Below, one piece after another: positions 1 to 64,000 of a DNA stretch of 64,000 bases. The stretch's first letter is position 1. The number at the start of each line of letters is the position of its first letter. A program made the position numbers and the translations under genes. Location of the stretch: assembly GCF_015644665.1 (NCBI RefSeq), contig NZ_JADOBQ010000002.1, positions 558,001 to 622,000 on the forward strand, given 5' to 3'. A model generated the notes under the pieces. It was given only the letters and a program-made list of their open reading frames with translations. It ran no database searches and was not told the origin of the DNA. Source of the stretch: Roseobacter sp. MH60115 (GTDB taxonomy: Bacteria > Pseudomonadota > Alphaproteobacteria > Rhodobacterales > Rhodobacteraceae).

Positions 1-29
1 GATTAACATGAATTGTGCCTATTGATTAG

Positions 30-58
30 GCGTTCTGGCGCGGCCCGTCTCAGAACGC
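30..58. other. Stem-loop upstream of riboswitch
   Basis: A perfect 8-bp inverted repeat (GCGTTCTG at 30-37, CAGAACGC at 51-58) with a 13-nt loop. It could be the tail of a terminator for a gene left of the window, but no T-run follows on either side, so its role is open. Confidence 0.3.
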
Positions 59-99
59 GCCCGACCGCTTGCTTGTCTGCAAACACTTCGGTTCGCTCA

Positions 100-241
100 A
101 AGGTGCAGGATGTCTAGGGTTCCGCCGTCATTCACGGGTCTGGTCCGAGAGATATCGCTGTTCGGTCAATCCCGGACAGTACACGGCGGGGCAAAATCCC
201 GGGAGGCTACTGCGCTGGTTTGACCCGCGCTCCGTTTTGCC
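100..241 (+). promoter_or_regulatory. Guanidine-I (ykkC class I) riboswitch
   Basis: The leader before the first importer gene carries the conserved guanidine-I aptamer blocks in the right order: CTAGGGTTCCG near 114-124, CTGGTCCGAGAG near 140-151, and ACACGG near 181-186 followed by AAAATCCCGGGAGG to 206. These are the hallmark stretches of the class that binds guanidinium and switches on export or degradation genes. Downstream, GGCAAAA (190-196), inside the aptamer 3' part, is complementary to TTTTGCC (235-241). This alternative pairing may be part of the expression platform. Identification of the aptamer comes from remembered consensus; the switching mechanism is inference. Confidence 0.87.
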
Positions 242-286
242 ACCCACGCGGTCATTCCATTCGAAAAAAACAGATGGGGACCGAAG

Positions 287-1330
287 ATGAAAAAACTGAC
301 AGTGACCGCGATGGCGCTCTGCCTGAGCACGAGCGCCTTTGCGCAGGAAAAGACCGAGTTCAAAGTGGCGTGGTCGATCTATGTGGGGTGGATGCCCTGG
401 GGCTATCTCGAAGACAGCGGCATCATGGACAAATGGGCCGACAAATATGGGATCGATGTCGAGATCGTGCAGATCAACGATTATGTCGAGTCGATCAATC
501 AGTATACTGCGGGCCAATTCGATGGCGTGTCAGCAACCAATATGGACACGCTGTCGATCCCTTCGGGCGGTGGCGTCGATACCACGGCGCTGATCGTCGG
601 AGACTATTCCAACGGCAATGACGCGGTGATCCTGAAGGGCGATGGCGATCTGACCAGCCTGAAGGGCATGCCGGTGAACCTGGTTGAACTCTCCGTGTCG
701 CACTACCTGCTGGCGCGTGGGCTCGACAGCGTTGGGCTCTCAGAAGCGGATCTGGGCGGTGTCATAAACACCTCCGATGCTGATATGATCGCCGCCTTCG
801 CCACCGATGATGTGCAAGCGGTGGTGACGTGGAACCCGCTTGTCTCCTCCATCCTTGAGGACCCGAAGGCGACGAAGCTTTTTGACAGTTCGGACATCGC
901 CGGCGAGATTATCGACCTGATGGTGGTGAACACCGAAACGCTGGAGGCCAACCCTGATTTCGGCAAGGCGATGGTGGGCGCCTGGTACGAGCTCATGGGC
1001 CTGATGGCGGCAGGCGACGAAGGCGTGCTGAGCGCCATGGCCGACGCGTCGGGAACCGATCTGGCGGGCTATCAGGCACAGCTGGCCTCCACCGAGATGT
1101 TCTATGATCCTGAAGCGGCCGTCGCGTTCACCGAAAGCGATGCGTTGCCCGAGACGATGGAAAACGTCGCGGGATTCCTTTTTGACAAGGGTATCCTGGG
1201 CGAGGGCGCACCTTCGGCCGATTTTGTGGGTGTTGCCTACCCCGATGGATCGATCACGGGTGACGTCAACAACGTGCAGTTCCGCTTCGACACGACCTAT
1301 ATGCAGATGGCCGCCGACGGCAGCCTGTGA
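287..1330 (+). CDS. ABC transporter substrate-binding protein (guanidine-type importer)
   Basis: A 347-residue periplasmic binding protein of the NMT1/nitrate-taurine type. Residues 1-20 form a clear Sec signal peptide ending AFA before QEK. It is the first gene behind the guanidine-I riboswitch and is followed by a matching permease and ATPase, so the probable ligand is guanidine or a guanidine-related amine. The ligand is inferred from the riboswitch and the downstream ureohydrolase; the fold assignment rests on overall similarity (VAWSIYVGWMPWG start, GDYSNGNDAV region). Confidence 0.85.
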   Translation: MKKLTVTAMALCLSTSAFAQEKTEFKVAWSIYVGWMPWGYLEDSGIMDKWADKYGIDVEIVQINDYVESINQYTAGQFDGVSATNMDTLSIPSGGGVDTTALIVGDYSNGNDAVILKGDGDLTSLKGMPVNLVELSVSHYLLARGLDSVGLSEADLGGVINTSDADMIAAFATDDVQAVVTWNPLVSSILEDPKATKLFDSSDIAGEIIDLMVVNTETLEANPDFGKAMVGAWYELMGLMAAGDEGVLSAMADASGTDLAGYQAQLASTEMFYDPEAAVAFTESDALPETMENVAGFLFDKGILGEGAPSADFVGVAYPDGSITGDVNNVQFRFDTTYMQMAADGSL

Positions 1331-1370
1331 TGGAAAGGAGCCGCCGCACCCCGGTGTGGCGGCACGTGTC

Positions 1371-2183
1371 ATGCGCCTGATCAATCTCAAACCTGGCCCT
1401 GCCCTCACGGCCTTTTTGACGCTGCTGCCGTTTCTGGCCGTGTTCATCGCTTATGCAATCGGTTCGGAAATCCGCCTGGCCGAGAACCCCTCGGACAAGC
1501 TGCTGCCCGCGCCGGGTAAAATCTGGGACACGATGGTGAGCCTGACCACGCAAGGTGATCGCCGGACCGGGCGCATCCTGTTCTGGCATGATACATGGGC
1601 CAGTCTGAAGCGGCTTGGTCTAGGGATCGTGATCTCATCGCTTTTCGGCCTTGTCATTGGCCTGATGATTGGACTTTTACCACTGGTCCGCAGTGCGCTT
1701 GCGCAGTTTGTCGCCATCCTGTCGATGATCCCACCGTTGGCGTTACTGCCCATCCTGTTCATTGTGTTTGGCCTTGGGGAGCTGTCCAAGGTGGTGCTGA
1801 TTGTCGTCGGCACCTTGCCGTTCATGATCCGCGACCTCAGCCAGCGGACCCTGGAGATCCCCGAAGAGCTGCTGGTCAAGGCGCAAACGCTGGGCGCATC
1901 CAGTTGGGTCATCGCGATACGTGTCGCTCTTCCGCAGGTGATGCCACGTCTGATACAGGCTGTGCGGCTGTCGCTCGGCCCGGCATGGCTGTTTCTGATC
2001 GCGGCAGAAGCGATCGCCTCCGACCTCGGCCTCGGCTACCGGATTTTCCTCGTGCGCCGCTACCTCGCGATGGATGTGATCCTGACCTATGTCCTCTGGA
2101 TCACGCTGCTGGCCTTTGTCATCGATTGGAGCCTGCGTTGGGCCTCCCGCCGTTTCTTCCCCTGGGCGAAGGAGGGGTTATGA
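1371..2183 (+). CDS. ABC transporter permease (guanidine-type importer)
   Basis: A 270-residue BPD-type inner-membrane permease with about six hydrophobic segments. The cytoplasmic coupling loop is visible as EELLVKAQTLGASSW, matching the EAA motif of SsuC/NrtB-like permeases. The ATG at 1371 is the first plausible start after the binding-protein gene. The ribosome-binding site is weak, suggesting translation from the upstream gene. Its stop overlaps the start of the ATPase gene by four bases (ATGA), so the importer genes are coupled. Confidence 0.88.
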   Translation: MRLINLKPGPALTAFLTLLPFLAVFIAYAIGSEIRLAENPSDKLLPAPGKIWDTMVSLTTQGDRRTGRILFWHDTWASLKRLGLGIVISSLFGLVIGLMIGLLPLVRSALAQFVAILSMIPPLALLPILFIVFGLGELSKVVLIVVGTLPFMIRDLSQRTLEIPEELLVKAQTLGASSWVIAIRVALPQVMPRLIQAVRLSLGPAWLFLIAAEAIASDLGLGYRIFLVRRYLAMDVILTYVLWITLLAFVIDWSLRWASRRFFPWAKEGL

Positions 2184-2950
2184 GCTTTGTGACGGTCGAG
2201 GATGTGTTCCAGAGCTATGATGACCGACCCATTCTGGAACGGGTGAATGTCGAGGTCGATGAGGGCGAGTTTGCGGCCATTGTCGGTGCCTCCGGCTGCG
2301 GCAAGTCCACCTTCCTGCGGCTGCTGCTGGCGCAAGAGCGGCCCAGCCGGGGTAGGGTGCGCATTGCCGATGCGCCCCCGGCCAAAGAACCGGGCCTGGA
2401 CCGCGGGATCGTCTTTCAGAAGTATTCGGTCTTTCCCCATATGACCGTCCGCGACAACATCGTGGCGGGGGAAAGCCTGCGGTTGGGATGGGGGCGGTTT
2501 TTTGGCCAGAAATCAAAGGCCGCCAGGGTACGCGCGGATGAAACGCTGGCCCGGACCGGGCTGGATCATGTGGCCCACCACTATCCCGCGACGCTGTCGG
2601 GTGGGATGCAACAACGCCTCGCCATTGGGCAGGCGCTGGCAGCCAAGCCGCGCGTGCTGCTGCTCGATGAACCCTTTGGCGCGCTTGATCCCGGCACGCG
2701 CCTGTCGATGCACGATTTCCTGCAAGAGCTGCGGGCGGAGACGGGCATGACCGTGTTCATGGTGACCCATGATCTGGAAGAAGCCTTCAAGCTCGGCGAC
2801 CGCGTGCTTGTCTTCGACAAACCCCGCTGGGACCCGCACGACCCGTCCCGCTATGGCGCGACAATCACTTACGACTTTGATGCCCGCGATGGCGGCATCC
2901 CATTCCAAAAACTTCAGGAGGATACGCATGTTTTGCAGGCCAGCAGATAG
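2180..2950 (+). CDS. ABC transporter ATP-binding protein (guanidine-type importer)
   Basis: A 256-residue ATPase of the SsuB/NrtD/TauB group. It has Walker A GASGCGKST near residue 36, signature LSGGMQQR and Walker B VLLLDEPFGALD. GGAGG sits just ahead of the ATG, which overlaps the permease stop. It energises the importer encoded by the two preceding genes. Its 3' end overlaps the chosen start of the ureohydrolase gene by 23 bases, another sign of one operon. Confidence 0.9.
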   Translation: MSFVTVEDVFQSYDDRPILERVNVEVDEGEFAAIVGASGCGKSTFLRLLLAQERPSRGRVRIADAPPAKEPGLDRGIVFQKYSVFPHMTVRDNIVAGESLRLGWGRFFGQKSKAARVRADETLARTGLDHVAHHYPATLSGGMQQRLAIGQALAAKPRVLLLDEPFGALDPGTRLSMHDFLQELRAETGMTVFMVTHDLEEAFKLGDRVLVFDKPRWDPHDPSRYGATITYDFDARDGGIPFQKLQEDTHVLQASR

Positions 2951-4172
2951 GTCTCGTTCACACCACCCCGGTGACCACCGCCGCACCGAGGCGCGGCATC
3001 ATCACCCCGACCTGACCAAGCTGCGGGGCTGGAAGGCCATGCAGGCCGAGGGCGATCTGCCCGAGACCGGCTGGGAGCAGGAGAAGAAATGGGCCCTGCG
3101 CATGGGGCTCACAGGGGCCGACAGCATCGAGGACAAATCCATCCCCACCTTCGCGCGCGGCGAACTGCCGCATTACGCAGGCATCAACACCTTCCTCAAG
3201 GCGCCTTACGCCGAGGACGTGACCGAGGTGAAGGACTACGACGCCACCGTACTGGGCATCCCCTTTGACGGCGGCACCACCTACCGGGCGGGCACGCGGT
3301 TTGGCCCGCAAGGCGTCCGCAAGATCTCCGCGCTCTATACGCCCTACAACTACGAGATGGGCGTGGATCTGCGCGAGCAGATGACGCTCTGCGATGCGGG
3401 GGACGTCTTCACGATCCCCGCCAACATCGAAAAGACATTCGACCAGATCAGCCGGGCGGTCAGCCATGTGGCCTCCTCCGGCTCGCTGCCAATCATGATT
3501 GGCGGGGATCATTCCATCGGCTTTCCCTGCGTGCGCGGGATCGCGGAGTGCACGTCGAAGAAAATCGGCATCGTGCACTTTGACCGCCATGCGGACATTC
3601 AGGAAAAAGATCTGGACGAGCGCATGCACACCACGCCGTGGTTCCACTCAACGCTGCTGCCGAATGTGCCCGCCAAGAACCTCGTGCAGGTGGGCATCGG
3701 CGGCTGGCAGGTCCCGCGCGAGGCGGTAAAGGTGGCCCGCGAGCGGGAGACCAATATCATCACCATGGGTGACATGGAAAAGATGGGCGTCGACAAGACC
3801 GCCGAGATGGCGCTGGAGATGGCCTGGGACGGGGTCGATATGGTCTATATGTCCTTCGACATCGACAGCATCGATTGCGGCTTCGTGCCCGGCACCGGAT
3901 GGCCGGAACCGGGGGGGTTCCTGCCGCGCGAGGCACTGGCGCTGGCCTCAAAAGTCGCCGCCGAAGGCATCTGCGGCATGGAGCTGGTCGAGGTCGCTCC
4001 GCCCTATGACCAGTCGGAGATTACCGCACTCATGGGCACGCGGGTGATCGTGGATGTGCTGGGCTCGCTCGTGGCCTCCGGCAATATGGGCAAGCACAAG
4101 CGGCACATCGACAAGCCCGTGGAAATCCCCCACGGCGACTTCACAGGAAAGCGGTGGTCCAATGCCACATGA
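2928..4172 (+). CDS. Ureohydrolase-family enzyme, probable guanidine hydrolase (GdmH-like)
   Basis: A 414-residue arginase/agmatinase superfamily metalloenzyme. Metal ligands are visible in GGDHS (192-196), HFDRHAD (217-223) and SFDIDSID (310-317), followed by GTGWPEPGG. Canonical agmatinases read HFDAHxD and GTGTPE; the W in this position and the length near 400 residues fit the Ni-dependent guanidine hydrolase group known from cyanobacteria (Sll1077/GdmH), which makes urea and ammonia. The guanidine-I riboswitch and importer upstream support this. I chose the ATG at 2928 because AGGAGG precedes it at the right spacing; that start adds a His-rich N-terminus (HH, HHH within residues 12-26). 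A shorter form from 3040 is possible. Substrate is inferred, not proven. Confidence 0.82.
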   Translation: MFCRPADRSRSHHPGDHRRTEARHHHPDLTKLRGWKAMQAEGDLPETGWEQEKKWALRMGLTGADSIEDKSIPTFARGELPHYAGINTFLKAPYAEDVTEVKDYDATVLGIPFDGGTTYRAGTRFGPQGVRKISALYTPYNYEMGVDLREQMTLCDAGDVFTIPANIEKTFDQISRAVSHVASSGSLPIMIGGDHSIGFPCVRGIAECTSKKIGIVHFDRHADIQEKDLDERMHTTPWFHSTLLPNVPAKNLVQVGIGGWQVPREAVKVARERETNIITMGDMEKMGVDKTAEMALEMAWDGVDMVYMSFDIDSIDCGFVPGTGWPEPGGFLPREALALASKVAAEGICGMELVEVAPPYDQSEITALMGTRVIVDVLGSLVASGNMGKHKRHIDKPVEIPHGDFTGKRWSNAT

Positions 4173-4590
4173 TATCGTGAACGGCCACATCGGCCACAAC
4201 CATGACCACCCCGACCACCTGCACAGCCATATGAATGAGGCCGATGGTGCGGCGGAATTGCAAGTGCTGACGGAGCAGTTCATCGATGGGTTCATCGCCG
4301 CCAAGGACAAGATGTCCTATCTGCGCATCGCGGGCGTGCCGCTGGAAATCGACGCGCCCGGGGGTGGGCCGTCGATGAAGCTGGTGGATGTGAAGCTGAC
4401 CACCGAATGGCAGGTGGGCACGGCCTCCCCGTCCTTTGGATCGCGCGAGCTGAGCTATCTGCCCTATCCCGGCGAAATGGTCACCGAACGCACCAATATG
4501 GGGCTGATCTACGTATCGCTTGACGCGAAACATGTCACCGATCTGCGCAGCTTTCTGCAGGAGCATCCTGCGGTCTCGGAGGTGTCATGA
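4162..4590 (+). CDS. Histidine-rich protein of the guanidine operon, unknown function
   Basis: A 142-residue protein I cannot assign to a family. The N-terminus is rich in His and Asp (GHNHDHPDHLHSHM, residues about 11-24), a typical metal-binding stretch like those of Ni or Zn chaperones. The rest looks like a compact soluble alpha/beta domain (LRIAGVPLEIDAPGGGPS, then a beta-rich part). The start overlaps the ureohydrolase end by 11 bases, so the two are translationally coupled. Cyanobacterial guanidine hydrolase needs HypA/HypB-like nickel chaperones; none is encoded here, so this protein might deliver or store nickel. That role is inference. Confidence 0.8.
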   Translation: MPHDIVNGHIGHNHDHPDHLHSHMNEADGAAELQVLTEQFIDGFIAAKDKMSYLRIAGVPLEIDAPGGGPSMKLVDVKLTTEWQVGTASPSFGSRELSYLPYPGEMVTERTNMGLIYVSLDAKHVTDLRSFLQEHPAVSEVS

Positions 4591-4745
4591 GACGTTTGAG
4601 CGTATTGGTCATGCCGTGCGCAACACCCGCCTATGCCCATCATGAGGTGGTTGTCGCGACGTCCATGCTGCCCCTGGCCGGGGGTCTTGCCGCAATCGCG
4701 GCGGCGGGTCTGATTGCCCTGCGGCGGTGGTTGCGCAATCGGTGA
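4587..4745 (+). CDS. Small membrane or secreted protein of the guanidine operon
   Basis: A 52-residue ORF that starts in the ATGA overlap with the histidine-rich gene. Residues 1-17 read as a signal peptide ending TPAYA, giving a mature N-terminus HHEVV. One further hydrophobic segment (LAGGLAAIAAAGLIAL) is followed by a basic tail (RRWLRNR), typical of a single-pass inner-membrane peptide. Function unknown. The exposed HH pair could bind metal, as in small accessory proteins of nickel enzymes, but this is a guess. Confidence 0.62.
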   Translation: MRRLSVLVMPCATPAYAHHEVVVATSMLPLAGGLAAIAAAGLIALRRWLRNR

Positions 4746-4776
4746 TGGTCGGCGTACTTTGGAGCCCAAGCCCCAC

Positions 4777-6660
4777 CTACCAATCCTTGTCGGTCAGGCC
4801 CAGCTTTTGCAGCCGTGAATAAAGTGTCGTCGGTCGCACACCCAGCAGTGCGGCCGCGCCACCGTTGCCTGACACGCGACCCCCCGCCTCTTTCATGCAG
4901 GCAATCGTATTGGCGACCCGAATTTGTTCGATGTCGGCCTCTGTCAGCAGTGTTGAGGAGTTGCGCACAACCGGGGCCGTGGGATTTTGGATGTCCACGA
5001 CCAGTTTGCCCGCCCGCGAGACAATCGCCCCCCGTTCAATCACATTCGCCAGCTCCCGCACGTTTCCCGGCCAGTCGTATTTCTGCAGTTTCTGCATCAT
5101 TCCTTCAGTCACAACCGGGACCGCGCGACCCAGCCGCTTGCTGGCAAGTTTCAGGAAATGCGCCACCAGCGGCGGGATGTCCTCCACGCGCTCGCGCAGG
5201 GGGCGGCAATGGATCGGGAACACATTCAGAAACAGAACGAGATCCTGCCGTAAGCGACCGGCCTGAACCTCTCGCTCCACATTGCGGCTGGTCGAGGCCA
5301 GAACACGCAGTTCAATCGCGCGCATCCGGTCTTCGCCAAGCCGGACAACGGCGCGGCGCTGCAACGCTTCGAGCAGACGGCCCTGATGCTCCAACGGGAT
5401 GTCCGCGACTTCATCGATGAACAAGGTGCCGCCATGGGCCAGTTCGATTTTGCCCGGCTTATCGCGCAGGGCCCCGTTGAAGGCCCCGCGCACATGGCCA
5501 AAGAGCTCGCTTTCGATCATTTCGGGGGCGACGGCCCCGCCTTTGAAGTGGATCATGGGCCGGCGCTTGCGACTGCTGTCATTGTGTATCGCGGAGGCGA
5601 CAAGCGATTTGCCCGAGCCGCTCTCACCGGTGATCAGCACATTGGCCTCTGTGCGCGACACCAGCTCGATCTGGGTGATGACCTGACGGATCGCGGGTGA
5701 TTGCCCGATGATGTCGTGGTGCGCCCGCTCGATGTTGATCGCTTCCTGAAGATAGGCGTTCTCCTGCTCCAGCCGGTCGCGCAGGGCGGCAATTTCATCC
5801 ATGGCCGCATGCAGCTTACGCTCGTTTTCCGACCTCTCCGTAATGTCGCGAAAGATCACCACGGCCCCCACCAGGATCTGGCCTTCGTAAATCGGGGTAG
5901 AGACATATTCGACGCGGATCGGCTTGTTGTCCTTGCGCCAGAACACCTCGTCCTCGATGCGGTTGACCTGCTCGAACCGGAACGACTGGTAGATCGGACA
6001 TTCATGTGACGGGTAGACCTCCCCGTTCAGACGGTGATGGTGGATCATCTGGTGAATGTCGCGGCCAATCAGGTCTTCGGTTGTCCATCCCAGCATTTCC
6101 TGTGCTGCGCGATTGACGAAGGTTGTCTTGCCTTCGGCGTTCACGCCATAGATGCCTTCGCCCGCGGCATTGAGGATCAGCTGGTTCTGCCGCTCAAGCT
6201 CTGAAAAGAACGCCTGCACCCGTTGCCATTCCAAAATGCCGCTTCTGTACATTTGGGCGGTGGCGGTTTCTTCGGCACGTTGGTCCATCGTCGTCAGGTC
6301 CGTGATGTTCAGCAAAAGGGCATCTCCCCTTTCGGTCGTCACGATGCGCCCGTTCAATTCGCAAATCAGCGGTGCTTCTTCTCGCGCGGTCAGCGCGATC
6401 TTGCGCGTCCAGGCGCTCCCCCGGTGCAGCACCTCATCGATGAAAACGACGAAGTCGGCGAGGTCGCTTTTTACCCGCCCTGCAAAATGCGTGCCGACCA
6501 GAGCGCTGTTTCCGAAGGTGCGGACCGCCTCGGAGGTGGCGGCGAGGATGACGTCCGTTTGCAGATCAATCAAAAGCGTTGGGCCAAAGGCGCCAGCCAG
6601 GAAAGAATCGAAAGAGTGATCAGTGTGAAGCATCCAAGAAGTCAGCAGCCTTTGCACCAC
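4777..6660 (-). CDS. Sigma-54-dependent activator with PAS domain
   Basis: A 627-residue enhancer-binding protein: an N-terminal sensor segment, a PAS domain around residues 155-285, a short coiled coil, an AAA+ sigma-54 interaction domain with Walker A GESGSGKS (about 346-353), Walker B LFIDEVAD, and a C-terminal Fis-type helix-turn-helix ending in GGAAALLGVRPTTLYSRLQK. The loop that contacts sigma-54 is GAFNGA (about 391-396) instead of the usual GAFTGA. No receiver domain is present. It lies between the guanidine operon and the divergent cyanate operon and probably activates the latter. The start could also be nine codons further in, at 6633. Confidence 0.88.
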   Translation of the reverse strand: MVQRLLTSWMLHTDHSFDSFLAGAFGPTLLIDLQTDVILAATSEAVRTFGNSALVGTHFAGRVKSDLADFVVFIDEVLHRGSAWTRKIALTAREEAPLICELNGRIVTTERGDALLLNITDLTTMDQRAEETATAQMYRSGILEWQRVQAFFSELERQNQLILNAAGEGIYGVNAEGKTTFVNRAAQEMLGWTTEDLIGRDIHQMIHHHRLNGEVYPSHECPIYQSFRFEQVNRIEDEVFWRKDNKPIRVEYVSTPIYEGQILVGAVVIFRDITERSENERKLHAAMDEIAALRDRLEQENAYLQEAINIERAHHDIIGQSPAIRQVITQIELVSRTEANVLITGESGSGKSLVASAIHNDSSRKRRPMIHFKGGAVAPEMIESELFGHVRGAFNGALRDKPGKIELAHGGTLFIDEVADIPLEHQGRLLEALQRRAVVRLGEDRMRAIELRVLASTSRNVEREVQAGRLRQDLVLFLNVFPIHCRPLRERVEDIPPLVAHFLKLASKRLGRAVPVVTEGMMQKLQKYDWPGNVRELANVIERGAIVSRAGKLVVDIQNPTAPVVRNSSTLLTEADIEQIRVANTIACMKEAGGRVSGNGGAAALLGVRPTTLYSRLQKLGLTDKDW

Positions 6661-6675
6661 TCGCGCAACACGACA

Positions 6676-6756
6676 TTTCGTAATTTACGAAAAACCGTAA
6701 AATCAATCACACTCGAACCGGCAGTATCGCCCTGATTTTAAGCGTAAATTGCGAAA
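6676..6756. promoter_or_regulatory. Repeated operator-like sites between activator and cyn operon
   Basis: The divergent intergenic region holds a 17-bp palindrome TTTCGTAATTTACGAAA (6676-6692) and a second related site with core CGTAAATTGCG (6743-6753), 64 bp away. Both fit CGTAAWTTRCG. A half-site CGTAAAA follows at 6696-6702. Paired dyads upstream of a gene are typical upstream activating sites for Fis-type sigma-54 activators. I could not find a convincing GG-N10-GC promoter beside them. Confidence 0.5.
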
Positions 6757-6835
6757 ACGCTTTTTCTGACAGCACCTATTCTTTTGCATTCTTCCTTCCG
6801 TCAGCATGGAGAAAACCAGCGACGGAGAGAGTGCC

Positions 6836-8209
6836 ATGACAGTGAAATCCCTAAGCAACCCGTATTCCTCCGAAACCGATTTGCGGCACGGGCGCGGATG
6901 CTCTTGTGACAGCTGCACGGGGTTAGAGGATCTGGCGACATCCGGCATGTCCGCCGACGACATGCTCGAACAGGCCGTTGAAAGCGCCATCGTGCGGTCC
7001 GTCTTTGGCCAGAGTGATGTCAGCCGCCGGTCCTTCATGGGCATGGTAGGCGGTGCGACAGCCGCCGCTGCGCTGGCGTCGGTCTTTCCGCTGAACGAAG
7101 CAAAGGCCGCCATCCTCGATAATCTCGGCCCGCCGGAGAAAACCGACCTGAACATCGGTTTCGTGCCGATCACCTGCGCCACGCCGATCATCATGGCGCA
7201 GCCTCTGGGATTCTACGAACGCTACGGCCTGAACGCGCAGGTCATCAAGACAGCTGGCTGGGCCGTTGCCCGCGACAAGTCGCTATCGGGGGAATATGAC
7301 GCAAGCCACATGCTGACGCCGATGCCCCTGGCGATGACACTGGGGGCGGGGTCTGTCGCTGAACCCTACATCATGCCCGCCGTCGAGAACATCAACGGTC
7401 AGGCCATCGTGCTGTCGAACGAACATCTCGACAAACGGGACCCGAAGCAATGGAAAGGCTTCACCTTCGGGGTGCCGTTTGAATACTCCATGCACAACTT
7501 CCTGCTGCGCTACTACGTGGCGGAATTCGGGCTGGACCCCGACGTCGACATTCAGATCCGCGTGGTGCCACCCCCTGAGATGGTCGCAAACCTGCGGGCC
7601 GGGAACCTCGATGGCTACCTGTCTCCGGACCCCTTCAACCAGCGTGCCGTCTTTGAAGGCATCGGGTTCATCCACATCCTGACCAAGGAGATTTGGGAAG
7701 GACATCCATGCTGTGCCTTCGCCGCGCCTCTGTCTTTTGCGACTGAACTGCCGAATACCTATGGTGCCCTGCTGAAATCGATCATCGACGCGACCCAATA
7801 TGCGTCAAACCCGGACAATCGCGTTGAGATATCGGAGGCGATTGCCCCGACGAACTACCTCAACCAGCCGGTTACCGTCATCCAGCAGGTGCTGACAGGC
7901 ACCTATGCCGATGGCCTGGGCGAAGTGCAGCGGGTGCCGGACCGGATCGATTTCGATCCATTCCCCTGGCATTCGATGGGGGTCTGGATCCTGACGCAGA
8001 TGAAGCGGTGGGGCTATATTGAGGGCGATGTCGATTACAAGGGCGTGGCCGAACAGGTCTACCTCGCCGCGGACGCGAAGAAGGTGATGGAAGACTTGGG
8101 ATACGACGCTCCGGACGTCACCTACAAATCGCATACGATCATGGGCAAGACCTTTGATCCCGCCACACCAGAGGCCTACGTCGACAGCTTCGCAATCAAG
8201 ACAAACTGA
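6836..8209 (+). CDS. Tat-exported substrate-binding protein, CmpA/NrtA type (cyanate importer)
   Basis: A 457-residue binding protein of the NrtA/CmpA/CynA family. A twin-arginine signal (SRRSFMG, Arg64-Arg65) precedes a hydrophobic stretch ending in EAKAA. Before it lies an unusually long N-region with a cysteine cluster CSCDSC (Cys22, 24, 27). The ATG at 6836 follows GGAGAG; an upstream ATG at 6806 has no good ribosome-binding site. It heads an operon that ends in cyanase, so cyanate is the likely ligand, parallel to cynABDS of cyanobacteria; bicarbonate or nitrate cannot be excluded by eye. Confidence 0.85.
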   Translation: MTVKSLSNPYSSETDLRHGRGCSCDSCTGLEDLATSGMSADDMLEQAVESAIVRSVFGQSDVSRRSFMGMVGGATAAAALASVFPLNEAKAAILDNLGPPEKTDLNIGFVPITCATPIIMAQPLGFYERYGLNAQVIKTAGWAVARDKSLSGEYDASHMLTPMPLAMTLGAGSVAEPYIMPAVENINGQAIVLSNEHLDKRDPKQWKGFTFGVPFEYSMHNFLLRYYVAEFGLDPDVDIQIRVVPPPEMVANLRAGNLDGYLSPDPFNQRAVFEGIGFIHILTKEIWEGHPCCAFAAPLSFATELPNTYGALLKSIIDATQYASNPDNRVEISEAIAPTNYLNQPVTVIQQVLTGTYADGLGEVQRVPDRIDFDPFPWHSMGVWILTQMKRWGYIEGDVDYKGVAEQVYLAADAKKVMEDLGYDAPDVTYKSHTIMGKTFDPATPEAYVDSFAIKTN

Positions 8210-9042
8210 TGGAGAAGCTGTCGGAGAACAAACGGGCGGCGTTGCTGTCGGTCCTCCTGTTGCTGGTTGGGCTTTTTGTATGGGAACTGTCGATCCCTGC
8301 ACAAAAAGCCGTGGGCGAGTTGACCGAATACGAACTGCTCACAGGTGGAGGGCAGCCCAAGGCGGGGGTGCCGCCACCCAGCCAGGTGCTGGCCAAGGCA
8401 TGGGAACAGCTGTCGAACCCGTTCTATGATGCGGGCCCCAATGACAAGGGTATCGGTATCCAGATCGGTTATTCGATCTACCGCGTTCTCACGGGCTATT
8501 TTCTGGCCGCGCTGATTGCCATTCCGCTTGGGTTCCTCATCGGGATGTCGCGGGTGGCCTACAAGGCACTGAACCCGTTCATTCAGGTCCTGCGCCCGAT
8601 ATCGCCGCTCGCCTGGATGCCCCTGGCGCTGTTCATCATTCAGGACAGCGAGGCCTCGGCGATCTTCGTGATCTTCATCTGCTCGATCTGGCCGATGCTG
8701 ATCAACACCGCCTTTGGCGTGGCCGCTGTGCGCGAAGACTGGGTCAATGTGGCCCGGACCCATGAATTGGGAGCGGTCAAGACGGCCTTTACCGTGATCC
8801 TGCCCGCCGCCGCCCCCACCATCGTGACGGGGATGCGCATATCCATCGGCATCGCCTGGCTGGTGATCGTGGCGGCAGAGATGTTGGTCGGGGGCACGGG
8901 CATTGGCTACTACGTCTGGAACGAGTGGAACAATCTCGATCTCACCTCGGTCATCTTTTCCATCCTCATGATTGGTGTCGTGGGCATGTTGCTGGACGCT
9001 ATGTTCGGCTTCCTGCAGCGCCGCGTCACCTACATCGAATAA
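8209..9042 (+). CDS. ABC transporter permease, NrtB/CynB type
   Basis: A 277-residue inner-membrane permease of the nitrate/bicarbonate/cyanate group. An N-terminal membrane segment is followed by a periplasmic stretch and about five further helices; the coupling loop is NVARTHELGAVKTAF. Its start overlaps the stop of the binding-protein gene (TGATG), showing tight coupling. It forms the channel for the same substrate, probably cyanate. Confidence 0.87.
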   Translation: MEKLSENKRAALLSVLLLLVGLFVWELSIPAQKAVGELTEYELLTGGGQPKAGVPPPSQVLAKAWEQLSNPFYDAGPNDKGIGIQIGYSIYRVLTGYFLAALIAIPLGFLIGMSRVAYKALNPFIQVLRPISPLAWMPLALFIIQDSEASAIFVIFICSIWPMLINTAFGVAAVREDWVNVARTHELGAVKTAFTVILPAAAPTIVTGMRISIGIAWLVIVAAEMLVGGTGIGYYVWNEWNNLDLTSVIFSILMIGVVGMLLDAMFGFLQRRVTYIE

Positions 9043-9053
9043 AGAGAAACCCT

Positions 9054-9959
9054 ATGAAACCGTTCCTGAGCATCGACAACCTGACACAGCGCTTTCCCGA
9101 TGGCACTGGCGGAGAGTTGACCGTCTTCGAAAACGCCAGTTTTGGGGTTGAGAAAGGCGAATTTGTCGTGATCCTCGGTCATTCGGGCTGTGGCAAATCG
9201 ACGATCATGAACATCCTCGCGGGTCTTGCAGAGCCGACAAGCGGCGTGGTCACCATGGACGGCTACGAGGTGCGCGGGCCCAGTCTTGATCGCGGTGTGG
9301 TGTTTCAGAACTACTCCCTGCTGCCGTGGCTCTCGACTCTGAAGAACGTGACCTTCGGCGTGGCTGCCCGACACCCCGAATGGTCCAGGGCGGAGGTCGC
9401 GGCGCATGCCACCAAGTTTCTGGCGATGGTCGGACTTGAGGGCGATGTCATCCACCGCAAGCCAAGCCAATTGTCGGGCGGCATGCGGCAACGTGTGTCG
9501 ATTGCGCGCGCCTTTGCCAATCACCCCAAGCTCTTGCTGCTGGACGAGCCCTTTGGCGCGCTCGACGCGCTGACGCGCGGGACCATCCAGGACGAGCTGC
9601 TCAAGATCTGGGGGCAGATGGAGCAGACCGTCTTCATGATCACCCACGACATCGATGAGGCGATCCTGCTGGCGGACCGCATCCTGCTGATGACAAACGG
9701 CCCCTTTGCGCGCGTGGCGGAAAGCGTGGAGATCACCATCCCCCGTCCTCGCAACCGGACCGAGATCATCGAGCATCCCAACTACTACGCGATCCGCAAC
9801 CATCTGGTGCAGTTCCTGGGCAAGCGCTCCAAGGAGATGTCCGGACAACCGACGGAGGCGGGCAAGACAAACAGGCCAGTGCCCGTGCGGATCGACAAGT
9901 CCGAGCCCGCAGACGATCCCGAAGACAGACGACCTGCCTTGAGCGCAGTGAATGGTTAA
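9054..9959 (+). CDS. ABC transporter ATP-binding protein, NrtD/CynD type
   Basis: A 301-residue ATPase with Walker A GHSGCGKST, signature LSGGMRQR and Walker B LLLLDEPFGALDAL. It is preceded by AAAGAGAAA and begins 11 bases after the permease stop. The C-terminal 40 residues are polar and extend beyond the usual domain. It powers the importer of the two genes before it; cyanase starts 22 bases downstream. Confidence 0.88.
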   Translation: MKPFLSIDNLTQRFPDGTGGELTVFENASFGVEKGEFVVILGHSGCGKSTIMNILAGLAEPTSGVVTMDGYEVRGPSLDRGVVFQNYSLLPWLSTLKNVTFGVAARHPEWSRAEVAAHATKFLAMVGLEGDVIHRKPSQLSGGMRQRVSIARAFANHPKLLLLDEPFGALDALTRGTIQDELLKIWGQMEQTVFMITHDIDEAILLADRILLMTNGPFARVAESVEITIPRPRNRTEIIEHPNYYAIRNHLVQFLGKRSKEMSGQPTEAGKTNRPVPVRIDKSEPADDPEDRRPALSAVNG

Positions 9960-9981
9960 GACGACTATGAAAGGCCCCGGA

Positions 9982-10434
9982 ATGACCGAGATGATGACGA
10001 AAGAAGACGTAACCGCGATGATCCTCTCCGCCAAAAGGCAGGCTGGTCTGACGTGGGAAGACATCGCCGCCAAAATCGGCATGTCCCCGGTCTGGACCCA
10101 TTCCGCCGCCATGGGCATGAACGCTTTTCCGGCGGATAAGGCAAAGCTGATGGTCAGCGTGATGGGGCTGCCGCAGGAGGCCGAGAGCGTGCTGGCCGAA
10201 AGCCCGACCAAGATCTGGGAGCAGGCGGTGCCAACCGATCCTTGTATCTACCGGTTTTATGAAATCGTAGGGGTCTACGGACCGACGTTGAAAGCGCTGA
10301 TCCAGGAGAAATTTGGCGATGGCATCATGTCCGCCATCGACTTTGACATGTCCGTGACGCGGATCGAAAACCCGAAGGGCGACCGTGTGAAGGTCGAGAT
10401 GTCGGGCAAGTATCTTGGGTACAACAGCTGGTAG
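9982..10434 (+). CDS. cynS: Cyanate hydratase (cyanase)
   Basis: A 150-residue cyanase, which converts cyanate and bicarbonate to carbamate and CO2, giving ammonia. The N-terminal helical domain resembles a helix-turn-helix (WEDIAAKIGMS), and the C-terminal catalytic domain shows PTDPCIYRFYEIVGVYG with the active Arg and Glu, then FGDGIMSAI with the active Ser, and the GKYLGY tail. The length matches the about 156-residue E. coli enzyme. AAGG eight bases ahead favours the ATG at 9982; upstream ATGs at 9952 and 9967 would overlap or nearly touch the ATPase gene. Confidence 0.96.
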   Translation: MTEMMTKEDVTAMILSAKRQAGLTWEDIAAKIGMSPVWTHSAAMGMNAFPADKAKLMVSVMGLPQEAESVLAESPTKIWEQAVPTDPCIYRFYEIVGVYGPTLKALIQEKFGDGIMSAIDFDMSVTRIENPKGDRVKVEMSGKYLGYNSW

Positions 10435-10443
10435 GGGATCGCG

Positions 10444-10908
10444 ATGACACGCATGCCAGTCCCGCCGTTTTCCTATGACGATGCGGTCACAAAGGTCCGC
10501 ATGGCGGAAGACGCCTGGAACAGTCGCGACCCGGACAAGGTGGCGCTGGCCTATACGCCCGACACACGATGGCGCAATCGCTCCCAATTCATCAACGGAC
10601 GCGATGAGGTCCGGCAATTCCTCGCAGCGAAATGGGAAGCCGAACAGGAGTACCGTCTGATCAAGGAGATCTGGGCGCAGGGTGACAATCGCATCGCCGT
10701 GCGGTTTTGCTATGAATACCGCGATGCAACCGGGCAGTGGTTTCGCGCCCATGGCAATGAGAACTGGGAGTTCGACACGGGCGGCTACATGGCTGCACGG
10801 CATGCCTCGATCAACGACGTGGCGATCCGTGAATCTGAGCGACTGTTCCGCTGGGATCAGGGACCGCGTCCCGCCGCGCATCCGGGATTGTCTGACTTGG
10901 GCCTCTGA
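10444..10908 (+). CDS. DUF1348 / NTF2-like protein
   Basis: A 154-residue single-domain protein of the nuclear-transport-factor-2-like fold, recognised as DUF1348 by [20 protein letters not shown], the [13 protein letters not shown] segment and the [12 protein letters not shown] motif. It starts ten bases after cynS and is likely co-transcribed. The family has no settled biochemical role. Its position suggests a function linked to cyanate or nitrogen metabolism, which is inference. Confidence 0.88.
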
Positions 10909-10924
10909 GCGTCAGGGTGTCGTC

Positions 10925-11902
10925 TCAGCGCCGCCGCACCGGTGCCCGCGCCACGATGCGGGCCTTTTGCTGTTCGCGCAGAAAGACGAAGAGGCCGGAG
11001 CCGAGGATCAGCGCGATGCCGGCCCAGACCTCCCAGACCGGCAATTCGGCAAAGATGAGCCAGCCCCAGAAGACCGCGAGCGGCAGGCCCACGTATTCGA
11101 ACGGAGCGACCGTGGCGGCATCGGCCATGCGGTAGGCCTGGCTGAGGCAATAGCCGACCACGGCGGCATTGGCTCCCATGCCCAGCATCACCCACCAGTC
11201 CGCGTTGGACGGCCAGACCCAGGCGCGCAGCAAGAACTGCGTCGACGGGTTATCGATACCTTCTGCAAACCGCCCGTCCCCCGCGACCACGTAAAACCCG
11301 ACAGAGACCACGATGAAGGTGGCCTGGATATAGACCGAGAGCGCGGAGGCCTTGCTTTCCACGCCAAGCTTGCGGGTCATCAGCTGGTTGAGCGCATAGG
11401 TCAGCGCAGCAAGGACCGGCATCAGCAGCACAAGTCGGGAGGCCTGCAGGCTGTCCGCATCCGCCCAAGGGCGCTGCATGATGATCACGCCTGAAAAGCC
11501 GATCAGCACCGCGCTCATCCGGAACAGGCCGACCTTTTCACCCAGAATGGGGATGGACAACAAGGTGATGAACAGAGGGGCCGCAAAGAACAACGCCGTT
11601 GCATCGGCCAGCGGAATGGCGGCGAGGGCGACGAAGTAGCTCATATTCGCAACCACGATGAGCAGCCCGCGGATGAGGTGCAAAAACGGCCTGCGGGTCT
11701 TGAGGATGTGCCAGCCGCCTTCCATCTGCACCATGATCATGGAGAACATCAGCCCGATGGCCGAGCGCAGAAAAACGATCTCGTGCAGCGGATAGCCCCC
11801 TGACAGCTGTTTGATCAGCATGTCATTGATAGAAATTGCAAAAACACCTGCGAGCACGAAAAGGATGCCGAGGCCTGCGCGGTTTTGGGGAAGATTGGCC
11901 AT
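10925..11902 (-). CDS. EamA/DMT-family transporter
   Basis: A 325-residue integral membrane protein with about ten hydrophobic helices in two EamA halves (GVFAISINDMLIKQLSG at the start, VVGYCLSQAYRMADAATVAPFEY in the second half). Members export amino acids, metabolites or drugs; the substrate cannot be read from sequence. It converges with the DUF1348 gene and is not part of the cyanate operon. Confidence 0.88.
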   Translation of the reverse strand: MANLPQNRAGLGILFVLAGVFAISINDMLIKQLSGGYPLHEIVFLRSAIGLMFSMIMVQMEGGWHILKTRRPFLHLIRGLLIVVANMSYFVALAAIPLADATALFFAAPLFITLLSIPILGEKVGLFRMSAVLIGFSGVIIMQRPWADADSLQASRLVLLMPVLAALTYALNQLMTRKLGVESKASALSVYIQATFIVVSVGFYVVAGDGRFAEGIDNPSTQFLLRAWVWPSNADWWVMLGMGANAAVVGYCLSQAYRMADAATVAPFEYVGLPLAVFWGWLIFAELPVWEVWAGIALILGSGLFVFLREQQKARIVARAPVRRR

Positions 11903-12024
11903 GCCGCAGACCTATCAGCCTAGAGAGCGCTGTCGAGCCCGGAAGCGACATGGCCCAATTCAGATTGGCGCATCGGCGCGGGCTGCGTTAGGTTCGTGAA
12001 ACCCGAGCCAGAAGGAGCCCACCG

Positions 12025-12534
12025 ATGCAGATGTCAGATACCCGCCAGATTGCCGCAAGCCCTGCAGAGGTCTATGCCGCCTTGCTCAGTCCCGAGGTGC
12101 TGGAGGCCTGCGTGCCCGGCGCGCAGGATGTGACCGGTTCTCCCGAAGAGGGGTTTGAGGCCACCGTGGTGCAAAAGGTCGGGCCGGTAAAAGCGACATT
12201 CAAAGGGGCGGTGATACTGTCGGACATGGTGCCCGACGAATCCCTGACCATCAGCGGTGAAGGGAAGGGCGGTGCGGCAGGTTTTGCAAAAGGGGGCGCA
12301 GAGGTGCGCATGACCGCCAAGGATGGTGGCACGGAGCTCTCCTACGATGTTGAGGCCAAGGTCGGCGGTAAGCTGGCACAGTTGGGCAGCCGCATCATCG
12401 ACGGGTTTGCCAAGAAGATGGCGGATCAGTTTTTCACCAATTTACAGACTGCTCTGGAGGGGCCTGCACCGGCGGCGGATGCGCCGGAAGAGGAAAAGAA
12501 AAGCTGGCTTAAACGCATTACTGGCAAAAACTGA
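12025..12534 (+). CDS. CoxG-like SRPBCC protein
   Basis: A 169-residue protein of the carbon monoxide dehydrogenase subunit G family (SRPBCC fold): [28 protein letters not shown] and the [23 protein letters not shown] helix. A charged C-terminal tail ends in [12 protein letters not shown]. In CO oxidisers CoxG helps anchor the enzyme to the membrane; no cox genes are nearby, so this is one of the many stand-alone copies. AAGGAG precedes the start. Confidence 0.86.
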
Positions 12535-12674
12535 CCGCCCGCGGGTTTACGGTTCTGCGCACAGTGGATTGCGGTTTTTTGCACAGATCTCTGCCGGAAT
12601 TCGTGTCATTCGACACTGTTGTTTCGCCCGCGCGCGCCCTAGTTTCAATGAACTTGGCAAAGGAAAAGACCGGT

Positions 12675-13613
12675 ATGCAGCCCATTCTCGACATCGCAGA
12701 CCTGCGCAAATCCTACGGTGACGGGTTCGAGGCGCTGAAAGGTGTCAGCCTGCGGATCGAGCCGGGGGAGATCATCGCGCTTTTGGGGCCGAACGGGGCG
12801 GGCAAGACGACGCTGATTTCGACCGTCTGTGGGATCACGACCGCGACCTCCGGGACGGTCGCCGTAGGGGGGCACGACATCATCCGGGATTTCAGGGCGG
12901 CCCGGTCGATGATCGGCCTGGTGCCGCAGGAGATCAATCTGGAGCCCTTCGAGCGTGTGATCAACACCGTGCGCTTTTCGCGCGGGCTGTTCGGCAAATC
13001 ACCTGATGAGGCCGCGATTGAGAAGATCCTGCGGCAGCTGTCGCTTTGGGACAAGCGCAACAACCAGATCCGCGAATTGTCCGGCGGCATGAAACGCCGG
13101 GTGCTGATCGCCAAGGCGCTCAGCCATGAGCCGCGCCTGCTGTTCCTCGATGAACCCACGGCGGGTGTGGATGTGGAGCTGCGCAAAGACATGTGGGAGA
13201 TCGTCGAGGGGTTGAAGGCGGATGGCGTGACCATCGTGCTGACGACCCACTACATCGAAGAGGCCGAGGCGATTGCCGACCGGGTGGGGGTGATCGCCAA
13301 GGGCGAGTTGCTGCTGGTGGAGGACAAGGCGGACCTGATGGCGCGCATGGGGCAAAAACAGCTTGATGTGCAGCTCTCCGCGCCGCTGGAGGATGTGCCG
13401 GAAGCACTCGCAAAATATGATCTGACGCTCTGTGATGATGGACGCACGCTGACCTACAGCTATGACACGCGGGCGGAGCGTACGGGGATCACCAAGCTGC
13501 TGCGCGATGTGTCGGAGGCGGGGTTGGTGCTGCGCGACGTGGTTACCCGGCAAAGCAGTCTGGAAGACATATTTGTCGGTCTCGTACATGAAGAAGAGGA
13601 AGCCGCATCATGA
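12675..13613 (+). CDS. ABC exporter ATP-binding protein
   Basis: A 312-residue ATPase of the multidrug/NodI-YadG type: Walker [10 protein letters not shown], signature LSGGMKRR, Walker [13 protein letters not shown], and a C-terminal extension. It is coupled by an ATGA overlap to the permease that follows. I chose the ATG at 12675, which has AAAGGAAAAG upstream; in-frame ATGs at 12564 and 12648 would add residues outside the ABC domain. Confidence 0.88.
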
Positions 13614-14371
13614 ATTGGACCGCGATCAGGGCGATTTATCTCTTTGAGATGGCACGTTTTTTCCGAACGCTGGCGCAGAGCCTCATCTCTCCGGTACTCT
13701 CCACCTCCCTCTATTTCGTGGTCTTTGGCGCGGCCATTGGCAGCCGGATTCAGGAGATCGAGGGGGTCAGCTATGGCGCCTTCATCGTGCCGGGGCTGAT
13801 CATGCTCTCGGTGATCACGCAGGCGATTTCCAATGCGTCTTTCGGCATCTATTTCCCGAAATTTATCGGCACGATCTACGAATTGCTGTCCGCCCCGGTG
13901 AATTTTCTGGAAATCGTCGCAGGCTATGTGGGGGCGGCGGCGACCAAGGCGTTGTTCATCGGGATCATCATCCTGATCACCGCGTTTTTCTTTGTGGATG
14001 TGACCATCGCGCACCCGCTGGCCATGGTGGCCTTCCTGTTGCTGACCTGCCTGAGCTTTGCGCTTCTGGGCTTCATCATCGGCATCTGGGCAGGAAACTT
14101 CGAACAGCTGCAACTGGTGCCCCTGCTGGTGGTCACACCGCTGGTTTTCCTTGGCGGTGCCTTTTATTCCATCTCCATGCTGCCCCCGGTCTGGCAGACG
14201 ATTTCCTATTTCAACCCTGTCGTTTACCTGATTTCCGGCTTCCGCTGGGCGTTTTTCGGCAGTGCGGATGTGCCGATTGCCCTGTCCCTGATGGCGATTG
14301 CGGGGTTCACCGCCGCCTGCCTGCTGGTCATCGGTTGGATTTTCAAAACCGGGTGGCGTATCCGACAATAA
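13610..14371 (+). CDS. ABC-2 type exporter permease
   Basis: A 253-residue ABC-2 permease with about six helices, beginning [20 protein letters not shown] and containing [18 protein letters not shown], the usual segment of the NodJ/YadH group. It overlaps the ATPase gene by four bases, so the pair forms one exporter. Substrate unknown. Confidence 0.88.
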
Positions 14372-14440
14372 AGGCGCAGGATAAAACTCTCCGTCCTCCC
14401 CTCCTTGTTTGCAGGGGGTCGCCATTCTACATGGGGTCAC

Positions 14441-15238
14441 ATGAAACGCTGGATACCCTTTGTAAAATCGGACCCTACGGTCGCGATCATTCGTTTATCG
14501 GGCATGATCAGCGCCTCCGGGCGCGGCACCCTGAATGATGCAAGCCTTGGCCCTGTCATCGAAAAAGCCTTCTCACGCGGCAAACCGGAAGCGGTGGTGC
14601 TGGAGGTGAACTCGCCCGGTGGCAGCCCCGTGCAATCCTCGCTCATCGGCAGCCGTATCAGGCGGCTGGCCGAAGAGAAAGACGTCCCGGTGATCGCCTT
14701 TGTCGAGGACGTCGCAGCATCCGGGGGCTATTGGCTGGCTGCGGCAGCGGATGAAATCTATGCCGATGACAGCTCTGTTGTGGGCTCCATCGGGGTGATT
14801 TCCGCCTCTTTCGGCGCGCATGAGTTTCTGGTGAAACAGGGGATCGAGCGGCGCGTTTACACGGCGGGTAAGTCGAAATCCATGCTCGACCCGTTCCGTC
14901 CGGAAAACCCCGAGGATGTTGCCCGGTTGAAAGAGCTGCTGGAAGACATCCACGTCAATTTCAAGGATCACGTCACCGCGCGCCGTAAAGGCAAACTACC
15001 GGAAGACCGAGACCTTTTCACCGGTGAGATCTGGCTGGCCCGCAAGGCGGTTGACCTGGGGCTGATCGACGGGATCGGGCATCTGAAACCGATGATGCAA
15101 GAGCGGTTCGGTGAGAAAGTAAAATTCCGCCGCTACGGCGTGCGCAAACCCTTCCTCGCCCGCTTTGGCGCCCAGATCATGGGTGACGCGCTACACGGGA
15201 TCGAAGAGCGCAGCGCCTTTGCGCAGTTCGGACTATAG
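14441..15238 (+). CDS. S49-family serine peptidase (SppA/SohB-like)
   Basis: A 265-residue single-domain signal-peptide-peptidase relative. The nucleophile region is FVEDVAASGGYWLA, the general-base lysine region is YTAGKSKSMLDPF, and the substrate-binding start is VNSPGGSP. Length matches short bacterial SppA types. No clear signal peptide or N-terminal anchor is visible from the ATG at 14441, so localisation is uncertain. The ATG at 14432 is out of frame. Confidence 0.85.
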   Translation: MKRWIPFVKSDPTVAIIRLSGMISASGRGTLNDASLGPVIEKAFSRGKPEAVVLEVNSPGGSPVQSSLIGSRIRRLAEEKDVPVIAFVEDVAASGGYWLAAAADEIYADDSSVVGSIGVISASFGAHEFLVKQGIERRVYTAGKSKSMLDPFRPENPEDVARLKELLEDIHVNFKDHVTARRKGKLPEDRDLFTGEIWLARKAVDLGLIDGIGHLKPMMQERFGEKVKFRRYGVRKPFLARFGAQIMGDALHGIEERSAFAQFGL

Positions 15239-15243
15239 GTTTT

Positions 15244-15414
15244 ATGATTTTCAAGATTGTCACCCTCTTCCTGGTCGTCATGGGCGTGCTCGCGATGTTC
15301 GGCAAAATGCACTGGCTGGGGGGAAAACGTCTTGGGAATGCCAAATGCCGCCACTGTGGGCGGTATCAGATCGGGCGTGGTCCCTGCTCCTGCGGTAAAG
15401 GCGGGACTGCATGA
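15244..15414 (+). CDS. Small membrane-anchored zinc-ribbon protein
   Basis: A 56-residue ORF with one N-terminal transmembrane helix (IVTLFLVVMGVLAMF) and a C-terminal four-cysteine set, CRHCG then CSCG. It sits five bases after the peptidase gene and overlaps the antiporter start by ATGA, which argues that it is translated. The gene resembles short conserved Rhodobacteraceae proteins; function unknown. Confidence 0.72.
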   Translation: MIFKIVTLFLVVMGVLAMFGKMHWLGGKRLGNAKCRHCGRYQIGRGPCSCGKGGTA

Positions 15415-16361
15415 TCATGCCTTGGCTCCTGTGTGGCTTCGGCCTTGTGCTGCTGCTGCTGGCCGGGGACGCGCTGGTCAAGGGCGCGGTGAACATGTCG
15501 CTGCGTCTGGGTGTGCCCGCCCTGATCGTCAGTCTGACCATCGTGGCGTTCGGGACATCGGCCCCGGAGCTGTTGATCTCGGTGCAGGCCATCCGGGATA
15601 ACGCGCCGGGGCTGGCCCTGGGCAATGTGGTGGGCTCGAACACGGCAAACATCCTGCTGGTGCTGGGCGTGCCCGCGCTGTTGGCAACCATGCACACATC
15701 CGAGTGCAACACGCGCAAGACCTACAACATCATGATCGCGGCAAGCCTGCTGTTCATTGCGCTGGCGTTTCGCGGGGTGTTCGACTGGATCGCGGGCACG
15801 GTATTGCTCCTGGGGCTCGCCCTGATGCTCGGCGATGCATTCCGGGACGCGCACCTGCACCGTCAGGCCTGCAAGGGCGCACCGGAAGACGAGCCTGAGG
15901 GTGCTGATCCTGACATGCCGTGGTGGCGTATCGTCGTCTTTCTGGTGCTGGGTTTGATCGGCCTGCCTCTGGGGGCCGATCTTCTCGTGGACAATGCAAC
16001 CATCATCGCCAAGCAGTATGGCGTTTCAGATACCGTGATCGGACTGACGCTGGTGGCGATCGGGACCTCGCTGCCGGAACTGGCCACGACGGTGATGGCG
16101 GCTTTGCGTCGGCAGGCGGATGTTGCACTGGGCAATGTCATCGGGTCCAACATGTTCAACCTGCTGGCCATCATCGGGATCGCCAGTTTCGTGGGCCCGA
16201 TCCCTGTCGATCCTGGGTTCCTGGCTTTCGATCTCTGGGTCATGCTGGGGGCCTCTGTCCTTTTGCTGCCTTTCGTCTATCTAAGCTGGAACATCACGCG
16301 GTTCTGGGGCGTGATCCTGAGTGGGCTTTACGTGTCCTATCTGGTGATCGTGCTCAGCTAG
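15411..16361 (+). CDS. Calcium/sodium antiporter (CaCA family, YrbG-like)
   Basis: A 316-residue inner-membrane exchanger with two inverted repeats. Each repeat shows the alpha motif: AFGTSAPELL...GNVVGSNTAN in the first half and AIGTSLPEL...GNVIGSNMFN in the second. It probably exports Ca2+ or exchanges Na+ for Ca2+ or K+. It is translationally coupled to the small zinc-ribbon gene. Confidence 0.9.
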   Translation: MIMPWLLCGFGLVLLLLAGDALVKGAVNMSLRLGVPALIVSLTIVAFGTSAPELLISVQAIRDNAPGLALGNVVGSNTANILLVLGVPALLATMHTSECNTRKTYNIMIAASLLFIALAFRGVFDWIAGTVLLLGLALMLGDAFRDAHLHRQACKGAPEDEPEGADPDMPWWRIVVFLVLGLIGLPLGADLLVDNATIIAKQYGVSDTVIGLTLVAIGTSLPELATTVMAALRRQADVALGNVIGSNMFNLLAIIGIASFVGPIPVDPGFLAFDLWVMLGASVLLLPFVYLSWNITRFWGVILSGLYVSYLVIVLS

Positions 16362-16373
16362 GAGGGAGTGAGC

Positions 16374-17153
16374 ATGGCAACAGCATTGGTAACCGGTGCG
16401 GGGCACCGGATCGGACGCGCAATCGCGCTTTATCTGTCAGGGCGGGGGTTTGATGTGGCGGTGCACTATGCCTCCTCCCATCAGGGCGCGCAGGAGACGG
16501 TATCCAGTATCGAGGCTGCCGGAGGCCGCGCCGTGGCCTTGCAGGCGAACCTTTTGGAAGATGCGGAGACGGAGGCGTTGTTTGACGCGGCTGTCGAGGC
16601 GTTCGGTGGACCTGTGACCTGCCAGGTGAACAACGCCTCGATCTTTGAGTATGACACGGTGGCAACGGCGACGCGGGACACCTGGGACAGGCATATGCAG
16701 AGTAATCTGCGGGCGCCGTTTCTGCTAACCCAGAAGATGGCAGGGCAGGGGATCGAAGCGACCCTGGATGAGGCAGGCGAGCCGCGGGCGACAGGTCTCA
16801 TCGTGAATATGGTCGATCAACGCGTCCGCAAACTGACCCCGGAGTTCATGACGTATACGCTGGCCAAGATGGGCCTTTGGGCGCTGACGCGCACCTCGGC
16901 GCAGGCGCTGGCGCCCGCGATCCGGGTGAACGCCATCGGCCCTGGTCCCACGCTGCAGGGCGGGCGTCAATCGGCGGAGCATTTTGCAAAACAGCGCGCG
17001 GCCACGACGCTGGAACGTGGCTCGAACCCGGCCGATATGACGGCGGCGCTGGGATACTTTCTGGATGCCCCTGCCGTGACCGGGCAGTTGCTCTGCGTGG
17101 ACGGTGGACAGCATTTGGGGTGGCAGACCCCGGACGTTCTCGGGGTCGAATAA
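16374..17153 (+). CDS. SDR-family oxidoreductase
   Basis: A 259-residue short-chain dehydrogenase. It has the nucleotide-binding TGAGHRIGRAIA, the NNASIF segment and the catalytic YTLAK, with the PGPTL motif after it. The combination resembles pteridine reductase/FolM-type SDRs, but the substrate is not certain. GGAGGGAG lies directly ahead of the ATG at 16374. Confidence 0.85.
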   Translation: MATALVTGAGHRIGRAIALYLSGRGFDVAVHYASSHQGAQETVSSIEAAGGRAVALQANLLEDAETEALFDAAVEAFGGPVTCQVNNASIFEYDTVATATRDTWDRHMQSNLRAPFLLTQKMAGQGIEATLDEAGEPRATGLIVNMVDQRVRKLTPEFMTYTLAKMGLWALTRTSAQALAPAIRVNAIGPGPTLQGGRQSAEHFAKQRAATTLERGSNPADMTAALGYFLDAPAVTGQLLCVDGGQHLGWQTPDVLGVE

Positions 17154-17436
17154 GCTCTGCGGAATGAGAGTTTTGCACGGGCTTAATGAGTGTTACAAAT
17201 TCGTTACTAAAATGTCTTTGTTTTCAAAAACTTGCACTGTGCATAAGAAAATATCAATTAAAAACATAAGGTTATGTAAGTGCCTAATTTTTGTGCAAAT
17301 CGCTGAAATACCCCAATTGCAAAGGAAAAATCCGAATGCCTGGAAGTTATCGGCAGAGTTATCCACATGATCCGTGGACAGGTTAGTCCTTGCAGTTGCT
17401 TCAACTCCATTGCAGGCCGGGGTAAGAATCACACCC
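17154..17436. other. AT-rich intergenic region with DnaA-box-like site
   Basis: This 283-bp gap is much more AT-rich than the genes around it, for example 17195-17300. It contains one perfect DnaA-box match TTATCCACA (17359-17367) within a short dyad (TCCAC...GTGGA). I see no gene. It probably carries the uvrC promoter; a single box does not make an origin. Confidence 0.4.
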
Positions 17437-19320
17437 ATGGATATATCGGACACAAATGAGACTCATCCAAAGGATGTGCCGACCGGCCCGGACGTGATCC
17501 AAGGGTACCTGAAAACGCTGGACACATCGCCCGGCGTTTACCGGATGCTGGACGCGGAAAGCCGTGTTCTCTACGTGGGCAAGGCGCGGAACCTGCGCGC
17601 GCGGGTAAGCAATTATGCGCGGCCTACCGGGCACAGCCCGCGGATTGCGCGGATGATCGCGATGACCGCGTCGATGATGTTCCTGACCACGCGGACCGAG
17701 ACCGAGGCGCTGCTGCTGGAGCAGAACCTGATCAAGCAGCTCAAGCCCAAGTTCAACGTCCTGCTGCGCGACGACAAGAGCTTTCCGAATATCCTGGTGA
17801 CGGCGGATCATGATTTCCCGCAGATCAAGAAACACCGGGGCGCAAAGAAGGAGAAAGGGGCGTATTACGGTCCCTTTGCCAGCGCGGGCGCGGTGAACCG
17901 GACGCTGAACCAGTTGCAGCGGGTGTTCCTGCTGCGCGACTGTTCCAATGCCATGTTCGAGAGCCGGACGCGGCCCTGTCTGCAATTTCAGATCAAGCGG
18001 TGCAGCGCGCCTTGTGTGGGCAAGATCAGCGCCGAGGACTATGGCCAGACGGTGCGTGATGCGGAGAAGTTCCTGACTGGCAAGACAACGGATATTCAGG
18101 CGCGGCTGGCGGCCGAGATGAGCGCGGCGTCGGAGGCGATGGCGTTCGAACGGGCAGCCGCGTTGCGCGACCGGATCAAGGCGCTGACGCAGGTGCAGAC
18201 GGCGCAGGGGATCAATCCGCAGAGCGTGGCGGAGGCGGATATCATCGCGCTGCACATGGATGGCGGTCAGGCCTGCGTGCAGGTGTTTTTCATCCGCGCC
18301 AACCAGAACTGGGGCAACAAGGATTACTACCCGCGTGTAGGGCCGGATGTGGAGGCGGCGGAGGTGCTGGAGGCCTTTATCGGGCAGTTTTACGATACAC
18401 GTGAGCCGCCGCGACAGTTGATCCTCAGCAATGAGATCGAGAACCCGGACCTGATGGGCGAAGCCTTGACCGGCAAGCTTGGGCGCAAGGTTGAGTTGCT
18501 GGTGCCGCAGCGGGGAGAGAAGGCGGAGCTGATTGAGTCCGCGCTCAGGAACGCGCGCGAGAGCCTGGCGCGCAAGATGGCAGAGACGGCGACGCAGGCG
18601 CGGCTGATGAAAGGCGTGGCGGAGGCGTTTGGGCTGGAGGGGCCGCCCGCGCGCATCGAGGTCTATGACAACAGCCACATTCAGGGGGCCTTTGCGGTGG
18701 GCGCGATGATTGTCGCGGGACCCGAGGGGTTCATGAAGAACCAGTACCGCAAGTTCAACATCCGCGGTGAGGAGCTGGCCCCCGGGGATGATTTCGGGAT
18801 GATGAAAGAGGTGCTGACACGGCGGTTCAAGCGGCTGATCAAGGAGGATCCGGAGCGCAAGGAAGGGCATTGGCCGGATCTGTTGTTGATCGATGGGGGC
18901 GCCGGGCAGGTGAGTGCGGTGCGCGAGATCATGGAGGCGCATGGGGTGGGGGACATCCCGATGGTCGGCGTGGCCAAGGGGGTCGACCGGGACGCGGGCA
19001 AGGAAGAGTTCTACCGGACCGGCAAGCAGCCCTTTGCGCTGCGGCACAATGATCCTGTGCTTTATTTCATTCAGCGCATGCGGGACGAGGCGCACCGCTT
19101 TGCCATCGGAACCCATCGCGCAAAACGGGCAAAATCGGTTGGCGCAACGCCGCTTGATGATGTTCCGGGCGTGGGAGCCGCGCGCAAGCGGGCGCTTCTG
19201 GCGCATTTCGGCTCAGCCAAGGCGGTGGCGCGGGCGAACCTGAGTGATCTCAAGGCCGTGGAGGGCGTGTCGGGCGCGCTGGCGGAAAAGATCTACGATT
19301 TTTTCCACGAGCGCGGGTAG
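17437..19320 (+). CDS. uvrC: Excinuclease ABC subunit C
   Basis: A 627-residue UvrC, the nuclease of nucleotide-excision repair. It has an N-terminal GIY-YIG nuclease domain (SPGVYRMLD...[12 protein letters not shown]), a UVR motif region ([21 protein letters not shown]), an RNase H-like 5' nuclease domain ([27 protein letters not shown]) and tandem C-terminal helix-hairpin-helix motifs ([19 protein letters not shown]). Length is normal. The ATG at 17437 is chosen as the first that fits the family N-terminus. Confidence 0.96.
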
Positions 19321-19350
19321 CCGGATTTGGCTTTTCCAAGAAAACCCAAT

Positions 19351-19383
19351 GCCTCCGGCGGGGATATTTTTGGCCAGAAGAAA
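19351..19383. repeat. Short Roseobacter-type intergenic repeat, copy 1
   Basis: The 33-bp segment beginning GCCTCCGGCGGGGATATTT and ending GCCAGAAGAAA lies between uvrC and pgsA. A diverged copy in inverse orientation lies at 32645-32677. I recall this motif recurring between genes in Roseobacter genomes. It includes a small GCCTCCGGC-type dyad. Confidence 0.55.
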
Positions 19384-19482
19384 CGGACTTGCGGCGTTTC
19401 ATGCTGCGGTGGGGCCTTCACAACGGTGGCTGGGCTTCGGTTGCCGCTTTCGCCCGGTTTTACCCCGTTGTAGGGTGAGACC

Positions 19483-20148
19483 ATGACACTGACCTTGCCG
19501 AATATTCTGACCATTGTCAGGCTGGTGGCCGCGCCCATGGTAGCGGTGATGTTTCTGTACTTCACGCGGCCCTATGCGGACTGGTTTGCGCTGGTGCTGT
19601 TTGTATCCGCCGCTGTCACCGATTGGTTTGACGGCTATCTGGCGCGGGCGTGGAAGCAGGAGACGAAGCTCGGCGCGATGCTGGACCCGATTGCCGACAA
19701 GGCGATGGTGGTCATTGCGCTGATGGTGATTGTCGGGTTTTCCGATGTCTATTGGACACCTTGGCTGGTGCTACCTGCCACCGTCATCCTGTTCCGAGAG
19801 GTCTTTGTATCCGGTCTGCGGGAGTTTCTGGGCGATACTGCGGGTACGCTGAAGGTGACGTCTTTGGCGAAGTGGAAGACCACCGCACAGATGGTCGCGA
19901 TTGCGGTGCTGTTCTCCCGTGGGATTTTCGAGCATCATCTGGTGATGAACAGCTATGGGATGGATACAGCGCTGATTGAGCAGGTGATGCGGGGCGAGGT
20001 CGAGGATACAAATGGTCTGCGCGGGTTTTATCATGCGATGGTGTGGTCAGGACGGGTGGGGCTTTGGATGCTGTGGATTGCCGCAGCGCTGACGCTGATC
20101 TCCGGGTTCGACTACTTCCGAAAATCGGCTCCCTATCTGAGAGGATGA
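19483..20148 (+). CDS. pgsA: CDP-diacylglycerol-glycerol-3-phosphate 3-phosphatidyltransferase
   Basis: A 221-residue membrane enzyme of phosphatidylglycerol synthesis. The CDP-alcohol phosphotransferase signature is complete: DWFDGYLAR, then GAMLDPIADK. N-terminal LTLPNILTIVRL is typical of PgsA. A long insertion before the last helix (FEHHLVMNSYGMDTALIEQ) is unusual in small PgsA proteins but the enzyme looks intact. Confidence 0.93.
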   Translation: MTLTLPNILTIVRLVAAPMVAVMFLYFTRPYADWFALVLFVSAAVTDWFDGYLARAWKQETKLGAMLDPIADKAMVVIALMVIVGFSDVYWTPWLVLPATVILFREVFVSGLREFLGDTAGTLKVTSLAKWKTTAQMVAIAVLFSRGIFEHHLVMNSYGMDTALIEQVMRGEVEDTNGLRGFYHAMVWSGRVGLWMLWIAAALTLISGFDYFRKSAPYLRG

Positions 20149-20154
20149 AAGCTC

Positions 20155-20400
20155 ATGAATGTGTTGTATTTTGCCTGGGTGCGTGAACGGATCGGGCTGC
20201 CGCGCGAGGAAGTGGACAGCACCGCCGAGACCGTGTCGGACCTGGTGGATGAGTTGGTTGCACGCGAGGACCGCTATGCGGCGGCCTTTGCGGATCGTTC
20301 TGCACTGCGTGTGGCCATCGATCAGGAGTTGAGCGATTTCGATGCGCCGCTCAAGGGCGCGCGCGAGGTGGCCTTCTTTCCGCCGATGACCGGGGGCTGA
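20155..20400 (+). CDS. moaD: Molybdopterin synthase small subunit
   Basis: An 81-residue ubiquitin-fold protein ending in FFPPMTGG, the C-terminal di-glycine that carries the thiocarboxylate used to make molybdopterin. It starts seven bases after pgsA and is followed by moaE. The cofactor it helps to make would serve the xanthine dehydrogenase encoded at 34-38 kb. Confidence 0.95.
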   Translation: MNVLYFAWVRERIGLPREEVDSTAETVSDLVDELVAREDRYAAAFADRSALRVAIDQELSDFDAPLKGAREVAFFPPMTGG

Positions 20401-20405
20401 GCCTG

Positions 20406-20849
20406 ATGCGGATTTCGGTGCAGGAGGCGCCCTTTGATCTGGGTGTGGAGACCAAGGAGTTCACTGCAGGTCACACGGACATCGGCGCGGTGGTGACCTT
20501 TACCGGCGTGGTGCGTGACAGCGACAAGGCCCCGCTGGAGGTCATGGAAATCGAACACTATCCCGGCATGACCGAATCCGCGCTGACCGAAATCGCGCAG
20601 GAGGCGCAAACCCGGTGGTCCCTGGGCGATGTGCTGGTCATTCACCGCCATGGCGCCCTGCAGCCGGGAGAGATGATCATGATGGTTGCCACCGCCGCCC
20701 GGCACCGCAAGGATGCCTTTGAGGCGGCTGAATTCCTGATGGACTATCTGAAATCGCGCGCGCCCTTCTGGAAACGCGAGGTGACGGCGGCTGGTACAGA
20801 ATGGGTGGCCGCAAAAGAGGAAGACGAAGACGCGCTCAACCGCTGGTGA
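20406..20849 (+). CDS. moaE: Molybdopterin synthase catalytic subunit
   Basis: A 147-residue MoaE that, with MoaD, inserts sulfur into precursor Z. Visible family motifs are GAVVTFTGVVRD, the HYPGMTE segment, VLVIHRHGALQPGE, and RAPFWKRE near the end with the catalytic lysine region. It lies five bases after moaD. Confidence 0.95.
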   Translation: MRISVQEAPFDLGVETKEFTAGHTDIGAVVTFTGVVRDSDKAPLEVMEIEHYPGMTESALTEIAQEAQTRWSLGDVLVIHRHGALQPGEMIMMVATAARHRKDAFEAAEFLMDYLKSRAPFWKREVTAAGTEWVAAKEEDEDALNRW

Positions 20850-20854
20850 GCCAA

Positions 20855-20885
20855 TTGACGTGCATCAAAGCGGGGTGTGATCACA
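20855..20885. promoter_or_regulatory. FNR/FnrL-type box and CRP-like palindrome before usp
   Basis: TTGACGTGCATCAA at 20855-20868 matches the FNR consensus TTGAY-N4-RTCAA. Eight bases on is a perfect 10-bp palindrome TGTGATCACA (20876-20885), like a CRP-family half-site pair. Both lie upstream of the universal stress gene at 20930. This suggests oxygen-dependent control, as expected for UspA genes in Rhodobacterales. Confidence 0.65.
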
Positions 20886-20929
20886 GGCCCTAGTCTCCTG
20901 TCGAACCTGACAAAGAGGAGACAGGAGCG

Positions 20930-21376
20930 ATGTTCAACAAAATCACAGTAGGGTTCGACGGATCGGCACCGTCGGAAAACGCACTGCGGCTGGCCTGCGA
21001 CCTGGCTGGGAAATACGGATCAGAGCTCCATATTTCACACACCCCCAAACCGGAAACGGTCGCCTTTGCGATGGGTGCCGTCGCAGGCTATCATGTGGCC
21101 ACCACAATGCCGTCCGCAGAAGAAGTGGCCGAAGCGGCGCAGAAAGTGCTGACCCGGGCGCGTGGCATTGCCGAAAGCGCGGGTTGTCCAAATCCGGTCG
21201 CACATGTCGGCGATGGAGAGCCTGCACAGTCGCTTATCAATCATGCTGACGAGGTTGGCTGTGATCTCATCGTGACCGGGCGTCGGGGTCTGGGCAATCT
21301 CACCGGTATGGTTCTGGGCAGCACGTCCCAACGGGTGGGCCATCTCGCCAAATGTGCCCATCTGACCGTGGCCTGA
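20930..21376 (+). CDS. Universal stress protein, UspA family
   Basis: A 148-residue UspA-fold protein. It starts MFNKITVGFDGSAPSENALRLA and has the ATP-binding G-2x-G-9x-G(S/T) motif as GRRGLGNLTGMVLGSTS. GACAGGAG precedes the ATG. An FNR-type site lies 62 bases upstream of the start, so induction at low oxygen is likely. Confidence 0.92.
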   Translation: MFNKITVGFDGSAPSENALRLACDLAGKYGSELHISHTPKPETVAFAMGAVAGYHVATTMPSAEEVAEAAQKVLTRARGIAESAGCPNPVAHVGDGEPAQSLINHADEVGCDLIVTGRRGLGNLTGMVLGSTSQRVGHLAKCAHLTVA

Positions 21377-21378
21377 GT

Positions 21379-21705
21379 TTACCCGATGCGTTCGTGATTG
21401 ACCCGCGCCCGAAGCTCTTCGGCTTCGTGCCGGGCATCGCGCAGCCCGTCCATGGCGGCGCGCAGTTCCGCTTCGGTCTGTGCCAGTTGGTTGGTCAGTT
21501 CCGCCTCGCGCTGCTGCAGATAGGTGATCGCCTGATCGCGGGTTTCTTCCGCCTCATGAAGCTCCTGGCTCATCCGGTCAAGCTGTGCCACGTCATCGGC
21601 CGCCACACGGGTGAACCGGTGCACGATCCAATTGGCAAACCAGCCCAGACAAAAAGCCACAAAGAGAATGATGGCCGTCGCCACGACAAATTCCGTCCTA
21701 CTCAT
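21379..21705 (-). CDS. Membrane-anchored coiled-coil protein
   Basis: A 108-residue protein with one N-terminal transmembrane helix (VVATAIILFVAFCLGWFANWI) followed by a long coiled coil rich in Glu, Gln and Ala. Function unknown. The chosen ATG overlaps the end of the OmpA-like gene by eight bases, so the two are coupled; it may be a partner in envelope structure. An in-frame start at 21732 is less likely. Confidence 0.72.
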   Translation of the reverse strand: MSRTEFVVATAIILFVAFCLGWFANWIVHRFTRVAADDVAQLDRMSQELHEAEETRDQAITYLQQREAELTNQLAQTEAELRAAMDGLRDARHEAEELRARVNHERIG

Positions 21706-23605
21706 CCCCGCTTCCTTCAACCTCCGGACCATCTATTGATGGCTCTGTATCGCTGGATTCTGCGACGCTTTCCAGTGTTGTTTCGCGTTCTGGTTGTGAA
21801 GGGGTGGGGCGAATGAGATGAAATTCGATGCGTCGGTTGGCTTCACGGCCTGCATCACTGTCGTTTTCAGCGATAGGTTGCGCTTCTCCGTAGCCTTTCG
21901 CGACGAAAGAGCCTGTCAGGACGCGGCGGGCGCGTAACTCGTTGAGCACCGATTCTGCCCGCGCCTGGCTGAGCGAGAGGTTCATTTCCTCGCGGCCCTG
22001 GCTGTCTGTGTGCCCCTGCACCTCAAGCCGGATATCGCCGCACTCCTTCAGGACCGATGCAATGTTGTCCATGGTTTCGAGCGCACTGGGGTCGATGGTG
22101 GCGCTGCCCGGTTCAAAGTTGATTTTTGCCGCGGATACGATTTCCGCGATATCCGCCTCGCATTCCTCCGGCGTCGGCAGGGCGGCGATGGGGTCCAGCG
22201 CTTCGACGTAGAGCACGTTGATGTCGAACGTGGCTTCCTGGCCCAGTTTACTGGCGAGGAACCGGGCAACGGTTGCACGCGCATTCTGATTGCCGGAGTT
22301 GCCGGTCAGCGTGATGGTATCCGGCGTTACGGTCACGGCACCATTGCTGAGATAGGCCAGCGCCTGAATACCGGTCAGGACACGCGCGGACCAGTCCGGG
22401 GGCATATCCGATACCACGCGGGCGGCGGTATAGACGTTGTCAGACCCGAATTTCGCCCGCGCAAAGCTGTCGGCAACCTGGCGCATGTTCTCGTCCGACA
22501 GGCGCCCGCGCAGCTGAACCTGCCCTTCCGGGCTCAGCGTGGCGACGAATTCCGCCGGGCCGGAGGACGGATCCGGTGTTTCCGGCAACACCGGGTAAAG
22601 CGCGAAGACGTCCGGCAGGGCGTTTTCCAATTCGCCCGTGACCCGGTCAAAGAGCCGCTGGTCCGTTCCTTCGGCGGCCACCAGCGTTACATCGGCATTG
22701 GAAAAGGTGACGCTGCCCGCGCCCAGTTCTGCCAGCGCCGCAATTGCGGTCTCGGCGGCATCTGCCCATGTCGGAGAGGGCACGCCCATCCCGATGGTGC
22801 AATGCCCCGGTCCGCTCAGCCCCGCAGCAAAGGCGGCGGCCACGATGCGTTGTTGCGTGGCTTCGGTATCGGCGGAGCAGGCGTCGAACCGTGCGCCATC
22901 GCCGTCCATGACGAAACGCAGGGTGAAGGGTGTGATCACCGGGCGCGGCGCGGTGATGTTGAGGGAGAGGCGCAAGGCGGGCGGTGCCGCGCGGGTCAGG
23001 CGCGCTTCCATGTCTGATTTCGCCTCGGCACTGTCGGCAATTGCGGTGATCTCTACCCGCCCGGCGGTCACGGATACCTTGGCGCGGGGCAAGTCCTCAA
23101 CGGCCGAGATGGCAAAGGCCAGCGCGTCCTCCCATCCGCTCGGGGCGGGGTAGTCTGCCGTCTCCAGAAGATCGGTCACCGGCAGGTCGCTCATCGCGTT
23201 GAAGCCGGTAATCATCTCGTCGCGATCCGTCGTCTCCGGGATCAGGCCAATGATCGACAAGCCGGCTGTGTTGCGCAGGACTTCGGCAGAAAAGCGCGGC
23301 GGTGCGATGTTGGCGACCGCTGCAACCTCCATCTGGTCGATGACGCGGGCTGCGTCCACGACGGACCCTGCAACGCTGAGCGCTTGGAACCGGAGGGCCT
23401 CCGTTGGTGCGGTCCCGGCGAGCACCAGTCGCAGACCGTCTGCCTCGACTTCGGCCCATGTCAGTTCGTTTTCATCCAGTGCCGTGCGTACACCGATTTC
23501 AGAGGCATCTTCGACCAGTTGTACGGAAGAGTTTGCCGCGATCAGGGCAGCCGTCGCGGCAGCGACAAAGGCAGATGCAGTCAGGGTGTAAGATGACAGG
23601 CCCAT
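21698..23605 (-). CDS. OmpA-family protein with BON-like repeats
   Basis: A 635-residue envelope protein. An N-terminal membrane anchor or uncleaved signal (YTLTASAFVAAATAALIAA) is followed by several BON-like repeats of about 70-80 residues, and a C-terminal OmpA peptidoglycan-binding domain (INFEPGSATIDPSALETMDNIASVL...VQGHTDSQG...LSQARAESVLNEL...GYGEAQPIAEN...NRRIEFHL). The last 40 residues are acidic and low-complexity. It probably tethers the envelope to peptidoglycan. Confidence 0.87.
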   Translation of the reverse strand: MGLSSYTLTASAFVAAATAALIAANSSVQLVEDASEIGVRTALDENELTWAEVEADGLRLVLAGTAPTEALRFQALSVAGSVVDAARVIDQMEVAAVANIAPPRFSAEVLRNTAGLSIIGLIPETTDRDEMITGFNAMSDLPVTDLLETADYPAPSGWEDALAFAISAVEDLPRAKVSVTAGRVEITAIADSAEAKSDMEARLTRAAPPALRLSLNITAPRPVITPFTLRFVMDGDGARFDACSADTEATQQRIVAAAFAAGLSGPGHCTIGMGVPSPTWADAAETAIAALAELGAGSVTFSNADVTLVAAEGTDQRLFDRVTGELENALPDVFALYPVLPETPDPSSGPAEFVATLSPEGQVQLRGRLSDENMRQVADSFARAKFGSDNVYTAARVVSDMPPDWSARVLTGIQALAYLSNGAVTVTPDTITLTGNSGNQNARATVARFLASKLGQEATFDINVLYVEALDPIAALPTPEECEADIAEIVSAAKINFEPGSATIDPSALETMDNIASVLKECGDIRLEVQGHTDSQGREEMNLSLSQARAESVLNELRARRVLTGSFVAKGYGEAQPIAENDSDAGREANRRIEFHLIRPTPSQPERETTLESVAESSDTEPSIDGPEVEGSGDE

Positions 23606-23666
23606 GATCCCCTGGTGTCCGGTTACGAGTCGTCTAGGTGATACGCCCCCGGGGCGGTGGATTCAA

Positions 23667-24629
23667 TCACGCCAGCAGGGCGGCTGCAAAAAAGAGCAGC
23701 GGGATCATGCCGGTATCCCGGTTGGCGCGAAAGAGCCGGAGCAGTTTCGCGCTGTCCTCGATGTCAAGCTGGCGCAATTGCCATGCCATGTGCCACCCCA
23801 TCGCCCAGGGACCCGCCAGTGCCAGCACCATCGCGAGGACATTTGCCTGCGGCAGGGCACTGAAAACCACGGCGAGGCCCATCAGCCCCACCGTTGCCAC
23901 CAGGAAGCGTCGCAGCCAGGTGGCGGTCTTGTCGCCGAAGAGGCGTGCGGTGGATTTGACGCCGATCAGCGCGTCATCCTCGGTGTCCTGATGTGCGTAG
24001 ATCGTATCGTAAAACAGGGTCCAGGCGATGCCGGCAAGGTAGAGCAGCACAGCCGGAGCATGCAGTGTGCCGCTATGTGCCGCCCAGGCCAGCAGCGCGC
24101 CCCAGTTGAAGGCAAGTCCGAGGAAGACCTGCGGCCACCATGTGAATCTTTTGGCAAAGGGGTAGACGGCCACGGGCAGCAGGGCCAGCACGCCCAGAGC
24201 GATGGCTGTCATGTTGAAAGTCAACAGGATGCAGAATGCCAGCAGCGATTGTGCGCACATCCAGACAACGGCTCCTCTGACGGTGACCTGCCCTGACGGA
24301 ATGGGGCGCGAGCGGGTGCGTTCGACGCTGTTATCGAAATCCCTGTCGGTGATGTCGTTCCAGGTGCAACCCGCGCCGCGCATCAGCCACGCCCCCAGGG
24401 CGCATCCCACGGCGATCCAGAGGTCCTCAAAGCCTGCACGCTGATCATGGATCATCGCCAGTGCCAGGCCCAACCAGCAGGGCAGGAGCAACAGCCATGT
24501 GCCGATGGGTCGATCCGCCCGGCTGAGCCGCAGGTAGGGGCGTGACCACACAGGCGCCATTGTGTCGACCCAATTGCCTTTTACCGCATCGGCCACTTGG
24601 CCATCTGGCGCAGCGGGTGGGCTTTGCAT
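23667..24629 (-). CDS. ubiA: 4-hydroxybenzoate polyprenyltransferase
   Basis: A 320-residue UbiA prenyltransferase of ubiquinone synthesis, with about eight to nine helices. The first aspartate motif is NDITDRDFD and the second is YDTIYAHQDTEDD. The ATG at 24629 gives the usual Rhodobacterales N-terminus (VADAVKGNWVDT). It lies back to back with the rsmE start, leaving almost no promoter space between the two genes. Confidence 0.92.
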   Translation of the reverse strand: MQSPPAAPDGQVADAVKGNWVDTMAPVWSRPYLRLSRADRPIGTWLLLLPCWLGLALAMIHDQRAGFEDLWIAVGCALGAWLMRGAGCTWNDITDRDFDNSVERTRSRPIPSGQVTVRGAVVWMCAQSLLAFCILLTFNMTAIALGVLALLPVAVYPFAKRFTWWPQVFLGLAFNWGALLAWAAHSGTLHAPAVLLYLAGIAWTLFYDTIYAHQDTEDDALIGVKSTARLFGDKTATWLRRFLVATVGLMGLAVVFSALPQANVLAMVLALAGPWAMGWHMAWQLRQLDIEDSAKLLRLFRANRDTGMIPLLFFAAALLA

Positions 24630-24641
24630 ATGTATCTCCCC

Positions 24642-25373
24642 ATGGACGGACAGGTGACAGCCAAGATCAGGCTTTTTGTAGAACACTCCCTGGGGCCGGG
24701 GCAATCGGTCCCTGTGTCGCGGGAGCAGGCGCATTACCTTTTTGGGGTGATGCGGCTTGGCGTGGGCCCGCAGGTCTTGCTCTTCGATGGGCAGAACGGT
24801 GAATGGCTGGCCGAGGTGGCCGAGGCGGGCAAACGCGGCGGCGTTCTGCAGGTGATCTCACAGACACGCCCCCAGCAAATGCCACCGGACCTGTGGCTGC
24901 TTTTTGCGCCGATCAAGAAAGCCCGAACAGATTTCATTGTGGAAAAGGCGGTGGAGCTTGGGGCTGCACGCATCCTTCCGGTCCAGACGCAGTACACAAA
25001 TGCCGGGCGCATCCAGAGGGCGCGCCTGCAGGCGCATGCTGTGGAAGCGGCGGAGCAATGCGGCGCCACCTACGTGCCGGAGGTGGCGGAGATGGTCCGG
25101 ATGGACCGGCTGCTGGCGGGGTGGGACACCGACCGGCGGATCATGTTCTGCGATGAAGCGCAGGTGGCCTTAAAGCCCACCCTACCTGCCACCCCAGGGC
25201 CTTGGGCGATCCTGATTGGGCCGGAGGGAGGCTTCTCGCCGTCCGAGCGAGAGAAGTTACACGCGCTTGACCACGCACATGCGGTGTCTCTGGGGCCGCG
25301 TATTCTGCGCGCAGACACGGCGGCGGTGGCGGCAATCACCCTGTGGCAGCAGGCGTTGGGAGACTGGACATGA
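24642..25373 (+). CDS. rsmE: 16S rRNA (uracil1498-N3)-methyltransferase
   Basis: A 243-residue SPOUT methyltransferase. The N-terminal PUA-like part (SREQAHYLFGVMRLGVG) is followed by the knot domain with ILIGPEGGFSPSE and SLGPRILRADTAAVAAI. The start is uncertain: ATG at 24630, ATG at 24642 or GTG at 24654 (family proteins often begin MTAKIRLFV, favouring the GTG). Its stop overlaps the GNAT gene by four bases. Confidence 0.92.
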   Translation: MDGQVTAKIRLFVEHSLGPGQSVPVSREQAHYLFGVMRLGVGPQVLLFDGQNGEWLAEVAEAGKRGGVLQVISQTRPQQMPPDLWLLFAPIKKARTDFIVEKAVELGAARILPVQTQYTNAGRIQRARLQAHAVEAAEQCGATYVPEVAEMVRMDRLLAGWDTDRRIMFCDEAQVALKPTLPATPGPWAILIGPEGGFSPSEREKLHALDHAHAVSLGPRILRADTAAVAAITLWQQALGDWT

Positions 25374-26227
25374 TCCGCGAGGCACGCCCGGAAGAGACAG
25401 CTGCACTCGAAGCATTTCTGCACCCTCACTCGGCAACCTCCATGTTCTTGCGTGGCAATCTTGCGGCGCATGGGGTCGGCAATACGGATCACGCCAATGG
25501 AACGACCTTCTATGTGCGCACACGCGACGGCGACATCACCGGTGTCTTGGGCCGCACGAACGGTGGCTTTCTGATGTGTCAGGCGCCGGATCAAGGGGCC
25601 GCATTCTGGTCGGCGTGTGACGAAGTATTGAGAGGACAGCGCATCGTCGGCATGACCGGCGTCCCCGATCAGATCGGCGCGTTGACCACGGCGCTTGGCT
25701 TGCGCGATGTAGATTTTCGTTTGCAGCACAATGAACCGCTGTACGCATTGCGATTGTCAGATCTATCTGAAATTTCAGATCAAAACATACACTTGCGCAG
25801 GCCCGCGGCTGACCATGCCGATTGGCTCGCAGACTGGTTTAACGGCTATCATCAAGATACCGGCAAGGGGACGCTCGATGGTAACGATGGCATGCGTGCT
25901 GCGCTGAGGTTCGTCGAAAAACCGGACGGACGTGTGATGGAGGCAGATGGTGTGCCCTGTGCGATGTCGGCGCTGAACGCGCGGACGGCGGATATGGTGC
26001 AGGTCGGAGGCGTTTATGTGCCGCCGCTTCATCGCGGGCGGGGCCATGGCGCCCGCATTGTGGCGTTGCATCTGGCAGAAATGCGAGACGACGGCATCAC
26101 CAGCGCCATTCTATTTGCTGCCAGCCCGGTTGCGGCACGCGCTTATGAGAGCATCGGATTTCGGCGTATCGGGGACTACCGCATTGCCTTGCTGGAGACC
26201 CCTATGACCGCAGGCAAGACGCCATGA
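25370..26227 (+). CDS. GNAT-family N-acetyltransferase
   Basis: A 285-residue protein with a C-terminal GNAT fold. The acetyl-CoA loop reads VGGVYVPPLHRGRGHGARIVALHLAEM, and the last strand includes ARAYESIGFRRIGDY. The N-terminal half is a diverged GNAT-like domain (MIREARPEETAALEAFL). The substrate is unknown. It is coupled to rsmE upstream and overlaps the next gene by four bases. Confidence 0.85.
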   Translation: MIREARPEETAALEAFLHPHSATSMFLRGNLAAHGVGNTDHANGTTFYVRTRDGDITGVLGRTNGGFLMCQAPDQGAAFWSACDEVLRGQRIVGMTGVPDQIGALTTALGLRDVDFRLQHNEPLYALRLSDLSEISDQNIHLRRPAADHADWLADWFNGYHQDTGKGTLDGNDGMRAALRFVEKPDGRVMEADGVPCAMSALNARTADMVQVGGVYVPPLHRGRGHGARIVALHLAEMRDDGITSAILFAASPVAARAYESIGFRRIGDYRIALLETPMTAGKTP

Positions 26228-26751
26228 CATTTTTCCGACCCGAAGCAAGGGCTGCGTTGTGGCGTTGGCGGGAAGTGCTGGCGGGGGGCGCCATTGCGCT
26301 CCTCGGGCTGTGGTGGCTGGTTGGACCGGGGCAACTGCTGGTGTTGCCGGCCATTGCCTTGCTGGTCGCCGGGATAGCCCTCATCTGGGTCGGGGTGCAG
26401 CGCGCACGTTTTCGCAGCGCCGGGCAGGGGCCCGGGGCGGTCAGCGTCGACGAGGGGCAAATTACCTACTATGGTCCGCTGACCGGTGGCGCCATCGCCC
26501 TGCGCGAGATGACCGAACTGACCCTGGATAAAACCCTTTTCCCCGCGCATTGGCACTTGCGGCAGCCGGGACAGCCAGCGCTGCTGATCCCCGTGAATGC
26601 AGAAGGTGCGGAAGCCTTGTTCGACGCTTTCGCCACCCTGTCCGGCCTGAGGACAGAGCGCATGCTGCACGCGCTGCAGGGCGCCGAGAAACACGCCATC
26701 GTGATCTGGCAACGCAGGCCCGGCGAAACTGCACAGATTAGTCTGCATTGA
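26224..26751 (+). CDS. Conserved-looking inner-membrane protein
   Basis: A 175-residue protein I do not recognise. Two hydrophobic helices lie close together (EVLAGGAIALLGLWWL and LVLPAIALLVAGIALIWVG) and are followed by a soluble, beta-rich part resembling a PH-like domain (GAVSVDEGQITYYGPLTGGAIALREMTELTL). Coupled by ATGA to the GNAT gene. Function unknown. Confidence 0.72.
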   Translation: MTFFRPEARAALWRWREVLAGGAIALLGLWWLVGPGQLLVLPAIALLVAGIALIWVGVQRARFRSAGQGPGAVSVDEGQITYYGPLTGGAIALREMTELTLDKTLFPAHWHLRQPGQPALLIPVNAEGAEALFDAFATLSGLRTERMLHALQGAEKHAIVIWQRRPGETAQISLH

Positions 26752-26818
26752 CAGCCTGATCAAATCGTCCCATCCCTGATGTCTTGAATGCATTTACCGA
26801 ACGAACGGAGCCTCCTTC

Positions 26819-28189
26819 ATGTCCATTCCTCAATCCGGTGGCGGCCCGATCACCTCTCATGACCAGTTGGCGCAATATCTCTCGGACGGGTGCAAGCCGA
26901 AAGAGGATTGGCGCATTGGTACCGAGCATGAGAAATTCGGCTACTGCAAGGACACGCTGAAGCCGCTCCCTTATGAGGGCGACAGGTCGATCCGGGTGAT
27001 GCTGGAAGGGCTGCGGGATACGCACGGCTGGTCGCCGGTCGAAGAGGGCGGGGTGCTGATCGGGTTGGAAAAAGACGGCGCCAACATCAGCCTTGAACCG
27101 GGCGGGCAGCTGGAACTCAGCGGCGCGCCGCTGGAGACAATCCACGAGACCTGTGACGAGGTGAATACCCATCTGCGTGAAGTGCAGGATGTGGCGGACC
27201 GGATCGGCGCGGGCTTTATCGGGCTTGGTGCGGCCCCGCATTGGACCCATGACGACATGGATCTGATGCCCAAGGGCCGCTACAAACTGATGAACGACTA
27301 TATGGCGCGCGTGGGCACCATGGGGCGCGTGATGATGCGGCGGACCTGCACGGTGCAGGTCAATCTCGACTTCGGCTCCGAAGCGGACATGGTGCAGAAG
27401 ATGCGCGTGGCGCTGGCCCTGCAGCCGGTGGCCACGGCGCTTTTTGCCAACTCACCGTTTTTCGAAGGCCGCCCGAACGGGCACAAGTCCTGGCGCAGCG
27501 TCGCGTGGCGTAACCTTGATGCGGCGCGCACGGGGATGTTGCCCTTTGTGTTCGAAGACGGCTTCGGATTTGAACGCTGGGTGGACTATGCGCTCGATGT
27601 GCCGATGTATTTTGTCTATCGCGACGGGCAGTATGTTGATGCGCTCGGGCAGTCCTTTCGCGATTTCCTCAAGGGCGAATTGCCTGCTTTGCCGGGCGAA
27701 ATCCCGACACTGAGCGATTGGGCCGACCATTTGACCACCGCCTTCCCGGAAGCGCGGATGAAGCGGTTTATCGAAATGCGTGGGGCCGACGGCGGCCCCT
27801 GGCGCAGGCTTTGCGCGCTGCCGGCCTTCTGGGTCGGGCTGATGTATGACCAGACCGCGCTCGATGCGGCCTGGGACCTGGTGAAAGACTGGGATATGGG
27901 CACCCGTGACCTGATGCGGGTCGCGGCCTCCGTTGACGGGCTGCAGGCCGAGGTGCATGGCCACAAGCTGCACGACATTGCCCGCGAGGCGGTGGCGATC
28001 AGTATAAGCGGCCTCAAGGCGCGCGCGCGGGCGGGCGCAGGCGGCATGGTTCCGGACGAAACTCATTTCCTGAACGCGCTGCACGAGAGCGTCGAAAGCG
28101 GTAAGGTGCCAGCCGACGAACTGCTGGAACAGTACAACGGCGCGTGGGGCGGGGATCTGAACCGGATTTATGCCGAATACTCGTACTGA
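26819..28189 (+). CDS. gshA: Glutamate-cysteine ligase, plant/alphaproteobacterial type
   Basis: A 456-residue gamma-glutamylcysteine synthetase, first step of glutathione synthesis. It shows IGTEHEKFGY, LEPGGQLELSGAP, MMRRTCTVQVNLDFGSE and RFIEMRGADGGPW, all typical of the GCS2-like plant-type enzyme. GAGCCTCC-rich leader; length normal. Transcribed alone. Confidence 0.94.
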   Translation: MSIPQSGGGPITSHDQLAQYLSDGCKPKEDWRIGTEHEKFGYCKDTLKPLPYEGDRSIRVMLEGLRDTHGWSPVEEGGVLIGLEKDGANISLEPGGQLELSGAPLETIHETCDEVNTHLREVQDVADRIGAGFIGLGAAPHWTHDDMDLMPKGRYKLMNDYMARVGTMGRVMMRRTCTVQVNLDFGSEADMVQKMRVALALQPVATALFANSPFFEGRPNGHKSWRSVAWRNLDAARTGMLPFVFEDGFGFERWVDYALDVPMYFVYRDGQYVDALGQSFRDFLKGELPALPGEIPTLSDWADHLTTAFPEARMKRFIEMRGADGGPWRRLCALPAFWVGLMYDQTALDAAWDLVKDWDMGTRDLMRVAASVDGLQAEVHGHKLHDIAREAVAISISGLKARARAGAGGMVPDETHFLNALHESVESGKVPADELLEQYNGAWGGDLNRIYAEYSY

Positions 28190-28208
28190 AAGACAGCGCT
28201 GGAACGCG

Positions 28209-28391
28209 CTACTCCGGTCTGACGCGTGCGGGACAAAACGGCAGATCGGCGCGTTCGCGCTCGGACATGCGTGCAATGTCCGGATGCGACAAGGGATCCC
28301 GTTCAAATTGGGTTTCGTCGGACAGGCGCGGTGAGGTCGGCAGGATTTTTATCCAGAAGCATTTGAGCCTTATGGTGAGGGCATGTGTCAT
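28209..28391 (-). CDS. Small conserved-looking protein
   Basis: A 60-residue ORF opposite the gshA 3' flank. The C-terminal part DPLSHPDIARMSERERADLPF resembles a short tail motif I remember from tiny Rhodobacteraceae proteins. It fills the gap between gshA and the LysR gene and ends 19 bases after the gshA stop. An upstream in-frame start at 28412 is possible. Function unknown; coding status moderately likely. Confidence 0.42.
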   Translation of the reverse strand: MTHALTIRLKCFWIKILPTSPRLSDETQFERDPLSHPDIARMSERERADLPFCPARVRPE

Positions 28392-28405
28392 GGGACCAAG
28401 ATGGC

Positions 28406-28439
28406 GTCTCAAAGGTCAATTCTGAATCGACTTTGAGAC
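28406..28439. promoter_or_regulatory. Inverted repeat before LysR gene
   Basis: A perfect 9-bp inverted repeat, GTCTCAAAG (28406-28414) and CTTTGAGAC (28431-28439), with a 16-nt centre, ends 22 bases before the LysR start. The spacing between half-sites suits an operator for a dimer or tetramer regulator and overlaps the likely promoter; a hairpin in the leader is the alternative. Confidence 0.45.
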
Positions 28440-28461
28440 AGGGCGCGTTTAGTTTTTCTAA

Positions 28462-29379
28462 ATGCGAAACCTCAATGCAATCCCACTCGCCTCTCTCAGA
28501 ACGATTGAGGTGATCGCACGCAACGGCACGTTGCGCGGTGCTGCCGATGAGTTGGGTGTTACCCCCGGTGCCCTAAGCCAGCGGCTCGCCAAGGCAGAGG
28601 CTGCCCTGGGACAGGTCTTGTTCGCGCGCACCTCGACAGGTCTGCAGCCAACAGAGATCTGCGCGCAGATATCACCGCGCCTGACGGCCGCGATTGGTGA
28701 GCTGTCCTCGGTTGTGTCCGACGTGCAGGCGATTGGACAGAACACGCTGACCGTCACCGTGGCACCGATCTTTGCAAGCCGTTGGCTGATCTGGCGCATA
28801 AAGAACTTCAACGATCTCAATCCGGAGATCAGCCTGCGGGTCTTGCCCGCTGTCGATGTCGCCGATCTGGATCATTCCGAGGTCGATATCGGCATCCGTG
28901 TCGGGGAAGACCCCGCCTTGGGTGCCGGGGCCACGAAACTGCTCGATCAACGGGTCTTTCCGGTTTGCTCGCCTGAGATTGCAGCGCATATCACCACCCC
29001 GGAAGATGTCTTCAACGTCCCGATTATTCGGGAGAATGAGCTGCTTTACGGCTGGCGACCCTGGCTCGCAGAGATGGGGCTGACGGGGCGCGATCTGAGC
29101 CTAGGGCCAACATATGCGGACGCCTCCCTGTGCTTGGATGCGGCGATGACCGGGCAGGGCCTGTTCATGGCTTGGGAGACGCTTGCCTGCGACGCTCTGG
29201 AACGCGGGCAGATCGTTGCCCCGTTCGACGTCAGGTCTTTGACCGGCGCAACCTACTGGTTTGCCGTCCGCACGCGCTCCCAGCGGAACCCGAGTGTCAG
29301 GAAGTTCAAATCCTGGCTGGAAACCGAATTGGCGTGCTCTGTCAGGTATTGGAACAAACACCCGGAGAACGGTGCGTAG
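28462..29379 (+). CDS. LysR-family transcriptional regulator (GcvA-like)
   Basis: A 305-residue LTTR. The N-terminal winged helix reads SLRTIEVIARNGTLRGAADELGVTPGALSQRLAKAEAALG, and the C-terminal sensor domain begins with LTVTVAPIFASRWLIWRI, like the GcvA/AmpR group. The target is unknown. It converges with the purine-type operon and is separated from it by a terminator. A dyad just upstream could be its own operator. Confidence 0.88.
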   Translation: MRNLNAIPLASLRTIEVIARNGTLRGAADELGVTPGALSQRLAKAEAALGQVLFARTSTGLQPTEICAQISPRLTAAIGELSSVVSDVQAIGQNTLTVTVAPIFASRWLIWRIKNFNDLNPEISLRVLPAVDVADLDHSEVDIGIRVGEDPALGAGATKLLDQRVFPVCSPEIAAHITTPEDVFNVPIIRENELLYGWRPWLAEMGLTGRDLSLGPTYADASLCLDAAMTGQGLFMAWETLACDALERGQIVAPFDVRSLTGATYWFAVRTRSQRNPSVRKFKSWLETELACSVRYWNKHPENGA

Positions 29380-29441
29380 CTTCGCAGAGAACGGCTCTGG
29401 GCCACTTTGCGTCTTCAAGCTGTTCGCAGGCCGTTAGATGC

Positions 29442-29470
29442 AAAAAAAGGCCCCGGATCACTCCGAGGCC
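29442..29470 (-). terminator. Rho-independent terminator of the xdh/ABC operon
   Basis: Read on the minus strand, GGCCTCGG and CCGGGGCC pair as an eight-base stem with one mismatch and a six-base loop, followed by seven Ts (complement of 29442-29448). It lies 26 bases after the stop of the BMP-family binding-protein gene and is the best intrinsic terminator in the window. Confidence 0.85.
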
Positions 29471-29495
29471 CTTGTCGTTTCTTTCTTGGCTCAGC

Positions 29496-30575
29496 TTATT
29501 GTGGAATTTCGCCGGTCAGACCTTCGACGTAGAAGTTCATGCCCGCAAGCGTGCCGTCATCGGCCACCTCGCCATCTGCCAGCCAGTCGCTGCCGTCCTG
29601 CTTTTTCAGCGGACCGGTGAACGGGTGGTAGGAGCCATCGGCAATGGCAGCCTTCATCGCCAGCGCTTCTTCCTTCACATCCGCAGGCACCGCGTCGGAA
29701 ATCTCGCCAATGCCGACCATGCCCGGGCCAATACCATCCCATGTGTCGGTGCTTTCCCATGTGCCGTCGATCACCGCCTTGGTGCGCGCGATGTAGTAAG
29801 GCGCCCAATCGTCAATGATCGAGGAGACACGCGGGAAGGGCGCGTATTGCCCCATGTCGGAAGCCTGCCCAAAGGTCACCACATTGCCCGCTTCCTGAGC
29901 GGCGGCCTGTGGCGCGGTGGAATCTGTGTGCTGCAGGACCACGTCGGCACCTTGTTCGATCAACGCGCGGGCCGCATCCGCCTCTTTGGCCGGATCAAAC
30001 CACGTATAGGCCCAGATGATCTTGAACTCGACATCCGGGTTCACCTTGGCCGCGTGGATATAGGCGGCGTTGATCCCCCGGATCACTTCCGGGATCGGGT
30101 AGGAGGCGATGTAGCCGATGATGTTGGACTTGGTCATCTTGCCCGCGATGTGGCCCTGGATGGCGCGGCCTTCATAAAAGCGTGCGGAATAGGTCGAGAC
30201 GTTGTCTGCTCGTTTGTAGCCCGTCGCATGTTCGAATTTCACATCCGGGAACTTCGCCGCGATGTTGATCGTGGGATCCATGTAGCCGAAGGAGGTGGTG
30301 AAGATCAGATCGGCACCATCCAGCGCCATCTGCGTCATCACCCGCTCGCTGTCCGGGCCTTCGGCGACGTTTTCCACGTAAACGGTCTCGACAGCATCCC
30401 CGAGCGCTTCTTCGACCGCAAGCCGGCCCTTGTTGTGTTCATAGGTCCAGCCGCCGTCGCCGATTGGTCCGACAAAGACAAAGCCGACCTTGGTCTTTTC
30501 ATGGCCGTCGGCATAGGCGCCGCCAGCCAGACCAAGCGCCACCGCGGCACTGGCCAGAAGGGTTATGAGTTTCAT
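29496..30575 (-). CDS. BMP-family ABC substrate-binding protein
   Basis: A 359-residue periplasmic protein of the Bmp/Med family, which binds nucleosides and related purines. The signal peptide (MKLITLLASAAVALGLAGGAYA) is clear, and the mature domain starts KTKVGFVFVGPIGDGGWTYEHNKG. Last gene of the minus-strand operon, directly before a strong terminator. Together with xdhABC this suggests uptake of purines or purine nucleosides. Confidence 0.9.
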   Translation of the reverse strand: MKLITLLASAAVALGLAGGAYADGHEKTKVGFVFVGPIGDGGWTYEHNKGRLAVEEALGDAVETVYVENVAEGPDSERVMTQMALDGADLIFTTSFGYMDPTINIAAKFPDVKFEHATGYKRADNVSTYSARFYEGRAIQGHIAGKMTKSNIIGYIASYPIPEVIRGINAAYIHAAKVNPDVEFKIIWAYTWFDPAKEADAARALIEQGADVVLQHTDSTAPQAAAQEAGNVVTFGQASDMGQYAPFPRVSSIIDDWAPYYIARTKAVIDGTWESTDTWDGIGPGMVGIGEISDAVPADVKEEALAMKAAIADGSYHPFTGPLKKQDGSDWLADGEVADDGTLAGMNFYVEGLTGEIPQ

Positions 30576-30627
30576 TTCAGATCTTCCCCATGTTGAACCG
30601 CCCCTTGGTCGAGGCGTTGATTGGCCC

Positions 30628-31548
30628 CTAGTGAGAGGCGTGGAATGTCCGGCCCAGAGAACCGGGCGCCGCGCTTTTATCCGCAGAGAGGATGACCAGC
30701 ACGACGATGGTGATGATGTAGGGCGACATTGCCAGATATTCGACGGGAATGGCAACGCCCGCGCCCTGCAGATTGAGTTGCAATTGCGTGATCCCGCCAA
30801 AAAGATAGGCACCCAGCAACACGCGCCAGGGCTTCCAACTGGCAAAGACAACCAGGGCGAGCGCAATCCACCCCACACCGGCCGTCATGCCCTCGGTCCA
30901 TTGTGGTACGCGGATCAGGCTGATGTAGGCACCCCCCATGCCTGCGCAGGCGCCCCCGAACATGATCGCCAGCGTGCGGATGCGCACGACCTTATAGCCA
31001 AGCGCGTGGGCGGCATCGTGATTTTCCCCCACCGCGCGCAAGATCAGGCCCACACGGGTGTATTTCAGCGTGGCCCAGACGGCGGCAACCAGGGCAATGC
31101 CGAGGTAGAGGATCGGGTCATGCGAGAAGAGGATCGGCCCGAGGACCGGGATGTCGGCAAGCGGGCCGAAGTTCATATCACCCATCCGGGGCGGTTTGAC
31201 GCCCACATAGCGCTGGCCCAGCAGCGCCGAGAGCCCCAGCCCGAAGAGTGTCAGCGCGAGCCCTGACGCCACCTGATTGGCCAGTGCCACCTGGGTCAGC
31301 AGCGCAAAGAGCAGGCTGAGCATCGCTCCCCCAATCGCGGCGGCCACAAAGCCCGTCAGAGGTGATCCCGTCTCGACTGCGATGGCGAACCCGCAGATGG
31401 CACCGAGGATCATCATGCCTTCGACGCCGAGGTTCAACACACCCGCACGTTCCACCACCAACTCACCCGTGGCGGCCAGCAGGATAGGGGTCGCCGCACT
31501 CATCAGCGCGGCAATTAGAAGGATCGGATTGATCACAGAAAGATCCAT
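30628..31548 (-). CDS. ABC transporter permease, nucleoside type
   Basis: A 306-residue permease of the BPD-2/YufQ group with about eight helices (MDLSVINPILLIAALMSAATPILLAATGELVVERAGVLN at the N-terminus in two parts, and IRTLAIMFGGACAGMGGAYISL in the middle). It overlaps the end of the other permease gene by one base (TAATG). It forms one half of the importer channel. Confidence 0.9.
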   Translation of the reverse strand: MDLSVINPILLIAALMSAATPILLAATGELVVERAGVLNLGVEGMMILGAICGFAIAVETGSPLTGFVAAAIGGAMLSLLFALLTQVALANQVASGLALTLFGLGLSALLGQRYVGVKPPRMGDMNFGPLADIPVLGPILFSHDPILYLGIALVAAVWATLKYTRVGLILRAVGENHDAAHALGYKVVRIRTLAIMFGGACAGMGGAYISLIRVPQWTEGMTAGVGWIALALVVFASWKPWRVLLGAYLFGGITQLQLNLQGAGVAIPVEYLAMSPYIITIVVLVILSADKSAAPGSLGRTFHASH

Positions 31549-32630
31549 TATGCCGTCTCCGCCCGGCCAAGGCGCAGCCGGTAGTTGGTGAAAAGGTCCA
31601 GCGCGAGCAGGAAGAACAGGAGCATCCCCTGAAACACCTGAATGGCCGCAGCAGGCAGACCCAGCTGGCTCTGCGCGATGTCCCCGCCGATATAGGTGAG
31701 CGCCATCAACAGCCCCGCCAGCACAATCCCGATGGGATGCAACCGACCAAGGAAAGCCACGATGATCGCCGTGAACCCGTAGCCCACGTTGAAATCGATG
31801 CTGACCTGACCCGCCGGTCCCGCAACCTCGAACAGTCCCGCCAGCCCCGCCAGCATGCCCGAGGTGCCAAGGCAGAACAGCACAAGACGGCCGGGGTTCA
31901 CGCCCGCAAACCGCGCGGCACGCGGCGCTTCCCCGGTGACCCGCACGGCAAAGCCAAGCCGGTGCCGGGCCAGCAGCACATAAGCAAAGATCACCGCGAT
32001 CAGGGCCGCCACCACCCCCCAATGCATGCCGGTTCCGGCAATGATCTCAGCGTTATGAGCACTGTCGTATTGTTGCAGGTTGCGGCTGCCGGGAAAACCG
32101 AACCCTTCGGGATTTTTCAGCAACCCCAGGGACATGGAGGCCAAAAACTGTTCGGCCACATAGACCAGCATCAAAGACACAAGAATTTCATTGGTGCCAA
32201 AACGCACCTTCAGAAAAGCGGGGATCATCGCCCAAAGCCAGCCACCCAAAGCCCCCGCCATAACCATGGCGGGAAAGATCAGAACGCTTTCTGCGGGATA
32301 GAAAGCCAGCCCCACGCCAGCGCCAAACAGCGCCCCCATGATGTACTGCCCTTCCGCACCGATGTTCCAGATGCCGGCCTTGAACCCGAGGCTCAGACCA
32401 ATGGCAATCAACACCAGGGGCGCCCCTTTGATCAGCAGCTGCGGTCGATAGTAAAAGGCGAACTCGCCAAAGAGCGGTTCCCAGAAAATCGTTATAATCG
32501 ACTGGACCGGGTCCTTGCCGAGCGCCGCAAAGAGCAGCCCGCCAAACAAAAATGTCGCCAATACCGCCAGCAGGGGGGTGATATAAGCAAAAAACCGGCT
32601 CGGCTGTGGCCGCTTCTCCAACCAGATCAT
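31548..32630 (-). CDS. ABC transporter permease, nucleoside type
   Basis: A 360-residue permease of the YufP type. It begins MIWLEKRPQPSRFF and contains the IGLSLGFKAGIWNIGAEGQ motif and VTGEAPRAARFAGVNPG, typical of nucleoside importers. It pairs with the following permease. A short repeat element separates it from the ATPase gene upstream. Confidence 0.9.
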   Translation of the reverse strand: MIWLEKRPQPSRFFAYITPLLAVLATFLFGGLLFAALGKDPVQSIITIFWEPLFGEFAFYYRPQLLIKGAPLVLIAIGLSLGFKAGIWNIGAEGQYIMGALFGAGVGLAFYPAESVLIFPAMVMAGALGGWLWAMIPAFLKVRFGTNEILVSLMLVYVAEQFLASMSLGLLKNPEGFGFPGSRNLQQYDSAHNAEIIAGTGMHWGVVAALIAVIFAYVLLARHRLGFAVRVTGEAPRAARFAGVNPGRLVLFCLGTSGMLAGLAGLFEVAGPAGQVSIDFNVGYGFTAIIVAFLGRLHPIGIVLAGLLMALTYIGGDIAQSQLGLPAAAIQVFQGMLLFFLLALDLFTNYRLRLGRAETA

Positions 32631-32644
32631 GAGGGTGCCCCATG

Positions 32645-32677
32645 TTTCTTCTGGCTGTAAATATCTTCGCCGAAGGC
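32645..32677. repeat. Short Roseobacter-type intergenic repeat, copy 2
   Basis: Read on the minus strand this is the same 33-bp element as at 19351-19383, with seven or so differences (GCCTTCGGCGAAGATATTT start, GCCAGAAGAAA end). It lies inside the operon between the ATPase gene and the first permease gene. Confidence 0.5.
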
Positions 32678-32702
32678 AAGAAATCTCTTTTGGTGCAACA
32701 GG

Positions 32703-34217
32703 CTACACATGCGCCACCTCCATACCATGGGCGCCGCCCATCATCAGCCCGATCTGCTCCACACTCAGCCCGCTGGTGGGTTGTGGCGCAGACAACCGCC
32801 CCTCGTTCAGCGCGGCAAAGCGGTCCGCAATCTCCATCAACTCATCCAGATCCTGACTGATCACGATCACCGCTGCGCCCCCGGTTGCGAGATCAAGCAG
32901 CGCTTGCCGGATGGATGCCGCAGCAGAGGCGTCTACGCCCCACGTCGGCTGGTTCACCACCAATACGTCGGGACGTTGCAGCACCTCCCGTCCGATCACG
33001 AATTTCTGCAAATTCCCGCCTGAGAGGGATCGTGCCGCATTCCCGGGCCCCGGGGTGCGCACGTCAAAGGCCTCGATGATCCGTTCGGCAAGGCCCCGCG
33101 CGGCAGACCAATCCAGAAACCCGTGCTTTTCCAGGCCCTCGCGGGCCGCACCGGTCAGCATGGCGTTTTCGGTCAGGGACATATCGGGAACTGCGGCGTG
33201 GCCCAACCGTTCCTCTGGAGCGGTCAGCAGCCCGCGGGTACGCCGGGCATTCGGGCCAAGGGTGCCGATGTCTTCGCCCTTGAAGCTGATCATGCCGGCT
33301 GGTGCGCGCATTTCACCGGAGAGCGCTGCGAGCAGTTCGTCCTGCCCGTTCCCCGCCACGCCGCCAATGCCCAGAACTTCACCCTTGCGCAAAGTGACGG
33401 ATACGTCGCGCAACGGCATCCCGAACGCCGAAGGTGAGGGGCGAGACAAGCCATTCAGCGTCAGCACGACTTCTTCCTGCGCACCGGCGGTTCGCGTCGG
33501 CGTGCCCAGCACCTTGCCCACCATCATCTCGGCCATGTCCCGCGCTGTTGTCTCGCGGGGGATGCACTCTCCCACGACTTTCCCCAGACGCAGGATCGTT
33601 GCCGCGTCACAGAGGGCGCGAATTTCTTCAAGCTTATGAGATATATAGAGAATTGCCGTTCCCTCAGCGCTGAGTTTGCGCAGGGTCTCAAAGAGGATAT
33701 CGACCTCTTGCGGGGTCAGAACGGATGTGGGTTCATCCATGATCAGCAGTTTGGGCTCCTGCAAGAGGCAGCGGATGATCTCTACCCTTTGCCGTTCCCC
33801 AGCTGACAGGTCGCCCACCACCCGATCAGGGGAAAGCGGCAAGCCATAAGTGTCGGAAACCTCTCTGATCCGCTGCGCAAGATCTCTCAATCTCGGTGCG
33901 GTCTCCATCCCAAGTGCGATGTTTTCGGCCACGGTCAACGCATCAAAAAGAGAGAAATGCTGGAACACCATACCAACACCTGCCGCGCGGGCGGCGCGCG
34001 GCTCAGAGGGTGTAAAGGGGCGCCCATGCATCTGCATGTCTCCCTGATCCGGTTTCACGAGCCCGTAGATCATTTTCACAAGGGTGGATTTGCCAGCCCC
34101 GTTTTCACCCAGCAACGCATGGACTTCTCCCGGTTGGATGTGCAGTGACACATCGTCATTGGCGACAACGCCGGGATAGGCCTTGGTCAGACCGGTCAAA
34201 GATAGAAGAGGGGTCAT
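32703..34217 (-). CDS. ABC transporter ATP-binding protein, double domain
   Basis: A 504-residue ATPase with two fused ABC domains, as in YufO/NupA/RbsA. The first half has Walker A GENGAGKST, signature LSAGERQR and LLIMDEPTSVLT. The second half lacks a standard Walker A (GGVAGNGQDELL) but keeps LSGGNLQK, as usual for nucleoside importers of this class. It overlaps xdhC by four bases, tying the transporter to xanthine oxidation. Confidence 0.91.
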   Translation of the reverse strand: MTPLLSLTGLTKAYPGVVANDDVSLHIQPGEVHALLGENGAGKSTLVKMIYGLVKPDQGDMQMHGRPFTPSEPRAARAAGVGMVFQHFSLFDALTVAENIALGMETAPRLRDLAQRIREVSDTYGLPLSPDRVVGDLSAGERQRVEIIRCLLQEPKLLIMDEPTSVLTPQEVDILFETLRKLSAEGTAILYISHKLEEIRALCDAATILRLGKVVGECIPRETTARDMAEMMVGKVLGTPTRTAGAQEEVVLTLNGLSRPSPSAFGMPLRDVSVTLRKGEVLGIGGVAGNGQDELLAALSGEMRAPAGMISFKGEDIGTLGPNARRTRGLLTAPEERLGHAAVPDMSLTENAMLTGAAREGLEKHGFLDWSAARGLAERIIEAFDVRTPGPGNAARSLSGGNLQKFVIGREVLQRPDVLVVNQPTWGVDASAAASIRQALLDLATGGAAVIVISQDLDELMEIADRFAALNEGRLSAPQPTSGLSVEQIGLMMGGAHGMEVAHV

Positions 34218-34972
34218 ACAGGAGCCTTGAGGTGTGACAGGAGCATACCCACGGTGCCACTGGCGATGGCGTCGGGGCGTTTGCCGAGGGATTTGTCGCC
34301 GATGGGGCAGATGATTGGAGTGGGATCAAGCCCTGCCACCCTGAGGCGTTTTTGGAACCGCGCCCATTTGGTGGTTGAGCCGATTAACCCGCAGGACACA
34401 AATCCGCGTTTGAGCAGGGCGGCGCAAAGCGCAAGGTCTATGTCATGTGCGTAGGTAAAGATCAGGTGGTGCGCGTGGATCGGCGCACGTGCCGCAAGCA
34501 TCGGCATGTCCCTCACAGGTGTGACGGCTACGGTTTTGGGAACGCGCGTCGGAAAGCGGTCAGCATGGCTATCAATCCAGGTGATGTTGAAGGCGTGGGC
34601 GGGGCAGGCCCTGACAACCGCCCGGCCCACGTGCCCCGCCCCCCAAATCCACAGAGGGGCCGGATGCGATGGGGCCTGGCAGATTGGCTGCCGCACCGTG
34701 TCTATCTGGTCTGTCGGACGGGGCGTACGTGTAAACCGCAAGGTCACCGAGCCACCACAGCATTGCCCGAGGTTTGGACCAAGGGGTAGGGTCTGTGTCT
34801 CCTCCGGTCCCCGTGCCGCGAGGATGGCGCGTGCACGGGCGATGGCGTCATACTCCAGTGCGCCCCCACCGATCGTGCCGAACGCCTCGGTTTTCGTCAC
34901 CTTCATCGCCGTGCCCGCATCGCGCGGTGTCGAGCCCTTGGTTGCGAGAACTTCGACGTAGAGCGCGCTCAC
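34214..34972 (-). CDS. xdhC: Xanthine dehydrogenase accessory protein
   Basis: A 252-residue XdhC, which binds and sulfurates the molybdenum cofactor before insertion into XdhB. N-terminal VLATKGSTPRDAGTAMKV and FGTIGGGALEYDAIARA, and the C-terminal Rossmann-like part (LWIWGAGHVGRAVVRACP; CGLIGSTTKWARFQKRL) are typical. It overlaps xdhB by four bases. Confidence 0.93.
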   Translation of the reverse strand: MSALYVEVLATKGSTPRDAGTAMKVTKTEAFGTIGGGALEYDAIARARAILAARGPEETQTLPLGPNLGQCCGGSVTLRFTRTPRPTDQIDTVRQPICQAPSHPAPLWIWGAGHVGRAVVRACPAHAFNITWIDSHADRFPTRVPKTVAVTPVRDMPMLAARAPIHAHHLIFTYAHDIDLALCAALLKRGFVSCGLIGSTTKWARFQKRLRVAGLDPTPIICPIGDKSLGKRPDAIASGTVGMLLSHLKAPV

Positions 34973-37266
34973 GGTTGGGTCCTTTGCACAGCCGTCAATA
35001 CGGCTTCGGCTGTGGCGGGGGTCTGCAGGTTGGCATAGCCGGGCCCGCAGGCCTGCACCGCATCGCAGAGCGCGGCATAGGCCGAAATGCCCAGCATCAG
35101 TGGCGGCTCCCCCACAGCCTTGGAGCGATAAACCGTCTCCTCCCGGTTTTCGCCCTCCCAGAGCCCGACGTTGAAGACATCCGGTCGGTCTGAACAGGCG
35201 GGGATCTTGTAGGTCGAAGGTGCATGTGTGCGCAAATGGCCCTTATCATCCCAAATCAGTTCTTCCGTGGTCAGCCAGCCCGCGCCCTGCACATAGCCGC
35301 CTTCAATCTGTCCAATGTCGAGGCTTGGGTTCAGCGAGCTTCCCACATCATGCAGAATGTCCGCCCGCAGGATGCGGTTTTCGCCAGTTAACGTGTCGAT
35401 CACGACTTCCGTGACGGCCGCGCCATACGCAAAGTAGAAAAACGGACGGCCCTCGCCCTTGATCCGGTCCCATTTTACTTTCGGTGTCTTGTAGAAGCCT
35501 GTCGCCGACAGGCTGACGCGGGCGAAATAGGCCATCTGCGCGACCTCTGCAAAGCTGTAGCACGCGCCCGCGACCTCAACCGTGCCCTCCTGAAAAACAA
35601 CCTCGGCAGCGGAACACTGATGTCGTTCGGCCAACAAAACTGCCATGCGCTTTCGTATGGTATCGCAAGCCGCCTGAACCGCCATGCCGTTCAGATCGCT
35701 GCCGGAGGAGGCGGCGGTTGCGGAGGTGTTCGGTACCTTGCCGGTATCGGTCGCGGTGATCTTAACCTGCGACACGTCAACGCCAAATCTGGCCGCTGCC
35801 ACCTGCGCCACCTTCTGGAACAGACCCTGCCCCATCTCGGTGCCGCCATGGTTCAGGTGGATCGAGCCATCCTGATAGACATGCACCAGCGCGCCTGCCT
35901 GATTGAGATGGGTCAGCGTGAAGGAGATGCCGAATTTCACCGGCGTCAGCGCGATCCCCTTCTTGAGGATCGGGTTTTGCGCATTCCATGCGACCACCGA
36001 TGCTCGACGTGTTTCATAGTCGCTGGAAGCCACCAGCGCGTCCGTCATGTCATGCAGGATAAAATCTTCAACCGCTTGGCCATAGGGCGTCATGTTGCGC
36101 TTCTTCTGGCCGGAAGTATCCCCGCCGGAGGCATAAAAGTTCTTGCGTCGCACGCTGAGTGGTTCGCGCCCGAGATGGCTGGCGATATGATCCATCACCC
36201 GTTCGATGCCCAGCATACCCTGCGGCCCGCCGAACCCCCGAAAAGCCGTCGCGCTCTGCGTGTTGGTTTTCAGTCGGTGACTGGTGATGCGCACGGCGGG
36301 CAGGAAATAGGCGTTATCGGCGTGCAACATGGCCCGATCCGCCACCGGCAGGGACAAGTCCTGCGCCCATCCACAGCGGGCATAATGGGTGAAATCGATC
36401 CCCAACACGCCGCCGTCGTCATCGAAACCGACAGTATAGTCGATGCGGAAATCATGGCGCTTGCCGGTGATGATCATATCGTCATCGCGGTCGTACCGCA
36501 TGCGGCAAGGGCGTCCGGTGGCCTGCGCGACAACGGCACAAGCCACGGCCAGCGCATTGCCCTGACTTTCCTTGCCGCCAAAGCCGCCGCCCATGCGTCG
36601 GGTTTCCACCCGGACGGCATGCATCGGCTTGCCAAGCGCCTCGGCCACCTTGTGCTGGATTTCGGTGGGGTGCTGGGTGGAACTCATCACCACCATGTCA
36701 CCACCTTCCTGCGGTAGCGCGAGGGCGGCTTGCCCTTCGAGATAGAAATGCTCCTGTCCGCCAACTTCAAGCTGGCCACTGATGTTATGCGGCGCGGCCT
36801 GCAGCGCCCGATCCACGTCCCCGCGTCCGTAAATGCGCGGCCCGTCTTCAAACCGGCTGTTACGCGCGAGCGCGTCCTCGATGCTCAGAATTGGGTCGCT
36901 GGGCGTGATGTCCACATCGCCTAGTCGGGCGGCGTGACGCGCGGCCAAATGCGAGGTGGCCGCAACGACAAACAAGGGTTGGCCGACGTACTGCACAGAC
37001 CCTGTGGCCAGCAGTGGTTCGTCATGGTTGGAGGGGGAGACGTCATTCTCGAACGGTAAATCCCGCGCCGTCAGAACCGCAACAACCCCCGGCGCGGCGC
37101 GTACGCGGGACAGATCCATACCGGTCAGATCACCCGCAGCAACCGTGGACAAACCAAAGGCCAGATGCAACGCATCCCTGGGCACCGGAATGTCATCCAC
37201 ATAGCGCGCCGCGCCGGTGACGTGCAGCAACGCGGCATCATGGGGCAGCGATTTGGCGACGCTCAT
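34969..37266 (-). CDS. xdhB: Xanthine dehydrogenase, molybdenum-binding subunit
   Basis: A 765-residue large subunit that oxidises hypoxanthine and xanthine to urate. It has [11 protein letters not shown], the Q-rich [13 protein letters not shown], the [13 protein letters not shown] segment and the catalytic glutamate region [11 protein letters not shown]. The ATG at 37266 overlaps the stop of xdhA by four bases and gives the expected N-terminus ([21 protein letters not shown]). Confidence 0.95.
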
Positions 37267-38636
37267 GGGGTCACCTCCAGCGGGTTGACCATGGTGCCCT
37301 GATCCGCATGCCAGTACCGCAACAGCATGTTCTGCGCGGTTTTCAGGCGATAGGCCGCGCTGGCCCGCATGTCCGAGAGGGGCTGAAAATCCTCTGCCAG
37401 CGCCTGCATCGCAGACCGCACAGTATCTTCGGACCACGGGGCGCCAGCCAAGGCGGCTTCTGCCGCCACCGCGCGTTTCGGGATGCCCGCCATGCCGCCA
37501 AAGGCAAGACGCGCGCGGGTGACCTGACCGCTGTCCACGGTGACCGACAGGCAGGCGCAGAGGGCGGAAATGTCCTGATCAAACCGTTTTGACAGTTTGT
37601 AGCACCGCAACCTGTCCGGCTGATGCGGAATGGTGATGGCTTCGATAAATTCACCGGGGTTCCGGTCCTGTTTGCCATAGTCAAGAAAGAAATCCTCCAG
37701 AGGCAGGCTGCGCCGTGTCTGGCCCTGGCGCAAATGTAATGTCGCCCCCAGCGCGATTAGCGCAGGCGGGCCGTCCCCGATGGGCGAGCCATTGGCGATA
37801 TTGCCACCGATGGTCGCAGCATTGCGCACCTGCACGGAGCCGTATCGCCGGATCATCGCCGCAAAAGACGGGTAGAGCGGTTCAATCGGCGTTTCCATGT
37901 CCGTCAGGGTGGTCATGGCCCCGATCCGTAGGCCCTCTGCGCTCTCTTCGATCCCCGTAAGATCGGCGCATCCGTTCAGAAAGGCGACGGGCCCCAGATT
38001 GCGAAACTGCTTGGTGACCCAGAGACCGACATCCGTGGCCCCGGCAATCAGCGTGGCCTCCGGGTGGTTCAGATACCATGCCGCCAACTCATCCGCAGAG
38101 CGGGGCTGCACGGAGAGCCCGCCTGGATCAGACGCCGCTTTCTCCACCGTCTCGTCGTGCATATGCGCTGGAACAGGGGCGTCTTCGGCGGCAACGGCGG
38201 CGCGGATGATCGGCGCATAGCCTGTGCAGCGGCAGAGATTGCCGGCCAATTGCGTGTCATGATCCGTCTTGCCCTGCAGATGGGCTGTGGCCATCGAGAC
38301 AATGAACCCCGGTGTGCAAAATCCGCACTGACTGCCGTGATGATCTACCATCGCCTGTTGCACCGGGTGCAAACTGCCATCCGGCGCTGCAATCCCCTCC
38401 ACCGTGCGCACCGCCTTGCCATTGAGCTGGGGCAGGAACAGAATGCAGGCATTGAGCGCCTGCGCGCTGGTGTCATCCGTAACCATCACGGAACAGGCGC
38501 CGCAATCGCCCTCATTACACCCCTCCTTGGTGCCGGTCAGGCCGCGGTCCTCGCGCAACCAGTCCAGCAGGGTGGTGGTGGGGGCTACATCCTGCAGCGC
38601 CACTGTTTCTCCGTTCAGGCGAAACGCAATGTCCAT
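37263..38636 (-). CDS. xdhA: Xanthine dehydrogenase, FeS/FAD subunit
   Basis: A 457-residue small subunit. The N-terminal plant-type 2Fe-2S domain has [11 protein letters not shown], the second cluster domain has QCGFCTPGF and NLCRCTGY, and the FAD domain shows [14 protein letters not shown] and [13 protein letters not shown]. First gene of the minus-strand run that continues through xdhBC and the nucleoside-type importer. Confidence 0.95.
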
Positions 38637-38859
38637 TCCGTCAGATCCGCCGCGGTACCAAAGGGCTCCTTATGCCAGTCGTTCGATGCGGCGTAGAACG
38701 AGGGGCGAGCAGTAACGGACCAGAGGCTAAGCGGTGGCTGCCTGGATTTGCAAGGAGAAAGGCGAGGTGACGTCTCGGCGGTTGGCTGGCGCGCTCAAAA
38801 AATGACATCGCGGGGTGTTCCTGCTGGCGGCGGTGCGCCTGCTGAATTAGGGTCAGAGC

Positions 38860-41800
38860 ATGAGTAAACCCCCCCGATTCATTCACCTGCGCAGCCACTC
38901 CGAGTATTCACTGCTGGAGGGGGCGCTGCGGCTGAAAAAACTGCCTGGTCTGTGCCGTGACGCGGAGATGCCAGCGCTGGCGTTGACCGATACCAACAAT
39001 ATGTTTGCCGCACTGGAATTTTCCGTGGCGATGTCGGGAGCGGGGGTGCAGCCCATCCTCGGCTGTCAGGTGGACGTGACCTATGTCGAGACACGCCCGG
39101 GCGAAAAGCCGCGTCTGCCCGCGCCGGTGGTGCTGCTGGCCCAGAGCGAGGCGGGGTATGAAAACCTGATGAAGCTCAACTCCTGTCTGTACATCGACAA
39201 GGGCGGGGCGCTGCCGCAGGTGACGCTGGATCAACTGGGACAGTATGCGGCGGATGTGATCTGTCTGACCGGTGGCCCGGAGGGGCCGGTTGGCATGCTT
39301 TTGCAGGCGGGGCAGAAACCCGCAGCCCAAGAGATCATGGACCGGCTCAAATCGGATTTCGGGGATCGGCTGTATGTCGAACTGCAACGTCATCCCACGG
39401 AAGCCGGGCAGCCCGAAGCCGAGCGTCTGACCGAGCGCGGCTTTGTCGAGATGGCCTACGCCATGGACCTGCCGCTGGTGGCGACCAATGACGTCTATTT
39501 CCCCAAATCGGACATGTACGAGGCGCATGACGCCCTGATCTGCATTGCCGAAGGGGCCTATGTCGACCAGCAGGATGCGCGGCGCCGTCTGACCGCGCAG
39601 CATTACTTCAAGTCTCAATCCGAGATGGTCACGCTCTTTGCCGATCTTCCGGAGGCGATTGAAAACACGGTGGAAATCGCAAGGCGCTGCGCGTTTCAGG
39701 CCTACAGGCGCGATCCCATTCTGCCCAAATTCGCCGATGACGAGATCGAAGAGCTGCGGCGGCAATCGCACGCGGGGCTGAAGGACCGGCTGGCCGTCAT
39801 TCCCCACGCGACCAGCGTCGAGGAATATGAAAAACGGCTGGATTTCGAGCTTGGCATTATCGAAGGGATGGGGTTTCCCGGCTACTTTCTGATCGTTGCG
39901 GATTTTATCAAATGGGCCAAGGACAACGACATCCCCGTGGGGCCGGGCCGGGGCTCGGGCGCGGGCTCGCTTGTGGCCTATGCGCTGACCATCACCGACC
40001 TTGATCCCCTGCGCTACAACCTGCTGTTTGAACGTTTCCTGAACCCCGAACGGGTGTCGATGCCGGATTTCGACATCGACTTTTGCATGGACCGGCGCGA
40101 GGAAGTCATCCGCTACGTTCAGGAAAAATATGGCCGCGACAAGGTCGGGCAGATCATCACCTTTGGTGCGCTCTTATCCAAGGCGGCGGTGCGCGACATT
40201 GGGCGGGTGCTGCAGATGCCTTACGGGCAGGTGGACCGTCTGTCCAAGATGATCCCGGTGGAAGGGGTGAAACCCGTCAGCATCGAAAAGGCCTTGGCGG
40301 ATGAGCCGCGCCTGCGCGAAGAGGCCCGCAACGAGGAAGTGGTCGCCCGGCTGCTGGAATACGGCCAGCAGGTCGAGGGGCTTTTGCGCAACGCCTCCAC
40401 CCACGCGGCGGGCGTGGTGATCGGGGATAGGCCGCTTGATGCGCTGGTGCCGCTCTACCAGGATCCGCGCTCGGACATGCCGGCAACCCAGTTCAACATG
40501 AAATGGGTAGAGCAGGCCGGTCTGGTCAAGTTTGATTTTCTGGGCCTGAAAACGCTGACCGTGATCCAAAACGCGGTGGATCAGATCAAGGCGTCGGGGC
40601 GGCATCTGCACATCGCCGCAGATGGGACCGAGCTTTTTGCGCCCCCCGATGGGTTGGAAGATGACATCGGCACCATCCCTCTGGATGACGAGGCCTCCTA
40701 CAAGCTTTACGCCTCCGCCAAGACCGTGGCCGTGTTCCAGGTGGAAAGCTCGGGCATGATGGACGCGCTCAAGCGCATGAAGCCCACCTGCATCGAGGAC
40801 ATCGTGGCGCTTGTGGCACTCTATCGTCCTGGCCCGATGGAGAACATCCCGACCTATTGCGAGGTCAAAAACGGGCAGCGCGAATTGGAATCCATTCACC
40901 CGCTGATCGACGATATTCTCAAGGAAACGCAAGGCATTATCGTCTATCAGGAACAGGTGATGCAGATCGCGCAGGTCATGGCGGGCTACAGCCTTGGCGG
41001 CGCCGACCTGCTGCGCCGTGCGATGGGCAAGAAGATCGCCGAGGAGATGGCCAAGGAGCGCCCGAAGTTCGAAAAGGGCGCGCAGGAAAACGGGGTGGAC
41101 AAGAAAAAGGCCACCGAGGTTTTCGACCTTCTGGAGAAATTCGCCAACTACGGGTTCAACAAATCCCACGCGGCGGCCTATGCGGTGGTCAGCTACCAGA
41201 CCGCCTGGCTCAAGGCGAACCACCCGGTGGAATTCATGGCCGGGGTGATGAACTGCGATATCCATCTGACCGACAAGCTGGCGGTCTATTTCGAAGAGGT
41301 GCGCAAGCAGCTGCAACTGCCCTGGGTGCCGCCTTGCGTGAACCGCTCGGACGCGACGTTCAAGGTGGTGGATGGCGCGCTGGTCTACGCCCTGGGCGCG
41401 TTGAAGAACGTCGGCTTGGAGGCGATGAAGCTGATCACCGACGGGCGTCGCGCGGACCCGAGCGCAGAGAACAGCCCCGACAAACCCTTTGCCACGCTCT
41501 TTGACCTCGCCCGCCGGGTGGATTTGAAACGTGTGGGCAAGCGCCCGCTGGAGATGCTGGCGCGCTCGGGCGCGTTTGACCAGCTGGATGCGAACCGGCA
41601 CCGGGTCTTCGACGCCTTGGATGCGTTGGTGAGCTATTCCGCCGCCATCCACGAGCAGAAGGCGTCCAACCAGGTCTCGCTCTTTGGCGAGGCCGGAGAA
41701 GACCTGCCAGAGCCACGGCTGCACCCGGTTCAGGACTGGTTGCCCGCCGAACGGTTGGGCGAAGAGTTCAAAGCCGTGGGCTTCTACCTCTCTGGCCATC

Positions 41801-42411
41801 CGCTCGACGACTACATGGCCCCGCTGAAACGCAAAACGTCGAACGATCGCGGTGTGCCTTTCCTGACGCTGGATGAGCTGACGGCCAAGGTCACCGATCA
41901 CGGTGCCATGAATGCGCGTCTTGCCGGGATTGTCGCGGGCCGACAGGAACGGAAATCAGCACGCGGCAATCGCTTTGCCTTTGCGCAGATGTCCGACCCT
42001 ACGGGAGCCTATGAGGTCACGCTTTTCTCTGACACGCTGGAGGCGGCGCGCGAGCATCTGGAAACCGGCTCCAAGGTGATTGTCACGGTCGAGGCGACGA
42101 TGGAGGCGGATCAGCTTAAACTGCTGGGCCGCTCTGTGGGGCCTGCGGATGCGGTGGTGGCCGATGCGGGCGGCGGTGGGCTCAAGATCTTCATCGACGC
42201 GCCGGAGGCAATCTCCGCTGTGGCCAGCGTGCTGGAAGGGGCCGCGGCCTCAGCCAAAAGGGCGGGGCGCGGCCCCATCGAGTTTTGCCTGATGGACCCG
42301 GGCCTGCCCGGCGAGGTGGAAGTCGAGCTTGGGCAGGAGTTCGTCGTGAACCCGCAGATCAAGGGCGCCATCAAATCGCTGACCGGCGTGCTTGAGGTCG
42401 AGGATATCTGA
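38860..42411 (+). CDS. dnaE: DNA polymerase III alpha subunit
   Basis: A 1183-residue replicative polymerase of the DnaE1 type. It has the PHP domain (FIHLRSHSEYSLLEGAL), the catalytic PDFDIDF and GPGRGSGAGSLVAYAL, the tandem helix-hairpin-helix region (VGKRPLEMLARSGAFDQL), and an OB fold (ARLAGIVAGRQERKSARGNRFAFAQMSD). Full length. Confidence 0.97.
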   Translation: MSKPPRFIHLRSHSEYSLLEGALRLKKLPGLCRDAEMPALALTDTNNMFAALEFSVAMSGAGVQPILGCQVDVTYVETRPGEKPRLPAPVVLLAQSEAGYENLMKLNSCLYIDKGGALPQVTLDQLGQYAADVICLTGGPEGPVGMLLQAGQKPAAQEIMDRLKSDFGDRLYVELQRHPTEAGQPEAERLTERGFVEMAYAMDLPLVATNDVYFPKSDMYEAHDALICIAEGAYVDQQDARRRLTAQHYFKSQSEMVTLFADLPEAIENTVEIARRCAFQAYRRDPILPKFADDEIEELRRQSHAGLKDRLAVIPHATSVEEYEKRLDFELGIIEGMGFPGYFLIVADFIKWAKDNDIPVGPGRGSGAGSLVAYALTITDLDPLRYNLLFERFLNPERVSMPDFDIDFCMDRREEVIRYVQEKYGRDKVGQIITFGALLSKAAVRDIGRVLQMPYGQVDRLSKMIPVEGVKPVSIEKALADEPRLREEARNEEVVARLLEYGQQVEGLLRNASTHAAGVVIGDRPLDALVPLYQDPRSDMPATQFNMKWVEQAGLVKFDFLGLKTLTVIQNAVDQIKASGRHLHIAADGTELFAPPDGLEDDIGTIPLDDEASYKLYASAKTVAVFQVESSGMMDALKRMKPTCIEDIVALVALYRPGPMENIPTYCEVKNGQRELESIHPLIDDILKETQGIIVYQEQVMQIAQVMAGYSLGGADLLRRAMGKKIAEEMAKERPKFEKGAQENGVDKKKATEVFDLLEKFANYGFNKSHAAAYAVVSYQTAWLKANHPVEFMAGVMNCDIHLTDKLAVYFEEVRKQLQLPWVPPCVNRSDATFKVVDGALVYALGALKNVGLEAMKLITDGRRADPSAENSPDKPFATLFDLARRVDLKRVGKRPLEMLARSGAFDQLDANRHRVFDALDALVSYSAAIHEQKASNQVSLFGEAGEDLPEPRLHPVQDWLPAERLGEEFKAVGFYLSGHPLDDYMAPLKRKTSNDRGVPFLTLDELTAKVTDHGAMNARLAGIVAGRQERKSARGNRFAFAQMSDPTGAYEVTLFSDTLEAAREHLETGSKVIVTVEATMEADQLKLLGRSVGPADAVVADAGGGGLKIFIDAPEAISAVASVLEGAAASAKRAGRGPIEFCLMDPGLPGEVEVELGQEFVVNPQIKGAIKSLTGVLEVEDI

Positions 42412-42426
42412 CCCTCTGCGTCCGTG

Positions 42427-42621
42427 TCAGTAGTGCGGCGGGCGTTCGTCACCGACCACAACACCGCCCGAGGCCTGCGCCTCGCGTTCGCCTTCGCGCT
42501 GCATCAGCATGAAGACCCGGCGCGTCAGCGTGGCAATCTCCGTCTCCTGACGGGCCACCACATCGGACAGTTCCTCAACCGTGCGCGTCAGATGCGCAAT
42601 CTGTTCTTCCAGTTTTTCCAT
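42427..42621 (-). CDS. slyX: SlyX-family protein
   Basis: A 64-residue coiled-coil protein ([22 protein letters not shown]) ending in DERPPHY, the conserved SlyX tail. The family has no defined function. It converges with dnaE and diverges from hisS. Confidence 0.88.
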
Positions 42622-42726
42622 GGCCTGCGCCTAGCACGCGCGGGCGATCTGATAAAGACCGCGCCTTGCCCCCCTTGGCCCCTTGGGCTAGACCGCGCGC
42701 GACACCGACAAGCCAGAGGGCGAACC

Positions 42727-44337
42727 ATGGCCAAACCCAAAAAGACCCCGCGGCCCAAGGCGGAAACGCCAAAGGGCTTTCGTGACTATTTCGGCGCTGA
42801 GGTCACCCAGCGCACCGAAATGCTGCGCAAGATCGCGGCGGTCTATCATCGGTACGGCTTTGACGCGCTGGAAAGCTCCGGCGTGGAAACCGTCGAGGCC
42901 CTGGGGAAATTCCTGCCGGATGTGGACCGTCCGAACGAGGGCGTCTTTGCCTGGCAGGAGGATGCGGATGCCGACAAGCCGGGCGACTGGCTGGCGCTGC
43001 GCTATGACCTGACGGCCCCCTTGGCGCGCGTCTACGCGCAGCATCAGAACGACCTGCCCAAACCCTATCGTCGCTATGCGATGGGACCCGTCTGGCGCAA
43101 CGAAAAGCCCGGACCGGGGCGGTTCCGCCAGTTCTATCAATGCGACGCGGACACCGTCGGAGCGCCGTCTGTTGCGGCGGATGCCGAAATCTGCGCGATG
43201 CTCGCCGATTGCCTCGAAGAGGTCGGCATCCCGCGCGGCGACTACGTGATCCGCGTGAACAACCGCAAGGTGTTGAACGGCGTGCTCGAAGTTGCAGGCC
43301 TCGCAGGCGACGACAAAGAACGCGAACGTGGCATTGTGCTGCGGGCCATCGACAAGCTGGATCGGTTGGGTCCCGAAGGCGTGCATGCCCTTCTTGGTGA
43401 GGGGCGCAAGGACGAGAGTGGAGACTTCACAGAAGGCGCAGGACTTAGCGAGTTTCAAGTCAAGCTTTTGGTCGATTTTCTAGGTGTGGCCAAAAAGCTG
43501 GGATCAGTCGGCGAACCGCACACAGTGGAAGACGAGGCAGAGTTCAAGAAGAACAACGATAACTTACTAATTTATACTCAAGCTGAGTGGAACGGCTTTA
43601 TCTGCGAGAGCCTTCGGTCGATTGTGCGGGATAGCACGGTGGGCAATCAGGGTGTAGATGAGTTGGAAACTATTGCTCGTCTGCTAGACGCAGGTGGCTA
43701 TGGCCCTGACCGCATCGTCGTCGACCCCTCCGTTGTCCGCGGCCTTGGCTACTACACCGGCCCGGTCTATGAGGCCGAACTGACCTTCGACATTCAGGAC
43801 GAGAAGGGGCGTACGCGCAACTTTGGTTCGGTCGCGGGTGGCGGGCGCTATGACGATCTGGTCAAGCGCTTCACCGGGCAGGAGGTGCCTGCCACGGGTG
43901 TCTCCATCGGCGTTGACCGGCTCCTCGCCGCCCTGCAGGCCAAGGGGCGGATGCACTCCAGCGAAGCGGGCCCTGTCGTTGTGACCGTCATGGATCGGGA
44001 CCGCATGGCCGACTATCAGAAAATGGTTGCCGAGCTGCGTCAGGCAGGCATCCGGGCGGAGGTCTATCTGGGCAACCCCAAGAACTTCGGCAACCAGCTC
44101 AAGTACGCTGACAAACGCGGCAGCCCCGTGGCCGTGATCGAAGGCGGCGATGAGAAAGAGCGCGGCGTCATCCAGATCAAGGACCTGATCCTGGGCGCGC
44201 AGATCGCCGAAAGTGCCACGCTGGAGGAATGGAAAGACCGGCCCAGCCAGTTCGAAGTGCCGCGCGATGACCTGGTCGCCAAGGTGCGGGACATCCTCGC
44301 GCAACATGATCTGCCGGGCGGTGGCGCTGACAAATGA
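42727..44337 (+). CDS. hisS: Histidyl-tRNA synthetase
   Basis: A 536-residue class II synthetase. Motifs include [31 protein letters not shown] (motif 2) and [30 protein letters not shown], and [10 protein letters not shown] (motif 3). A segment at about residues 239-318 (nucleotides 43441-43680) is about 48 percent GC by my count, clearly lower than the flanks, and its protein text departs from what I remember for Roseobacter HisS. It overlaps hisZ by four bases. Confidence 0.95.
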
Positions 44338-45413
44338 TCACGCGCGCCCAAACGCTGGCGCGGGCGGCAGAGTTGCGCGCGCGCTTTGAAGCAGCCGGGG
44401 CCCTGCCGGTGGAGACGCCCATTCTGCAATCGGCGGAAACTCTGCTCGATCTTTACGGCGAGGAAATCCGCGCGCGCGCCTATGTGACGTCCGATGCGCT
44501 GCGCGGCGAACAGATGCTGCGCCCGGATTTCACCGTTGCGGTGGTGCAGATGCACATGGCCAACGGGGCGGAGCCTGCGCGCTATACCTATTCCGGCGAG
44601 GTGTTTCGCCGTCAGGAGCACGACCCGGACCGCGCCAATGAATATGTTCAGGTCGGTTATGAGGTGTTTGATCGCGCCAATCCTGCCGCCTCCGATGCAG
44701 AGGTGTTTGCCCTGATCGCGCAGGCCGTGGCGCCGTTGAACCTGCGCGCCACAACGGGGGATATCGGGCTTTTGACCGCCGCCGTGCGGGGGCTGAAAAC
44801 CACCGAGCCGCGCAAGGCCGCCCTTTTACGCCACATCTGGCGACCGCGCCGGTTTCGGGCGCTTTTGGACCGGTTCTCGGGGCGCACGCCTGTGTCCGCC
44901 CGTCGCGAACAACTGCTGGCAGGCGATGTCGCCTGCGACGCGCCGCTGGTGGGTAAACGCACACAGACAGAGATCGACCGCCGCATCCAGACGCTGCGCG
45001 ACGATGCCAAGGCACCGCCGGTGAGCGCCGCCGAGGTGGATCTGCTGGATGCGCTGCTGGGGGTGCGGGAGACACTGCCCTTCGCACTGGAGCAGCTGCG
45101 CGACATCGCGGTTGATCTGCCATCAATCTCTTCGGCGGTGGATGGCATATCGAGGCGGGCGGAGGCTTTGGCGGCGCGGGGCGTCGACGTGGAAAACCTG
45201 CCGTTCGAGACCAGTTTCGGGCGCACATCGATGGAATATTATGACGGTTTCGTTTTTGGCTTCTTCAGCCCGAACCGTGCCGATCTACCGGCCCTTGCGA
45301 CCGGTGGCCGCTATGACGCGCTGACGCGCCGGTTGGGGCAGGGCGCAGAAATCCCGGCGGTGGGCGGGGTATTGCGCCCTGGTCTGATGCTGGAGTTGGA
45401 GGCGCAGGCATGA
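44334..45413 (+). CDS. hisZ: ATP phosphoribosyltransferase regulatory subunit
   Basis: A 359-residue HisS-like protein without aminoacylation activity. It is required for the short form of HisG. It shows [33 protein letters not shown] and [14 protein letters not shown]. It is tightly coupled to hisS upstream and hisG downstream, so the operon links histidine charging to the first histidine synthesis step. Confidence 0.94.
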
Positions 45414-46102
45414 GCGTGAAACTGGGCGTGCCCTCCAAGGGCCGGTTGATGGAAAAGACCTTCGACTGGTTCAGCCAGCGCGGTGTGCGCCTGACCCGTA
45501 CCGGGTCGGAGCGTGAGTATGCCGGTGCCGTGGGGGGCATTCAGGGGGTGTCGTTGGTGCTGCTCTCTGCGGGGGAAGTACCTCGCGAACTGGCAACGGG
45601 TCGGCTGCATTTCGGCGTGACGGGTACCGATCTGGTGCAGGAAAAACTGCCGCTCTGGGAACAGCAGATCGAACCGGTACAGGAGTTGGGCTTTGGCCAC
45701 GCCGATCTGGTGCTGGCAGTGCCAAAAGCCTGGGTGGATGTGGATACGCTGGATGATCTGGATGCGGCGGCAACGGCGTTCCGGGCCGCGCATGATATGC
45801 GCCTGCGCATTGCCACCAAGTATCACCGGCTGGTGCGCGAGCACCTGCGCCAGGGGGGCGTTGCCGATTACGCGCTGGTCGACAGCCAGGGCGCAACCGA
45901 AGGTACGGTGGCCAATGAAACGGCGGAGGCCATTGCCGACATCACCTCCAGCGGCGAGACCCTGCGCGCGAACCACCTGAAAGTCCTGGGCGACGACCCT
46001 ATTTTGCGCTCGCAAGCCACGCTGTGGCGCAGCCGCCTCGCGCCGGCATCGGAGGCGGATCGCAAGGTCATTGATGCATTGACGAAGCAGCTGGCGGGTT
46101 AA
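45410..46102 (+). CDS. hisG: ATP phosphoribosyltransferase, short form
   Basis: A 230-residue HisG, catalysing the first step of histidine synthesis. It has LGVPSKGRLMEKT, the FGVTGTDLVQEK loop and the DSQGATEGTVANE motif. The C-terminal regulatory domain of long HisG is absent, in line with the adjacent hisZ. Confidence 0.95.
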   Translation: MSVKLGVPSKGRLMEKTFDWFSQRGVRLTRTGSEREYAGAVGGIQGVSLVLLSAGEVPRELATGRLHFGVTGTDLVQEKLPLWEQQIEPVQELGFGHADLVLAVPKAWVDVDTLDDLDAAATAFRAAHDMRLRIATKYHRLVREHLRQGGVADYALVDSQGATEGTVANETAEAIADITSSGETLRANHLKVLGDDPILRSQATLWRSRLAPASEADRKVIDALTKQLAG

Positions 46103-46105
46103 GGC

Positions 46106-46555
46106 TCAGAGCACCCCGATCTCCGCCAGCGCGCGGTTCAGCTCGACCGGCAGCGGGTCTTCGGATGCACGTCCCTTGGGCAGGTCAGGTGGGGCGTCGC
46201 TGACCGGAAGGTAACGCCAACCCTGGAACGGGCGTTTGAGGCTGCTTTGGGTGCGGATAACTTCCGGGTCGAGCACGATGGCGCAACGGCGGATACCGTC
46301 TTCGCCGATCATCTCGTCTAGGCGGATGATCCGCTGGCGACACTGCAGCGTGCCCTTGACCACCCAGTAGATGGAGCCGCCGTTCAGGATTTCAGCCTCG
46401 CGTTTGGGCCACATGCGAGTGATGTGGCGGGGCAATCCGTCCGGCCCCTGTGCCCGCTTGGTCGCCTGCCATGCGATCAGGGTGTCCACGCTTTCCGAGC
46501 CCACGGAGAGCTTGATCAGATTGACTGATTTATCCACAGGTTTTCCCACTGACAT
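46106..46555 (-). CDS. DUF1489 family protein
   Basis: A 149-residue protein recognised as DUF1489 by LIKLSVGSESVDTLIAWQ, HITRMWPKREAEIL, GGSIYWVVKG and PFQGWRYLP. Common in Alphaproteobacteria, function unknown. It converges with hisG, three bases apart, and diverges from nrdJ. A perfect DnaA-box-like TTATCCACA lies inside its 5' end (46529-46537). Confidence 0.9.
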   Translation of the reverse strand: MSVGKPVDKSVNLIKLSVGSESVDTLIAWQATKRAQGPDGLPRHITRMWPKREAEILNGGSIYWVVKGTLQCRQRIIRLDEMIGEDGIRRCAIVLDPEVIRTQSSLKRPFQGWRYLPVSDAPPDLPKGRASEDPLPVELNRALAEIGVL

Positions 46556-46578
46556 AACCCCAGAATCTCTTCCACCCT

Positions 46579-46594
46579 ACACTATATATATTAG
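46579..46594. promoter_or_regulatory. Possible NrdR box before nrdJ
   Basis: ACACTATATATATTAG, about 90 bases upstream of nrdJ, matches the first twelve bases of the NrdR box ACACWATATATWGTGT but not the last four. NrdR boxes normally occur in pairs; I see only one here. It lies in the divergent promoter region. Confidence 0.35.
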
Positions 46595-46682
46595 TTTGAC
46601 CGTTCCCGCCTTCAACTTCTTGTGGAAAACAGCGCGAATCTGCGGTAGTTTACCGACCTGCTTCCCACAGAGGATATCGTCG

Positions 46683-48977
46683 ATGACCCGCTTTTCCGCC
46701 CCGATTGCCGAACAGATCTGGGATATGAAGTACCGTTTCAAGGAGGCCGACGGCACGCCAAAGGATGTGACTATCGAAGACACCTGGCGGCGGATCGCCA
46801 AGGATCTGGCGCGGGTCGAGAGAAAGCCCGATCATTGGGAAGAGAAGTTCTACGACGCGCTTGAGGATTTCAAGTATCTGCCGGCGGGCCGGATCACGGC
46901 GGGGGCGGGGACCGCACGGTCTGTGACCCTCTTCAACTGCTTTGTCATGGGGACGGTGCCCGACAGCATGGGGGGTATCTTCGACATGCTGAAAGAGGCC
47001 GCGCTGACCATGCAGCAGGGCGGTGGAATCGGTTATGATTTCTCGACGATCCGGCCCAAAGGCGCGGACGTGAAGGGGGTGGCCGCGGATGCCTCTGGCC
47101 CGTTGAGTTTCATGGACGTCTGGGACGCCATGTGCCGCACGATCATGTCCGCGGGGTCCCGTCGCGGCGCGATGATGGCGACGATGCGCTGTGACCACCC
47201 GGACATCGAGGACTTCATTGCGGCCAAGTCAGATCCGGCGCGGCTGCGGATGTTCAACATGTCTGTGCTGGTCACGGATCCCTTCATGGATGCGGTGAAG
47301 GCGGATGCGGATTGGGAGCTATCCTTTGACGGCAAGACGTACCGGACCGTGCGCGCGCTGGATCTGTGGAACCGGATCATGCAGGCGACGTATGATTATG
47401 CGGAGCCAGGCGTTATCTTCATTGATCGGATCAACGCCGCCAACAACCTGAATTATTGTGAGACCATTGCCGCGACCAATCCCTGCGGCGAGCAGCCCTT
47501 GCCGCCTTACGGTGCCTGCCTGCTCGGGTCCATCAACCTGTCGCGCCTTGTCAAAGATGCCTTTGAAGGGACCGCGGCACTTGATGTAGACGCCTTGGAT
47601 GAGCTGGTCTCCACAGCCGTTCGGATGATGGACAATGTGGTGGATGCCTCCAAGTTCCCTCTAGAGGCACAGGCGGCGGAAGCGCAGGCAAAACGGCGTA
47701 TCGGGCTGGGGGTGACGGGTCTGGCCGATGCATTGCTGATGGTTGGCCTGCGCTACGGGTCCGACGCGGCGGCGCGTCAGACGGAGGACTGGCTGCACCG
47801 GATCGCCCGCGCCGCGTATCTGGCGTCGGTGGATTTGGCAAAGGAGAAGGGGGCCTTTCCGCTTTTTGATGCGGAGGGGTATCTTGCGTCCGGCACCATG
47901 CAAATGATGGATGAAGACGTGCGTGACGCGGTCCGTGCCCATGGTATTCGCAACGCGCTGCTGACCTCAATCGCGCCCACGGGCACCATCAGTCTTTATG
48001 CCGGGAATGTGTCGTCGGGGATCGAACCTGTGTTTGCCTATGCCTACACCCGCAAGGTCCTACAAAAGGACGGCTCGCGCACGGAGGAAGAGGTGGTGGA
48101 TTATGCTGTCCAGCTCTGGCGTGAGAAATTCGGTGACGCGGCGTTGCCGGAGTACTTCGTCAACGCGCAGACACTGGCGCCATCCGATCATGTGAAAATG
48201 CAGGCCGCGGCGCAAAAATGGGTGGATTCGTCGATTTCGAAGACAATCAACTGCCCGGAGGACATCAGTTTTGACGCCTTCAAGGACGTCTATATGCAGG
48301 CCTGGGATACAGGGTGCAAAGGGTGCACAACGTATCGGCCGAATGCTGTGACGGGATCCGTTTTGAGTGTTTCGGAAGAAAAGCCGGCTCAAGACGCGCC
48401 CGAAGTGATCACCTCGTCGGATACTGAACCGCAACTGCCTCATGGTGACGTGATCTACATGTCCGAACCGCTGGACCGGCCCAATGAGCTGGAAGGTAAC
48501 ACGTATAAGGTGAAGTGGCCCGACAGCGAGCATGCGCTTTACATCACCATCAATGACATTGTGCTGAATGGGCACAGGCGCCCCTTTGAGGTCTTCATCA
48601 ACTCCAAGAATATGGAGCATTTTGCCTGGACCGTTGCGCTGACGCGGATGATTTCGGCGGTTTTCCGGCGTGGCGGCGATGTATCCTTTGTCGTTGAAGA
48701 GCTAAAGGCTGTCTTCGACCCGCGCGGGGGAGCGTGGATGCAGGGTAAATACATCCCGTCCATTCTTGCCGCTATCGGCGGTGTGATTGAGCAGCACATG
48801 ATCGCGACAGGGTTCATCGCGGGCGAGGGCATGGGGCTGAAATCCGATCCACAAGCGCAGGTTGTCGGGCTGGATACGCCGCGTGGACAGGCCTGCAGCA
48901 GCTGTGGTCAATATGATCTGCGGATGGTGGAAGGCTGTATGACGTGCGGGAATTGTGGGTACTCTAAGTGTAGTTGA
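46683..48977 (+). CDS. nrdJ: Adenosylcobalamin-dependent ribonucleotide reductase
   Basis: A 764-residue class II reductase making deoxynucleotides without oxygen dependence. Motifs are FNCFVMGTVPDSMGGIFD, the GGGIGYDFSTIRP segment, the active site NPCGEQPLPPYGACLLGS, and C-terminal cysteine pairs CSSCGQYDL, CMTCGNCGYSKCS for re-reduction. GAGG lies nine bases before the ATG. Last core gene before the accessory island. Confidence 0.96.
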   Translation: MTRFSAPIAEQIWDMKYRFKEADGTPKDVTIEDTWRRIAKDLARVERKPDHWEEKFYDALEDFKYLPAGRITAGAGTARSVTLFNCFVMGTVPDSMGGIFDMLKEAALTMQQGGGIGYDFSTIRPKGADVKGVAADASGPLSFMDVWDAMCRTIMSAGSRRGAMMATMRCDHPDIEDFIAAKSDPARLRMFNMSVLVTDPFMDAVKADADWELSFDGKTYRTVRALDLWNRIMQATYDYAEPGVIFIDRINAANNLNYCETIAATNPCGEQPLPPYGACLLGSINLSRLVKDAFEGTAALDVDALDELVSTAVRMMDNVVDASKFPLEAQAAEAQAKRRIGLGVTGLADALLMVGLRYGSDAAARQTEDWLHRIARAAYLASVDLAKEKGAFPLFDAEGYLASGTMQMMDEDVRDAVRAHGIRNALLTSIAPTGTISLYAGNVSSGIEPVFAYAYTRKVLQKDGSRTEEEVVDYAVQLWREKFGDAALPEYFVNAQTLAPSDHVKMQAAAQKWVDSSISKTINCPEDISFDAFKDVYMQAWDTGCKGCTTYRPNAVTGSVLSVSEEKPAQDAPEVITSSDTEPQLPHGDVIYMSEPLDRPNELEGNTYKVKWPDSEHALYITINDIVLNGHRRPFEVFINSKNMEHFAWTVALTRMISAVFRRGGDVSFVVEELKAVFDPRGGAWMQGKYIPSILAAIGGVIEQHMIATGFIAGEGMGLKSDPQAQVVGLDTPRGQACSSCGQYDLRMVEGCMTCGNCGYSKCS

Positions 48978-49029
48978 TTTGGAAGAAACGCATGTGGACT
49001 GTGGAACGACAAATAAGGTGACATTTATT

Positions 49030-49056
49030 GACGCCGAGTTGCCAGTTCTCGGCGTC
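49030..49056. terminator. Hairpin at core/island boundary
   Basis: A perfect 9-bp stem, GACGCCGAG and CTCGGCGTC, with a nine-base loop lies 52 bases after the nrdJ stop and 125 bases after the qatD stop. Convergent genes flank it, so a bidirectional transcription stop is likely, though no strong T-run follows on either strand. Confidence 0.5.
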
Positions 49057-49181
49057 TAACCTGCAACCTTCAAAGCAGCCTTTTGCGTACACCATTATTT
49101 GTGTTGGCGGGGAGTAGTCATTCGTTGTACCTGCACGACCACCTTTTTTGACGTCTTGCCAATAGTATCTTGCAGCTTTGT

Positions 49182-49895
49182 TCAGACGACCAGTCTTGCC
49201 AGGTTTGATTTCAAAGTACTTTTTGCTTGTACGGTGTCCATGCGCCAAATGTCAGAGAGCCCACGGGTTGCCTTGCTCAATGATGAAAGAATATCGTTGG
49301 TTGCAAACGGTGCGTCGGTTTCTGTCAAAACACGCTCTCGTGGCATCAAAGATACCGCAGCTTTGCCTTTCGCACTTCGCAACATTGGAGCACCAACGGA
49401 GAACCAACATCCAAGCTTGATCGCTCGTTCCAGTTCGGAGCGGTTCCCCGTAAACCAATGTAAGACCGGAATACCACATCCAGGGTGCTCTTCGATCTTA
49501 TCAAGCACTGCGTCCGCAGCGTGTCGACTGTGAATAGAGATGATCTTGGATCCGTCATTCCTGCAAAATGAAAGAATTCTGCCGAAAATCTTGGCCTGAG
49601 CTTCTTTCGAACTCTCAAAATCTTTTCCACCATCTAAGCCGACTTCACCAACATATCGGGTTTCACCGAGCATTCTTTCAAACAGCGGCAACTCGTTGGG
49701 TCGTTCGCCAATAAGCTGTGGATGGTAACCGAGAGCAGTTCTAATACGACCATCCTTTTCTACTAGCCGTGATGTCTTTGGAAATGCCCTAGGAACGGTC
49801 GTCACCGACAGCACGTATACTTGCGCAGCTTCCAGTTCCCGCACGGTGCGGGTTCGGTCTTTCATCAAGTCGAGGTGACAATGGAAATCAATCAC
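49182..49895 (-). CDS. qatD: TatD-family nuclease of the Qat anti-phage system
   Basis: A 237-residue TatD-type metal-dependent hydrolase. Metal ligands sit in MIDFHCHLD, VGEVGLDGG, IHSRHA, VLHWFTGN and LTETDAP. The start is a GTG one base after the qatC stop. TatD proteins are DNases; here the protein is the last component of qatABCD, a four-gene system shown to protect bacteria from phages. GC is clearly lower than in nrdJ next door. Confidence 0.92.
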   Translation of the reverse strand: MIDFHCHLDLMKDRTRTVRELEAAQVYVLSVTTVPRAFPKTSRLVEKDGRIRTALGYHPQLIGERPNELPLFERMLGETRYVGEVGLDGGKDFESSKEAQAKIFGRILSFCRNDGSKIISIHSRHAADAVLDKIEEHPGCGIPVLHWFTGNRSELERAIKLGCWFSVGAPMLRSAKGKAAVSLMPRERVLTETDAPFATNDILSSLSKATRGLSDIWRMDTVQAKSTLKSNLARLVV

Positions 49896-49896
49896 A

Positions 49897-51213
49897 TTAG
49901 ATGCCTTGGCTTTTAAGGAAATCTCTTAGTTCCTTGAGACCACGATCGTAGACGGAAAGCCACTTTTCTCGCTCGACGACATCGATAGGTAGAGGGCCAG
50001 ACTTTAATGCATTTATGAGCCTCTGCTTTCTTGTTTTTGGCTGAACAGCCCGAACCACGGCCATCAGGTCATCTTTTTTTGTACCATCAAGTTCAGCGAA
50101 GTTTTGGGGTATTGAATAAGTATACGCTGTGTTGTCAGAGATACCCGCTTTGTGGAAAGAAGCTCTGCGAATCAAGCAAGGCAGGCAGCGGCCACATTGC
50201 TCACTCTTTCGTTTCCATTTACCGCAGGACACAGTTTGGCTGGCGTATCTTTGATCACTCGCGTTTAGCGCTGCATCGATCATCATTTCGCCTTTGGTCA
50301 TGGTCCAGAAAGGATTTTCTATGATTGCTTTGATGCCGACGCGTGAAAACAATTCTTGCATCTGGGACAAGTAATTTGGATGGGCTGTACGAGTGCTGTG
50401 CGACCCTATTCGTCGTGGCGTTAGCGGCGCGTTCAAAGCAATAAAGCCATTTTCCGGTATGTATAGTGGCACGTGGCTTAGCCCGTTGAGCTCGGCGACT
50501 GCATCAGCACAGACTGCTGCCATTGCCAGAAAATTGAAGCTTCGTCCTCGCATCGTCGTGTCGTTTGAACTTCCAGATTGTCTTGGGCTTGCATTGAAAG
50601 CAAATCGTTGAAGAGCTTGCCCCAAGCGATCGTACAGATAGTTCTGCCGTTGCGCGTCTTGCGGATAGGAGTGGCTGACTAAGATTGGGTTATTGCCCTT
50701 TGCGATAAGGTGCTTTGCACCAAGCCAGCTGTCCAAACCTCCCGAGTACAAACAGACACTATCAACGCCTAACAGGTTCGACTTCTTTCGAAGGCGGCCA
50801 CCAATCGCGTTTGGTTTGGATGGACCATCCTGCAGGAATGTAAACTGCCAGTGATCTCCCGTCAGGAAGTTCAGTAGTCTCTGTAGCAACGGTTTTGCGG
50901 CTGTCCATTTGGCTGGTTGTACAACAGGTACATGCAGTTCGAAATCTCGCGCCCAACCATTATCCGACACATCTTCTCTACGAAAAAAAGTGTCCGCAGC
51001 AGTGACCGCCATCGAAATCGTAAGAAAATCGAACGCGGCAGTGCTCGTCGGCGCCCCCAGACGTTCGACTCTGTCCGATAGGGTTTTGCCAATGAAGCCT
51101 GCCTTATCAATATGGTGGCAAGTTCCATAAAGTCTGACTATGCGAGAGTTGTCCGCAATGGTCACAGTTGGGGAGATTTCTTCGGTTTGGAAGTGCACAA
51201 TGCATTTAGTCAT
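49897..51213 (-). CDS. qatC: QueC-like protein of the Qat anti-phage system
   Basis: A 438-residue protein with a QueC-like PP-loop ATPase domain: SGGLDS at about residues 156-161, and a C-terminal zinc site CGKWKRKSEQCGRCLPC (about 329-345). The N-terminal 140 residues are not QueC and are typical of QatC. QueC makes preQ0; in Qat the chemistry is not settled, possibly a base or protein modification. The ATG overlaps the qatB stop by eight bases (ATGACTAA), so the operon is coupled. Confidence 0.93.
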   Translation of the reverse strand: MTKCIVHFQTEEISPTVTIADNSRIVRLYGTCHHIDKAGFIGKTLSDRVERLGAPTSTAAFDFLTISMAVTAADTFFRREDVSDNGWARDFELHVPVVQPAKWTAAKPLLQRLLNFLTGDHWQFTFLQDGPSKPNAIGGRLRKKSNLLGVDSVCLYSGGLDSWLGAKHLIAKGNNPILVSHSYPQDAQRQNYLYDRLGQALQRFAFNASPRQSGSSNDTTMRGRSFNFLAMAAVCADAVAELNGLSHVPLYIPENGFIALNAPLTPRRIGSHSTRTAHPNYLSQMQELFSRVGIKAIIENPFWTMTKGEMMIDAALNASDQRYASQTVSCGKWKRKSEQCGRCLPCLIRRASFHKAGISDNTAYTYSIPQNFAELDGTKKDDLMAVVRAVQPKTRKQRLINALKSGPLPIDVVEREKWLSVYDRGLKELRDFLKSQGI

Positions 51214-51964
51214 CGAAGCGCTCCCAAGTTTGCCAAACGTGTTGTGCTGCTGTGCGCATATATCTTTCGACCGCATCTGAACCTAGTTTGATGCCCGTTT
51301 GCTGCACCTGTGACGCAAAGGACTGCTCAACGTGTTCTCTCGTCAGGTCCAAAATTTCTGTCTCACATTTAGCGTTTGTCACTACATCATCAGACCGGTT
51401 CCAAGAATTTCCGGCTTCATTTACAACGATCTGAAAAATCGACTGAGCGAGGTACTCAATCATTATTTGCGAAATGTTATCGTCAGTCAGTGAGTTCGGA
51501 TCAAAATCAGCGTCAATGTCAAGCACCTGCTCAATTGCCTCTTGAACAGCAACATTGATAATGTCCGTATCGGGGCTGTCGCCACCTACATGTTCGGCGA
51601 TCGCTTGGGCAAACTGATCTACTGTTTTTCCTGTATAGCGCCCAGCATCTAACCCCTCGACATCATTGCCATCGGCAATACTTTTCAGCGTTTCGCCGAA
51701 TGTACCGCCGGACGAGATTACTCGGCCCAAGCGTCTCGGGCCGATATTTGCTCCTCCCGAAGCTTGTCGCGCAAATCTGCCTAGTGACTTCTGGAGAGGT
51801 GCCTTACCGCCTCCACCTGAAACGTAATCACCAAAACTCTTGCGAAAAGACCTATATCGATTTGGGTCGGATGCCGGTAGCGGAGCTCCGGGCTGGTCAT
51901 CCGCCCATTCAGGAACCAAAGGGTTACGGCCACGTCCACCTTTGGATGAAGCAGAGGTTCCCAT
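51206..51964 (-). CDS. qatB: QatB protein of the Qat anti-phage system
   Basis: A 252-residue protein whose start MGTSASSKGGRGRNPLVPEW is the usual QatB opening (MGTS..., LVPxW). The middle (YRSFRKSFGDYVSGGG; ARQASGGANIGPRRLGRV) is also QatB-like. Biochemical function unknown. It overlaps the qatA stop by one base (TAATG) and qatC by eight. Identification rests on the N-terminal signature and on gene order. Confidence 0.92.
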   Translation of the reverse strand: MGTSASSKGGRGRNPLVPEWADDQPGAPLPASDPNRYRSFRKSFGDYVSGGGGKAPLQKSLGRFARQASGGANIGPRRLGRVISSGGTFGETLKSIADGNDVEGLDAGRYTGKTVDQFAQAIAEHVGGDSPDTDIINVAVQEAIEQVLDIDADFDPNSLTDDNISQIMIEYLAQSIFQIVVNEAGNSWNRSDDVVTNAKCETEILDLTREHVEQSFASQVQQTGIKLGSDAVERYMRTAAQHVWQTWERFDD

Positions 51965-53724
51965 TACTGGCTACCTTTCCGCAGTGTTTCGATCAGACTC
52001 TTCAGCCAAGCGGCGGGCTGCTGGACGCCTGACAAGAAGCGCAAAAGTTCATCTCTAGTTTCAGCGTGTTTAGTCGCTAGTGCTACAGCGCCATTGATAT
52101 CTGGACGTTTGCGAGACCAGTCGCCATCTTGGCGCAGTGTATTGATCAATTCACTCATCGCAGATGATCGTTCATCTGGCGGAATAAGATCAATAGCGGT
52201 TTCCGCAGCCTTTGAAGCTCGTGTGGGAACCTTTAGGAGCGCTTCAATCGCCTTGACCGTATCGGCGGAAAGCGCAGTGTTTTTGATCTGCAGGGGTAGA
52301 GTTTCCCTTGCCAGGTAAACAGCAGCCCGTAAGTCTATGTTTGAAAGATCAGGCGGCAACTGTCCCCACTCGGCGATGAAGTCCCTATGGTCATGCCAGC
52401 TCTCCGGAAATCCAGATGTAGAGTTTTCGATTTTCTCCAAGCTGCTAGAAGATAACCCCTTAGCCTTTCCTTTCGGAGAAGCGTTCACAAGCTTGAGCAG
52501 ATCGCCGAAAGCTCTGTCGCTTGTGCACCTTTCAAACAGAGAAACCTTCGCAATGACGGCTTCGTCCAGGTTCATCTTTCTCCTAGTGGCAAGGCCATGC
52601 CGCATTCGTACGGTGTTCATCATTCTCTTAATTATGCGCGGGTTCCCCAAAACTGCCTTTGATTGCGCAAGCGTGGGCGCAATTCTGAGGACATTCTCGA
52701 TTTGGGTTTTCAGGTCCGCATTGGCAGAAACTAACTTAGAAAGTTCATCCAACGAGAACTCTCCGTTTTCTGACCAAGAATTTTGAATTGTTTCCAACAG
52801 GTAATTTCGGGCGCTTTCCAAAGCCATCGCATCTACAGTCGAAGAGCGAGACAACACCAACATACAAAGGAACGCTCGTACTTCCTGCATGCCTAGCCTC
52901 GGAACTGCCACAGGGAATTGCACCAGCTTATCCAGATAGTCTTCGACATGCTTCTTCGAGGCGCCCGAAAAATGAGTGGCAACAGCGTGACGAACCATAT
53001 CGACATCTGCTGCAACGACAAATGCGGTGTTCGGCAGGGAAAGAAACAATCGCATTGCTTCGAGGTTTTCGATTGCGGTCTTCGGAAGGCAGCGGTCAAG
53101 GTTATCGACGAAGACAACCATGCGTTTATCTAGGCCATCCAACAGAGCCGAGAACTCCGCTTTAAACGCAGCGATTTCTTCTGGCGGAGATTGAACCTCT
53201 TTTGGATCAATTAGTCCTTTCAATTTACTGGTCGCAGTGTGCGCACCATCCTGAATGGCTGTTAAGTCTTCGGCGTCTCCTTCGCCGGAAAGTGCATCTC
53301 TGCCAGATTCGATGGCTCGGGACACAAAACCGAACGTGGGTAATCCGAACGCGGCCATCCCGGCCTCAGCGCCAAGGCCTAGGAGTCTGAGTTTGTTCAC
53401 CCGACGAAACAGACCTTTTGCTTGCTCTTTTAGGTTTTCGGGCGCCTCCGTTATGAGAGTTTGAGAAATGACGGTCATAAGGGCCGATTTTGCTTCGTCA
53501 AAACCTTGATACAGCCAAGCATCGAACTCAATTACGATAGTATTCCCACCGTCAGCGAGCCGTTTGTTTACCAGTTGTAGGATGCTGGATTTTCCAACAC
53601 CCCATCCACCATAGACCCCCACTGATAGTGGTAATAACGTATCATCTGAGATCATGTCGCAGATCATTTCAGCAACTTCAGAATGGTTGAGATAATCAAT
53701 GTCAGTTTCGTTGTCGGACCACAT
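51964..53724 (-). CDS. qatA: KAP-type ATPase of the Qat anti-phage system
   Basis: A 586-residue KAP-family P-loop NTPase. Walker A is GGWGVGKSS (about 38-46) and Walker B VVFVDNLDR (about 199-207). KAP proteins often carry inserted membrane helices; here a weakly hydrophobic Ala/Gly stretch (LLGLGAEAGMAAFGLPTFGF) lies between them. AGGAAA precedes the ATG. First gene of the qatABCD operon, in the order known for this system. Confidence 0.93.
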   Translation of the reverse strand: MWSDNETDIDYLNHSEVAEMICDMISDDTLLPLSVGVYGGWGVGKSSILQLVNKRLADGGNTIVIEFDAWLYQGFDEAKSALMTVISQTLITEAPENLKEQAKGLFRRVNKLRLLGLGAEAGMAAFGLPTFGFVSRAIESGRDALSGEGDAEDLTAIQDGAHTATSKLKGLIDPKEVQSPPEEIAAFKAEFSALLDGLDKRMVVFVDNLDRCLPKTAIENLEAMRLFLSLPNTAFVVAADVDMVRHAVATHFSGASKKHVEDYLDKLVQFPVAVPRLGMQEVRAFLCMLVLSRSSTVDAMALESARNYLLETIQNSWSENGEFSLDELSKLVSANADLKTQIENVLRIAPTLAQSKAVLGNPRIIKRMMNTVRMRHGLATRRKMNLDEAVIAKVSLFERCTSDRAFGDLLKLVNASPKGKAKGLSSSSLEKIENSTSGFPESWHDHRDFIAEWGQLPPDLSNIDLRAAVYLARETLPLQIKNTALSADTVKAIEALLKVPTRASKAAETAIDLIPPDERSSAMSELINTLRQDGDWSRKRPDINGAVALATKHAETRDELLRFLSGVQQPAAWLKSLIETLRKGSQ

Positions 53725-54055
53725 AGAAATTTCCTAATAAAGATGCCCGCAGGTTCGCTTAAAAAGTGTGGAGATGAAAGTAGAAAGGTTGCGACCCGCA
53801 TTGGATTTGGGCTTGCACCATTACCGGGATCGTCAAAGCAAATGTTACGTTGCCCGCCGATACGCCGTGGCTTTCGGTAAAAGGATCGGGAAGAGAGTGC
53901 TCCACGAATGGCGGTGCTGGCAGATTGGGCTGGCAGCAGAACTTCGCAGCACATCGTGCGAAAGTCCGATATGAGGAGGACTCGATAAACGACTCGCCGA
54001 CCTGGGTAAGTCAAACGTGAAGAAAGCTAACTGGCCAGGTGAAGGCCAAATCTGC
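53725..54055. other. Intergenic region before qatA
   Basis: A 331-bp gap between the RT stop and the qatA start. I find no credible gene. The segment near 53890-53960 resembles degenerate intergenic sequence I have seen repeatedly in Rhodobacterales (GCAGAACTTCGCAGCACATC, then GCGAAAGTCCGATATG). The qat promoter must lie here, but no clear -35/-10 pair stands out. Confidence 0.35.
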
Positions 54056-55393
54056 TTATTTTAGTGTTCTCTCCTTCACTAGGTCGAACATTGCAGCAGT
54101 GGAAGGAATGCCAAGTATCATAGCTTTGCTCCGCTGGTCAGCCTTGCCGAGTTGACGCACGATGAAGCCGTGATAGTCCGCCACCCGCCCTGAGACAAAA
54201 ATGTCGAGGTCCTCGAAAGGCTGACGTCGATTGCAGAAAGCGAAGGACTTTTGCCACCCATAGATGCGCCGACCAAGTGAATCCAAAGTGGCACTCTGCG
54301 AGTGCCTGGAATTCAAGGAGGCACCCTTGCTGAGAGCCTCCTTGATCGCGGATTTGGAGGCTGCGAGCGTCTCACGAACACCCTCTTTCATATTATCGAT
54401 AGATTTCGCGCTCGGAACGCACCGCCCGGGCTGAAGCGTGCAGCCGAGAAAGTTGATAGCCTTGCTGCACTCTCCTTGCGCGGCTTTGTCGGGGCCATCT
54501 GCGGGTGTGTAAAGGCCAAAGCCGAAGTCTGTGAGGGTTCTCTCTGCATATTCTTTTGCTGCGTCAATGGATGCCAGATCCTCTCCAACCATGAGAATGT
54601 CGTCGATGTACCTCACGGCAGTCACGCCCATAGAATTTAACTTCTGGTCCATTTCGTAGAGCAACACGTTTCCGGCAAAAGCCGACAGCGAAGATCCTTG
54701 AGCAACGCCAATACCGCCTTTTGGAAACAGGTGCATGTAGCCAACAAGCTCATCTTTGTTCCCTAAATGAACCTCAAGGGCCTTCGCGAATAATTCAGTA
54801 AACGCTTCGTCCGCAGTTTCGCGCCGAACGAAATCGACCACCTTTTCCGTCGGAATTTTGGTGAAGAAGGCCCGGATGTCAGATTGGAAGTAGAACATTG
54901 CGCCGCTGTCGATGGCTGACATGATTGTTTCGATGGCGGGGCGGACGCCGCCATGTGGGTAGATCAGGCCGCCGACACCATACTTGGAGCAGTTTACATC
55001 ATTGATGCACCCAAGCCTATCATCGCGAACGGTCTCGTAGCGTGTGTCTGGGTCACGCAAATTGCGAGCGTGCCTCGGCTGTAATACTTGTAGAATAGCC
55101 CTCTGAACAACCCGGTTCTGAATTGTTGAGATTGCTATGGGCCGTGGGTCCTTTCCTGCTGCAAGACGTTTTCGCTTCTCCTTTAAGACGCCCTCAACGG
55201 GATCAAAGGAAAGCTTGTCCGTGCGTAGCTGAGTGATAATGCGCTTAAGGTGGCGCTGATGGGCATGCTCGAATTCAGAGGCCTTACCCCGAATGTCAGA
55301 ATTACCCGAGCTCAAAGCGCTCCGTTTCACGTGTCGCCAAGCTGAAAAGATATTCTGTTCGCTTCTAACTTCTTCAAATAGTGATTTCGTCAT
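54056..55393 (-). CDS. Reverse transcriptase with YIDD active site
   Basis: A 445-residue RNA-directed DNA polymerase. RT motifs in order: RPIAISTIQNRVVQRAI (fingers), FQSDIRAFFTKI (first catalytic Asp), GVAQGSSLSAFAGN, and YIDDILM (about 260-263), then INFLGCTL. The C-terminal part (SLGRRIYGWQKSF...CNRRQPFEDLD) looks like a group II intron-type thumb, with no maturase or HNH nuclease domain. It lacks the VTG and NAxxH marks of retron RTs. The YIDD and thumb suggest a domesticated group II-like (G2L) or defence-associated RT. I chose the ATG at 55393; an in-frame ATG at 55447 lies in the upstream repeat. It lies upstream of qatABCD on the same strand. Confidence 0.88.
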   Translation of the reverse strand: MTKSLFEEVRSEQNIFSAWRHVKRSALSSGNSDIRGKASEFEHAHQRHLKRIITQLRTDKLSFDPVEGVLKEKRKRLAAGKDPRPIAISTIQNRVVQRAILQVLQPRHARNLRDPDTRYETVRDDRLGCINDVNCSKYGVGGLIYPHGGVRPAIETIMSAIDSGAMFYFQSDIRAFFTKIPTEKVVDFVRRETADEAFTELFAKALEVHLGNKDELVGYMHLFPKGGIGVAQGSSLSAFAGNVLLYEMDQKLNSMGVTAVRYIDDILMVGEDLASIDAAKEYAERTLTDFGFGLYTPADGPDKAAQGECSKAINFLGCTLQPGRCVPSAKSIDNMKEGVRETLAASKSAIKEALSKGASLNSRHSQSATLDSLGRRIYGWQKSFAFCNRRQPFEDLDIFVSGRVADYHGFIVRQLGKADQRSKAMILGIPSTAAMFDLVKERTLK

Positions 55394-55415
55394 ATTCTTC
55401 GCTCGGGTCCTCCGC

Positions 55416-55607
55416 TCATACAATCCCGACCGTTGACGGACACCCATCCTCCGCGCACGGCATGGCCGCTACGACAGACACCTCAGCGGCAACAGCCACC
55501 TTGGCGAGGTCTCCGTGGCGCACGATCCGCATGGACAGGTCCAGCTTCACGTCGGACGCCATGGGGACCATGGACGCTACGGCGAGCGCGAACAGAATTC
55601 CACGCAT
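55416..55607 (-). pseudogene. Small signal-peptide ORF, truncated copy
   Basis: A 63-codon ORF immediately upstream of the RT. It starts with a signal-peptide-like MRGILFALAVASMVPMA and continues into the repeat-encoded SDVKLDLSMRIVRHGDLAKV, then ends soon after the repeat in CPSTVGIV. The same repeat-encoded sequence at 55669-55923 has a longer C-terminus but no signal peptide. I read this as the N-terminal half of a small exported protein gene cut by rearrangement. Confidence 0.4.
55443..55569. repeat. 127-bp direct repeat, copy 1 (next to RT)
   Basis: Identical over 127 bp to 55804-55930, period 361 bp. Its left edge is 50 bp upstream of the chosen RT start and contains an alternative in-frame RT start codon. 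On the right, homology continues as ATGGAC after a one-base difference. GC content is high, like the core genome. Confidence 0.97.
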
Positions 55608-55668
55608 GCCGGTAATCCAGCTCAGGCGAGCCGGTTTTTCGGAGCAAATTCACACATTTCGTCACCTT

Positions 55669-55923
55669 TCACCTTAACAGGTTTTTAGCAATGTCAAGCG
55701 CGTTTCGCCCCGGCCAGGCCCGCCGCTTTGAATGCTTATCTGCTGCTTGGAGGCCGTCAGAAGACGGAGCATTCACAGCTTCAAAGCCAACGGTCAGGCT
55801 CAGCCCATCCTCCGCGCACGGCATGGCCGCTACGACAGACACCTCAGCGGCAACAGCCACCTTGGCGAGGTCTCCGTGGCGCACGATCCGCATGGACAGG
55901 TCCAGCTTCACGTCGGACGCCAT
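55669..55923 (-). pseudogene. Small ORF, copy with long C-terminus and no signal peptide
   Basis: An 84-codon ORF beginning inside the second repeat (MASDVKLDLS) and ending GRNALDIAKNLLR, with stop TGA at 55669. It supplies the C-terminal part absent from the copy at 55416-55607. Joining the two across the repeat would give a 99-residue exported protein. Alone it lacks a ribosome-binding site and signal peptide, so it is probably a remnant. Confidence 0.4.
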
Positions 55924-55930
55924 GGGGACC
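55804..55930. repeat. 127-bp direct repeat, copy 2
   Basis: Exact copy of 55443-55569. To its right the sequence changes to CATGGACATACCAG and has no counterpart near copy 1. The 234 bp between the copies hold a perfect TTGACA (minus strand, 55697-55692) that could be a promoter element. Confidence 0.97.
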
Positions 55931-56228
55931 CATGGACATACCAGATATAGTGGTACTTTGGCGTACTGACTTCAAGGGAAGCTCGGAAATATTAGCTCCA
56001 TGGGATTATGAAAGTGGCGGACTGGAGGCCCACCTCTGGATCGGGTGGGGTGACCTGAGGGCAATCTGTGGTTACCTTTCGTAGCCGAACAAAGCGTGCT
56101 GCTACGCGAGCACGAATGCCCGCTGAGGAAGGTGTGGCAGTCATTCACGCGGCGTGGCGCGAAAGGCAGCTCAGGGCCGGTCCAGACCAGTTTGCTCCAG
56201 TCGACCCTAAAGAGCGACTGTCAAAAAC
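55931..56228. other. Intergenic stretch without clear gene
   Basis: A 298-bp segment between repeat copy 2 and the 340-aa gene. A 50-codon ORF on the plus strand (55933-56085, start MDIPDIVVLWRTDF) has no ribosome-binding site and no family I know. I see no RNA gene or terminator. Confidence 0.3.
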
Positions 56229-57251
56229 TCAGCCCTTCACTCTCGGCCCCACGACGCGCGTTGGCAAATCCCTATCTGTTGATCGTCCACGCTTGTGCGC
56301 TCGAACCCTTACTACTTTTCCGTTCGAATACCGTCTTTCATGTTCGGCCACCCAATGTTCTGTGGGCGCGGCTCGGCTTGCAGCTTGCGCCTCTTCAAAA
56401 CGAAGCCTTGCCCGTTGCTCAGTCATATGCCGTTCAGCTGCAGGTCCAATTCGAATGGTGACGTGAGATTTTAGAACTTCGGTCATCCAAGCTTTGCCAA
56501 ATTTCCGTGCTGATTTGGCCTGAGATGTCGATAGGCTCGAAACCTCTTGCGACAGAAGATCGTCTTCACGCGCTGCAAGAGCTGCAAAGAGCATAAACCC
56601 GATCACCATCTCGTAGGTGAGTTGCCCTTTATGTTCCCCGAAATATTCTCTCAACGAAGCTTCATCGCGTAATAGTCCCGCTCTCATAAATCCCGCAATT
56701 ACGGTCCTTTTGAGTTGCCAACTCGCTCCGTTAAAGTCAGGCCGACCATCTTGTGATTTTGATATCTCCAGAACAAAGGGCGCATCAAAAAAAACGGTGT
56801 CTGTCATTGCTGAAAAAAGGCGCACGGTCAGCTTGTCCGAAGACCGGTTATCAAAGAGGAACCCTCGTTGATGCCGGTTGCTCAGTTCTTCTTCACTTAG
56901 GGTCGTTATTCCTCTCGCAACACGATTTTCCCACAGCTTGCGGTCGTCGTATTCGATCCAAATGAGGTCACGTGGCAGGTCGACGTCACGGACATAGCCT
57001 TGAATGTCGGACTCTGGCCGGTTCTCCCATGGCATCCCTTGGACATCCATCCTCAAGGAATCGAGATAATTCGCTGCATTGTGGTCTAGCAAATAGATCC
57101 TTGCCGAAGAGAGATCGCTAAGAACCCTTTGCCAGTGCTGACGGATTTCCTCAGACTGGACTAACTTCCCATCGGGGCCACGTATGTCCACGGGTTGCTC
57201 GTTCTCGAGATGGTGACCGAACTTTAGCGCGATTGTCTTGTAAAGGATCAT
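56229..57251 (-). CDS. Hypothetical protein of the accessory island
   Basis: A 340-residue protein I cannot place. Visible parts are an N-terminal region with IYLLDHNAANYLDSL and DLIWIEYDDRKLW, a middle helical part (YEMVIGFMLFAALAAREDDLLSQEVSSLS), and a basic C-terminus with EHWVAEHERRYSNGKVVRVRAHKRG. The C-terminal H-W-...-R-V-x-A-H-x-R-G pattern recalls phage- or plasmid-borne hypothetical proteins of Alphaproteobacteria. It is on the same strand as the RT and qat genes and has similarly low GC. Coding is likely given its length and codon pattern. Confidence 0.68.
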   Translation of the reverse strand: MILYKTIALKFGHHLENEQPVDIRGPDGKLVQSEEIRQHWQRVLSDLSSARIYLLDHNAANYLDSLRMDVQGMPWENRPESDIQGYVRDVDLPRDLIWIEYDDRKLWENRVARGITTLSEEELSNRHQRGFLFDNRSSDKLTVRLFSAMTDTVFFDAPFVLEISKSQDGRPDFNGASWQLKRTVIAGFMRAGLLRDEASLREYFGEHKGQLTYEMVIGFMLFAALAAREDDLLSQEVSSLSTSQAKSARKFGKAWMTEVLKSHVTIRIGPAAERHMTEQRARLRFEEAQAASRAAPTEHWVAEHERRYSNGKVVRVRAHKRGRSTDRDLPTRVVGPRVKG

Positions 57252-57748
57252 TGCATTTTCTCAAAAACTACGAAGCCAATGTGAGTTGGCTCGAACAGCT
57301 GTCACACTTATACGCATGATATTTGAAGCCAATTGGCAGAGCACTAGCTGATCCAGCTTCCACCGAATTTGGCATTAAGTACAACCGGAAAAAACAGACA
57401 TCAGGCAGATCGAAGACCTGTTGATGGTGCATTCCGAAAGTCAACATTGTCGACGTCCAAAGACGTCCGCTTCGGGGAAGCCGCGTTGCAGAAAACCCAA
57501 AGGTATGAACGGCAGCTGCTGGCCGTTCCCAAAAATCGGTCTCCCTCATCCAAAATATGGGCTCTACACTGGCTCCGATGACCGCAAAGATTTCAAACAT
57601 GTTGCGCACTATGCGAGTTTGGATATTCCTTACGTTGCAATTCAGTGAACTGAATTCTTGAGAAGATAAAGCTTGATCAATGGCCAGTATATTTCCTAAG
57701 AGGTTGAGCCGGCATAAGAGGCAGCAAAAAAGTTTGTTTGTGCTTAAC
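57252..57748. other. Intergenic region, degenerate sequence
   Basis: A 497-bp gap between divergent genes. Several short ORFs exist on both strands (the longest, 174 codons on the minus strand, runs into kptA) but none looks like a protein. The part from 57420 to 57600 resembles degenerate Rhodobacterales intergenic sequence. A perfect dyad AATTCAG-TGAA-CTGAATT lies at 57639-57656, about 90 bases before kptA, and could be an operator. Confidence 0.35.
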
Positions 57749-58294
57749 ATGAGTAGAGAGAGCAAATTTCTAAGTCTGGTGCTTCGGCACAAACCTGAAG
57801 AAATTGATCTTCAGCTCGATACGCATGGATGGGCTCGCGTTGACGAGTTGCTGCGAAAGCTTAAGAAATCCGGTCGGAAACTCAGTCACGACGAGCTCAT
57901 TGAGATTGTTGAAATGAGCGACAAGAAACGCTTTACACTGTCTGAGGACGGAAGGCGTATCAGAGCGGCACAAGGCCATTCGATTGAAGTCGATCTTGGC
58001 TTGAAGCCGCGACAGCCTCCATGCGAGTTGTATCATGGAACGGCCAGCGCGAACTTGGATGCGATCTTTTCAAATGGTCTGGTGCCGGGGAAGCGTCAAC
58101 AGGTTCATCTGTCTCTTGATCCGGATACCGCTGAACGTGTCGGGCAGCGCCATGGTCGGCCAGTTGTGTTGCGCGTTGAAGCTCAGCGGATGTTTGACGA
58201 CGGTTTTGAGTTTTTCCGCGCCGACAACGGTGTTTGGCTTACCGATGCGGTGCCTGCACGCTATTTGGGCTTTGGTCAGATTTCAGAACAGTAG
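57749..58294 (+). CDS. kptA: RNA 2'-phosphotransferase (Tpt1/KptA family)
   Basis: A 181-residue Tpt1/KptA enzyme, which moves an internal RNA 2'-phosphate to NAD+. It shows FLSLVLRHKPEEI and DTHGWARVDELL in the N-terminal winged-helix lobe, and LYHGTASANLDAIFSNGL, HLSLDPDTAERVGQRHG and GVWLTDAVPARYL in the C-terminal ADP-ribosyltransferase-like lobe. Length and motifs are complete. In bacteria its physiological substrate is unclear; RNA repair or ADP-ribosylation are both possible. It lies alone between the defence genes and the transposition module. Confidence 0.94.
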   Translation: MSRESKFLSLVLRHKPEEIDLQLDTHGWARVDELLRKLKKSGRKLSHDELIEIVEMSDKKRFTLSEDGRRIRAAQGHSIEVDLGLKPRQPPCELYHGTASANLDAIFSNGLVPGKRQQVHLSLDPDTAERVGQRHGRPVVLRVEAQRMFDDGFEFFRADNGVWLTDAVPARYLGFGQISEQ

Positions 58295-58346
58295 AACCAG
58301 GCGGTTTTACGAGAGGTCGCAGAAGCCACATGCGCAGATGCAATAA

Positions 58347-58371
58347 GTTAATAATCGTTTTGATTATTAAC
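58347..58371. promoter_or_regulatory. AT-rich inverted repeat after kptA
   Basis: GTTAATAATC (58347-58356) and GATTATTAAC (58362-58371) form a perfect 10-bp dyad with a five-base centre. A related TTAATATCGTT lies in inverse orientation at 58387-58397. It could be an operator for the following HTH gene, a transposase-binding site, or a weak terminator of kptA. Confidence 0.45.
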
Positions 58372-58408
58372 TAACCATTTGAAATAACGATATTAATTGG
58401 GAATTTTG

Positions 58409-58462
58409 CACCTGATTTATCTTGTGCGCCTCACCTGGGTTTGTATTGTGTACACGAGGTGA
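58409..58462. repeat. Cluster of CACCTG repeats upstream of the transposition genes
   Basis: Two direct copies of CACCTG followed by a T-rich stretch and TTGTG (58409-58426 and 58432-58450) are 23 bp apart, and an inverse CACCTC lies at 58457-58462 as GAGGTG. A GTGTACAC palindrome is at 58448-58455. Such arrays fit either an operator for the HTH protein or TnsB-binding sites of a transposon end. Confidence 0.4.
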
Positions 58463-58514
58463 CACCAGATCTGATGTACCGAGAAGACGGCTGATTTCTG
58501 AGGCAAACAATTCA

Positions 58515-58748
58515 ATGGATGAACAGCGCACGGATGCAGAAACTCTGAAGTACCAGCTCAAGATGGCTGGACTTGCGCTGGCTGATGTGGCCGAGAGCGT
58601 CGGTGTCTCACGTAGCCTCGTAAGCAAAGTGATCCATCGCAGCCGGAGTTCAGAACCGGTTCAAGAATTCATTGCGAAACAGCTCGGGACGTCGGTCGAA
58701 GAACTGTTTGGCACGGATAAACCAAAAAAGGAGAACCCGGATGAATAA
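58515..58748 (+). CDS. Small HTH regulator ahead of Tn7-like genes
   Basis: A 77-residue DNA-binding protein of the Ner/Nlp-like helix-turn-helix type: LKYQLKMAGLALADVAESVGVSRSLVSKVIHRSR, then PVQEFIAKQLGTSVEELFG. Mu-like and Tn7-like elements often carry such a regulator next to the transposase genes. TGAGG lies 11 bases upstream, a rather wide spacing. Confidence 0.82.
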   Translation: MDEQRTDAETLKYQLKMAGLALADVAESVGVSRSLVSKVIHRSRSSEPVQEFIAKQLGTSVEELFGTDKPKKENPDE

Positions 58749-58872
58749 ATAAGCAACCCCCGGGAAGACGAAAACCCTCTTTCGTCAATGACGATCGAGG
58801 GCTCTCAGTAGGTAGATTTCTAGGCCACCTCTGACGAACTTCCCTTCTCATACGCCAAAAGTCAAGCTGCGA

Positions 58873-58905
58873 CGCCGCTCTGCGGCGGCGCTGGCTATTG
58901 TTTTT
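58873..58905 (+). terminator. Weak terminator-like hairpin
   Basis: CGCCGC (58873-58878) and GCGGCG (58882-58887) form a six-base stem with a three-base loop; a T-run TTTTT follows at 58901-58905, 13 bases further on. It would separate the HTH gene from tnsA, but the distance to the T-run weakens the case. Confidence 0.35.
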
Positions 58906-58928
58906 ACGTAAAATGAAGGAGGCGCATG

Positions 58929-59702
58929 ATGTCGTCACCAGAATCTGGCCCTGTGGCCGACGATCAACAACAATCTAGCCCGAAATCGGAACTTGAAGCA
59001 CGGCAATCCTATGTCGATTGCTCCCAAGGAATCGTGAGGGTTCCAATGGGCAGTGCCGGAACCAGAAAGCTCAGCAAGAGATCGCGTCAAAGTAGCCGGG
59101 GAGGTATCCCATACTTTAGCCCAAAGTTGAAAAAATATGTGACTCTGAAAACTGAAAGCCATCTGGAGGGGGCTTGTCACTATGTCGCAATGGCGGATCC
59201 GAATGTTGTGCACATCTGGGATCAGCCCAAATCGGTGAAATACTATGAATGGGATGGTCGCAAAGCAGAATACACCGCAGATGCACTGATCGAATACCGA
59301 TCCGGCTTCAAAGTACTGGTTGAAACAAAGCCTTCTGCGATCGCGATTAAACGCCAAACGGAACTCAAGCTAACGCGGATTGCGGAATTTGTGCCGGCTG
59401 ACTTTGCCAATCAGGTTACGTTGTTCACGGAAAAGAGCTGCCCAAAGTGGCTCGTCGCCGATGCGCGCCGCCTGCATGAGTTTCAAAAGCATCCTGACCC
59501 TGAAGCGGATGACGCGATCCGCGAAGTAATCGATCGCCTGAGTGGTACGACCACTTTGGGAGCACTGGCGGGGAAGATTGACCTGGCTGGCCGAGGCTTC
59601 AGGGCAGCATTTCGTGCCGTTTTTCGGGGTGAAATCCAACGGGCAAAGGCGGGATCGCTAACCGCTAGCAGCTCTGTTTTCAAAGCGGAGGCAGCAGCAT
59701 GA
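58929..59702 (+). CDS. tnsA: TnsA-like endonuclease of Tn7-like transposon
   Basis: A 257-residue protein with a TnsA-type restriction-endonuclease-like domain. Catalytic residues are visible as Asp118 in YTADALIEY and Glu132-x-Lys134 in LVETKPS. TnsA cuts the 5' ends of the element so that transposition is cut-and-paste. AAGGAGG is six bases ahead of the second of two adjacent ATGs, so I start at 58929. It overlaps the next gene by four bases. Confidence 0.85.
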   Translation: MSSPESGPVADDQQQSSPKSELEARQSYVDCSQGIVRVPMGSAGTRKLSKRSRQSSRGGIPYFSPKLKKYVTLKTESHLEGACHYVAMADPNVVHIWDQPKSVKYYEWDGRKAEYTADALIEYRSGFKVLVETKPSAIAIKRQTELKLTRIAEFVPADFANQVTLFTEKSCPKWLVADARRLHEFQKHPDPEADDAIREVIDRLSGTTTLGALAGKIDLAGRGFRAAFRAVFRGEIQRAKAGSLTASSSVFKAEAAA

Positions 59703-61840
59703 AGGTTGCACCCATTTTCCGCATCTATCCGCATGACAAGGTGGACTACAACGGAGCAACGTGGCGAGCGTTCGCGCACGGTCCTAACGGCGTCACACTT
59801 CGCTGCAGTGACAATCCCGAGGTGTTTGACACCATATCCCACGAAAAGTTGCGGCGCCTGTTAAAGGCTCCGCATTTTAAGATTTGGCCGGGGCACTATT
59901 CCCAGAGTTCGGCCCGTCTTCGGGCACTGGGAACAGAGGAGTTGATCGCTGATCAGCCTCTCTGGCAGCAGCAAAAAATCCGGGACCGGCTGTTTTGTAT
60001 TCAAAGATGGTTCACCGAAGAAGATGCGGGGAGAGTGAAGCGCACTCCGCTCAACGCTAAACCATTCATCACTGCACTAGATATCGAAATGATGAAAAGA
60101 TGTATTGGAAGGACGCTTCAGCACAAGAAACGGCAAACCGGACAAATTGTAGAGGTAACCTTTGGCCCGTCCTTTGATACCCTGATGAGGTGGGTCAGGA
60201 AGTATGAGAAGTCGGGCTACAACCCTCTCAGTCTCAAGGATGGCAGATGCAATTCAGGCAATCACAACCGAAAGTTCTGTGATGAAACATATGCGTTCAT
60301 AGACACCCAGATTCTGGCATATGCGTCTCCGGAAAGGCGTTATGCAAATGAAGTCGCCTTTGAGACGCAGCTTGCAATCGATGACATGAACGAAGCTCGT
60401 CTTGAGGCGGGCCAAAACCAACTCGGTCGGCCCTGCGCCAGGCAGATCGAGCGGTATATTTCCGAGCTTCCACCCTTCCTTGTAAAATGCGAACGCGAAG
60501 GCATAGATCGCGCACGAGGCATTTTCAACTGCTCGTCGACTGGTCTTGAAACACTCTTGCCATGTGAGCGTTTCGAGATGGACGGCTGGAAAGGCGACGT
60601 AATGCTTCTGCTTCATGATGCAGGAATATCAAGTACACTGCCGCCCGAAGTTTTACAGAGAATGCCCAGAAGCCGAGTCTGGGTCTATGTCGTCATCGAT
60701 CATGCCACACGCTGTGTTGTCGGGCTTCGTGTTGTGCTGAAAGGCAGTGCAGATGAAACAGTCCGTGCCCTCGAGATGGCAACCCGCGACAAGACGGCGA
60801 TATCTGATGCCGTCGGCACGACTTCTAATTGGGTTGAAGGAGGCGGATTCTCAACCGTCGTTTCCGATCAGGGCAGTGAATTTGCAAATGAGCAATTCGA
60901 GACGGCAGCAATTTCAGCGCTCGGTGCGTACGAAAGAAACCCTGCTGCCGCCCCATCTCTTAGGGGTGTCAATGAAAGGCTCTTTGGGATTTTTTCAACC
61001 AAGATCACCCCGATGATGAGTGGCCGCACCTTTGGAAATATCTTTGAGCGGGGCGACATTGATCCGGCTTCGACCGCCGCCTTAACGCCGGAACAACTTC
61101 TGCGGATTCTGATTTGGTATGTTGTCGATATTTATCACCGGACCCCTCACGCAGGTATCGGGTACGTTGCTCCCTCAGTCAAATGGGCCGAGCTTACCAA
61201 GGAGGTAGGGACATCTGCGCCGCCGGACGGCTACCGGATGCGTGCGGCATTTGGAGAGATGATCACCCGTCAGGTTGACGGTACCGGTGTCCTTGTGAAT
61301 GGGATTCGGTACACAAGTCCGAAGCTAAGAAAATTCTTCATCGACAACTATATGTGTGACGTCGATATTCGTGTTGATCCTTACGACATTAGTTGGGTTG
61401 TTGTTCGCGTCGATGACAACTGGATTGCGGCATATTCTACCATTCCTGATCTTGAAGGGGTGACATCCGAGGAATGGGCTGAGGCCAATCTCGCGAAAAA
61501 ACGAAAGGGGCAGGTGCAGTTTGAACGCGACCTGCCAGCCATTCGAAAAGCAATTGCAGCCATCAGAAAGATCAACGGGGATGCTGCAGCTCTGGTGGGT
61601 CTAACTCCTAAGAGGTTGACTGCGGATTACATAAACCAGTTGGAAGAGGAGCTCTTCAATGGTGAAGAAGTCATCCCATGGCGCGATCCGGAGCCAGTTC
61701 CTGATGTTGGTCAGGTTTTCACTGGCGGTATGCCAACCGGTCAACCCAAACAGGGTGAGAATGACCTAGAGTCTCCGATCGTCGAAGCTCCAAAGCCGTC
61801 AGGCCTGAAACCCAAATGGACTCTGGAGGGCGGAGAATGA
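59699..61840 (+). CDS. tnsB: DDE transposase, TnsB/TniA-like
   Basis: A 713-residue transposase. N-terminal DNA-binding domains precede an RNase H-fold core with catalytic Asp in VYVVIDHATR, Asp in TVVSDQGSEF and Glu in RGVNERLFG, followed by a Mu-type beta-barrel (FGEMITRQVDGTGVLVNGIRY). It belongs to the Tn7 TnsB/Tn5053 TniA group, which cuts 3' ends and joins them to the target. The tail (710s) would contact the ATPase. ATGA overlaps link it to the genes on both sides. Confidence 0.92.
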   Translation: MKVAPIFRIYPHDKVDYNGATWRAFAHGPNGVTLRCSDNPEVFDTISHEKLRRLLKAPHFKIWPGHYSQSSARLRALGTEELIADQPLWQQQKIRDRLFCIQRWFTEEDAGRVKRTPLNAKPFITALDIEMMKRCIGRTLQHKKRQTGQIVEVTFGPSFDTLMRWVRKYEKSGYNPLSLKDGRCNSGNHNRKFCDETYAFIDTQILAYASPERRYANEVAFETQLAIDDMNEARLEAGQNQLGRPCARQIERYISELPPFLVKCEREGIDRARGIFNCSSTGLETLLPCERFEMDGWKGDVMLLLHDAGISSTLPPEVLQRMPRSRVWVYVVIDHATRCVVGLRVVLKGSADETVRALEMATRDKTAISDAVGTTSNWVEGGGFSTVVSDQGSEFANEQFETAAISALGAYERNPAAAPSLRGVNERLFGIFSTKITPMMSGRTFGNIFERGDIDPASTAALTPEQLLRILIWYVVDIYHRTPHAGIGYVAPSVKWAELTKEVGTSAPPDGYRMRAAFGEMITRQVDGTGVLVNGIRYTSPKLRKFFIDNYMCDVDIRVDPYDISWVVVRVDDNWIAAYSTIPDLEGVTSEEWAEANLAKKRKGQVQFERDLPAIRKAIAAIRKINGDAAALVGLTPKRLTADYINQLEEELFNGEEVIPWRDPEPVPDVGQVFTGGMPTGQPKQGENDLESPIVEAPKPSGLKPKWTLEGGE

Positions 61841-62838
61841 GCGACTTGAGCAGAGAGGAAACTCTGGCAAACAGCGCTGATCGCATGGTTCAGCTCGGCA
61901 AATTGTTTGTGCGCCATGATCGGTTTGTTGATCTTGAACATCGTATTGCTGCCTTGGCCAGGCAGCGGCGTGCTGAACTCAAATTTGGGGAGATCAGGAG
62001 GCAGAAGGGGCTCTCAGTGATCGGCGAGTCTGGTGCGGGAAAATCAGAAGCACTTAAGAAAATTCGTCAAAACTACTGTGTACCGCGCAAAAACGCGCCC
62101 GATGAACGCGTCGGTGAGTTTGTGACGGTCGAAACACCTTCACCGGCAACTCTGAAGTCAACCGGCATCGCAACACTGGAAGCCCTGCAGTTTGAAATTG
62201 TGGGAAAACTAAGTGCGCCTGAACTTTGGAAGTTGGTGCGCCATCATCTCGCCGAGCACAAGGTGTTCTTTTTGCATTTTGACGAGGCTCAGGACTTCAT
62301 TCTAAACCAGTCTGGCCGTGAAGCGAGCAGCGTGATCAACACGATCAAGAGCCTGACCCAATCTGAGACCTGGCCGGTTTCGGTTATATTGTCAGGTAAT
62401 ACCGTTCTGGCCGATATTCTGGACAGTGACTTTCAGCTTGGACGGCGGCTTCCACCCGTCCATTTTGAAAATCTGGCACCAGAAGCCGACCTGGATGATG
62501 TTCAACACATCCTGTCACAATATCTTAGTGCTGCGAAGCTGGAGTTTAAGCCGCCCACGGAGATGAGCGATTTCTTGGCAAGGCTGATAGTCTCTGCTTC
62601 GGGGCAGCTTGGTCTGGTTTTCGAGTTTATTCTGGAAGCAATACAGCTTGTCTTCGACGCCGGTAGAACAACCCTGGAGACAGGTGATTTCAAAGAGGTC
62701 TATCAACATCGTACCGGAGCCGTGGATGGCGCTAACCCGTTTGTTGCGACCGATTTCAAAAGCATCAATACGCGGGTCGTTCTGGAAGGGAAGCTGGTCA
62801 GGAAAGGGGGGCACAATAAGCCCTGGGCATTGTCATGA
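61837..62838 (+). CDS. tnsC: AAA+ ATPase, TnsC/TniB-like
   Basis: A 333-residue ATPase with Walker A GESGAGKSE (about 63-71) and Walker B FLHFDEAQDF (about 144-153). In Tn7-like elements TnsC bridges the target-selecting TniQ and the transposase. GGAGGGCGGAG precedes the ATG at 61837, and both ends overlap their neighbours by four bases. Confidence 0.92.
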   Translation: MSDLSREETLANSADRMVQLGKLFVRHDRFVDLEHRIAALARQRRAELKFGEIRRQKGLSVIGESGAGKSEALKKIRQNYCVPRKNAPDERVGEFVTVETPSPATLKSTGIATLEALQFEIVGKLSAPELWKLVRHHLAEHKVFFLHFDEAQDFILNQSGREASSVINTIKSLTQSETWPVSVILSGNTVLADILDSDFQLGRRLPPVHFENLAPEADLDDVQHILSQYLSAAKLEFKPPTEMSDFLARLIVSASGQLGLVFEFILEAIQLVFDAGRTTLETGDFKEVYQHRTGAVDGANPFVATDFKSINTRVVLEGKLVRKGGHNKPWALS

Positions 62839-64000
62839 GGCGAGCAAGACTAGGGTTAACTCTTCCAATCGGGCGAAATGAACCAGCAGTGGCTTACGCC
62901 TCTCGGTTGGCTGCCTTAAATGGCTGCTCCAGTCTCTGGGCGTTCTGCAGTCTGGTGGGTCTTTCCGCTTTGAAGCTCTCACGCGCTGACCCAGAGGAAC
63001 TGAGCCGCCTTTCAGATCTTTCGGGTATAGTCGTCGCGGATTTGGCGCGGTTCTCTATTCGGACAAATACACGCGCCACACGTACTCTTAGAGGTCAAAT
63101 ATTTCCGAACAAAGATATCAAGATTCAAACCCAGTACATCTGCCCAAAATGCGTTCTGGAAGCCGCCGATGATCGCGAATGGTATCATGTTCCCCCCGAT
63201 GTGTTTTGGTATCTTGATTTTGTGCGAACCTGCCCGAAACACGGATTGTTGCTGATCCCAATGCCAGAGCAGCAGGTCGGCTGGTTTCCATATGATTTTA
63301 CGGCTCGTTTGTCGCAGGCTCAGATTGGGAGAGAGACGCTGGTTGGTCTGATGACACATGCTCCAACCAGAGTGGATGAATTCTCTATCGCTTCATTCTC
63401 CGGGAACACTGACAGTACCTGGCTGGCGGGCAGCAGTGCCTATGCAGTGTCCCGTGCGAGCGAAAGACTGGGTTGCATAATTGAGGGATTCAGATCTGCC
63501 AGGCAGTTAAGTCGTCAAGAACTAGCCCGGCTGGCAGATGTTGGCTTTGCAGTGATTTCAAATGGGCCGGAATCTCTGCGACGCGTGTTGGAAGAACTCA
63601 TAGAGCAACGCGGTCGATCCAGCCTGCGCAAAACTTTCGGCGTGTTCTTTCATCTTATGGATGGGAAAATGGGTGACGCAATCCCAATGGTCCGGGCTGT
63701 TCTCAGAGACGTGATTCTTGAGAATTTCGTAATACACCCGGTTGACAAACTACTTGGCGAGGTGTGTACGACACGAAGGTTTCACACCCTTACGTCCGCC
63801 TCCGATCTGACCGGTGTACATCCTGTGAAGCTTGCAAATGTGCTGAGGTCGGCAGGTCTTATGGCTGAGATATCTGCGTCAGATCCCATTATGATCGAAG
63901 CAGAACCAGCGGAAGAGATGCTTCGAAAGCTATCATCCTCGGTACTCACAAAGGATGCGTTGAGTTTCCTCGGGCTGCCCTGGCGGCACTTGATGAGCCT
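62835..64000 (+). CDS. tniQ: TniQ family target-selection protein (partial)
   Basis: Open to the window end, 388 codons visible. It begins MRRARLGLTLPIGRNEP, has the TniQ N-terminal pattern AYASRLAALNG, and a zinc site with CPKC and later CPKHG. TniQ/TnsD proteins bind the attachment site or a guide complex and recruit TnsC. The C-terminal domain, which decides the target, continues past 64000. Start is fixed by the ATGA overlap with tnsC. Confidence 0.92.
   Translation, partial: MRRARLGLTLPIGRNEPAVAYASRLAALNGCSSLWAFCSLVGLSALKLSRADPEELSRLSDLSGIVVADLARFSIRTNTRATRTLRGQIFPNKDIKIQTQYICPKCVLEAADDREWYHVPPDVFWYLDFVRTCPKHGLLLIPMPEQQVGWFPYDFTARLSQAQIGRETLVGLMTHAPTRVDEFSIASFSGNTDSTWLAGSSAYAVSRASERLGCIIEGFRSARQLSRQELARLADVGFAVISNGPESLRRVLEELIEQRGRSSLRKTFGVFFHLMDGKMGDAIPMVRAVLRDVILENFVIHPVDKLLGEVCTTRRFHTLTSASDLTGVHPVKLANVLRSAGLMAEISASDPIMIEAEPAEEMLRKLSSSVLTKDALSFLGLPWRHLMS

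Follow-up and report, generated by a model that had tools for sequence, protein, structure and literature searches.

The DNA analysed here, a 64,000-nucleotide window from Roseobacter sp. MH60115 (Rhodobacteraceae, Alphaproteobacteria; GCF_015644665.1, NZ_JADOBQ010000002.1, positions 558,001–622,000 of the forward strand), carries what is probably an operon of the guanidine-utilisation type, with ORF5 as a predicted nickel accessory factor of the predicted guanidine hydrolase GdmH. The combination of riboswitch, importer and GdmH is an operon type already known from cyanobacteria; the new part is the end of the operon, where ORF5 and ORF6 stand instead of HypA and HypB. Positions given below are those within the window, and the 4.76 Mb source genome is labelled G000. 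The features of the operon are as follows.

103..207, + strand: guanidine-I riboswitch aptamer (RF00442, 83.8 bits, E 1.8e-13)
201..286, + strand: candidate expression platform (fold; comparison of 23 related leaders)
287..1330, + strand: ABC importer substrate-binding protein (SBP), predicted to bind guanidine (TIGR03427, 520.9 bits, equivalog cut-off 333.9)
1371..2183, + strand: ABC importer permease (PF00528, BPD_transp_1, 70.6 bits)
2180..2950, + strand: ABC importer ATPase (PF00005, ABC_tran, 112.9 bits)
2928..4172, + strand: GdmH-type guanidine hydrolase (Arginase family, 253.1 bits; 7esr/9fek matches; specificity residues)
4162..4590, + strand: ORF5, 142 residues with a histidine-rich tail, family unassigned (constant GdmH partner in alphaproteobacterial loci)
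4587..4745, + strand: ORF6, 52 residues, tiny membrane-type protein (signal-like segment, His-His, one hydrophobic segment)

The 3' end of gdmH and ORF5 overlap by 11 nt, and the ORF6 start overlaps the ORF5 stop (ATGA). The start codon of gdmH is uncertain, one annotated relative starting 37 codons later. Both ORF5 and ORF6 lie inside the segment covered by the initial annotation (100..4745), the text of which does not mention them. The host is a marine-type bacterium.

In the predicted pathway, binding of guanidine to the aptamer would turn the operon on, most likely, judging from the leader, via release of the Shine–Dalgarno site of the first gene. The ABC importer would then take up guanidine and GdmH would convert it into urea and ammonium, with urease, encoded elsewhere in the genome, finishing the nitrogen release.

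Guanidine-I riboswitch and its leader

The guanidine-I riboswitch that the initial annotation had placed ahead of the operon was established by the covariance model RF00442, which matched 103–207 over its full length (positions 1–107 of 107) scoring 83.8 bits where the gathering threshold is 63. This was the sole Rfam match at the gathering threshold in the 64 kb window and the only match of the family across the 4.76 Mb genome. A guanidine-I match was also present at 22 of the 25 related family loci, the remaining three (L049, L051 and L052) giving none at the gathering threshold.

Folding of the leader predicted a platform made of a hairpin extending across the 3' end of the aptamer, a hairpin at 249–283 that pairs the Shine–Dalgarno region, and an alternative pairing incompatible with both. 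The platform was near-invariant in 23 related leaders, picked from 69 extracted leaders for sharing the window's type, and each pair was formed in 18–23 of the 23 rows. All of the changes were one-sided and none was two-sided; because the sequences are so invariant, covariation cannot prove the hairpins. Over the whole set of 69 leaders, the pattern of the first hairpin fitted 25 and that of the Shine–Dalgarno hairpin 22, and many of the others were laid out differently. The folding energy of the leader was ordinary (z −0.44). Control of the terminator type was rejected, as positions 208–290 hold no terminator-like site.

Importer and predicted guanidine hydrolase

The ABC importer expected behind the aptamer was recovered in full, with a TIGR03427 SBP, a BPD_transp_1 permease and an ABC_tran ATPase. 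The NCBI name of the TIGR03427 importer family is 'putative urea', which counts against guanidine as the substrate. At one locus (L174) the riboswitch, GdmH and ORF5 were retained, and homologues of the SBP or permease were not found.

The enzyme had been described as a GdmH-like ureohydrolase carrying GTGWPEPGG, and both points held. The motif is present with its tryptophan at residue 325, and the nearest solved relatives by sequence are guanidine hydrolases (7esr/7oi1, 545.4 bits; 9fek, 538.6 bits), whereas agmatinases and other ureohydrolases reach at most 169.6 bits among the best 60 of 70 PDB matches. Furthermore, Thr118, His234, Trp325 and Glu355 are the equivalents of Thr105, His222, Trp313 and Glu344, the residues named for catalysis by the Nitrospira inopinata guanidinase in the available text of PMC11410670. 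GdmH could be aligned at 128 loci, a set in which genomes are partly repeated; residue 325 was tryptophan in 124, threonine in two and not covered in two. These comparisons support a grouping of the enzyme with guanidine hydrolases, not with agmatinases. Plasmid-borne relatives do carry the annotation 'agmatinase family protein', as would suit an agmatinase or another guanidino-ureohydrolase, but such an identity is highly improbable given the 545 versus 170 bits (among the same best 60 of 70 matches), the specificity residues, the riboswitch and the score of the agmatinase equivalog TIGR01230, which falls slightly under its cut-off (170.8 versus 174.3).

Import followed by direct hydrolysis, as read in the initial annotation, is thus supported at the sequence level, and the stated lack of carboxylase genes extends to the whole of G000, where no match exceeded the urea carboxylase cut-off. 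The urease alpha subunit was matched in G000 with 961.5 bits.

ORF5 accompanies GdmH at the alphaproteobacterial loci examined

ORF5 gave no Pfam or NCBIfam match above cut-off, HypA and HypB families included, and a single unrelated sub-threshold Pfam match at E up to 1; no match was obtained among PDB sequences. The protein consists of a conserved core of roughly 100 residues and a histidine-rich, low-complexity tail of variable length, with 5–27 histidine residues within 38–78 residues in 75 sequences. Three homologues (L149, L151 and L154) are without most of this tail, so that a nickel-binding tail is not required of all homologues. ORF5 is under strong purifying selection, with dN/dS values of 0.05–0.11 in five of six comparisons (the sixth was saturated).

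Among 198 genomes of the family, G000 counted, ORF5 was found in all 27 with GdmH and no intact copy in the 171 without it, a result limited by the ORF5 profile, all source sequences of which were linked to GdmH. One of the 171 (G159) has a broken remnant consisting of frame-shifted ORF5 fragments, and the 7 kb examined there gave no match to GdmH. Of 80 named ORF5 loci, 79 have GdmH immediately upstream, at a distance of −7 to 384 nt, and the exception begins at a contig end. In other alphaproteobacterial families all 10 full Trp-type loci have an ORF5 homologue adjoining GdmH; such a homologue also stands beside GdmH in both of the Sinorhizobium loci examined (of five matched), and the pair recurred in five of five further loci, two of them from the same family as the host. 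A GdmH–ORF5 fusion at L156 was rejected, as the reading frames show two separate genes.

The linkage has its borders. No ORF5 was detected within about 8 kb of four actinobacterial GdmH loci, three of them with the tryptophan, and GdmH is therefore evidently able to do without ORF5. At L158, the locus of a 54%-identical Thr-type sister enzyme without the specificity tryptophan, neither ORF5 nor a riboswitch was matched.

ORF6 and HupE

The layout and offset of ORF6 recurred in 34 of 81 loci compared with 5 of 3132 in the control, by a filter devised after examples had been seen. Seven of 16 ORF6 members matched DUF6732 (PF20506; best 1.6e-6), and the window's own copy did not. In a motif scan of 129 loci, HupE_UreJ proteins (153–169 bits) followed ORF5 at three, L159 and L160, both Sinorhizobium fredii, and L175. 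The HupE/UreJ family PF04955 was absent from the 17 families matched by any of the 16 ORF6 members at E up to 10. We therefore rejected ORF6 as a shortened HupE and claim only a similar layout and position.

Possible nickel role of ORF5

GdmH is a nickel enzyme. In G000, HypA (PF01155) was not matched at E ≤ 0.001, and HypB (TIGR00073) had five matches, none of them above cut-off. A tblastn search of 129 GdmH/ORF5 loci, with a single query for each of HypA and HypB, detected no HypA and one HypB match, 28% identical and UreG-like. Our proposal is that ORF5 serves GdmH as a nickel accessory factor and would fill the place of HypA/HypB, its core docking on GdmH and its histidine-rich tail holding nickel. 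The handling of nickel at the membrane would fall to ORF6 or, in some relatives, to the HupE permease. The wider suggestion, that ORF5 is a new nickel-insertion family dedicated to GdmH that replaces HypA/HypB throughout the alphaproteobacteria, with ORF6 as a miniature membrane partner instead of HupE, is tentative, and we put it at somewhat below even.

Several observations count against a nickel role of ORF5. In structure searches its model matched no known nickel chaperone, HypA and HypB are both encoded elsewhere in 7 of the 27 GdmH genomes, and all 20 without true HypB have weak matches to the HypB model. In G000 the strongest of these matches is ~2 kb away from the gene for urease alpha, which makes UreG its probable identity, and GdmH might be loaded by the urease chaperones. 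If GdmH were loaded in this way or by free nickel, ORF5 could be a structural or regulatory partner with no metal role, in keeping with a core that is conserved whereas the tail varies and may be short, and with the activity of the comammox guanidinase when made in Escherichia coli without known chaperones (PMC11410670). The authors of that study suspect, however, that their recombinant enzyme was incompletely metal-loaded, and the strength of the histidine-rich tail across the 75 sequences measured and the HupE nickel permeases after ORF5 at three loci argue for a link to the metal; we regard a partner without a metal role as the less likely account, at perhaps one chance in four. For metformin hydrolase, a related enzyme, one group reported that chaperone co-expression had no effect on activity in cell extracts, which speaks against the role proposed for ORF5, though the chaperone knockout failed to grow on metformin (PMC11271267). 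The low-complexity, length-variable tail would also suit a nickel store or buffer that protects the cell and is co-regulated with a nickel enzyme but does not insert the metal. A buffer would be expected beside other nickel enzymes, and no intact ORF5 occurs in the GdmH-less genomes among the 198 (by the GdmH-linked profile), which makes this improbable.

The preferred reading, ORF5 as a nickel accessory factor, could add a nickel accessory family alongside HypAB and the urease chaperones and could aid the production of active GdmH for biotechnology. With an uncharacterised dedicated partner protein in alphaproteobacteria, the nickel question becomes testable by simple co-expression. The operon also marks many species of the Roseobacter group as likely guanidine users.

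Comparison with known systems

Among the literature matches listed, the available text described no GdmH accessory protein beyond the HypA/HypB types and no such operon in alphaproteobacteria, although operons from this class may be covered in the founding GdmH paper (Nature 2022). For the alphaproteobacterium Magnetospirillum a guanidine-I riboswitch has been predicted, the gene behind it not being named in the available text (PMC9549626). The arrangement had at first been taken as unusual; this view did not stand, as the same set has been described in Synechocystis and marine Synechococcus (PMC8390497, PMC10119275, PMC12186494).

The metformin/dimethylguanidine hydrolase operons resemble the present one and its relatives in a nickel ureohydrolase and a downstream HupE, but have two ureohydrolase genes and HypA/HypB (PMC11399263). 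The comammox Nitrospira operon combines a guanidine-I riboswitch with a guanidinase and, as here, is without nickel chaperone genes of a known type; it has an APC permease in contrast with the ABC importer here, and an ORF5-like gene is not mentioned in the available operon description (PMC11410670). The marine Synechococcus/Prochlorococcus cluster (ykkC, speB2, hypAB, Tau-like ABC) shares the marine setting, importer and guanidinase, and the riboswitch as reported for Synechococcus, but has hypA/hypB, which the operon of G000 does not (PMC10119275). The Synechocystis GdmH operon (sll1077, sll1080–sll1082, GhaA/GhaB) shares the riboswitch class, an SsuA/NrtD-type importer, GdmH and urea as the product. 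In cyanobacteria GdmH is reported to be activated by HypA/HypB-type proteins, and the Synechocystis operon encodes the maturation proteins GhaA/GhaB of this type, where the present operon has ORF5 and ORF6 (PMC12930504, PMC8390497).

The guanidine-I operon and its leader

The initial annotation had placed a guanidine-I riboswitch ahead of importer and ureohydrolase genes, and our analysis confirmed this arrangement, with the aptamer at 103-207 and the genes (287-4172) on the same strand.

Features of the operon and its flank (window positions)
103-207, +, guanidine-I riboswitch, at the start of the window
287-1330, +, substrate-binding protein (TIGR03427)
1371-2183, +, permease
2180-2950, +, ATPase
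2928-4172, +, ureohydrolase of the GdmH (guanidine hydrolase) type, start codon as taken here
4162-4590, +, ORF5, histidine-rich protein
4587-4745, +, ORF6, small membrane-type protein
4777-6660, -, PAS/sigma-54 activator, first gene past ORF6

Given the gdmH start taken here, successive genes overlap by 4 to 23 bases from the permease onward, a pattern resembling that of a translationally coupled operon. The 23 related leaders that share the window's type are nearly invariant between the end of the aptamer and the start codon. The leader can fold into a hairpin over the last aptamer bases and another burying the Shine-Dalgarno site, and a third possible pairing is incompatible with both. These structures, based on conservation and not on covariation, suggest translational control.

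The PAS/sigma-54 activator is probably part of the neighbouring transporter-cyanase cluster. At 4777-10908 this regulator lies opposite the genes of an NMT1-type ABC transporter, after which come CynS (cyanase, 196.9 bits) and a protein of the DUF1348 family, likely a cyanate-use cluster adjoining the guanidine operon.

Importer, enzyme and pathway

The substrate-binding protein scored 520.9 bits against TIGR03427 (cut-off 333.9), a family named 'putative urea'. Guanidine is the predicted cargo, because of the riboswitch and because transporters of like kind are described beside GdmH elsewhere in the available text of PMC8390497 and PMC10119275.

When the enzyme was compared with proteins of solved structure, its two highest-scoring sequence matches were 7esr/7oi1 (545.4 bits) and 9fek (538.6 bits, with identity at 226 of 358 aligned columns), and the third-ranked match, proclavaminate amidinohydrolase, reached 169.6 bits. 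We take the former two to be the guanidine hydrolases of Synechocystis and Nitrospira inopinata respectively; their database entries are titled 'agmatinase 2'. The four residues named in the accessible part of PMC11410670 were placed by accepting a numbering offset if all four fitted the 9fek letters, as 1 of 11 offsets did, and correspond to Thr118, His234, Trp325 and Glu355 in the window enzyme. The large score difference and the retention of all four residues support its assignment as a guanidine hydrolase.

The genome of the strain (completeness estimate 99.96%) encodes a urease alpha subunit (961.5 bits). The urea carboxylase model gave only partial matches there; the best scored 553 bits (cut-off 1303.85) and was confined to approximately the first 440 of 1201 model positions, a pattern that biotin carboxylases would give. 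The proposed route, in which guanidine is imported and hydrolysed with no carboxylase involved, is therefore supported by sequence across the whole genome.

ORF5 accompanies GdmH

Of 198 family genomes, 27 matched GdmH (E up to 1e-80) and 28 matched the ORF5 profile (E up to 1e-5), namely those 27 plus G159, which holds broken fragments only. The decayed remnant in this genome, which has no GdmH match, lies at ~6290-6480 of locus L182. ORF5 follows GdmH in 24 of 25 relatives with fetched neighbourhoods; at the exception, L035, the contig ends inside GdmH. A scan of a species-genome collection gave 184 stretches encoding ORF5 relatives, and in 79 of the best 80 a same-strand GdmH lies directly upstream, the remaining one (L074) beginning at a contig end; the scan patterns were derived from GdmH-linked copies and the nearest 80 considered, so that distant ORF5s may exist elsewhere.

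The N-terminus reads MPHD in 75 of these 80 copies and MAPHD, MAHD or MPPD in the other five; the 75 carry 5-27 histidines in a tail of 38-78 residues. Across 61 aligned copies, the invariant core residues include F40, G43, D49-K50, P60, K73-L74, D76-V77, G86, P90 and F92-G93, plus others. By sequence the core is the constant part of ORF5, since in three outside homologues (L149, L151 and L154) the His stretch is short or missing. Values of dN/dS were 0.05-0.11 for ORF5 and 0.04 for GdmH in five of six comparisons, the sixth being saturated. In the predicted structure the core is modelled with confidence and the tail is disordered, and a structure search with this model returned no convincing match.

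In 34 of 81 loci (the window and the 80 named ones), an ORF6-type protein (50-69 residues, with a signal-like start, His and a single hydrophobic segment) begins one base ahead of the stop codon of ORF5; three look-alikes failing the filter (L060, L075 and L123) were left out of this count, and 5 of 3132 control stretches matched. DUF6732 was matched by 7 of 16 scanned members, and dN/dS was 0.20-0.30 in three comparisons, three others being saturated. A HupE/UreJ protein occupies the ORF6 position in L159, L160 and L175; a motif scan of 129 loci, which divergent permeases may escape, returned these three and three unrelated frames.

ORF5 and GdmH beyond the family

GdmH was matched in 12 genomes of a 385-genome class sample, besides the strain's own. 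Ten are full enzymes with Trp at the specificity site, and all ten adjoin an ORF5 homologue (E 2.8e-66 to 2.3e-12). Guanidine-I was matched in six of the ten loci and not in L150, L151, L153 or L156, the L151 stretch starting at a contig end. ORF5 is absent from the other two: L157, cut off ahead of the Trp site, and L158, whose enzyme (54% identity) has Thr there, in a locus with no riboswitch match. Both fetched Sinorhizobium fredii plasmids (2 of 5 matched) carry riboswitch and ORF5, as do all five further loci of a phylum sample, two of them from the own family. In four actinobacterial loci ORF5 is absent and the riboswitch occurs in one; L164, among these four, is Thr-type.

The Thr-type sister enzyme of GdmH in L158 (6483-7925, with a His-rich internal insertion) and L164, with neither ORF5 nor riboswitch match in its loci, likely has a different substrate. 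On a Rubrobacter indicoceani plasmid (L161), guanidine-I precedes GdmH, which is followed by genes for a sodium:solute symporter, for formamidase and for urease; the stretch has no ABC importer among its annotated genes, no HypA/HypB tblastn match and no ORF5. In L051 and L052, GdmH-ORF5 lies amid Rieske-type dioxygenase and SDR proteins; L051 also has a polysaccharide deacetylase-like protein there, and L052 a urea-carboxylase-associated-like one (all names read from translations, not from a family scan). Their importer substrate-binding protein is just ~45% alike and guanidine-I was not matched; L109 has the same divergent importer and likewise no riboswitch match.

Comparison with known operons

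HypA and HypB, nickel chaperones, both exceeded the cut-off in 7 of the 27 GdmH-bearing family genomes. A tblastn search of 129 GdmH/ORF5 loci (not independent genomes, some being present twice under different names) with one HypA and one HypB query recovered all four control loci, no HypA and a single 28%-identical HypB match in L153, probably the urease-type chaperone UreG because a urease-type RNA lies nearby. As far as the available source text goes, cyanobacterial operons include hypA and hypB, whereas in the Roseobacter sp. MH60115 genome HypA went unmatched and no HypB match passed the cut-off. According to the accessible part of a review (PMC12186494), Synechocystis combines guanidine-I, an ABC importer, GdmH and nickel-delivery proteins, and the window operon shares the riboswitch, importer and GdmH. 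The headline arrangement is an already known operon type, and the interesting point is ORF5, the proposed nickel accessory factor.
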